Below, piece after piece: positions 1-29,120 of a stretch of 29,120 bases of DNA. Position 1 is the first letter of the stretch. Each line of letters opens with the position of its first letter. Both the position numbers and the translations under genes were made by a program. The stretch spans positions 1 through 29,120 of the IMG/VR virus record IMGVR_UViG_3300025423_000069; one strand, given 5' to 3'. The notes under the pieces are model-generated. The model saw only the letters and a program-made list of their open reading frames with translations. It was not told the origin of the DNA and made no database searches. Source of the stretch: a virus.

Positions 1-2
1 AG

Positions 3-221
3 TCATGGATACCCCCACTCTTGGCTATTTTGGTCACTCTGGGCTTTTTTGGCATCTTGGCGGGCATGATGACAGGCAAGGTGACTTCTAGTGAGGCTTT
101 GATGATTATGCTGGGTTCACTAGGGACTGCCTGGACAGGTATTATTGCCTTTTATTTTGGCTCATCTGCATCTAGCCAGAACAAAGATGCACTACTTCAT
201 CAGAGTACACCCGCAAAATGA
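3..221 (+). CDS. Holin-like membrane protein, 5' partial
   Basis: The frame is open to the window edge (codon 3-5 onward reads SWIPPLLAILVTLGFF), so the start lies upstream. The visible part has two hydrophobic segments, the first at the left edge (PLLAILVTLGFFGILAGMM) and the second containing MIMLGSLGTAWTGIIAFYFG, then a short polar tail. The WIPP...LGSLGTAW...YYFGSS-type pattern is what I know from three-TM phage and gene-transfer-agent holins (GTA_holin_3TM type). The gene overlaps the endolysin gene by ATGA, which supports a role in lysis: forming membrane lesions that let the endolysin reach the cell wall. An internal TTG at 21 is in frame but is unlikely to be the true start because the conserved WIPP segment precedes it. 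Confidence 0.7.
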   Translation, partial: SWIPPLLAILVTLGFFGILAGMMTGKVTSSEALMIMLGSLGTAWTGIIAFYFGSSASSQNKDALLHQSTPAK

Positions 222-649
222 CTATCCTAACTGAACACTTTACACTGGAAGAGTTGACTTACACCGATCACAGGGAGTTGAACAATGATCCTAGCGAATA
301 TGAAAAAGCAAATCTCATGCGCCTGGCAGAGTTTCTGGAGCTGGTCAAAAAACAGTTGGACAACAAGCCAATTATGGTTAACAGCGCTTTTCGCTCAAAA
401 GCTGTCAATGACGCTGTTGGAAGTCGTGATACGTCTCAGCATCGTCTTGGTTGTGCTGCTGATATTAGAGTACCTGGTATGACCCCAGATGAAGTGGTCA
501 AAACCATTATTGCGAGTGACTTACAGTATGACCAAATTATTCGTGAGTTTGATCGTTGGACTCATCTATCTGTGCCTAATAGTCCTAATGACAAACCTAG
601 ACTACAAAAGTTAATCATAGATAAAGCGGGGACAAGACTTTATGCCTAG
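218..649 (+). CDS. M15-type peptidase endolysin (D-Ala-D-Ala carboxypeptidase-like)
   Basis: This 143-residue protein is probably a peptidoglycan-cleaving zinc endolysin of the Peptidase_M15_3 type. Visible landmarks are SAFRS at 56-60, then SQHRLGCAADI with His75 and Asp82, and WTHLSV with His116. These give the usual H...D...H zinc set of the family, with Arg59 in the conserved S-x-[FY]R-S position. There is no signal peptide, so export would depend on the holin encoded just upstream. The ATG overlaps the holin stop (ATGA), and only a weak ribosome site is seen, which suggests translational coupling. Length fits single-domain M15 phage lysins. Confidence 0.88.
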   Translation: MTILTEHFTLEELTYTDHRELNNDPSEYEKANLMRLAEFLELVKKQLDNKPIMVNSAFRSKAVNDAVGSRDTSQHRLGCAADIRVPGMTPDEVVKTIIASDLQYDQIIREFDRWTHLSVPNSPNDKPRLQKLIIDKAGTRLYA

Positions 650-872
650 ACGCAAGAATCCATCACTATCAGTAGGACGAGGAGAAAAACTCCCAGTATC
701 CAAAGGGGGAGGCTTGACAGCCAAAGGACGAGCAAAGTACAACAAAGCAACAGGGAGCAAGCTAAAAGCACCGCAAAAATCAGGCCCAAGACATAAATCA
801 TTTTGTGCACGCTCCAAAGGTTGGACGGGAGAAAGAGGCAAGGCTGCCAGAAAGAGATGGGGATGCAGATGA
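642..872 (+). CDS. Small basic conserved phage protein (DUF6321-like)
   Basis: This 76-residue, very Lys/Arg-rich protein has the pattern VGRGEKLPVSKGGGLTAKGR, then KYNKATGSKLKAP and KSFCARSKGW...GKAARKRW. I recognise this as a widespread small phage family (I believe DUF6321); its function is not established. The charge suggests nucleic-acid contact, but that is inference. The start at 642 overlaps the endolysin stop by 8 bases, and the stop overlaps the next gene by ATGA, so it belongs to the lysis-end cluster. Confidence 0.75.
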   Translation: MPRRKNPSLSVGRGEKLPVSKGGGLTAKGRAKYNKATGSKLKAPQKSGPRHKSFCARSKGWTGERGKAARKRWGCR

Positions 873-1015
873 AAACACCAAAAGCCAAGCGTGGTCTTTA
901 CTACAATATCAACAAGAGACGCAAAGCGGGGTTACCAGCCAAGAAACCAGGACAGGCTGGCTACCCTACTAGGGCAGCCTTTAAAGCGGCTGCTAGAACC
1001 GCTAAAAAGCGTTAA
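869..1015 (+). CDS. Small basic phage protein, 48 residues
   Basis: ATG at 869 overlaps the previous stop (ATGA), which decides the start; an in-frame ATG also occurs at 863. The protein begins MKTPKAKRGLYYNINKRRK and ends in an Ala/Lys/Arg tail. It matches a small phage family I know with the pattern RGLYxNI...KPGxxGxPTxxAFKxxAxTAKK; function unknown. Its stop shares the bases TTAA with the stop of the convergent glycosyltransferase gene. It is short, so its call rests on family resemblance and tight packing. Confidence 0.72.
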   Translation: MKTPKAKRGLYYNINKRRKAGLPAKKPGQAGYPTRAAFKAAARTAKKR

Positions 1016-1812
1016 GGAGCGGGTAATAGGCCACCCTCAAAGAGGTATGTGCCAAAGTGCCCCAGCTGCGCCCACGGTGCTGCCCATACCTTCAGACCAG
1101 CCTCTCTAGCCTTCCAGCAGAAGAAGTAGTCCTCGGACAGCAGTCTCTCTGTGCCTGGTTCAATAGCACAGGCAAAGTATTCTGTGATCCACTCTTGCTG
1201 TTCTACGCCTTGTCCTATAAAACCTACGTCATTCTTGTACTTGTTGACTACCTTCTTCATGCGTTCAAAAGTGCGTCTCTTGATCAACATGAACCCTGTA
1301 CCGCCATTAAAGATTTCCACAGGCTTGTCCACAGGCACAGTCACTGAACCTTGATAGTCTTTGAGGTTGATCACTAGAGACCCTGTACGGTTCTTCCACT
1401 GGTCTACGGGTACGCCTTCTGCAGCTGCTTGTGCGACCCCAGCCCAGTTGATTTCTTTCTTGGGGTAAATGCCACAGATGATGTCCTTGTCAGACTTGAT
1501 CATCTTCACAATGTCACCTGGGTGGAACTTGATGTCTGCGTCTATAAACATCAAGTGTGTGTACTGCTTGTTGGTCATGAAAGTATGCGCTAGGGCGTTC
1601 CTACCACGCTGTATGAGGGACTCGTTAAACATGGCAGAGAACCCCATGCTGATACCGTTCTGCTGCAGTGCGTGGCCTAGAGTAATTAGGGACTGGGTGA
1701 AGTAACCTGTACACATACCACCGTACATGGGGGTGGCTACGAACACGTTGATCTTCTTCTCTTTCTTCTCTGCTTTCACTTCTGTCACTTCTTTTTTCTT
1801 ACGAGTTGCCAT
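1012..1812 (-). CDS. GT-A fold glycosyltransferase (Anp1-like)
   Basis: This 266-residue protein starts with a Lys/Glu-rich tail (1-20). Then comes INVFVATPMYGG (21-32) and FMTNKQYTHLMFIDADIKF, with the metal-binding DxD motif as DAD at 91-93. Later IFNGGTGFMLIKR and LSEDYFFCWKAREAGLKVW are the usual acceptor and ED-type regions of GT-A enzymes. Phage enzymes like this transfer sugars to DNA bases, virion proteins or host glycans; which one cannot be told from sequence. The start has a good AGGAGA site and overlaps the upstream gene by 14 bases. It is the last gene of the leftward operon and meets the rightward gene stop-to-stop. Confidence 0.8.
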   Translation of the reverse strand: MATRKKKEVTEVKAEKKEKKINVFVATPMYGGMCTGYFTQSLITLGHALQQNGISMGFSAMFNESLIQRGRNALAHTFMTNKQYTHLMFIDADIKFHPGDIVKMIKSDKDIICGIYPKKEINWAGVAQAAAEGVPVDQWKNRTGSLVINLKDYQGSVTVPVDKPVEIFNGGTGFMLIKRRTFERMKKVVNKYKNDVGFIGQGVEQQEWITEYFACAIEPGTERLLSEDYFFCWKAREAGLKVWAAPWAQLGHFGTYLFEGGLLPAP

Positions 1813-2263
1813 GATTTTTCTCCTTTAGTTTAGCTTCAATGTCTCTAGCAAAGTCATCCATCCACGCTCCATACACAATTCGCCATTCATCACATATTGG
1901 CTTTAAATCCTCATCCGTCAGTCCTACCCATGTGCGTTGTGGTTGGGTGTAAACAGGAATGGTGTATTCTTCTTTTGCGCCAGCTTCCACCTCCATAAAC
2001 AAAGAAGTCTTACAAGCACCGTGTCTGTTCATCCACGCCACAGGCTCATCTTTTTTTTCTAATGCTTCGTCTTTAGCAATAGCATCAACAATAGTGCGTA
2101 CCATACCTTCGCTAAAATGTTCGCAGAGTAAAATAACTGCTTCGTCTTTAGTCATGTATTTTTTTTCTTTTGGTGTTCCTATCCCTACATCCCCAGTTAC
2201 AGGGTCTACTCTTAACCTAGTGTCTAACTCACCATTTTCTTTATATGTTGGTAATGGATTCAT
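1799..2263 (-). CDS. Conserved phage protein of unknown function, 154 residues
   Basis: The start at 2263 is chosen because AGGAGA lies just upstream; a longer open frame to 2314 has no such site. The mature-looking sequence begins MNPLPTYKENGELDTRLR. In the middle it has KDEPVAWMNRHG, then IPVYTQPQRTWVGLTDEDL, a combination (EPVAW ... VYTxPQ ... W.GLTDEE) that recurs in small phage proteins of unknown role. The C-terminal part is a charged helix ending KLKEKN. It lies between the zinc-finger-like gene (23-base overlap) and the glycosyltransferase gene (14-base overlap). Confidence 0.72.
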   Translation of the reverse strand: MNPLPTYKENGELDTRLRVDPVTGDVGIGTPKEKKYMTKDEAVILLCEHFSEGMVRTIVDAIAKDEALEKKDEPVAWMNRHGACKTSLFMEVEAGAKEEYTIPVYTQPQRTWVGLTDEDLKPICDEWRIVYGAWMDDFARDIEAKLKEKNHGNS

Positions 2264-2357
2264 GTTTTTTCTCCTTGCATTTGTGAAAAGGCATAACACG
2301 ACCAATCCAGCCAATCAATTCACCACATTTTTGGCAACAATAAGATGGATATTTCAT
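2241..2357 (-). CDS. Tiny zinc-finger-like protein, 38 residues
   Basis: This short gene is easily missed. ATG at 2357 is preceded by AAGGAG. The product reads MKYPSYCCQKCGELIGWIGR, followed by a short part with PFHKC. The CxKCG plus HxC arrangement looks like a small zinc-binding fold, and the GWIGR...PFHxC pattern resembles other small phage proteins I have seen. It ends in TAA at 2241 and overlaps the downstream gene start by 23 bases. Function unknown; nucleic-acid binding is only inferred from the cysteines. Confidence 0.62.
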   Translation of the reverse strand: MKYPSYCCQKCGELIGWIGRVMPFHKCKEKKHESITNI

Positions 2358-2374
2358 GTGTTTTCTCCTTGTTA

Positions 2375-2431
2375 GTTAGGAAATAGGCAGACTGAGGGGT
2401 ATCAGCGGGTCTGCCAGCCACTGTTCCTAAC
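2375..2431 (-). repeat. Nested inverted repeats in an intergenic leader
   Basis: GTTAGGAA (2375-2382) pairs with TTCCTAAC (2424-2431), and inside it GGCAGAC (2386-2392) pairs with GTCTGCC (2409-2415). The structure sits between the stop of the 60-residue gene and the ribosome site of the 38-residue gene on the leftward transcript. No T-run follows, so it is not an ordinary terminator; processing, mRNA protection or translational control are possible. Confidence 0.5.
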
Positions 2432-2609
2432 CTCTGGGTTGCCCAGAAGCACCACCCCCACTTGGAGATAAGTAAGACATACCGTCTTCAAATCCTTGTT
2501 TATAAGCCTTAGCCATCATCTCAGCACCGAGCACTATGAAATGTCTAAGAGTCTCATCACGTACTTTCCCTTGGAGTTCTTGCTCCATCCAATCACGTAA
2601 ATCTTCCAT
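2427..2609 (-). CDS. Hypothetical phage protein, 60 residues
   Basis: The product is MEDLRDWMEQELQGKVRDET... with a helical middle (MMAKAYKQGFEDGMSYL) and a Gly/Ser-rich end. A strong AGGGAGG site sits just before ATG 2609, which supports this start even though it puts 76 bases in overlap with the nuclease gene upstream. The helical AYxxGFxDGxS pattern is common in small phage proteins of unknown function. Alternative starts at internal Met codons would shorten the overlap but have no comparable ribosome site. Confidence 0.6.
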   Translation of the reverse strand: MEDLRDWMEQELQGKVRDETLRHFIVLGAEMMAKAYKQGFEDGMSYLSPSGGGASGQPRG

Positions 2610-2854
2610 CCTGCCTCCCTTACCCTTGCTAGGTATTCAGACTCTTGTATCTTCTTCACCCTTGCAGCCACACCCGTAGATGTACACTGCACCGCCAGAG
2701 TCTCCCCCTTCTTAATCGCCAAGATGTCGATAAACCCAAACAGGTCCTGTCTAATCTTGACATGTGGATTCCACTTCTCCACGATAGCGCACAGATAACC
2801 TTCCTCTCGCAAGTAGGCTAGAGTGCGCTGTGTGGGTGTCAGAGAACTTGCCAT
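2534..2854 (-). CDS. PD-(D/E)XK-like nuclease (Holliday-junction-resolvase/VRR-like)
   Basis: This 106-residue protein has KIRQDLFGFIDILAI with Asp43, then LAVQCTS with Gln56, and a C-terminal REAGWKIYVIGW segment. The arrangement DLFGFxDILA...LAVQxTS, followed by a basic helix and W.I.VIGW, is typical of small phage endonuclease-fold proteins related to PD-(D/E)XK nucleases. In these the usual Glu-x-Lys is replaced by Gln-x-Ser/Thr. A role in trimming or resolving recombination intermediates fits its place next to the SSB-like, RecT-like and YqaJ genes. Whether it is catalytic is uncertain because the second acidic residue is missing. Its start overlaps the SSB-like stop (TGATG). Confidence 0.68.
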   Translation of the reverse strand: MASSLTPTQRTLAYLREEGYLCAIVEKWNPHVKIRQDLFGFIDILAIKKGETLAVQCTSTGVAARVKKIQESEYLARVREAGWKIYVIGWSKNSKGKYVMRLLDIS

Positions 2855-3171
2855 CAGAATGGCAAATCGTCCTCATCACGCTTCCTGTAACCTGTTCTAG
2901 GAGCCTGTCTGTAACCAGGAGTAACCTCTTTAGGTTGGTCTTTCTGGAGGTTCTTCTCTTTCGCCCAGGTGTTCTCTTTCACTGAGAGCATAGGTTTACC
3001 AGTGCGTGTCTCTTTCTGCCAGACATCAATCTTGATACGCTCCCCTGCTTTGTAATCCATTTTGAGAATCATAGAGCCGTCAAAGTCTGGTGACTGCTCA
3101 AACTTCTTATTCTCTGGTGCTGTGTAAAAGAGTATTGCGTATCCTGGTTTCTCTTCAAACTTGTTATCCAT
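2854..3171 (-). CDS. SSB-like protein with acidic DEDDLPF tail
   Basis: This 105-residue protein starts at 3171, where AAGGAAA precedes the ATG and the start overlaps the HTH gene by 8 bases. The N-terminal half (GYAILFYTAPENKKFEQSPD, DFDGSMIL, RIKIDVWQKE) resembles small OB-like phage proteins with an x-LF-x-N-x-KK...PDxxG pattern. The C-terminal third is polar and disordered and ends DEDDLPF, matching the acidic aromatic tip (DDDIPF type) by which bacterial SSB recruits partners. I infer single-stranded DNA binding or an SSB-mimic role beside the RecT/exonuclease pair. It is shorter than bacterial SSB. Confidence 0.62.
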   Translation of the reverse strand: MDNKFEEKPGYAILFYTAPENKKFEQSPDFDGSMILKMDYKAGERIKIDVWQKETRTGKPMLSVKENTWAKEKNLQKDQPKEVTPGYRQAPRTGYRKRDEDDLPF

Positions 3172-3352
3172 GTTGTGTTTCCTTTCTGTGTAATGTGTAA
3201 CGAGCGTATTCTTTCCCACCCTCTCTAACCATTTTTGTACTGATGTTGTGTCCCTGTTTTCTAAGAACCTCAATATGTGCTGCAAGCCTAAAACTCCCGT
3301 ATTCTTTGAGTGCTTCTTGTGGCGTGATAGGGGAGTGCTCTAGGTGTTTCAA
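3164..3352 (-). CDS. Small helix-turn-helix protein (HTH_39-like)
   Basis: The 62-residue product has SPITPQEALKEYGSFRLAAH, then IEVLRKQGHNIST and GGKEYARYTL. The order GPITxxEALxxLGxxRLAARIxELRxxGxxI...GKxxARYxL is the winged-helix pattern I know from Pfam PF14090 in phages. The start is a TTG overlapping the RecT-like stop (TTGA) with no clear ribosome site, so translational coupling is likely. It may bind DNA as a local regulator or recombination accessory factor; no target can be named. Confidence 0.65.
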   Translation of the reverse strand: MKHLEHSPITPQEALKEYGSFRLAAHIEVLRKQGHNISTKMVREGGKEYARYTLHRKETQHG

Positions 3353-4203
3353 GATTCTGTATCGCTGTGTTCCAAATCGGGACGTATCAGGGACAGCTCT
3401 CGCTTTGGGTCTACATTCACCCCCTCACTTGCCAGTGCAGCCTTAATCTTGGCCTTTTCTATAGAGGTCAGTGTCATCACAAACTCGGTGTTGCAATCTG
3501 ACAACTGTGCCAGTTTCTCTAGTTTCTGCTCAAAGTCAAACTTGGGTGAACTATTGATGCGCACTGCCATGCTGACATAGCCCTCTATCCACTCTTCTAG
3601 GGTGTGGTGAGTAGAGTAGGGTTTATCAGCGTTGGGAACCCAGAGCTTGAAAGCGCCATCTGCGTCTTCTATCACCTCTTGGATGACCTCAACTGGAGCC
3701 TGTGGTACAGGAGGCGTGATGTCTCTGGGAGGCGTGAAATCCTGGACTTCTTCAGGAGTGTAGACACCCACGACACACCCTGGGTAAACCGAGCGTATAC
3801 CCTCAGATACACACCTCGCTCTGAGCATCGCACGGCTGTAGTTTCGCCAGTTGTCTTTGTTGGCGATACCGATGAGCTTGGCCTTGGCAAGCGTCCACGT
3901 GACCTCAAGTGAGCCTCCCTGCGGATGGCTAAATACTCCCGTGACCTGCTCATCTTCATATACCTTCCAATTGACTGAACCTCCAGCTTGCTGAAACCTC
4001 GCTAACATCGCATCTGCTTTGAGAGCTGGTCTGCCCTGTATCACGTGAAAATCCCTGAGTGCTATAGCAGGGTGTAGGTTCTCTGCCTGGCACAAGAGCA
4101 TAATCGCCATAGCTTCTTCTGTGTTCTTAAAGCCGAACATCTTAGACTTGGCAGCCACCTCTGCCATCGTCTGAATGTCTCCTATAGGTACTAGATTACT
4201 CAT
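3349..4203 (-). CDS. RecT-family single-strand annealing protein
   Basis: This 284-residue protein would coat single-stranded DNA and anneal complementary strands during phage recombination. The N-terminal half carries the family pattern: EAMAIMLLCQAENLHPAIAL, RDFHVIQGRPALKADAMLAR, FQQAGGSVNW, then WTLAKAKLIGI, NWRNYSRAMLRARCVSEGIR and YTPEEV. The C-terminal 120 residues are variable and helical, as usual. It sits two genes downstream of the YqaJ-type exonuclease, the classic exonuclease/annealase pairing, and just upstream of the HTH and SSB-like genes. The start overlaps the upstream gene by 8 bases. Confidence 0.85.
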   Translation of the reverse strand: MSNLVPIGDIQTMAEVAAKSKMFGFKNTEEAMAIMLLCQAENLHPAIALRDFHVIQGRPALKADAMLARFQQAGGSVNWKVYEDEQVTGVFSHPQGGSLEVTWTLAKAKLIGIANKDNWRNYSRAMLRARCVSEGIRSVYPGCVVGVYTPEEVQDFTPPRDITPPVPQAPVEVIQEVIEDADGAFKLWVPNADKPYSTHHTLEEWIEGYVSMAVRINSSPKFDFEQKLEKLAQLSDCNTEFVMTLTSIEKAKIKAALASEGVNVDPKRELSLIRPDLEHSDTES

Positions 4204-4432
4204 ATTTGTTCTCTCTTTCTTTCATCATTGCGTCAGCCATTTCATAGGCCATACCAGCCCAAAGCTCAGCTAGTGAGCCATCTGGGTAGTCATCAGGGGG
4301 TGTTTTAAAGGTGTTTGGCATTAAGCCCTGTAGAGCCATGCCAGCGAACCAGTCACGCAGTGTCATGCCGTTGTCCAGCTCTGTCACGCCTGTAGTAGGA
4401 TGTCTGTGGATATAAGGGTATGCGGACTTCAT
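4196..4432 (-). CDS. Conserved small phage protein, 78 residues
   Basis: The product contains GMTLRDWFAGMALQGLM in the middle and AYEMADAMMKERE near the end. This pair of motifs recurs in many phage proteins of unknown role, usually near recombination or early genes. There is no membrane segment. The start overlaps the preceding gene by ATGA, and the end overlaps RecT-like by 8 bases, so it is part of the same transcript. Confidence 0.72.
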   Translation of the reverse strand: MKSAYPYIHRHPTTGVTELDNGMTLRDWFAGMALQGLMPNTFKTPPDDYPDGSLAELWAGMAYEMADAMMKERENKYE

Positions 4433-4701
4433 ATCACCTCTGCTCCTTTCAGCATTCCTGTTTCGCCATCAAATGTTATTTTTAATTTATTTCCAGTAAA
4501 CCATTTGCCTTCATCCCTTACATAATCAAAAACAAATTTTGGGTAAAGAACAACATCTGGTTTAGGCTCTGGTTTAACTCTGTATTCGTCAAAGGATTGC
4601 CACATAGGATTAGCGCAATCAATCCAATCATGTTGGCCCTTAACTTGTATTACAGCACCATCAGCCCAAGCATGAATTAAGTCTGCGTGTTTATGTTTCA
4701 T
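4429..4701 (-). CDS. Conserved small phage protein, 90 residues
   Basis: The sequence begins HKHADLIHAWADGAVIQVK, then DWIDCANPMWQSFDEYRVKP and PDVVLYPKFV. This HADLIxAWADGAxIQ...W..Y.VKP pattern is frequent in phages and small prophage genes; function unknown. It joins its neighbours by ATGA overlaps at both ends. No catalytic or binding motif is visible. Confidence 0.72.
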   Translation of the reverse strand: MKHKHADLIHAWADGAVIQVKGQHDWIDCANPMWQSFDEYRVKPEPKPDVVLYPKFVFDYVRDEGKWFTGNKLKITFDGETGMLKGAEVI

Positions 4702-5588
4702 TTCAGTAAGAACCTTCTAGAGCCTGGTACTGGCCTCTTGAACTGCTCATAAATGTCTGGCATAGCCTCTTGAAACAGCTTAGAGTCAAACTTGACACTG
4801 GCCTTGGCAGACTTCCATGTAGCCAAAGTCTTGCCGTCTATAGTCGCCAGTCCACCACATTCACCCATATAACCCGTGATGAGGGTCTGTAGAGCCTCTT
4901 CTTGGGCTTCTAGAGCCTTGATATTGGCCTTGATGGTACTCAGGGCTTGACAAGCCTCTTCTACGCTCCTAGAGGCTGTTTTAAGGTCTTCAGTGGATAC
5001 GGGGAAGAGTAGCTTGGCTTGTTCAACAGACTCTGGGGGGTAGGGTTCGTTGGTCTTCACCCTAGCCCAGACATCTGCCATCTTCCAGAGTAGCTCTGTC
5101 TTCATCTCTTCTGTGATGTGGAACTCTTGTAGCCAGAACTCTTGTCCTCCAAAGAGGACAGCTAGGTACATGGTGTCAGTCCCGTAGACTAAAGCCTCGT
5201 GGACAAGTTGAGCCATATCCGCAGCAGGTATATTTGTGCCCTCGAACTTATTACGCACTTGGGCGTTATAGTTCTTACACTCGACCAGGACAGTCTTGCC
5301 TGCAATCTTCCCTGCAAAGTCAAAATGAGAGCGTAACCACGGTTCTTTAGGGTGTGTCAGGGACTCTTCTATCTTGACCAGCTCAGTCTTGAGCTTCTCT
5401 TGAGCCAGTCTACCTATCACGGGTTCCATGACATGCCCCATCTGGACAGCTTCTATGTCAGACAGGTCAGGTATAGGCATGATACCGAGCTTGGTGAGGA
5501 TGACATCATTGGCCTTGCCATTTGCTACCTTTCTGGAGTCACCAGACCATATAGCAGAGTTTCTAGTTTCAGGTGTGAAGTCAGACAT
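4698..5588 (-). CDS. YqaJ/lambda-exonuclease-type recombinase nuclease
   Basis: This enzyme would resect double-stranded DNA ends to give substrate for the RecT-like protein. The start at 5588 is set by AGGAG just upstream; an open extension to 5621 has no support. From that start (296 residues), RNSAIWSGDSRKVANGK is at 10-25, an acidic MEP at 54-56, HFDFAG with Asp90, and VLVECKNYN with Glu103 and Lys105. Together these form the PD-(D/E)XK core. A Gln-containing QLVHEALVYG segment follows, as in YqaJ. The C-terminal third is a coiled-coil-like helix. It overlaps the Cys-rich gene by 8 bases. Confidence 0.85.
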   Translation of the reverse strand: MSDFTPETRNSAIWSGDSRKVANGKANDVILTKLGIMPIPDLSDIEAVQMGHVMEPVIGRLAQEKLKTELVKIEESLTHPKEPWLRSHFDFAGKIAGKTVLVECKNYNAQVRNKFEGTNIPAADMAQLVHEALVYGTDTMYLAVLFGGQEFWLQEFHITEEMKTELLWKMADVWARVKTNEPYPPESVEQAKLLFPVSTEDLKTASRSVEEACQALSTIKANIKALEAQEEALQTLITGYMGECGGLATIDGKTLATWKSAKASVKFDSKLFQEAMPDIYEQFKRPVPGSRRFLLK

Positions 5589-5790
5589 GTGTGTTCTCCT
5601 CATAAAAACGTGCGTCAGCACCGCACTTCAAGGGGTCTATAGACTCCCTAGAGACAAAACAAAAGAGAAGCTCTGTCTCTTCAGGTTCACCAGTCACCAT
5701 AGAGATTTTCTGGTTATAGTTGCAACGTGAATATCTTTTGTCAGCACTGTCAGGAGCGACAATATGCTTACAGTCTTTACATAGTTTCAT
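5581..5790 (-). CDS. Small Cys-rich (zinc-ribbon-like) phage protein
   Basis: The 69-residue product begins MKLCKDCKHI and contains SRCNYN, VTGEPEE, LFCFVSRES and KCGADARFYEE. CxDCxH plus later Cys residues and the ending CGxDAxFFE is a recurring small phage family, probably zinc binding; function unknown. It is the first gene after the candidate promoter at 5842-5870 and therefore heads the recombination operon. An AAGG ribosome site is seen upstream of ATG 5790. Confidence 0.7.
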   Translation of the reverse strand: MKLCKDCKHIVAPDSADKRYSRCNYNQKISMVTGEPEETELLFCFVSRESIDPLKCGADARFYEENTHV

Positions 5791-5818
5791 GTTTAAGCCT
5801 TTCGATGGTTAGGAAAAT

Positions 5819-5834
5819 ATCTACATGTGTAGAT
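5819..5834. promoter_or_regulatory. Candidate operator: ATCTACA-TG-TGTAGAT
   Basis: This is a perfect 7-base inverted repeat with a 2-base centre. It lies at about the predicted transcription start of the leftward promoter at 5842-5870 and upstream of the first recombination gene. Its position and symmetry suit a dimeric repressor site. No binding protein can be assigned. Confidence 0.45.
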
Positions 5835-5841
5835 GTGTTGA

Positions 5842-5870
5842 AGTTTACGTTAGATGATTAGTCTATGCAA
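5842..5870 (-). promoter_or_regulatory. Candidate sigma70-like promoter of the recombination operon
   Basis: Read on the minus strand there is TTGCAT (5870-5865), a 17-base spacer, and TAAACT (5847-5842). The predicted start is near 5835, followed by the inverted repeat at 5819-5834 and the gene starting at 5790. The -35 is identical to that of the rightward promoter at 8814-8842. Confidence 0.45.
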
Positions 5871-5908
5871 GTTAATCTTTTATATCCTTTCAAAACATGG
5901 GGTCTTTA

Positions 5909-6175
5909 TCATGTAGGGGTCTGCGCTTCTCTTGGGGTTCCGCTTGACCCCATCTCAAGACAGGGTCTAGGGACTGAGGATAGACAGCCCCTGTCGAGGG
6001 GTCTACTAGCGTAGCCCTCCAGCGTAGCCCCTAGCGCAGCGCCAGAGGGCTTATACGGGCTTCTATACGTCTGCAAGTCACCCGTTAACAGCAAGGCTTG
6101 TGTCACTACCTCTGTCGGCAGTGACATGCCCGTCTTCACCCAATCCAGTAGCACATGTGCCTCTGTCTTGGTCAT
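5909..6175 (-). CDS. Hypothetical phage protein, 88 residues
   Basis: The N-terminal part MTKTEAHVLLDWVKTGMS...EVVTQALLLTGDL matches a small phage family with the pattern M.KTEAxxLLDxVKxG...VxxALxxTGDL; function unknown. The start at 6175 is chosen because that is where the family similarity begins. The last 50 or so residues (SPYKPSGAALGATLEGYASR and after) look compositionally odd, and the DNA there carries repeats and hairpins, so the native end may differ. A 7-base inverted repeat (GCTTGAG/CTCAAGC, 6185-6204) lies just before the start. Confidence 0.52.
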   Translation of the reverse strand: MTKTEAHVLLDWVKTGMSLPTEVVTQALLLTGDLQTYRSPYKPSGAALGATLEGYASRPLDRGCLSSVPRPCLEMGSSGTPREAQTPT

Positions 6176-6299
6176 GTTCAATACGCTTGAGCAGGTACTC
6201 AAGCTCTTGTAGTCGGTAAAAGTGACTGGCTTCTCCAGAGTGTTTATAAGCATTTCTCAAGACTCCCCGTCTTTCCTTTAATATTTTTAAAACTTGCAT
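6078..6299 (-). CDS. Hypothetical helical protein, 73 residues
   Basis: ATG at 6299 has a GAGG site 6-9 bases upstream. Residues 1-46 (MQVLKILKERRGVLRNAYKH, RLQELEYLLKRIEHDQDR) are a charged amphipathic helix and look like real protein. The remaining 27 residues are read out of frame through the start of the next gene (98-base overlap) and look random. Either the tail is a tolerated extension or an original stop was lost. No family recognised. Confidence 0.48.
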   Translation of the reverse strand: MQVLKILKERRGVLRNAYKHSGEASHFYRLQELEYLLKRIEHDQDRGTCATGLGEDGHVTADRGSDTSLAVNG

Positions 6300-6360
6300 A
6301 TGCGCCTCGTTTTCACTTGGGCCACGGTTTAACTAACCCGACATAGCAAGTGTCTGGTAG

Positions 6361-6381
6361 TTATCCACAGGGTTATCCACT
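6361..6381 (+). promoter_or_regulatory. Pair of DnaA-box-like sites
   Basis: TTATCCACA at 6361-6369 equals the strong DnaA-box consensus (TTATNCACA), and TTATCCACT at 6373-6381 differs at one base. They are in the same orientation, 12 bases apart start to start. DnaA boxes can mark a replication origin or a DnaA-regulated promoter. Which one, if either, is not decided by sequence. Confidence 0.5.
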
Positions 6382-6550
6382 GGGGACGGTTCTCTCGTTT
6401 ATCTAGGTTAAAGGGGTTTTGCCCTTCCAGAGTTTTCACTACCCCGAGCTTACGCAGGAGATACACGCCCTGTTCACCACGTTTATCTGAGTCTGTCGAA
6501 CCTACATTCTCAAGGGCTGGGTCATAGCCCCGTTTTACGACTAGTCTCGG

Positions 6551-6627
6551 AAATAAAAAAAGCCACTTAAAGAACCCCCCCTGTCGTGCCCCTGATAACA
6601 GGGAGGGAGAGTTTTCCAAGTGGCTTT
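6551..6627 (-). terminator. Leftward intrinsic terminator with a long stem
   Basis: On the leftward RNA, bases 6627-6604 pair with 6559-6582. The first ten pairs (AAAGCCACTT with AAGTGGCTTT) are perfect, and the rest hold with G-U pairs and one mismatch. The apex contains a second hairpin CCCTG-TTAT-CAGGG (6603-6590). The stem runs into TTTTTTTATTT. It lies 57 bases past the stop of the gene at 6684-6878 and would end the small-gene operon. The G-U pairs would be A-C mismatches on the other strand, so the structure is made for the leftward RNA. Confidence 0.72.
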
Positions 6628-6683
6628 CAATATTCCGCACGACCAGAATTAAACGGGACTTTAGCAAACCCTCTTGGGGTCTG

Positions 6684-6878
6684 TCAACCCCATATCAGGA
6701 AAACCACTAGGGACACTAGGGCTATAACGCACAGCTGGTAAACAAAGGGCTTATCTTCAGGGGAAATAAGGGGTTCTGATACGAACATATCCCCTCTACC
6801 CTGGAAAGCCTCCCAAAGCGTTCTAGGGTGCGTGTGGTGTGTGTCGTTGTGGTCAACGGGTAAGTGTTCTTTTATCAT
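6684..6878 (-). CDS. Small membrane protein, 64 residues
   Basis: The product has a polar, His-rich N-terminal half (PVDHNDTHHTHPRTLWEAF) and one C-terminal membrane segment, YQLCVIALVSLVVFLIWG. The topology would be a tail-anchored single-pass protein. ATG 6878 overlaps the preceding stop (ATGA), and GAGGAAAT lies upstream. It is the last gene before the leftward terminator. No family recognised; a role at the host membrane during early infection is possible but unsupported. Confidence 0.6.
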   Translation of the reverse strand: MIKEHLPVDHNDTHHTHPRTLWEAFQGRGDMFVSEPLISPEDKPFVYQLCVIALVSLVVFLIWG

Positions 6879-7099
6879 AGTGTTATTTCCTCAATTACTG
6901 GTAAGTCCATGATGTGGCCCTGCTCATTACTCCACAAAAATACTTTATTTTTACTAGTAAAACTCCTCATGCGTGGAGGTTTTTGCAGCTCTTTAATAAA
7001 CAAAGATAACGCTTTTTCTTTTGTTTTTGCTGAGAGTAAAACGGCTTGATGTGTTCCCTCAGTTGCTGAGTTATGCCAAACGCTTATATGATAATTCAT
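6875..7099 (-). CDS. Hypothetical protein, 74 residues
   Basis: The product reads MNYHISVWHNSATEGTHQAV, then a basic helix (KTKEKALSLFIKELQKPP) and ends PVIEEITL. No family recognised. The start follows the repeated leader ending GGAGTCCTACC, one of three near-identical copies in this operon. That supports both this start and shared control with the genes at 7164 and 7746. Confidence 0.62.
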   Translation of the reverse strand: MNYHISVWHNSATEGTHQAVLLSAKTKEKALSLFIKELQKPPRMRSFTSKNKVFLWSNEQGHIMDLPVIEEITL

Positions 7100-7163
7100 G
7101 GTAGGACTCCATTAAATAGTGCAACAGCGCACCCGTAAAGGGGCTATATAAGCCCCTTAACAG
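7100..7163 (-). promoter_or_regulatory. Structured leader, copy A
   Basis: From the coding side outward: GGTAGGACTCC (7100-7110, read on the minus strand as GGAGTCCTACC), a small hairpin GTGC/GCAC (7119-7122 with 7129-7132), then AAGGGGCT/AGCCCCTT (7138-7145 with 7151-7158, 5-base loop). The same order recurs at 7467 and 7983. The GGAG is the ribosome site of the gene at 6875-7099. Confidence 0.6.
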
Positions 7164-7466
7164 TTAAGCTGTTACTACTTGCCCGTGCTCGTATACTTTG
7201 CCAGTAGCTGTGTCAGTCATGCCAGCACTTAGGAACACGTAAGAATCTCCGTGGTCTAAGCTGGCACAGCGCAAGGGGGTAAATATCCAATTAAGTGAAT
7301 ATTTTTCAACCAATGCCTTAACAGCTTCAAAATGCACCATTTCATAAGAATAGCTGTGGTCATAAGGCACTGTAACGCTCCAATTTGTATTTGGCACAGT
7401 GGCCTTGATGCGTGAACTTTTGGTATTGGTTGCACTCAAATACTTGGTAATGATAGCTCTTGACAT
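7164..7466 (-). CDS. Conserved phage protein of unknown function, 100 residues
   Basis: The N-terminus MSRAIITKYLSATNTKSSRI followed by KATVPNTNWSVTVPYDHS matches small phage proteins with the pattern ITKYLxxTxTxxSRIKA...VTVPxDH; later MVHFEAVKALVEKY fits the usual helix. Function is not known. The start is set by leader copy B (GGAGTCCTACC then ATG). The gene lies in the six-gene leftward small-gene operon that ends at the terminator near 6551. Confidence 0.72.
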   Translation of the reverse strand: MSRAIITKYLSATNTKSSRIKATVPNTNWSVTVPYDHSYSYEMVHFEAVKALVEKYSLNWIFTPLRCASLDHGDSYVFLSAGMTDTATGKVYEHGQVVTA

Positions 7467-7537
7467 GGTAGGACTCCAATTAAGTTAATGATGCGGATTG
7501 CACCCGTTAACCCTCTTGCAAGGGCTAACAGTTGAAA
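7467..7537 (-). promoter_or_regulatory. Structured leader, copy B
   Basis: Same layout as copy A: GGTAGGACTCC (7467-7477), TGC/GCA (7492-7494 with 7500-7502), CCCT/AGGG (7511-7514 with 7521-7524) flanked by GTTA/TAAC, and AGTTGA/TCAACT at the upstream gene's stop (7530-7535 with 7538-7543). It precedes the gene at 7164-7466. Confidence 0.6.
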
Positions 7538-7735
7538 TCAACTAAGAACGGCTTCAATAGGCTTTGAATCGGTACAGATGCACACAATACGCTTGAACTT
7601 GGGTGCACCCTCTAAAGTGTGTACAGTCACGTTTTTACCCGTGTGTGTGTAGCTCTCAACTCTCATCTTTTCACCGTGTACGGTAATGATTTGACCAATT
7701 TTGTAATTGCCTTTAGGAATGAATGCGAATGTCAT
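7538..7735 (-). CDS. Hypothetical protein, 65 residues
   Basis: The start at 7735 is chosen over an upstream in-frame ATG because AAGGGG lies before it and the gap to the preceding stop is then only 10 bases. The product MTFAFIPKGNYKIGQIITVH, then GEKMRVESYTHTGKNVTVHT, reads like a small beta-rich domain. No family is assigned with confidence. It has no copy of the structured leader and is probably translated together with the gene at 7746. Confidence 0.6.
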   Translation of the reverse strand: MTFAFIPKGNYKIGQIITVHGEKMRVESYTHTGKNVTVHTLEGAPKFKRIVCICTDSKPIEAVLS

Positions 7736-7745
7736 AATTAACCCC

Positions 7746-7982
7746 TTAAACGCTGTATGCGTAAAAATAACCTGGCATGCCGACTTGATGTGCAAACAGT
7801 TCGGCTTGATGACGATTCTCTAAAGATTGAATCAAATACTTTGCAAGTGATACAGCCTCATCATTTTTAGTTCTTGCATCTTGAAACGCATCATTAGTCA
7901 AATTTGAATTACCAATCATTCGGTAATGTGCACCAATTGATTTGCGTAATTGACGGGCAAGTAAGATTAGATTTTTATTCAT
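7746..7982 (-). CDS. Hypothetical helical protein, 78 residues
   Basis: MNKNLILLARQLRKSIGAHY starts a largely helical protein; a later region EAVSLAKYLIQSLENRHQAE is also helical. The end is aromatic (GYFYAYSV). The start is fixed by leader copy C, where GGAGTCCTACC sits four bases from ATG after one extra A compared with the other copies. No family recognised. Confidence 0.62.
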   Translation of the reverse strand: MNKNLILLARQLRKSIGAHYRMIGNSNLTNDAFQDARTKNDEAVSLAKYLIQSLENRHQAELFAHQVGMPGYFYAYSV

Positions 7983-8054
7983 TGGTAGGACTCCAATTAG
8001 ATTACGATGCAAAATAGCATCCCCAAGCCCTCTATAAAGGCTTGAGGCTGTTAT
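7983..8054 (-). promoter_or_regulatory. Structured leader, copy C
   Basis: Contains GGTAGGACTCC (7984-7994), the hairpin GATGC/GCATC (8006-8010 with 8017-8021) and CAAGCC/GGCTTG (8024-8029 with 8039-8044). The second hairpin keeps its place but changes sequence relative to copies A and B, with both sides changed together. Confidence 0.6.
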
Positions 8055-8294
8055 TTAAGCAAGTTCGAGGTGAGAATACTTGTTGACGTAATATTCGAAT
8101 GTACCCCCGTTGCCCGCATCTGGTTTAATACCGAACTCGTTGAGTTTTTGAGTTGCTCTCAACCCGTGTTGTGCCCACAAGAGCATGAGAGTTTTGTTGT
8201 TGTCCGTGATTGCATCGTTAAGCATCATGTGAGCAACAGCAACAGAGTTGAGTTCAGAGTTGATAACCTTGAGTGCTTTTTTAGTGATTGTCAT
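8055..8294 (-). CDS. Hypothetical protein, 79 residues; first gene of the leftward small-gene operon
   Basis: MTITKKALKVINSELNSVAV leads a helical protein with AHMMLNDAITDNNKTLMLLW and a C-terminal GTFEYYVNKYSHLELA. AGAGG precedes the ATG. It is the first leftward gene after the 572-base control region, so it is probably expressed early. No family recognised. Confidence 0.6.
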   Translation of the reverse strand: MTITKKALKVINSELNSVAVAHMMLNDAITDNNKTLMLLWAQHGLRATQKLNEFGIKPDAGNGGTFEYYVNKYSHLELA

Positions 8295-8323
8295 GTTAAA
8301 CCTCTTGAGTTGATTAGGAAATT

Positions 8324-8346
8324 ATGTAAGAGCTTGTCTCTTACAT
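8324..8346. repeat. Inverted repeat ATGTAAGAG-CTTGT-CTCTTACAT
   Basis: A perfect 9-base inverted repeat with a 5-base spacer in the leader of the leftward operon, about 30 bases before the first start codon. It could be an operator or, in RNA, a hairpin before the ribosome site. A related CTTGTCTC-ATGTAAGAG arrangement recurs at about 8655-8671. Confidence 0.55.
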
Positions 8347-8359
8347 GTATACGATTATC

Positions 8360-8394
8360 GGGTTATTTGATTATATCTCTATTAGTGATAACCC
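8360..8394 (-). promoter_or_regulatory. Candidate leftward -10 element within an inverted repeat
   Basis: GGGTTAT (8360-8366) and ATAACCC (8388-8394) flank a perfect leftward TATAAT (8375-8370). I see no good -35 at 16-18 bases, so an activator-dependent promoter or a chance match are both possible. Spanning the -10 with symmetric arms would suit a repressor. Confidence 0.35.
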
Positions 8395-8489
8395 TATATT
8401 AGTGTAAATATTGTGTAAAGATAATGTGTAAGTGTGTTGTAAGTATTGAGGTGATATACTTATATAAAGAAAGAGGGTATTTGTGTGGT

Positions 8490-8700
8490 CATGTCTTTAT
8501 ATATTAAGCAAGAGCATGGCCAATCAGTGTGAGACAAAGAGGGTATTGCACCTCTCGCTCACCCATGACCATATATAGGGACACCATGCCAAGCCCTGTA
8601 TCGCATGCCAGAGCGTGTCATCAGAGCATGTCTGAACATGGAAAGGGGAAAGGGCTTGTCTCATGTAAGAGCGCATCTAGACATGTTGCAGCAGGTCATG
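8490..8700. repeat. CATG-rich site cluster
   Basis: Ten CATG tetramers occur in 211 bases, at 8490, 8515, 8564, 8585, 8604, 8627, 8637, 8662, 8682 and 8697; chance would give about one. Many sit in AGAGCATG or similar contexts, and one is inside TCAGA-GCATG-TCTGA (8621-8635). Many spacings are near 10 or 20-25 bases. The reading frame of CATG changes, so codon use does not explain it. Multiple protein-binding sites are the simplest reading. Confidence 0.5.
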
Positions 8701-8795
8701 TGATGGGACTTGGATGCTGTGTGGGCGTGCACTTCACATCTCGCCCCCCCCAAATAAATTTATGTTTCCCGCAGTTGCCACTGATTGACGGGCTT

Positions 8796-8831
8796 GAGCT
8801 ATGTAACTAACCATTGCATAGCTCTTTTTTT
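8796..8831 (+). terminator. Rightward intrinsic terminator
   Basis: GAGCTATG (8796-8803) pairs perfectly with CATAGCTC (8817-8824) and is followed by seven T. The T-run is only on the rightward side. No rightward protein gene lies upstream, so it may end a short untranslated RNA or insulate the late promoter from readthrough. Confidence 0.68.
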
Positions 8832-8842
8832 ACGTGTATAGT
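8814..8842 (+). promoter_or_regulatory. Candidate late-operon promoter
   Basis: TTGCAT (8814-8819), 17-base spacer, TATAGT (8837-8842), with a predicted start near 8849 and the first late gene ATG at 8867. The -35 overlaps the right arm of the terminator. The same TTGCAT with 17-base spacing is seen for the recombination promoter. Confidence 0.55.
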
Positions 8843-8866
8843 AGCGTTATTAGTAGAGGGAGTGAT

Positions 8867-9088
8867 ATGGTTACAGAACTAGCGATAGAGAAGAAGATAA
8901 GTATACCGTTGCCAAGAGTGGTGTATGCGTATCCGTATGAAGAGATGGATGTGGGGGACAGTTTTACTGTGCCTGTGGAGGCGAGGCAGAAGGTGATGAA
9001 TGCCAACTACAGGGCGAGTAAGAGATTGGGGTGTAAGTACACGTGTAGGACCGAGGGTGATGTGGTGAGAGTATGGAGGACAGCATGA
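8867..9088 (+). CDS. Conserved small phage protein, 73 residues
   Basis: GAGGGAG lies before ATG 8867; an upstream in-frame GTG at 8834 falls inside the promoter and is rejected. The sequence PYEEMDVGDSFTVPVEARQK, then KRLGCKYTCRTEGDVVRVWR, is a common small phage pattern (P.xxLxVGDSFxVP...KF.CRT..G.VRVWR). Function unknown. It opens the rightward operon. Confidence 0.75.
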   Translation: MVTELAIEKKISIPLPRVVYAYPYEEMDVGDSFTVPVEARQKVMNANYRASKRLGCKYTCRTEGDVVRVWRTA

Positions 9089-9294
9089 GCACAGGCGGTA
9101 AGGTGAAGAGTTTTCCTAGTGAACAATTTGTGTTGACGGGCAGTCACAAGTTGACGGCTACGGACTTGTTGGACCAGTACATGGTTTGGAGGCTCAGGGA
9201 CACGATGAGTGACTGTCAGTCTTATGGGGAGTTGGATGATGTGACGCTGGCCTGTAGGGTGTTATTGAGGTTTATGGGGGAAAATATTGAGTAA
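9085..9294 (+). CDS. Hypothetical protein, 69 residues
   Basis: ATG at 9085 has GGAGG five bases upstream and overlaps the previous stop (ATGA), so it is preferred to the in-frame ATG at 9073. The product has LTGSHKLTATDLLDQYMVWR and then LDDVTLACRVLLRFMGENIE, mostly helical. No family assigned. Confidence 0.62.
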   Translation: MSTGGKVKSFPSEQFVLTGSHKLTATDLLDQYMVWRLRDTMSDCQSYGELDDVTLACRVLLRFMGENIE

Positions 9295-9493
9295 TCTCTT
9301 GTGGGAGGATGAGGACGAGCTTAGAGAGCTGTGTAGGGCTCTTTGGGTGAGGCTTTGTGTCACGCAAGCGGAGAGAGAAGTTTTGGTTGCAGAGGCTATT
9401 GAATATGGATACAGAGAAGGATATGCAAGAGCAGTTGTACAACTCTCGTATGAAGCTCAAGAGGGAGATGCAGCGTGCCATACAGTGCATTAA
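9287..9493 (+). CDS. Hypothetical acidic helical protein, 68 residues
   Basis: TTG at 9287 overlaps the preceding gene by 8 bases, with a G-run (ATGGGGG) upstream. The product is helical and acidic: WEDEDELRELCRALWVRLCV, then EREVLVAEAIEYGYREGYAR. The last 30 residues are read from DNA that also encodes the start of the next gene. No family recognised. Confidence 0.48.
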   Translation: MSNLLWEDEDELRELCRALWVRLCVTQAEREVLVAEAIEYGYREGYARAVVQLSYEAQEGDAACHTVH

Positions 9494-9647
9494 GCCCAGT
9501 AGCAAGAGGAAGTTAGCAGCCGAGTGGAAAGAGAAGTATTCTGAGTTGTTTTACAAGGAATTGATTTCTTGTGCTAGAAACAAAGATGTTAAGCACGAGA
9601 TAGCAAACTGGACAGAAGAAAGGATGGGTAAACCCGATGGCTACTGA
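9405..9647 (+). CDS. Conserved helical phage protein, 80 residues
   Basis: From ATG 9405 the product is MDTEKDMQEQLYNSRMKLKR, followed by EMQRAIQCIKPSSKRKLAAE and WKEKYSELFYKELISCARNK. This fits small phage proteins found upstream of terminase, role unknown. A GTG at 9357 with GAGG four bases away would add 16 residues and remains possible. It overlaps the previous frame by 89 bases and the next gene by 11. Confidence 0.62.
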   Translation: MDTEKDMQEQLYNSRMKLKREMQRAIQCIKPSSKRKLAAEWKEKYSELFYKELISCARNKDVKHEIANWTEERMGKPDGY

Positions 9648-10074
9648 ACAAGAAATAATGGATTTACTTGAACAACAAAGGTATGCAGATTACCGCCAGA
9701 AGTTGTTGCAGAGAAACTTGGCTTATTCTCAACCCAATTGGCAACAGCAGATGACCCAGTTGAGTCCTGAACAAGAAGCAGCGTTTACCCAATGGGTGCA
9801 AGCCAATCAAGTTCCATACAATCCTAATGACAAATACCCTGATTACGATATGAAAGGTTATTATTTGTCGTTACAACAGGGACAAGCTCCCCAGGCAAGC
9901 GTCAATACCACTGACCAACAATTGCATTACCCAGACACGTTTAAAACGCCTTACCATGAGTCTTTTAGCAAAGAATCTCAGTGGGCTACGGAGGGTGCTC
10001 CTGAGTGGCAAGGAGAGCGTTTGGTGGCCCCCAGTGGTGAATTGGTGTTTGAAACTCCAAAGGCACAAGAGTGA
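9637..10074 (+). CDS. Conserved pre-terminase phage protein, 145 residues
   Basis: The N-terminus is Gln-rich (ATEQEIMDLLEQQRYADYRQ). The centre has YPDYDMKGYYLS, then YPDTFKTPYHESFSKESQW, which corresponds to the DYDxRGxY...DxYKxPxHPTFSxESxY pattern found just before large terminase in many phages. Function unknown; a small-terminase or virion role is possible but not shown. The stop overlaps the TerL GTG start (GTGA). Confidence 0.72.
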   Translation: MATEQEIMDLLEQQRYADYRQKLLQRNLAYSQPNWQQQMTQLSPEQEAAFTQWVQANQVPYNPNDKYPDYDMKGYYLSLQQGQAPQASVNTTDQQLHYPDTFKTPYHESFSKESQWATEGAPEWQGERLVAPSGELVFETPKAQE

Positions 10075-11849
10075 ACTTTAACCTCAAGAACTTTTATAAG
10101 TTTTGTTCAGAACTCAAGATTGAGACTAAAGAGGAGGGCCTCAAGAAAATGGGTAACCTCTTGGGGACTCAGACGTATGTAATGGAAGAGATGACGAAAG
10201 GGTTGGCTGATGACGTACATTTTTTCGTTATTCTTAAGGGTCGTCAGTTGGGTATTACTACTGTTAGTCTGGCTCTTGACCTTTATTGGCAGTTTACCCA
10301 TCCTGGTTGGCAGGGGACTCTTGTTGCAGACACAGAAGAGAATAGAGATATGTTCCGCTCTACTCTGGCAATGTACATTGAAGGCTTACCCAAGGAGTAC
10401 AAGATTCCTTTGGTGGCCCACAATAGAAACCAAATGGTTCTTAAGAATCGTTCTAGAATCTTTTACCAAATCGCTGGAAATAAGAGTCGATTGGGGCAAG
10501 GTAAGGCTATCACTTACTTACACGGGACCGAGACAGCCTCTTGGGGAAATGAAGAAGGACTCGCTTCTCTCATCGCCTCGTTAGCTGAGAAGAACCCTGA
10601 GAGACTTTACATGTTTGAGAGTACGGCTCAGGGCTTTAACATGTTCCACGACATGTACAAGACGGCTAAGAGAGCCAAGACACAGAGGGCAATCTTCTGT
10701 GGCTGGTGGCGTAATGAATACTATTCAGTCCCTGCCGACTCCAATATCTACAAGGTGTACTGGGACGGCAAGTTAAAGGGTGAAGAGAAAGAGTGGGTCA
10801 AGGACATCAAGAAGCTCTACGGGGTGGAGATTAACTCTAGACAGATGGCTTGGTGGCGGTGGAAGATGGCTGAGGGCATCAAAGATGAAAGCCTGATGTA
10901 CCAGGAGTTTCCACCTACAGAAGATTACGCTTTTGTGATGACAGGGACCAGTTTCTTTTCTAACTCAAGATGCACAGACGCTGCCAAAGAAAGTAAGAGG
11001 GTTTTGTATGACGGCTACCGTTACGCTTTCGGTCAAATGTTCCAAGACACCGAAGTGCTCAAATCCACAGAACGACTGTCCACTCTTAAAATCTGGGAAG
11101 AACCAGTCGATACAGCTTACTATGTTATTGGAGCAGACCCTGCTTACGGAAGCTCCGATTGGGCAGACAGATTTTGCATACAGGTGTTCCGATGCTATGC
11201 TGATGGTCTGGACCAAGTAGCTGAGTTTGCCACCTCTGAGATGAACACCTACCAGTTTGCGTGGGTGATTGCCCATCTGGGCGGTGCGTACAAGAACAGT
11301 ACCTTGAACCTTGAGATTAACGGCCCTGGTCAGGCGGTCATCAATGAGATGAAGAACTTGAAGAGACAAGCAGCCAATACCACTGGAGACTTAGGTCGTG
11401 GACTGGAAGATGTCTTGGGAAGCATGACCAATTACATCTGGAGAAGGAACGACTCAATGACGGGTCCAGGCAACTCTATGTACTGGTTAACCACTGCTAG
11501 TAGCAAGGAGCGGATGCTCAACTACATGAAAGATTATTTTGAGCGTGGCATGATGAACATTGTCTCGATGGACACTTTGGATGAGATGAAAGGCATTGTC
11601 CGTGAGCAAGGGTTTATTGGTGCGCCTGGGCGTGGCAAGGATGACAGAGTCATAGCCTGTGCACTGGCTGTTGCAGCGTATGCCGAGCAGTTGCAACCTA
11701 GACTTTTACAGATGAAGATTACCCGTGAGGTCAGTAGGTCACAAGAGACGATGACACCTGAAGAGATTGCTGTTGGCAAGAATGTTTCTAATTACCTTAA
11801 ACACATAGGCATCTATGGAGCATCAAAACGTCCTTCTCCCCAAAGCTGA
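10071..11849 (+). CDS. terL: Terminase large subunit
   Basis: This is the ATP-driven DNA packaging motor with a nuclease domain, 592 residues. The ATPase half has an atypical Walker A LKGRQLGITT (55-64), and AITYLHGTE (146-154) lies in the Walker B position. The nuclease half has YYVIGADPAYG with Asp356, LNLEINGPG with Glu415, and GRGKDDRVIACALAV with Asp524/525, the usual three acidic positions. Start is GTG at 10071 overlapping the previous stop. Length is normal for TerL. It would act with a small subunit (candidate at 11815) and the portal encoded downstream. Confidence 0.92.
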   Translation: MNFNLKNFYKFCSELKIETKEEGLKKMGNLLGTQTYVMEEMTKGLADDVHFFVILKGRQLGITTVSLALDLYWQFTHPGWQGTLVADTEENRDMFRSTLAMYIEGLPKEYKIPLVAHNRNQMVLKNRSRIFYQIAGNKSRLGQGKAITYLHGTETASWGNEEGLASLIASLAEKNPERLYMFESTAQGFNMFHDMYKTAKRAKTQRAIFCGWWRNEYYSVPADSNIYKVYWDGKLKGEEKEWVKDIKKLYGVEINSRQMAWWRWKMAEGIKDESLMYQEFPPTEDYAFVMTGTSFFSNSRCTDAAKESKRVLYDGYRYAFGQMFQDTEVLKSTERLSTLKIWEEPVDTAYYVIGADPAYGSSDWADRFCIQVFRCYADGLDQVAEFATSEMNTYQFAWVIAHLGGAYKNSTLNLEINGPGQAVINEMKNLKRQAANTTGDLGRGLEDVLGSMTNYIWRRNDSMTGPGNSMYWLTTASSKERMLNYMKDYFERGMMNIVSMDTLDEMKGIVREQGFIGAPGRGKDDRVIACALAVAAYAEQLQPRLLQMKITREVSRSQETMTPEEIAVGKNVSNYLKHIGIYGASKRPSPQS

Positions 11850-12210
11850 ACTTAAAAGGCAGATTAAACGCTTTTTAATGGACAAGGATAGGGGCATATC
11901 CATCCCTCTCTTTGCGGACCTCTGTGGCCTCTCCAGTGCCCATATCAGGGATGTATTCTTAGAGGAGTGTCAGCCCCTGACAGAGTTGGTCCAAATAAGG
12001 GTGAACAAAGCCTACAGAGAGTGGAAAGAGGGGCGTGTGCGGGTGATGAAAAGGCGGGATAACACTCGGTATGTGGACTATCGAAAAGAGGCGTACAGCC
12101 CCCACATGCCCAGTCAGAAGCTGGTGATGACCAGAGACGGGATTAAATTGAAGGTAGGTATGGCAAACCGTCACGACTACAGTGACAAAAACTTAGATGA
12201 AAGAGGGTAA
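11815..12210 (+). CDS. HTH-like phage protein, possible small terminase
   Basis: This 131-residue protein has LKRQIKRFLMDKDRGISIPL, FADLCGLSSAHIRDVFL (helix-turn-helix-like), LTELVQIRVNKAYREWKEG, RRDNTRYVDYRKEA and LKVGMANRHDYS. The pattern (DK.RGISIxLFAxLxGIS...DVFL...LTExVQxRVxKAY) is common in phages directly after terL. A DNA-binding function is likely. A small-terminase role is inferred from position only. It begins inside the last 35 bases of terL, with no strong ribosome site. Confidence 0.7.
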   Translation: MEHQNVLLPKAELKRQIKRFLMDKDRGISIPLFADLCGLSSAHIRDVFLEECQPLTELVQIRVNKAYREWKEGRVRVMKRRDNTRYVDYRKEAYSPHMPSQKLVMTRDGIKLKVGMANRHDYSDKNLDERG

Positions 12211-12212
12211 AA

Positions 12213-12761
12213 ATGGCAATTCTTAGAGACTACTTTTGTGAAAGTCACGGCATATTTGAGGCTTGGGAACCCCAGTGCCCTATGAAAATGTGCAAAGCAC
12301 AAATATCCATCGTGCACTTAAAGCCTGTAGGAACCAGAAGTGATAGAACAAAAAAGGCAGATGAAAGCCTAAAAGGACTTGCCAAAGACTTTCAAATGAC
12401 GGATATTAAGAGTACCCGTGCAGGTGAACACCAGACAGGGTATCTCACTAGAAACAACGAACTCACACAGAAAGAGTTGGATTTTGTTGAGGGTGCTCAA
12501 GCTGAGAAAGAGCGTCAGATATTGGCACAAGGACCTAAACCACCAGCTCTTCCCAGAGAGGCTCGCCCTGGTGACGCAGCCATGTGGGGTGCTCAAGGCA
12601 GTATCAGTATGAACTCTGTGATGGGTGGGCAGTTCAGGCCAGTCAAGGATGAGGCAGTCAGTATTTTGCCCCATCAAGCCTCGCCAACTGGTAGACTAGC
12701 AGGTCCGATAGCGGGGAACGGGTCTATGAAAGACCATCAAAACTTACAGGTGGATAAATGA
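12213..12761 (+). CDS. Conserved phage protein with N-terminal Cys/His motif
   Basis: The first 30 residues (DYFCESHGIFEAWEPQCPMK, ending MC) resemble a zinc ribbon. Then TKKADESLKGLAKDF, MTDIKSTRAGEHQTGYLTRN follows, which I recognise as a recurring family located between terminase and portal. The C-terminal 80 residues are Pro/Gly/Ser-rich and disordered. A role in head assembly is inferred from its place. AGAGGG precedes ATG, and the stop overlaps the portal start (ATGA). Confidence 0.72.
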   Translation: MAILRDYFCESHGIFEAWEPQCPMKMCKAQISIVHLKPVGTRSDRTKKADESLKGLAKDFQMTDIKSTRAGEHQTGYLTRNNELTQKELDFVEGAQAEKERQILAQGPKPPALPREARPGDAAMWGAQGSISMNSVMGGQFRPVKDEAVSILPHQASPTGRLAGPIAGNGSMKDHQNLQVDK

Positions 12762-14395
12762 GAATACCGAGTAATGATTTAGACAGAGAAGAGTTTTATC
12801 TAGACTTGATTCGTAAATGCACCGTCTCTGTCAACGAAAGAAAGACTGATTACCAAAACCTCCGCTCTTGGTATCTGTTTGGAAATGGCCCTAGTCAAGC
12901 TCCTGCCATCTACAACAAAATCTTTCCCCATCTAGACCAGCTTACGTCTTTTCTTTACTCGGCTGAAACCACCAGATTCTCTATCAACACGGGGGCAGCA
13001 GTCCCCGACAGTGAACAAGCCAAAGTACCCGTATTGACCCGTGCTCTCAATGATGAGTGGCTAAATAGCAACGCTGACCAAGTGTTCTCTACAGCCACCA
13101 CTTGGGCACTGGTTTACAACTCTTGTTTTGTCAAACTCATCATGCGTAATGGTGAACCTCACCCCTACGTGGTTGAGCCTCAGTGTATCGGTGTCCTCAG
13201 AGAAGATACCACTTACACTGACCGACAAGAAGCCTTAGTACACACGTACTACATTACCAAATCAGAACTCTATGACCGCCTCTACAACCATCCTAGACGG
13301 GATGCAATTGTCAAACGCTTGTCTCTGGTAGTCCATGAGAGGACTGAAGTGGCTAACGGCATGGAGCGTATCCTGATGTCGCAGACCAATCCTCAGCTCT
13401 ACGGTAATGTGAACCTCGATTTATCGGGGCAAAACCGTTATAAAGCAATGGTTGCAGAGGATACAGTGGAGATGACAGAGCTTTGGGTGTGGAATGACGA
13501 TACCCAAGACTACCAAGTGGTCACCAAAGCAGACCCAGACATCATTGTTTACGACCGTTCTGGGGAAGAATTGTTTCTCAAAGGCGAATTACCCTTTGTG
13601 CAAATCTGTCCCAACCCCCTTTACGACTACTATTGGGGGGGTAGCGAGGTTCAGCGACTGGTCTATTTGCAGGAATTAAGGAACAACAGACTGACTGATG
13701 TACTTGATTTACTATCAAAACAAGTCAATCCACCCACTGCTTTTATCGGTTTTACGGGTATTTCTGAGGAAAAACTGTTCGCTTTGAACCGTGCAGGGGG
13801 TCAAATCAGCAATGATATGCCCAATGCCAAGGTAGACAGGCTTCCACCTAACATGCCTAACGATTTATTCTCTGAAATACGGGATATTGACCAAATGTTT
13901 GAGGAAGCAAGCGGTATTGGCAATGTTTTACAAGGAAAAGGCGAATCTGGGGTGCGTAGCTCTGGTCACGCCTCTCAATTGGCCCGTCTAGGTTCATCAC
14001 GGGTCAAAAAGAGGGCACTCATCATTGAAGACAGCCTGGAAAAGCTCGCAACGCTCTACATGAAGTGTATGCAAGCCTACAATCCCACGCATTTCAAAGA
14101 CATTAACCATTTACCGTTCATTGCTGAGCAATTTACCAAAGATTATGTGGTGAAAGTGGATGCACACTCTAATTCACCCATCTTTGTAGAAGACCAGCGT
14201 CAGATGGCGTTCAATCTCCTCAAAGTGGGTGCAATTGATAAGGAAAGTCTGCTTGACTTGACAGAACCACCTATGAAACAATTGTTGAAAGACCGTTTGA
14301 AAAAGATGGAAGCCAAGCAAGCTCAACAGCAAGCCTCAGCTTCACCCAAAGGTCCTGAACACAAAGAGAAACCTGAACTCAAAAAGGTGGGATGA
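12758..14395 (+). CDS. Portal protein
   Basis: This 545-residue protein would form the dodecameric ring at the DNA-entry vertex. Recognisable parts are YLFGNGPSQAPAIYNKIFPH near the N-terminus, WALVYNSCFVKLIM, VVEPQCIGVLREDTTYTDRQ, and YDYYWGGSEVQRLVYLQELR. Later SGVRSSGHASQLARLGSSR corresponds to the conserved RS-rich crown/stem region of this portal group. The C-terminus is a Gln/Lys coiled tail. It lies between the terminase genes and the scaffold/capsid genes as expected. Confidence 0.85.
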   Translation: MRIPSNDLDREEFYLDLIRKCTVSVNERKTDYQNLRSWYLFGNGPSQAPAIYNKIFPHLDQLTSFLYSAETTRFSINTGAAVPDSEQAKVPVLTRALNDEWLNSNADQVFSTATTWALVYNSCFVKLIMRNGEPHPYVVEPQCIGVLREDTTYTDRQEALVHTYYITKSELYDRLYNHPRRDAIVKRLSLVVHERTEVANGMERILMSQTNPQLYGNVNLDLSGQNRYKAMVAEDTVEMTELWVWNDDTQDYQVVTKADPDIIVYDRSGEELFLKGELPFVQICPNPLYDYYWGGSEVQRLVYLQELRNNRLTDVLDLLSKQVNPPTAFIGFTGISEEKLFALNRAGGQISNDMPNAKVDRLPPNMPNDLFSEIRDIDQMFEEASGIGNVLQGKGESGVRSSGHASQLARLGSSRVKKRALIIEDSLEKLATLYMKCMQAYNPTHFKDINHLPFIAEQFTKDYVVKVDAHSNSPIFVEDQRQMAFNLLKVGAIDKESLLDLTEPPMKQLLKDRLKKMEAKQAQQQASASPKGPEHKEKPELKKVG

Positions 14396-14559
14396 TGGCT
14401 ACAAGTCAACAGACACAACCTAAAGCTGACCAGCCACGGGTGCAGACCAGCTCGCTCAAAAAAACTGAATCCATGCCTAGCTTGACACGCAGTCAGTCAG
14501 GTGTTAAAAATGCGTCTGGCGGTAGGACTCAGAGGGACTACGCCAGGCAAGGTCGTTAA
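14395..14559 (+). CDS. Small basic disordered protein, 54 residues
   Basis: ATG at 14395 (or 14392, one codon earlier) overlaps the portal stop; AGGTGGG upstream is a good ribosome site. The product MATSQQTQPKADQPRVQTSS, then LKKTESMPSLTRSQSG and TQRDYARQGR, is polar and Ser/Gln/Arg-rich with no predicted fold. No family recognised. It is translated with portal and could be a virion-associated or assembly protein. Confidence 0.6.
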   Translation: MATSQQTQPKADQPRVQTSSLKKTESMPSLTRSQSGVKNASGGRTQRDYARQGR

Positions 14560-14577
14560 CAACTTAAGGAGTACGTT

Positions 14578-14619
14578 ATGTACAAAACTCATAAGCGTGG
14601 TCGCAAGACCAAGCGTTAA
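14578..14619 (+). CDS. 13-residue Arg/Lys peptide, copy 1
   Basis: AAGGAG lies eight bases before ATG; the product is MYKTHKRGRKTKR, ending AAGCGT-TAA. Nine of 13 residues are His, Lys or Arg. A second, similar peptide is encoded at 14699 with its own ribosome site. Two such units in a row between portal and scaffold are hard to attribute to chance. Function unknown; nucleic-acid or capsid-interior binding is a guess. Confidence 0.5.
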   Translation: MYKTHKRGRKTKR

Positions 14620-14698
14620 TTGGTTCTTTTGCAAAGAAGAAAGGGGTGTGTCGCTCTCCCTAAAAAACGAGTGGCATAACTTTTCAAGGAGCGATACC

Positions 14699-14740
14699 AT
14701 GAAACGTGGAGCAAAACGCACAAAACGCAGCAAGCGTTAA
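14699..14740 (+). CDS. 13-residue Arg/Lys peptide, copy 2
   Basis: AAGGAG lies eight bases before ATG; the product is MKRGAKRTKRSKR, also ending AAGCGT-TAA. It shares the KRGxK...TKR pattern with copy 1. Eight of 13 residues are Lys or Arg. Confidence 0.5.
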   Translation: MKRGAKRTKRSKR

Positions 14741-14759
14741 TCCGCAAGGGTTAAGTCTT

Positions 14760-14781
14760 GGGGGCAGACTAAAAAGCCCCC
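14760..14781 (+). repeat. GC-rich hairpin between mini-peptides and scaffold cluster
   Basis: GGGGGC (14760-14765) and GCCCCC (14776-14781) enclose a 10-base A-rich loop. No T-run follows on either side, so termination is unlikely to be efficient; mRNA processing or protection is possible. Confidence 0.45.
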
Positions 14782-14786
14782 ACCTA

Positions 14787-14815
14787 TTGACAAACTGTTA
14801 GTAACTTGTTGAAAT
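14787..14815 (+). promoter_or_regulatory. Candidate promoter ahead of the capsid cluster
   Basis: A perfect TTGACA (14787-14792), a 17-base spacer and TGAAAT (14810-14815, four of six). The predicted start would be about 13 bases before ATG 14835, a short leader that still contains AGGAG. It follows the hairpin directly, which would allow separate high expression of the capsid genes. Confidence 0.4.
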
Positions 14816-14834
14816 ACTGACATTAGGAGTTTAT

Positions 14835-15332
14835 ATGAGTGTTCCGCAAGACAAGTTAATGGAGTTGATGCGTGGCCCGCAGAGTGCTGGTGCTGCTGCT
14901 CCTACGCCCATGCCTAGTGCAGGGCCTGGCCCCCAGTCTGACGGCATGTCTCCTCCAATGGCTTCTCCCATGTCTACTCCTGAGCCAAAGATGGGAAGCA
15001 AAGAGGCTGCAATGATTAACATTGGCATGGCAATGGATTTGCTAGAGCAGTCTCTCCCAGCTTTAGGCAGTGAATCAGAAGAGGGTCAAAAGGCACTCAC
15101 AGCGATTCGCAATTTGACATCCGTGCTTGGTCCACGTAAAAACAAAACCAACGAATTACAGCAGTCTGAAATTCTTCAGATGTTACAAACATTGCCACAG
15201 GCGGGTGGTGCAACCCCTGAAGGAAAAGCAATGGCAGCAGCACCTATTCCTGGTATGCCTCCTGCTGGCGGTATGCCTCCCCCGTCTCCCCCTCCTGGTG
15301 GAATGCCAGGTCTTCCCCCTCCCCCAATGTAA
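14835..15332 (+). CDS. Pro/Gly/Met-rich conserved phage protein
   Basis: The 165-residue product has a short helix (SVPQDKLMELMRG), a Pro/Ala/Met-rich linker, and a central helical part (KEAAMINIGMAMDLLEQSLP, ALTAIRNLTSVLG). It ends in a Pro-Gly-Met tail of MPPxGG-type repeats. Similar proteins occur between portal and scaffold in related phages; role unknown, head assembly likely from position. TAGGAG precedes ATG. Confidence 0.68.
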   Translation: MSVPQDKLMELMRGPQSAGAAAPTPMPSAGPGPQSDGMSPPMASPMSTPEPKMGSKEAAMINIGMAMDLLEQSLPALGSESEEGQKALTAIRNLTSVLGPRKNKTNELQQSEILQMLQTLPQAGGATPEGKAMAAAPIPGMPPAGGMPPPSPPPGGMPGLPPPPM

Positions 15333-15341
15333 GGAAACATC

Positions 15342-15524
15342 ATGGATTTATTTAAGCCAAGAGGCAACGCAGCTCCCCGTAGACCCACTGACACTAACCA
15401 ACAAAACGGTGTTGTGACCAACACTCCCCGTTATTCACAGTTGGGTGGACTCAATGGTGCAAGCAAAGTATCCAAAAACGGTATGCAGGTCAAGAAGCCT
15501 GGTGACGGCAAGCGGGTTATTTAA
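15342..15524 (+). CDS. Small conserved head-cluster protein, 60 residues
   Basis: MDLFKPRGNAAPRRPTDTNQ is followed by TPRYSQLGGLNGASKVSKNG, then basic residues to the end. AAGGA precedes the ATG. The basic, Gly/Asn-rich sequence looks disordered. It lies in the portal-to-capsid cluster, nine bases after the Pro-rich gene. I have no firm family name. Confidence 0.62.
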   Translation: MDLFKPRGNAAPRRPTDTNQQNGVVTNTPRYSQLGGLNGASKVSKNGMQVKKPGDGKRVI

Positions 15525-15544
15525 TTTAAAAAGAGGGTGTATCA

Positions 15545-16084
15545 ATGTCTTTAGAAAACTTATCTTTAGAAGCTCGTGATGAATTGGCTTCCTTGGCTCA
15601 AACAATGGCTGAGGACCCCAAGACACGTGAGGCTTTTTTGCGCTTGACTCAACAAGTTAAGCCTGATTTGCAGATTCCTGAAATTCAAATCAAGGATTCA
15701 ACTCGTGCTGAAATCAATCAGATTAGGCAAGAGAATGCTGCTCTTCAGGCCAAAATGAGAGAAAGGGATGCTCTTGAAGAACTATCTAGCAGACGCAATA
15801 GCTTGGTCAAAAAAGGTCTTATTGAATCTGAAGACGAAGTTAAAGACGTTGAGAAACTAATGCTTGAGCGTGGTATTACTAACCATGAAACCGCAGCCGA
15901 ATATCATAACTGGATGAAGCAAGCTGCCAAGCCTACACCATCTGGTTACAATCCCAATGCCATGAGCGGGTTTGACCTGAAGGGTTATTGGAAGAATCCC
16001 GTGTCTGCTGCTAGAAATGAAGCAGCCAAGGCATTGAATGAATTGCGTAATCCTAGAGGCATGAGGCCCATAGGATTAAATTGA
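15545..16084 (+). CDS. Capsid scaffolding-like protein
   Basis: This 179-residue, mostly helical protein has a coiled-coil stretch (EINQIRQENAALQAKMRERD), a second helical pair (VKDVEKLMLERGITNHETAA), and a Gly/Asn/Pro-containing C-terminal part with MSGFDLKGYWKNP. Position directly before the major capsid gene, size and coiled coil fit a scaffold that would template procapsid assembly. That assignment is inference. AGAGGG is the ribosome site. Confidence 0.6.
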   Translation: MSLENLSLEARDELASLAQTMAEDPKTREAFLRLTQQVKPDLQIPEIQIKDSTRAEINQIRQENAALQAKMRERDALEELSSRRNSLVKKGLIESEDEVKDVEKLMLERGITNHETAAEYHNWMKQAAKPTPSGYNPNAMSGFDLKGYWKNPVSAARNEAAKALNELRNPRGMRPIGLN

Positions 16085-16110
16085 GTTGGTAAAGAGGGTT
16101 TAATTTGTAG

Positions 16111-16124
16111 GGGCAGTGATGCCC
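16111..16124 (+). promoter_or_regulatory. Small hairpin in the capsid-gene leader
   Basis: GGGCA-GTGA-TGCCC forms a five-pair stem closed by a GNRA-type tetraloop, followed 8 bases later by AAGGAG and ATG 16142. Such hairpins often protect abundant capsid mRNAs; here this is only suggested. Confidence 0.4.
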
Positions 16125-16141
16125 ATCTTTAAGGAGTCGTT

Positions 16142-17164
16142 ATGGCTATAGGTGGTGGTATTCTGCCAGCAACAGGGTCGAGTCAGTTTACTGAGTTAAC
16201 CTACGTTACCCGCAGAGCTTTTATTCCAAAACTCGTTGTACAACTGTACAACAGCACGCCCTTGATGGCAGCATTGATTGCAAACAGTCAACAAGCCTCT
16301 GGTGGTGTGTCTTCTGTAACCGTGCCTGTTCAGGGTGCTCAATTTGTGAATGCTCAGTGGTCTGACTATTCTGGTTCATTTAACCAGCCGTCAGTTCAGC
16401 AGGGTGCTTACAACGCTGAGTATGACCTCAAGCTAATGATTTCTCCCGTACCGTTCCTCGGTATGGAGGGAGCCGTTCAGCAAGACGCAGCTATTATTCC
16501 GTTGATTGAAGCTCGTATGAACGATGCAACCAACGTGATGATGGATGCAATGGCAACAGCTTTGTACAACAACACAACCAACAACCAACAGTTCATCGGC
16601 TTGCCCGCTGCTGTGGATGATGGTACAGGTGGTTCTACATACCAAGTCACTTACGGTAACATCAACCGTAATACCAATACCTGGTGGCAGTCCAAAGTGT
16701 ACGCTGCTGGTAACACAAACCCCACAAGACAAAACATTCTCCAGTACATCTCTGGTACAGTGAAAAAAGGCGCAGAAATGCCTTCTTTCGGTGTCTGCGG
16801 ATTTGGTACTTGGACATTGTTGGCTCAAGACTTTGTTGGTCAAGAGCAATATGTTATTACCCCAGGTTCAGCCTTTGATGGCGATAACAATGGTCCTCAA
16901 GCAGCATTCAGAGCACTGATGGTTGCTGGTGTGCCAATTTATCCTGACCCATACTGCCCAGAAGGTACGGTCTATTTCTTGAACACCAACTACTTGAGCT
17001 TGTACATCCACGAGCAAGGTTCATTTGTGTTCACAGGATTTGAGTCTACTCTTCCCAACTGGCAGATTGGTTACGTTGGTGCGGTTATTATGATTGCCGA
17101 ATTGGTAAGCGTGAAACCAAAATCAATGTCCAAAGTCACTGGCTACAACTACTTGTCACTATAA
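16142..17164 (+). CDS. Major capsid protein
   Basis: This 340-residue protein is the probable HK97-fold shell subunit. Landmarks are ELTYVTRRAFIPKLVVQLYN, STPLMAALI, the Gln/Gly/Val-rich sheet region, EYDLKLMISPVPFLGMEGAV, IEARMNDATNVMMDAMATAL, and near the end FVFTGFESTLPNWQIGYVGA. The order (N-terminal anchor, IPLIEARMNDATN spine helix, C-terminal P-domain strand) matches major capsid proteins of related podovirus-like phages. It lies right after the scaffold-like gene and has a strong AAGGAG site. Confidence 0.85.
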   Translation: MAIGGGILPATGSSQFTELTYVTRRAFIPKLVVQLYNSTPLMAALIANSQQASGGVSSVTVPVQGAQFVNAQWSDYSGSFNQPSVQQGAYNAEYDLKLMISPVPFLGMEGAVQQDAAIIPLIEARMNDATNVMMDAMATALYNNTTNNQQFIGLPAAVDDGTGGSTYQVTYGNINRNTNTWWQSKVYAAGNTNPTRQNILQYISGTVKKGAEMPSFGVCGFGTWTLLAQDFVGQEQYVITPGSAFDGDNNGPQAAFRALMVAGVPIYPDPYCPEGTVYFLNTNYLSLYIHEQGSFVFTGFESTLPNWQIGYVGAVIMIAELVSVKPKSMSKVTGYNYLSL

Positions 17165-17176
17165 AGGAGTTCAGTC

Positions 17177-17515
17177 ATGTCACTTTCACCCAATAAAATC
17201 ATTCTTGCTAATGCAGCGACCAACACCGCTGGTGCATATTTTGAGCCTACCGCAGTCAACGCTACATCTTCTGGTGTAACCGTTCCTGCTGGTTTGTATC
17301 AAGCGTTGCCCACGGCTAACGTCTACATTCAGTTCAACACTTCTACCAACATTGCTTCACCAACTTGGACCAACATCCTAGCTGCAAACACTGCTGGTAT
17401 CGTGTGGTCTGACGGTACAAACGTGCAAGCTGTATCTTCCAACACATCTGCAACCATTACGCTTTACGGCTCAAATGGTGGTCAAGCTGTGTCAGGCACT
17501 TACAACAACGTCTAA
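17177..17515 (+). CDS. Probable virion protein, beta-rich, 112 residues
   Basis: The product is Ala/Thr/Asn/Ser-rich with short strands (KIILANAATNTAGAYFEP, VTVPAGLYQALPTANVYIQ, ATITLYGSNGG). Such proteins directly after the capsid gene are often capsid decoration or head-surface proteins; I infer that without a family match. AAGGAG precedes the ATG 12 bases after the capsid stop. Confidence 0.58.
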   Translation: MSLSPNKIILANAATNTAGAYFEPTAVNATSSGVTVPAGLYQALPTANVYIQFNTSTNIASPTWTNILAANTAGIVWSDGTNVQAVSSNTSATITLYGSNGGQAVSGTYNNV

Positions 17516-17525
17516 GGAGCACCTA

Positions 17526-17987
17526 ATGGCTAATCCCGATTCAGTCAGTCAGTTTTACTTAGATTCTTTTGGGAGCGGTCGTATTGGTACTGTTCAAGCC
17601 ACTCAGTTCAACACGGCTGGTAATGCTGTCATTACCATCCCGTTGCTCAATGGTGGTATGACCAAGGGTGCTGCGGTCAATTCATCAGGTGCAGTAATTG
17701 TTCGTAGAATTACGATTAACAACCCATCTGGCTCACTGGCTTCAGCCAATGTATCTATCACCACTAGCAATGACGGCAATGCAAGCAATGCTGTTGTAGC
17801 CAATGTGGTGTTGGCTAACTTGACTGCAACTGGTTTGTATCAAGACTTGACAATTGCCTCACCTTACAGCACCACAACCGCAGTCAGTGGATTTAACACC
17901 AACGCTTTATACGTGAATATCAACACAGCAAGTGGAAACAGCAACACTGCTAGTATTCAGGTATACGGTGACGTAGTTACTTTCTAA
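17526..17987 (+). CDS. Probable virion (decoration-like) protein, 153 residues
   Basis: Start at 17526 is set by AAGGAG; an open extension to 17475 lies inside the previous gene. The product has FYLDSFGSGRIGTVQATQFN, VIVRRITINNPSGSLASANV, and LTATGLYQDLTIASPYSTTT, ending VQVYGDVV-like (IQVYGDVVTF). The pattern V.VRRITI.NPSGSLASAN...YQDLT...VYGDVV is one I know from environmental phages after the capsid gene. Function is not established. Confidence 0.62.
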   Translation: MANPDSVSQFYLDSFGSGRIGTVQATQFNTAGNAVITIPLLNGGMTKGAAVNSSGAVIVRRITINNPSGSLASANVSITTSNDGNASNAVVANVVLANLTATGLYQDLTIASPYSTTTAVSGFNTNALYVNINTASGNSNTASIQVYGDVVTF

Positions 17988-18316
17988 TGAATGTTTTTGT
18001 AACCAATCGTAGTGAAGTACCGTTGACCGTAGGGTATGACGGTACTCTTTACGAGTTTAAAAAAAATGTTCCTGTTGAATTGCCTTATGAAGGTGCTGTG
18101 CGTCTTTTTGGGCATGAACAAGAGGACAAAGAGCCTATTCTAGTTCGCTATGGATGGATTAAACTTCATAGTGAATTGGAAGAAGGTTTAAAGATTTTGT
18201 CTCGGTTTGAGATAACAACTGAGAAACCTAACAGCTCGCAACCCTCGGCTGTAGGCGTAGTACCCTTGCGTGTTGAAAAACATGCAGGGGGAAAATCCTC
18301 ACAGAGGGCAGCATAA
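17987..18316 (+). CDS. Head/connector-region protein, 109 residues
   Basis: The start overlaps the preceding stop (TAATG). MNVFVTNRSEVPLTVGYDGT, LYEFKKNVPVELPYEGAVRL and FGHEQEDKEPILVRYGWIKL form a small beta domain followed by a polar tail. Between capsid and adaptor genes, this family is assumed to be virion-associated; the role is unknown. Confidence 0.65.
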   Translation: MNVFVTNRSEVPLTVGYDGTLYEFKKNVPVELPYEGAVRLFGHEQEDKEPILVRYGWIKLHSELEEGLKILSRFEITTEKPNSSQPSAVGVVPLRVEKHAGGKSSQRAA

Positions 18317-18328
18317 CATGGACGCTAA

Positions 18329-19174
18329 ATGGCAACCTTATCTTCCTATCTCACGGAAGTCCGTAGGCTCTTGCACGATGCCAATGGAGTCTTCTGGTCC
18401 GACTCGGAGCTGACGGACGATATCAATTCTGCCCGTGAACGAGTCGTTAGAGATACTGGTTGCCTACGTACCCTGATTGTTTCAGCCACCCCTATAGGGG
18501 CAGATGGTTCAGCAGCTATACCTTGGGCTGCTAATCTTGCTGTTACTGCTGGTCAGTACATCTTTTCCAACATTTATACCTATCAAGTCACAACCAGTGG
18601 CACGCTAGGTACATCTGCACCTCCCTATCCAACAGGCAATGGTGGATTTCCACCTAGCACGCCTTTTGCTAATGGCACAGCGTATTTGACCTATTACGCT
18701 CCTGCTGAAATTATTCCGTATTCAGCTTTGAATGTTACCAATCAGATATTGGATGTCCTCAATGTCACCATTTATTGGGGCAATAGTCGTATTCCGCTCA
18801 GATATTTGCCTTTTAGCAACTTTAATGCCCAATTGAGATATTGGCAGAATTACATTGGTAGACCCGTGTGTTTCTCTGTTTATGGTCAACAACAAATTTA
18901 TATTGGTCCTGTGCCTGACCAGAGCTATTTGATGGAAGTGGATACGGTAATATTGCCTTTGCCATTGTCTCAAAACACACCCAATGCTGTAGACCCTATC
19001 AACGACCCATTCACGCAACCTGTAGCCTTTTACGCTGCTTACAAAGCCAAGTATAAAGAGCAGAGCTATGGTGAAGCAGAGATATATCAGCAACAATACA
19101 AACAACAAGTACAGGCAGCTCTCAATAGCTCCTTTACAAGACGCATACCTGACCCCTACTCAACACCGTACTAA
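18329..19174 (+). CDS. Head-tail adaptor protein (P22 gp4-like)
   Basis: This 281-residue protein opens SSYLTEVRRLLHDANGVFWS and DSELTDDINSARERVVRDTG, the helical signature of phage adaptor proteins that dock below the portal. An Ala/Gly/Tyr-rich insert follows (60-125), then INLxV-like strands and a C-terminal helical part (AAYKAKYKEQSYGEAEIYQQ). Adaptors such as P22 gp4 and T7 gp11 connect portal and tail. The preceding spacing lacks a good ribosome site; the nearest AGAGGG is 20 bases away. Confidence 0.75.
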   Translation: MATLSSYLTEVRRLLHDANGVFWSDSELTDDINSARERVVRDTGCLRTLIVSATPIGADGSAAIPWAANLAVTAGQYIFSNIYTYQVTTSGTLGTSAPPYPTGNGGFPPSTPFANGTAYLTYYAPAEIIPYSALNVTNQILDVLNVTIYWGNSRIPLRYLPFSNFNAQLRYWQNYIGRPVCFSVYGQQQIYIGPVPDQSYLMEVDTVILPLPLSQNTPNAVDPINDPFTQPVAFYAAYKAKYKEQSYGEAEIYQQQYKQQVQAALNSSFTRRIPDPYSTPY

Positions 19175-19176
19175 AC

Positions 19177-21432
19177 ATGGCAGCAGCAGAACAGAAAAAG
19201 TCCTATGCCATTATTAAAGCCTTCAAAGGTTTAAATACCAAGGCTAATCGCACGGCTATTGAAAAAGAAGAGTTCAGTTGGCTGGAAAATGCTCAGCCTA
19301 TAGGCAGTGGCAATATCAAGATTGTGGCTGCTCAAAACAACCTGACATTTGCAAGCAATAGCAGTGCCAACATTGTGACCAGTGCGAATGTTGCGTCTTT
19401 TTACTCCACCAACATTAACCTGACAGACTATTTACTGGCATTTGAGAATGACGGTAGAGGAGAATATGTCAGCATCACCTCTTCAGGTTCTGGTAACACG
19501 GCAGGAAATATTGCTACAACAGGTACGTTTTCCAATGCAGGAGTGACGTATTGCCAGTACAAAAATCAGTATGCGGTGATAGGTGACCCCAAAAAAGGTT
19601 TGTTTGCTTGGGATGCAACACACCTCAATCCTGTTGGTAGTGTGGGCAGTATTGGTATTACTGTGCCAGGTGCAGGGTATACAGAAGCACCCAATGTGGT
19701 GATAGACGCACCTACATCAGGATATGGCGTGCAAGCTACTGCTGTGGCTACCGTGACCACAGGTGCGGGAGGCGTGGCTTCTGTGACAATCAATGCTGGG
19801 GGTAGTGGATACACTACTTTGCCAACAATAACATTTAGTGCGCCAACTACGGCTGGCGGTATAACTGCTCAAGGTGTTGCGACAATTACCAGTGGCGCAG
19901 TTACAGCAATAACAGTTACAAACCCTGGTTCAGGTTATATTTCAGCTCCAAGTGTCAGTTTTTCAGGTACAGGTGGAGCATCTGCTACAGCCACGTTAGT
20001 ACAGGGCTCTCTTAACAGCATTACCCTTACCAACGCAGGATTAGGTTACACATCACCCCCCAATGTTACTATTTCGGGTGGTGGTTCTAACATCACAACA
20101 ACCGCAGTAGCCATCACTTCTCTCATTACTTTTGCCACAGGCACAGTGGCTATTTTGGTGACAAGCGGTGGTTCTGGATACACTTCTGCACCTGCTGTGA
20201 CCATCACAGGTTCTGGTACAAACGCTGCAGGCACGGCTATTTTGTCAGGTGGCTCTGTCACGCAAGTGATTATGACCAACCCAGGCACGGGTTATGATGC
20301 CAGCACCACAGTGTCTTTTGGTGCTGCACCTATGGGTGGTACAACTGCCACGGGTATAGCCATTACCAACACAGATGGAATTGTGGATGTAGCCACGTTT
20401 TCAGGGCGTACTTGGGTGGCTGTGGGGCGTACAGTCTATTATTCAGCTTCTACAAGCCCGTTTGACTTTACGTCAGTAAGTGCTGGCTCACTGACATTGA
20501 CAGACGAAACCCTGCACGGAAACATCACGGTTCTGTATTCAGCCAACAATTTCTTGTACATCTTTGGTGATGACTCGATTAACGTCTTTTCAGATGTCAG
20601 GGTTACCTCTACAGGGGCAACTCTGTTTACCAACACCAATGTGTCGGCTTCTGTGGGTACTAAGCGTATTTACGCTATCTTTCCGTATTTCAGAAGCCTG
20701 TTGTTTATGAATGACTACGGTATTTATGCCCTGGTTGGTAGTACAACATCCAAGATTTCAGACCCGTTAGACGGTATTTTCCCCTATATTGACTTCTCAC
20801 AGCCTGTGACTGGGGGGCAAGTGCTCCTCAATAACATTTTGTGCGCTGCATTTAACTTCTACGTTAATTCATCTTTCCCACTAGGCCCTGCACCCAGTCG
20901 GTTTATCCAAGCTGTGTTCTTTGAAAAGAGATGGTTTATTACCTCACAAGGCAACGGTATCAATTATGTGACTTCTGTACCTGTAGGAGGTGTTGTAAGC
21001 CTCTACGGTGTGGCTACAACCACGCTTTACAGGCTGTACAACAACCCGTCAGCCAATATAGCGTCTTATATTCAGACTGCTCTGGACCCTATGGGGGACA
21101 GTATCAGGACTAAACAAGCCCTGAAATTTGGTGTAGAAGCGACTTTGACTCAGGGTGGCACGTTCTATATCACTGTAGACTCAGAAAGCGGTTCTAGCCC
21201 CGTTTACGTGCTTTCTACCAATGCGTCTTGGATTAACAATGTAGGCACGACTATAGGTTGGACAAATAATGCGTCTGCTACGATAATTTGGGTAACAAGC
21301 AACGGGTATTATCTGTACAAATCAGATGCACAGCAGTATGGTAAATATCTAGGGTTAACCCAGACCAGCAACAGTGCTGCGTTCACGGTTAACACATTCG
21401 AGTTTGAACATGAATTAAGAGTGAGGTTCTAA
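19177..21432 (+). CDS. Large tail-machine protein (P22 gp10-like) with inserted repeats
   Basis: The 751-residue protein begins SYAIIKAFKGLNTKANRTAI, EKEEFSWLENAQPIGSGNIK, a common start of phage tail hub/nozzle proteins. Residues about 158-398 are six diverged GxGYTxxP repeats. The C-terminal part (VDVATFSGRTWVAVGRTVYY, SASTSPFDFTSVSAGSLTLT, LYIFGDDSINVFSDV, FPYFRSLLFMNDYGIYALVG) looks like the beta-propeller portion of P22 gp10-type stabilisation proteins. It directly follows the adaptor gene, fitting a tail-nozzle role. The repeat insertion probably projects outward. Confidence 0.68.
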   Translation: MAAAEQKKSYAIIKAFKGLNTKANRTAIEKEEFSWLENAQPIGSGNIKIVAAQNNLTFASNSSANIVTSANVASFYSTNINLTDYLLAFENDGRGEYVSITSSGSGNTAGNIATTGTFSNAGVTYCQYKNQYAVIGDPKKGLFAWDATHLNPVGSVGSIGITVPGAGYTEAPNVVIDAPTSGYGVQATAVATVTTGAGGVASVTINAGGSGYTTLPTITFSAPTTAGGITAQGVATITSGAVTAITVTNPGSGYISAPSVSFSGTGGASATATLVQGSLNSITLTNAGLGYTSPPNVTISGGGSNITTTAVAITSLITFATGTVAILVTSGGSGYTSAPAVTITGSGTNAAGTAILSGGSVTQVIMTNPGTGYDASTTVSFGAAPMGGTTATGIAITNTDGIVDVATFSGRTWVAVGRTVYYSASTSPFDFTSVSAGSLTLTDETLHGNITVLYSANNFLYIFGDDSINVFSDVRVTSTGATLFTNTNVSASVGTKRIYAIFPYFRSLLFMNDYGIYALVGSTTSKISDPLDGIFPYIDFSQPVTGGQVLLNNILCAAFNFYVNSSFPLGPAPSRFIQAVFFEKRWFITSQGNGINYVTSVPVGGVVSLYGVATTTLYRLYNNPSANIASYIQTALDPMGDSIRTKQALKFGVEATLTQGGTFYITVDSESGSSPVYVLSTNASWINNVGTTIGWTNNASATIIWVTSNGYYLYKSDAQQYGKYLGLTQTSNSAAFTVNTFEFEHELRVRF
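19650..20370 (+). repeat. Six GxGYTxxP repeat units within the tail gene
   Basis: Each unit is about 33-48 residues with a core such as GGSGYTTLPTITFS, PGSGYISAPSVSFS, AGLGYTSPPNVTIS, GGSGYTSAPAVTIT, and an Ala/Thr-rich strand followed by G-x-V-x-x-I/V. DNA identity between units is low, so the array is old. This repeat type is frequent in environmental phage and bacterial surface proteins. Confidence 0.75.
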
Positions 21433-21433
21433 A

Positions 21434-22834
21434 ATGGCTGTTCCGTATACATTTGGCTCTGCAACATCGGCTATTCCACTTTCACAGTTGGATAGTAACT
21501 TTGCCACTGCTATCACACTAGGGTCTACAGCCCTGACTTTGGGGACAACTACAACTACTGTTGCAGGGTTAACTCTCACATCTCCTGTTATTAGCACGAT
21601 TAGCAACACAGGCACATTGACTCTGCCCACAAGTACAGATACTTTGGTAGGTAGAGCAACCACAGATACGCTGACCAACAAGAGTATCAGTGGAAGCACA
21701 AATACACTTACAAATATCCCCAATAGTTCGCTCACCAACACCACGGTGACCATAGGTAGCACGAGTATTGCTTTAGGTGGCACGGCAACTACGGTAGCTG
21801 GCCTGACACTTACAAGTCCTACCATGACTACCCCCATATTGGGTACACCTACTTCTGGCACGTTAACAAATTGCACGGGTTATCCAACATCTGCGTTGTC
21901 GGGCACTATCAATCTTACTTCACAAGTCACAGGCACATTACCCGTAGCTAACGGAGGCACAGGACTCACATCATTCACCGCCAATGGTGTGGTGTATGCA
22001 AGCTCTACAAGTGCTTTGGCTACTGGGTCTGCGTTACAGTTTGATGGAACTAACTTAGGATTAGGAGTTACTCCTAGTGCTTGGGCATCACCAGTACAAA
22101 CTGCTTTGCAACTTAAAGGCGGTGCTTCTTTTGCTTCTTGGGGTTCATATGGTGGTGCATACACTGTTGCTAATGCTTTTTACAATGGCACAAACTGGAA
22201 ATACTTAGCAAACAATTTGGCTGGTTTGTATGTAAATGAAAGTGGGGTTCACGCTTGGTCAACAGCCGCATCAGGTTCAGCAGGAAACAATGTTTCCTTT
22301 ATCCAAGCAATGACACTAGACACTAGTGGTAGATTATTAGTGGGTTGTACATCAACAGACTCAGGCGCTCAATTCCGTTTTCAATATGGTTCAGGTCAAA
22401 ATGGTTTGCAACTATTTGACAATAGTGGTGCAAGTGGTAGCACATTTGTTATTTTTGGCATTAATTCAGGTGGAAACGCCAATATTGGTTCTATTGCAAG
22501 GGTTGGAGCGACAGCGGCAGTTATTTACAACACAACTTCTGATTATCGTTTAAAAACTGTTACTAATCCTGTGTCTGGTCAAGGGGAACGAATTGATGCT
22601 CTTAAACCAATTGATTATGTATGGACAAAAGATGGACAAAAAGCCCGTGGTTTCTTAGCGCATGAATTTCAAGAAGTATATTCAAACAGCGTTACAGGAA
22701 CTAAAGATGGTGTAGATGCTGATGGAAAACCAATTTATCAGCAAATGCAAGCCGCAACATCTGAAGTAATTGCTGACCTTGTTGCTGAAATTCAATCACT
22801 TAGAAAACGCATATCAACTTTGGAGAATAAATAA
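21434..22834 (+). CDS. Tail fibre with C-terminal S74 self-cleaving chaperone
   Basis: The 466-residue protein has an N-terminal Thr/Ser/Leu-rich shaft (LTLPTSTDTLVGRATTDTLT, NKSISGSTNTLTNIPNSSLT, LPVANGGTGLTSF). A receptor-binding-like globular region follows (about 200-365), then a C-terminal S74 chaperone. The catalytic SDYRLK has Ser369 and Lys374, the Ser-Lys dyad spacing of this family. ARGFLAHEFQEVYSNSV and a terminal coiled coil (IADLVAEIQSLRKRISTLEN) also fit. After trimerisation the chaperone would cut itself off at Ser369. Confidence 0.88.
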   Translation: MAVPYTFGSATSAIPLSQLDSNFATAITLGSTALTLGTTTTTVAGLTLTSPVISTISNTGTLTLPTSTDTLVGRATTDTLTNKSISGSTNTLTNIPNSSLTNTTVTIGSTSIALGGTATTVAGLTLTSPTMTTPILGTPTSGTLTNCTGYPTSALSGTINLTSQVTGTLPVANGGTGLTSFTANGVVYASSTSALATGSALQFDGTNLGLGVTPSAWASPVQTALQLKGGASFASWGSYGGAYTVANAFYNGTNWKYLANNLAGLYVNESGVHAWSTAASGSAGNNVSFIQAMTLDTSGRLLVGCTSTDSGAQFRFQYGSGQNGLQLFDNSGASGSTFVIFGINSGGNANIGSIARVGATAAVIYNTTSDYRLKTVTNPVSGQGERIDALKPIDYVWTKDGQKARGFLAHEFQEVYSNSVTGTKDGVDADGKPIYQQMQAATSEVIADLVAEIQSLRKRISTLENK

Positions 22835-23196
22835 TGGCAAGCACTTACAACTGGATTGTGGAGCAGATGGACTGCTATCCCACATACGAATCACAAACAG
22901 ACGTAGTCTTTACAGTTCACTGGCGTTGCAATGCAACATCAGACCAAACGCACGTTGTCAATGGTCAGACTGTGCCTTATACAGCAACTATATACAGCAC
23001 ACAATCTTTGACTTACACCGCTGGGTCACCTTTTACCCCGTTTGCAAGCCTAACGCAACAAGATGTGCTTAATTGGATTTGGGGCGCGGGTGTATCAGAA
23101 ACAGGCACACAAACCGCATTGGATGGCATGATTAACGCACAGATCAATCCTACTGTGGTGACACCTCCCCTTCCCTGGACAACACAAGGAGCATAA
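22834..23196 (+). CDS. Tail-fibre-associated phage protein, 120 residues
   Basis: Begins MASTYNWIVEQMDCYPTYES, then VVFTVHWRCNATSDQTH, ATIYSTQSLTYTAG, and DVLNWIWGAGVSETGTQTAL. The Y.W.V.QMDCYP...DVV..VHWRC pattern is common beside fibre genes in phages; function unknown. It overlaps the fibre stop (TAATG). Confidence 0.72.
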   Translation: MASTYNWIVEQMDCYPTYESQTDVVFTVHWRCNATSDQTHVVNGQTVPYTATIYSTQSLTYTAGSPFTPFASLTQQDVLNWIWGAGVSETGTQTALDGMINAQINPTVVTPPLPWTTQGA

Positions 23197-23198
23197 AA

Positions 23199-23342
23199 AT
23201 GGAAACAGTAACTCTACAAACTCAACTTGTTAATGTCATTCTTCAGTATTTGTCTACCAGACCATACAATGAAGTGGCTCAGCTTATAGCCGAGATACAG
23301 AAACAAGCCACTCCACCAGCTCCCGTGGAACATCAACAATGA
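23199..23342 (+). CDS. Small helical phage protein, 47 residues
   Basis: The product METVTLQTQLVNVILQYLST, then RPYNEVAQLIAEIQKQ and a Pro-rich end, fits a small phage family (VNxVLQYLxxRPYxEVxxLI). ATG follows the preceding stop by two bases, AAGGAG lies inside the upstream coding end, and the stop overlaps the next start (ATGA). Function unknown. Confidence 0.66.
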   Translation: METVTLQTQLVNVILQYLSTRPYNEVAQLIAEIQKQATPPAPVEHQQ

Positions 23343-23671
23343 GTGTAAATGCGCCATTCACACCCTCTGGCAACACCGTTGTCTTTGCTGCTGCGACCAC
23401 CGCACCCACACCCGTACAAGTACCATCTAGCACTCTAGGCGGTAATCAGTACCGTATCCTCAACAGTGGTACTGTGCTTGTCTATCTAGGAATAGGCAGC
23501 ACATCTACCAATGCCACATCTAATGCCGCAGTCATCTCTACAACAGGTGGAGCTATACCCTTGCTACCTGGCACAGATGAGATACTGACATTTACCCCCA
23601 ATGCCTACTTCACAGGCATCACAGGCTCATCCAGTGCTAATGTGTACATAACCCCAGGAGATGGGTCTTAA
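23339..23671 (+). CDS. Probable virion or fibre-associated protein, 110 residues
   Basis: Ala/Thr/Gly-rich beta-type protein: PFTPSGNTVVFAAATTAP, GGNQYRILNSGTVLVYLGIG and GGAIPLLPGTDEILTFTPNA. The NQYRI.N.G...V.LGIGS...A...PLLPGT.EI.TF pattern is seen in small phage structural proteins. It lies between two fibre genes and overlaps both neighbours. Confidence 0.62.
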   Translation: MSVNAPFTPSGNTVVFAAATTAPTPVQVPSSTLGGNQYRILNSGTVLVYLGIGSTSTNATSNAAVISTTGGAIPLLPGTDEILTFTPNAYFTGITGSSSANVYITPGDGS

Positions 23672-24597
23672 TGTTAAAGACAGTCAGCAGTTTTGGTTTA
23701 GGTGCTCTGGTATACCAAGGTTCTTGGAATGCTAGTACAAACACGCCTACACTAACCTCTTCTGTTGGCACAAAAGGAAACTACTATGTTGTTTCTGTTG
23801 CTGGTACTACTAACCTTGATGGTATTGCATTATGGTCAGTAGGTGACTGGGCAGTCTTCAACGGTTCTACTTGGCAAAAGGTAGAGGGTGGCACATCTGA
23901 GGCTTTTGTAACCATCACCGTGACCAGTCTCACGGGTTACATGTATGCCAACAATAACAGCCCTGTGACGGCCTCTACAACCATTCCTGTAGCCAATGTC
24001 TCAGGTGCAGTACCCAATACTGTCAACATCATTGCAGGAACTAACCTCACAGGAGGTGGTGCTCTTACAGGCAATGTCACTATTAACAACCCGTATAACG
24101 GCACAGTCACCTCTGTAGCCACGGGTACAGGGCTTACAGGTGGGCCTATAACGGCTTCTGGAACTATTTCTATAGCCACGACAGGTGTTACTGCTGCCAC
24201 TTATGGCTCAGCCAGTGCAGTGCCTCAAGTGACTGTCAATGCTCAGGGTCAAGTGACTTCTGCATCTAATGTCTCTATCAGCATTGCACCTAGTCAGATT
24301 AACGCAACTATACCCAATAGTGGGTTAGCCAACAGTAGCATTACCCTAGGAAACACGACTATTGCTTTGGGTGGTACGGCTACCAGTGTAGGCAATTTGA
24401 CGCTGAACAATGCCACAATCGTCAGTTCAAACGTGAGTATTACAGGTGGGACTATCAATGTGCAAACAACAAATATTACAGCTACTGTGTCTTCTACCGC
24501 TACTTACGGTACTGCTAGTCTGCCTCTACAGCCTTTGGGTTTTCTAGAGGTTGACTTAAATGGCACTGTAGTCAAAGTTCCTTATTATGCGGTGTAA
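23671..24597 (+). CDS. Second tail-fibre or receptor-binding protein
   Basis: The 308-residue product has an N-terminal domain (LVYQGSWNASTNTPTLTSSV, KGNYYVVSVAGTT, ALWSVGDWAVFNGSTWQKVE) typical of carbohydrate-contacting fibre parts. A shaft of Gly/Thr/Asn repeats follows (TSVATGTGLTGGPITASGTI). Residues near 215-245 (IPNSGLANSSITLGNTTIAL) closely echo the shaft of the fibre at 21434, suggesting partner interaction or shared origin. No S74 domain is present. The start overlaps the previous stop (TAATG). Confidence 0.68.
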   Translation: MLKTVSSFGLGALVYQGSWNASTNTPTLTSSVGTKGNYYVVSVAGTTNLDGIALWSVGDWAVFNGSTWQKVEGGTSEAFVTITVTSLTGYMYANNNSPVTASTTIPVANVSGAVPNTVNIIAGTNLTGGGALTGNVTINNPYNGTVTSVATGTGLTGGPITASGTISIATTGVTAATYGSASAVPQVTVNAQGQVTSASNVSISIAPSQINATIPNSGLANSSITLGNTTIALGGTATSVGNLTLNNATIVSSNVSITGGTINVQTTNITATVSSTATYGTASLPLQPLGFLEVDLNGTVVKVPYYAV

Positions 24598-24599
24598 AC

Positions 24600-24821
24600 A
24601 TGGATACACAACAAGTCTTTGACATCATCATCGGTCTATCTGCCTTTATGGGTGGTTGGATACTCAACAACATCACCAAGGCTATAGAACGCCTAGACAG
24701 TGATGTGAGAGACATGCCCAAGAACTATGTCACAAAAGAAGACTATCACAGAGACATAGACGAGATTAAAGACATTTGTAAACAGATTTTCAACAAGTTA
24801 GATGACAAAGCGGATAAATGA
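24600..24821 (+). CDS. Small membrane-anchored coiled-coil protein
   Basis: The 73-residue protein has one N-terminal membrane segment (VFDIIIGLSAFMGGWILNNI) followed by a charged helix (KAIERLDSDVRDMPKNYVTK, IDEIKDICKQIFNKLDDKAD). This layout is seen in phage holin-like or XhlA-like small proteins, some near fibre genes. A lysis or membrane role is possible; a dedicated holin-like gene is also present at 3-221. Confidence 0.65.
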   Translation: MDTQQVFDIIIGLSAFMGGWILNNITKAIERLDSDVRDMPKNYVTKEDYHRDIDEIKDICKQIFNKLDDKADK

Positions 24822-25162
24822 ATAACGATGATTTGTCTTATGTTGAGTTTGGAGATACAGAGGGTTTAGGAAGGTTCTTGTTTGAGAACGGTGTTCAGCA
24901 TCAGTTGTTTTACGAGATTCTTGCTGACCAAGGAATACTTGTGCAGAAATATCCGTTGATAGATGCGGATACCAAGAACCTTGATGACTGGTTGTTTGTG
25001 CACAATCAGGAGCATGAAAGGTTAGCCAGTGTTCTGAATCTTGACAATCCGTTTCAGTTGCTTGATAGTGACTGGAATGTAGAGGAAGACTTTTATGACT
25101 GGTTAGGGGTGCACTTGACCATTCATCAGCAAATACAAGCAGCATTGGGAGTATCAAGTTAA
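24818..25162 (+). CDS. Conserved phage protein, 114 residues
   Basis: Starts by ATGA overlap. Sequence features include GRFLFENGVQHQLFYEILAD, LDDWLFVHNQEHERLASVL, PFQLLDSDWNVEEDFYDWLG and a C-terminal HLTIHQQIQ helix. The DDWL..H..EH..L...L....P..L...DW....DFYDW...H..IHQQI pattern is recurrent in environmental phages. Role unknown; a virion position is inferred from neighbours. Confidence 0.7.
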   Translation: MNNDDLSYVEFGDTEGLGRFLFENGVQHQLFYEILADQGILVQKYPLIDADTKNLDDWLFVHNQEHERLASVLNLDNPFQLLDSDWNVEEDFYDWLGVHLTIHQQIQAALGVSS

Positions 25163-27756
25163 TGGCAACCGTAACTAAACAGCAGATTGCTGACTTTGTA
25201 GCAGCCAATCTGGATAACCCTCAAGCAATTGCAGATGCGGCTGCACAGTATGGCGTGTCCTCTAGTGACATTGCCAGTGCCATGAATGTTGACGTTGGTG
25301 CTGTTACCAACTATTTCAACAACGCTTCTGTAGCTCCTCCTCCAGTAGATACAACACCAGCTCCCACACCTACACCCACACCTACACCCACACCTACACC
25401 CACACCTACACCCACGCCTACACCGACTCCTGCTGCAACACCTGACACGTATGTCAATCAATATACAGGTCACGTGATGCAAGCCATACCTGGTCAGCTA
25501 GATGAGGCTGGTAATCAAGCCTATCTGGATGTGACGGGTACGGCTATCAACGCTGCGGGTGGTGGCAATAATTGGAGCACAAACCTATTACAAGACGCTG
25601 TGTCTATAGGCTTGGCCTATGCTTTACCTATTGCAGGTGAAGCTATTGCATCAAGTTTAACAACGGCTGGTATAGCAACATCTGCGTCTGTGGGCACTGC
25701 TTTGGCTGCCGTAGGCACGGGTATTGCTCAGGGTCAGACGCTAGACCAAGCCATTGCCAGTGCTGCACCTAGTCTTATTGCCTCTGGCGTAATGAGTCAA
25801 GTGGATTTGGGCAATTTATCTGACTCTATTAAGACCAATCCTACGTTAGCCAACGTGGTCAACAACGTGGCAGGTAGTGTCATTGCGACTGCTGCCAAGG
25901 GTGGTACGGCACAGGATTTGTTGACAAATGCGGTTGCTGCTGGCGGTGGAACGCTCATAGGAGACAGTTTGCAGGGTCAAGGCGTGTCTCCATCAACAGC
26001 ACAAGCAGTGGGTAGAACTATAGCAACTACGGCTGCGACAGGCAATGTCGTGTCAGGTGCGGCTGCTGGTGCTGGGTCTTTGGGTGGTACGCAAGCGTCT
26101 CAGAATGCGGTAACTCGCAATTTTGATAACATGATACCCACAACCACGGCTGATGGTAAACAGACATTTTTTGACCCCAAAACAAGCATTACTTACAACG
26201 CAGATGGCAGTGTGTACGCACAAGCTCCTGCTGTTGGTGGCAAAGGTGTAAGAGACGATTCTCCTACTGTTGAACCCACGCCTACACCACCGACTAAACT
26301 TGCTACTGCTTCTCAAGACGCACAAAACTTAATAGCCACAGGCCAGTGGACACTCAGCGCAGATGGCACTTATGCAACTGACAGAGATGGCAATATTCAC
26401 TATAAAAATGCAGATGGTAGCTTTACCGACCCAACATCCAGTGCTGTTACGCCAACACCCTCAGCAACAACTCCTGCGGGACTGACAGTCGTTAAATCTT
26501 CAGGGGGTGTGGGTGTTCCTGGTCAACCCATGACAAATTTCTATCAAGTTACAGATAGTCAAGGTAATTCTTATACGCTACAGACAACATCGGACTTAAC
26601 CGTTGGTTCTGTAGTAAATCCAAATATTGGCACGTTGACTCCCACGCCTGGTGCGGTGACAGGTACACCCACAGGCACAGATGTCACTACGCAACCAGGC
26701 ACAACATTACCAGCCAACACGCCCTCATCTGTGACCAGTGCGCTACAAGAAATTGGCGGTATTTTAGGTTTGGGTACTGATGACCCCTATGCCATTTACA
26801 CCACGTTGATTAGCGGTGGAGCTACAGGAGCTGGTGTGGGTAAAGGTATATTGGGTATAGATACGGCTACTAAGCAATCTATAGCTGATATTATAAAAAA
26901 TACTACATTTCCAGACTCCAATATACAAGCCAATCTTTCAAAAGCAGTGGCGCAAATACCCACTACGCCTACTAAACCAGTTACCCCTGTAACCTCAACA
27001 ACTCCTGCGCCATCCACAACAGCAACTCCTACACCTAGCACAACGCCCAGTGGAGGAGGTGCAGCCAGTGCAACACCAGAAGATAGCAAAACAACCTCAC
27101 CAACCACTACCAGTGCTGCGGGTGGACCTACTGTTGGGTCAAGCGTTTTAACCCCTTCTGCTCCTGGTGGACAGGCTGTTATACCAGGTGATATTTCTGT
27201 ATCCACAACAACAGGTGGAAAAAGCACGGGTGGTCCATCTACAGGCACACCAGGCGGTACACAAACAGCAGGGCCTGGAGGTCAGCCTGGTCAACCTGGT
27301 CCTGCGCCTGGGGGCACACCTGGCGGTACGGGCACAGGTCCAACAGACGGAACTACAACAGGCCCAGCAACAACTCCTTCTACAGGACCAACTGAAGGCC
27401 CGTCTACGGGGCCGTCCACAGGTCCGTCTACAGGCACAACATCTGGGCCAGGGGGAAAAGGCACGGGTACTCCCGCAGTGACAACTCCAGAGGTTTTAGG
27501 GCCTGTTACAACACCCGATACCACACATCCAGATGAAGTACCGCCTGACATTACACCTATCACTGTAACCACAAGTGTTGTGAAACCGCCTACAATTAAG
27601 GCAGCGTTACCCACAATTCAAGGCCAGTTTGCCAATCCCTTGACTCCCGCAGTATCTCAATATATACCAGCAGGTGAGATACCAGGCCAAGAGACGGGTA
27701 AGAAACCTGAAGATGTGTGGAATCAAGAATCTTTAAGAGAAGGGCTAGGAATTTAA
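25162..27756 (+). CDS. Large virion-associated protein with PT repeats
   Basis: 864 residues. The N-terminus has helical VTKQQIADFVAANLDNPQAI. A PT dipeptide array (about 66-91) and then an Ala/Gly-rich helical central part follow (SIGLAYALPIAGEAIASSLT, LDQAIASAAPSLIASGVMSQ, repeated TAAT/AAGG motifs near 230-310). A long Pro/Thr/Gly-rich low-complexity region covers about 590-770. The end is more ordered (IQGQFANPLTPAVSQYIPAG). It resembles internal or ejection-type virion proteins in length and composition, but no family is certain. The start overlaps the preceding stop (TAATG). Confidence 0.6.
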   Translation: MATVTKQQIADFVAANLDNPQAIADAAAQYGVSSSDIASAMNVDVGAVTNYFNNASVAPPPVDTTPAPTPTPTPTPTPTPTPTPTPTPTPAATPDTYVNQYTGHVMQAIPGQLDEAGNQAYLDVTGTAINAAGGGNNWSTNLLQDAVSIGLAYALPIAGEAIASSLTTAGIATSASVGTALAAVGTGIAQGQTLDQAIASAAPSLIASGVMSQVDLGNLSDSIKTNPTLANVVNNVAGSVIATAAKGGTAQDLLTNAVAAGGGTLIGDSLQGQGVSPSTAQAVGRTIATTAATGNVVSGAAAGAGSLGGTQASQNAVTRNFDNMIPTTTADGKQTFFDPKTSITYNADGSVYAQAPAVGGKGVRDDSPTVEPTPTPPTKLATASQDAQNLIATGQWTLSADGTYATDRDGNIHYKNADGSFTDPTSSAVTPTPSATTPAGLTVVKSSGGVGVPGQPMTNFYQVTDSQGNSYTLQTTSDLTVGSVVNPNIGTLTPTPGAVTGTPTGTDVTTQPGTTLPANTPSSVTSALQEIGGILGLGTDDPYAIYTTLISGGATGAGVGKGILGIDTATKQSIADIIKNTTFPDSNIQANLSKAVAQIPTTPTKPVTPVTSTTPAPSTTATPTPSTTPSGGGAASATPEDSKTTSPTTTSAAGGPTVGSSVLTPSAPGGQAVIPGDISVSTTTGGKSTGGPSTGTPGGTQTAGPGGQPGQPGPAPGGTPGGTGTGPTDGTTTGPATTPSTGPTEGPSTGPSTGPSTGTTSGPGGKGTGTPAVTTPEVLGPVTTPDTTHPDEVPPDITPITVTTSVVKPPTIKAALPTIQGQFANPLTPAVSQYIPAGEIPGQETGKKPEDVWNQESLREGLGI
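25363..25430 (+). repeat. 12-base (CCCACACCTACA-type) tandem array
   Basis: About five to six copies of a CCCACACCTACA-type unit, degenerating to CCCACGCC-TACACC-GACTCC, encode the PTPT stretch. The unit is a multiple of three, so gain or loss of copies changes linker length without a frameshift. Confidence 0.8.
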
Positions 27757-27757
27757 C

Positions 27758-28804
27758 ATGGCTACAGCAATTAAAAACCTCACCAGAATGGGTACAGATG
27801 TACGCAAGATAGCTGCGCTTTTGAAAGCAAAAGCTCCAGAGGGGCACATGCTTGCCTATATTTCCCCTGAAGAAGCCCAAGTCCTCAAAGACAGAGGTGG
27901 TAGCGGTAAGCCACATGCAGATACTGGAATACCCTCATTTGAGGACATAAATACTAGTGCAGGTGGCACATCTGATGAGTATGGCACTGTTGGCACAGGT
28001 GGAGGATTATCCAGTCAAATTCCAGACACGGGCGGAGCCACAATAGAGCCATCTGTTACTTCACAGTTTTCTGATTTGTACCCTACACAAGCAGGTTCAA
28101 CAGAAGTAAGTCCATCTACAACATTTACTCCTAGTGGACAATCTTTTGCGGGTACTGTAGGTGGTTATGGTCAAGAGGGTCAAGACTATACTTTTGCACC
28201 TGGTGGTGCACCTGCTCAATATGTACCTGCTGCAAATGCAGTAGCACTTCAAGAATTGGGCGGTGCTGCACTAGCAGACCAAGCACAGGCTAAACCTCCA
28301 GAAGCCCCTAAAGGCATGTCTGACCAAACCATGAAACAACTAGGCGTGGCAGGATTGGGTGCTCTTTTGGGTGCTTCTCAAGCTCGCAAGGCTGCTGCTT
28401 CTGGTCAAGCGGGTGCACAGCAATTACAACAGTTAGCCACGCCCTATCAAGTGCAAGGTCAACAATTACAAGCACAAGCACAATCAGGTCAGCTTACTCC
28501 CGCAGGTCAGCAGTCTTTACAAGCACTACAGGCTCAGGTGGCTCAGGGTGCTCAGGCCAGAGGTGGCGTGGGAGTACAGCAAGGAGCTGCTGCGGTAGAG
28601 GCTTTGCGTCAACAGTTGTTGGCAGGTCAGTATCAGCTTGGCTTACAAATTAGCGGTATTGGTGACAAGATTGCTACTGGTGCTATTCAAGCTGGTATGC
28701 AAGCTGACCAGTATACAAACCAGTTGACAAGCAGTTATTTCAACAACATTGCTCGTATTGCTTCTGGTATACCGTTGACTACGACTACCACGACAACACC
28801 ATAG
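27758..28804 (+). CDS. Virion-associated protein, 348 residues
   Basis: The N-terminal module (MGTDVRKIAALLKAKAPEGH, MLAYISPEEAQVLKDRGGSG, IPSFEDI) is a recurring pattern in environmental phage virion proteins. A disordered Ser/Thr/Gly part follows (80-190). The C-terminal half is an Ala/Gln-rich coiled region (ARKAAASGQAGAQQLQQLAT, LQAQAQSGQLTPAGQQSL, AVEALRQQLLAGQYQLGLQI). Internal-virion or ejection-protein role is inferred. The start is one base after the previous stop. Confidence 0.62.
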   Translation: MATAIKNLTRMGTDVRKIAALLKAKAPEGHMLAYISPEEAQVLKDRGGSGKPHADTGIPSFEDINTSAGGTSDEYGTVGTGGGLSSQIPDTGGATIEPSVTSQFSDLYPTQAGSTEVSPSTTFTPSGQSFAGTVGGYGQEGQDYTFAPGGAPAQYVPAANAVALQELGGAALADQAQAKPPEAPKGMSDQTMKQLGVAGLGALLGASQARKAAASGQAGAQQLQQLATPYQVQGQQLQAQAQSGQLTPAGQQSLQALQAQVAQGAQARGGVGVQQGAAAVEALRQQLLAGQYQLGLQISGIGDKIATGAIQAGMQADQYTNQLTSSYFNNIARIASGIPLTTTTTTTP

Positions 28805-28811
28805 GGTTAAC

Positions 28812-29120
28812 ATGGCTGAACTAGACTTACTCAATTACCCAGGTAGCAAACTCGGTGCTATTACCAGCCCAGCTCCGTCTGTGCTAAAACCCAGTACCAA
28901 GCAAACACCGCTAGGTCCTCAAGACAAAGGTCAAGAATATTTGGCTCAAATTGAACCTGAGATGGAAGAACTAAAAAAATCTACTCTTGCCAAATCAGAG
29001 GTAGAGACTGCACAAAAAGAACAACAAGCTCAAAGTCTTGCTAAAAAACAACAGGCTTTGTCTGAAGCCACAAGTGCTGAGCGTCAAGCTATAGAAGGTT
29101 CTGCTCCATACCAAGAAGAG
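28812..29120 (+). CDS. Coiled-coil virion protein, 3' partial
   Basis: ATG at 28812; the frame stays open to the window edge (103 codons visible). MAELDLLNYPGSKLGAITSP is followed by a Gln/Glu/Lys-rich coiled coil (ELKKSTLAKSEVETAQKEQQ, AQSLAKKQQALSEATSAERQ). Such N-terminal parts are typical of long internal virion proteins. The identity cannot be fixed without the missing C-terminus. Confidence 0.6.
   Translation, partial: MAELDLLNYPGSKLGAITSPAPSVLKPSTKQTPLGPQDKGQEYLAQIEPEMEELKKSTLAKSEVETAQKEQQAQSLAKKQQALSEATSAERQAIEGSAPYQEE

Follow-up and report, generated by a model that had tools for sequence, protein, structure and literature searches.

Conservation points to a family of 9–15-residue basic microproteins encoded between the portal and capsid genes of freshwater phages

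Do very short Lys/Arg-rich reading frames in the gap between the portal and capsid genes of a phage represent genes, and if so, what might their products do? The stretch of viral DNA analysed here (the window, 29,120 nt) contains two such frames, mini1 and mini2, downstream of the portal gene (Table 1). Frames of this size lie below the reach of ordinary gene callers, profile searches and BLAST.

Two short basic frames follow the portal gene

We confirmed on the window sequence that both minis are ATG-started frames preceded by AAGGAG and ending in AAG CGT TAA, as a first-pass annotation had described them. That annotation placed the two ribosome-binding sites at the same distance from the start codon; the spacers are in fact one base apart (6 versus 7 nt), and both are proper for initiation. 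The motif KRGxK...TKR is present in both peptides (KRGRK-TKR and KRGAKRTKR), but the exact sharing is peculiar to the mini2 of this phage, as relatives mostly carry MRKARKGRKSRK. The minis lie 3′ of the portal gene, as stated, and their placement between portal and scaffold holds only loosely, because a 165-aa gene follows them and the scaffold candidate lies further on. Gene callers were expected to leave a gap at the minis, and both GenBank relatives (MW202825 and MW202753) indeed carry the same mini pair unannotated, with no forward gene there. Reverse-strand hypothetical genes, which are probably spurious annotations, are drawn over the forward minis in these records (L082:6779-7039 in MW202825 and L083:4740-5038 in MW202753).

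Table 1. Features of the portal–capsid region in the window
Feature	Position	Strand	Description
Portal protein gene	12758..14395	+	SU10 portal family, PF23899, E 1.5e-8; query for fetching relatives
54-aa basic disordered frame	14395..14559	+	Directly 3′ of portal; in relatives too; annotated in MW202753
Shine-Dalgarno AAGGAG of mini1	14566..14571	+	6 nt spacer to ATG
mini1 gene	14578..14619	+	MYKTHKRGRKTKR, 13 aa, net +7, Y-type; family consensus MYKAHKRGRKTRR
Small hairpin after mini1	14624..14638	+	TTCTTT-TGC-AAAGAA; loop mostly GNRA-like in relatives, as in TTCCC-CGCAA-GGGAA
PK1, putative H-type RNA pseudoknot	14642..14678	+	5′ of mini2 Shine-Dalgarno; S1 AGGG/CCCT, S2 GTCGCTC/GAGTGGC
Shine-Dalgarno AAGGAG of mini2	14686..14691	+	7 nt spacer to ATG; conserved
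mini2 gene	14699..14740	+	MKRGAKRTKRSKR, 13 aa, net +8; family consensus MRKARKGRKSRK / MARKARKGRKSRK
PK2, putative H-type RNA pseudoknot	14754..14782	+	After mini2; S1 AGTCT/AGACT, S2 TGGGGGC/GCCCCCA, A-rich loop
TTGACA, 17 nt, then TGAAAT	14787..14815	+	TACAAA in many relatives; likely promoter of following head genes; overlaps inverted repeat
165-aa head-operon gene	14835..15332	+	Pro/Gly/Met-rich; no family match
Scaffold-like gene	15545..16084	+	Directly 5′ of major capsid gene; assigned by position only
Major capsid protein (MCP) gene	16142..17164	+	phrog_9953, E 2.7e-36

Among the neighbours of the minis, family matches were obtained for the portal, terminase, adaptor and major capsid proteins only, and the 54-aa frame had no PHROG or Pfam match. 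In one relative (L566), the counterpart of the 54-aa frame ends in GGRKGKRY, which resembles the tail of a mini. Two further small proteins encoded in the window are strongly basic, one at 642-872 that matches DUF6321 (E 1e-13) and one at 869-1015 with a net charge of about +19 when its upstream extension is included and no match. The lineage consists of SU10-portal-type freshwater phages of about 33-37 kb with SU10-family portal and adaptor proteins. No cultured member is present in the phage collection, and the portal matched two environmental records only. MAG bins of beta-proteobacteria or Legionella give a weak hint at the host.

We scanned both strands of the 29-kb window for Shine-Dalgarno-preceded frames of 9-18 aa in which K/R make up at least 45% of the residues, and found none besides mini1 and mini2. 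Among 5000 dinucleotide shuffles of the 278-nt gap, a single one gave one such frame and none gave the two that are observed.

The minis occur throughout the lineage in one to three copies

All loci used for the main statistics were fetched by portal or terminase and never by peptide. The first portal query returned 80 IMG/VR loci. Counting the window, 67 loci extended 500 nt or more beyond the portal, and both minis were found in 67/67 of these. Further queries with portals and terminases of divergent members enlarged the sample to 213 full-length portals, with identities down to about 59-64%. At least one mini was present in the portal gap of all 213 loci (the window and its relatives). The scan counted two copies in 160 loci, one in 37 and three in 15, and scored zero in L578. 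The check proposed in the first-pass annotation, for conserved short frames at this gap in related genomes, thus came out in its favour, and relatives lacking such frames were not found. Two apparently mini-less relatives were rejected as such: L578 has three minis, displaced ~1 kb downstream by an inserted gene, and in L421 the portal match breaks off inside the portal gene. The L578 insertion is a ~1 kb foreign gene (L578:2894-3799, a 302-aa frame with a HESLHRG motif and no solid Pfam match) between the portal and the 54-aa frame, and the three minis are undisturbed.

Because the copy-number thresholds demand an ATG and a Shine-Dalgarno site, some counts of one are conservative; L326, for example, has a GTG-started mini1. 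A FastTree portal tree shows clades with three copies and clades with one, and copies have been gained and lost several times. Up to 24 changes of copy number fall on this tree, an upper estimate owing to the same thresholds. The copies in one three-copy clade (L554, L557, L566, L568 and L575) are separated by spacers of 40-65 nt without a recognisable PK1 between them. Two stable subtypes, a Y-type mini1 and an MRK/MAR-type mini2, are spread over the sampled lineage. The duplication proposed in the first-pass annotation is plausible, given that the copies are alike and number one to three, but it is not recent, because these subtypes span the sampled lineage.

As a control, we counted all Shine-Dalgarno-preceded ATG frames of 9-19 aa in the 650 nt that follow the portal match in 214 unique relatives. 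This revealed 398 basic frames (at least 42% K/R) against 5 other short frames. That the minis arose by chance or form the end of a longer frame has a negligible probability, even though a 79-aa GTG frame (14501-14740) is open in this window. An in-frame upstream stop lies within 10 codons in 201 of 406 minis in relatives and within 30 codons in 372 of the 406, which rules out the tail of a longer gene. Chance is contradicted by the shuffles of the gap and by the presence of minis in 213/213 loci, and together with the short-frame control the shuffles refute it at the sequence level; conservation in relatives settles the matter. The earlier argument against chance, from duplication and two conserved start signals, was therefore strongly borne out.

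Peptide pattern searches, whose peptide-selected loci were kept out of the main statistics, recovered only loci of this lineage, always with the minis in the same gap. Every mini occurrence found lies between the portal and capsid genes. A generic DNA pattern for extra minis, applied to the whole genomes of the relatives, matched unrelated sites, and a reversed control matched equally often. The minis are absent from distant capsid relatives with an MCP 23-31% identical (Stenotrophomonas BUCT555, a TM7 phage, a Microcystis phage and MW202803) and from Hydrogenobaculum phage 1, which is related by terminase.

Selection acts on the peptides

In the loci selected by portal or terminase, pN/pS was 0.36-0.45 in the mini frame versus 1.2-3.9 in the other two frames. 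Codons vary freely among synonyms but the encoded residues are retained, Gly, Thr and Tyr among them, and nearly all relatives keep a Shine-Dalgarno site at about 4-8 nt, the stop codon being kept too. Because selection acts on the peptide, the minis are almost certainly translated. The 406 occurrences comprise 149 distinct peptides, with four acidic residues in all; among 197 peptides, the K/R fraction is 0.60 and a single residue is acidic. The remaining positions are filled by Gly, Ala, Thr and Ser, with no hydrophobic core and no bulky hydrophobic residues. In 44 thirteen-residue variants of mini1, position 10 is Lys in 43 and position 13 is Arg in all 44, and T11, G8 and Y2 are also mostly conserved. 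Judged from these patterns, the minis are a conserved microprotein gene family of 9-15 residues in one to three tandem copies, a length below the 20-residue limit of profile and structure searches.

Putative pseudoknots flank mini2

The gap as a whole folds better than its shuffles (z -3.7), and mini2 is flanked by the putative pseudoknots PK1 and PK2, which the first-pass annotation did not mention. Downstream of mini2, the order is a small hairpin, PK2, TTGACA, 17 nt and a weak -10-like hexamer. We assessed complementarity in 2000 permutations that exchanged 3′ strands between 32 sequences with a pairwise similarity ratio <0.90, a test that ignores relatedness; for PK1-S2, PK2-S1 and PK2-S2, none of the 2000 permutations reached the observed value. 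PK2 S2 has 22 distinct 5′ strands in the 32 sequences. Variants of PK2-S1 include TGTC/GACA, CATC/GATG, CGAC/GTCG, ATTC/GAAT, TCCC/GGGA, CCGC/GCGG and ACCC/GGGT, and this stem is weak in rows L004, L007, L009, L010 and L264. PK1 S1 is nearly invariant (AGGG/CCCT) and so lends no covariation support, and pair counts for PK1 by MAFFT alignment columns are noisier, the 3′ strand being out of register in some rows. Covariation support for PK1 and PK2 is thus strong but not final. No RNA element of the gap matched Rfam above the gathering score.

Reading the loci by eye, and bearing in mind that they are not independent events, we found PK1 upstream of mini2 in 23/23 loci with only an MRK/MAR-type mini2 and missing in 8/8 mini1-only loci. 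This count omits L447 and L488, which have divergent single minis of ambiguous type, both without PK1. From this distribution and their positions, PK1 is assigned to mini2 and PK2 to the next head gene. Minis persist without PK1 in L382, L425, L437, L441, L412 and L368, and without PK1 and PK2 in L509, L511 and L488. The last three loci rule out that the peptides act only via PK1 and PK2; because minis persist where both pseudoknots are gone, they are genes in their own right and not parts of an RNA device.

TTGACA is present in 29/29 rows of alignment A2, which were chosen by containing it, and is absent in clade L315-L323; a consensus promoter scan of the window did not report this site. In the same alignment, the -10 region is overlapped by an inverted repeat, GTTTGTAA-GTGG-TTACAAAC, which in this phage reads GTTAGTA/TACTGAC (window 14787-14830). 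TTGACA and the inverted repeat are a possible regulated late promoter.

Possible functions of the peptides

In the most likely reading, to which we give a probability of about 0.4, the minis bind nucleic acid in head assembly or packaging in the manner of protamines or phiX174 J. Condensation of DNA, binding to portal or scaffold, and action on host nucleic acid had been suggested as possible roles in the first-pass annotation. The free peptides would probably have phage DNA as their ligand, or else RNA trapped in the assembling head, and would be minor or transient components of the particle while the head is assembled and the genome packaged. A nucleic-acid-binding head factor fits best because of the composition of the peptides, their fixed place between portal and capsid and their tolerance of copy-number change. 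A particle or assembly role is favoured because all minis lie between the portal and capsid genes and were kept in place despite the L578 insertion. Because loci have one, two or three copies and copies were gained and lost several times on the portal tree, the copies would be partly redundant, so that a phage may drop one copy or acquire a third but would always retain at least one. Each pseudoknot would probably set the translation of the gene that follows it, mini2 for PK1 and the next head gene for PK2. Condensation of DNA is opposed by several points: neutralising a 35-kb genome with a 13-mer would take many copies, Mg2+ and polyamines are what tailed dsDNA phages usually rely on, and the more distant capsid relatives (MCP 23-31% identical) manage without minis. 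The position-specific choice of Lys or Arg (K10 and R13 in mini1) is also more specific than pure charge neutralisation needs and, together with Tyr2 of mini1, would be compatible with a specific partner, either RNA or protein.

One such partner could be structured phage mRNA, including PK1 and PK2, to which the peptides would bind like arginine-rich motifs and so tune how strongly mini2 and the next head gene are translated. The specific K/R positions, the two covarying pseudoknots that flank mini2 and the precedent of T4 gp32, a phage protein that represses its own message via a 5′ pseudoknot (PMC535899), all suit this explanation. We nevertheless consider it unlikely: minis are kept without PK1 or without both pseudoknots, so these cannot be the only target, and the travelling of PK1 with mini2 equally fits a cis-element of mini2. 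The explanation that the translation of the minis matters and not their product, with ribosomes on the Lys/Arg-rich frames controlling RNA structures or coupling downstream genes, draws on the same arrangement, in which short frames with Shine-Dalgarno sites adjoin RNA structure as in attenuators. It is improbable given that residues are kept while synonymous codons are free, that the frames persist without either pseudoknot, that one, two or three copies suffice, and that PK2 has no T run and is not an intrinsic terminator.

Alternatively, the peptides may be assembly cofactors that bind an acidic surface of the portal, the scaffold or the 165-aa protein and nucleate or stabilise the procapsid. 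Their strict linkage to the portal–scaffold gap speaks for this, as do the conserved Tyr2 of mini1, suggesting one specific contact, and the net charges of the portal (-11), gp14835 (-3) and MCP (-7) in this phage. By contrast, the scaffold candidate is near neutral (-1), the subtypes differ in sequence and the loss of either copy is tolerated, which leaves such cofactors a small chance. Little probability attaches to peptides directed at the host, binding its rRNA, tRNA or nucleases or acting on membranes late in infection; the composition also seems similar to that of ribosomal tails and cationic peptides, but the minis always sit among head-operon genes and never beside genes for host takeover or lysis, and they have no amphipathic or hydrophobic character.

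A nucleic-acid-binding role in the head thus remains our preferred reading of the minis. We put forward only tentatively the fuller model, in which the tandem 9-15-residue peptides, whose genes would rank among the smallest conserved in viruses, would be dosage-tunable nucleic-acid-condensing or assembly factors of the head, and a separate mRNA pseudoknot would precede each of mini2 and the next head gene. What the statistics document here is the conservation of protein-coding genes with only 9-15 codons in a diverse phage lineage, whose portal identities go down to about 60%. The phages that bear them are an abundant group of freshwater bacterial viruses. The findings suggest that entire gene families, evolving in copy number, can go unnoticed in the 'intergenic' gaps of structural operons in phages. 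Should the peptides prove to be part of the particle, a J-like or protamine-like element would exist in tailed dsDNA phages. The two covarying pseudoknots constitute an RNA finding apart from the minis.

Comparison with known systems

The minis are too short for profile search, and no known family was close enough for membership. Fremin et al. 2022 reportedly catalogued microbial and phage small-gene families; like those families and those of GMSC, the minis are conserved unannotated small genes, and such catalogues may contain single members of the mini family. GMSC takes frames from 30 nt, and its recovery of homologues drops drastically at about 20 aa (PMC11364881).

PK1 resembles the translational operator of T4 gene 32, in which an H-type pseudoknot lies 5′ of a Shine-Dalgarno site in phage mRNA (PMC535899). 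PK1 and PK2 differ from this operator in that their sequence and genes are unrelated, and neither matches an Rfam family. In arginine-rich-motif peptides such as lambda N, with lambda N/boxB as the compared example, and Tat, a stretch of about 10-15 basic residues is enough to bind RNA specifically. The minis are similarly short and basic, with structured RNA next door; unlike in lambda N and Tat, the mini peptide is the whole protein and persists without the neighbouring RNAs.

Like protamines and small basic viral condensing peptides, the minis are dominated by Lys and Arg, have almost no acidic residues and are of disordered composition. Unlike protamines, they are much shorter and have position-specific Lys and Arg, and packaging with DNA, as seen for peptides of that kind, can be extended to the minis only by analogy. 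The J protein of microviruses (the phiX174/G4/alpha3 group) is a small basic peptide of 24-38 aa encoded by a single-copy gene in the head-gene cluster of ssDNA phages, just 5′ of the major capsid gene. The minis share with J their small size, basic character and position among head genes, and they are likewise highly basic with almost no acidic residues, whereas their 9-15 residues, too short for a homology test, their one to three tandem copies and their tailed dsDNA phage set them apart. Inside the shell, J is located with the genome (PMC13386984); the minis may have a comparable place.
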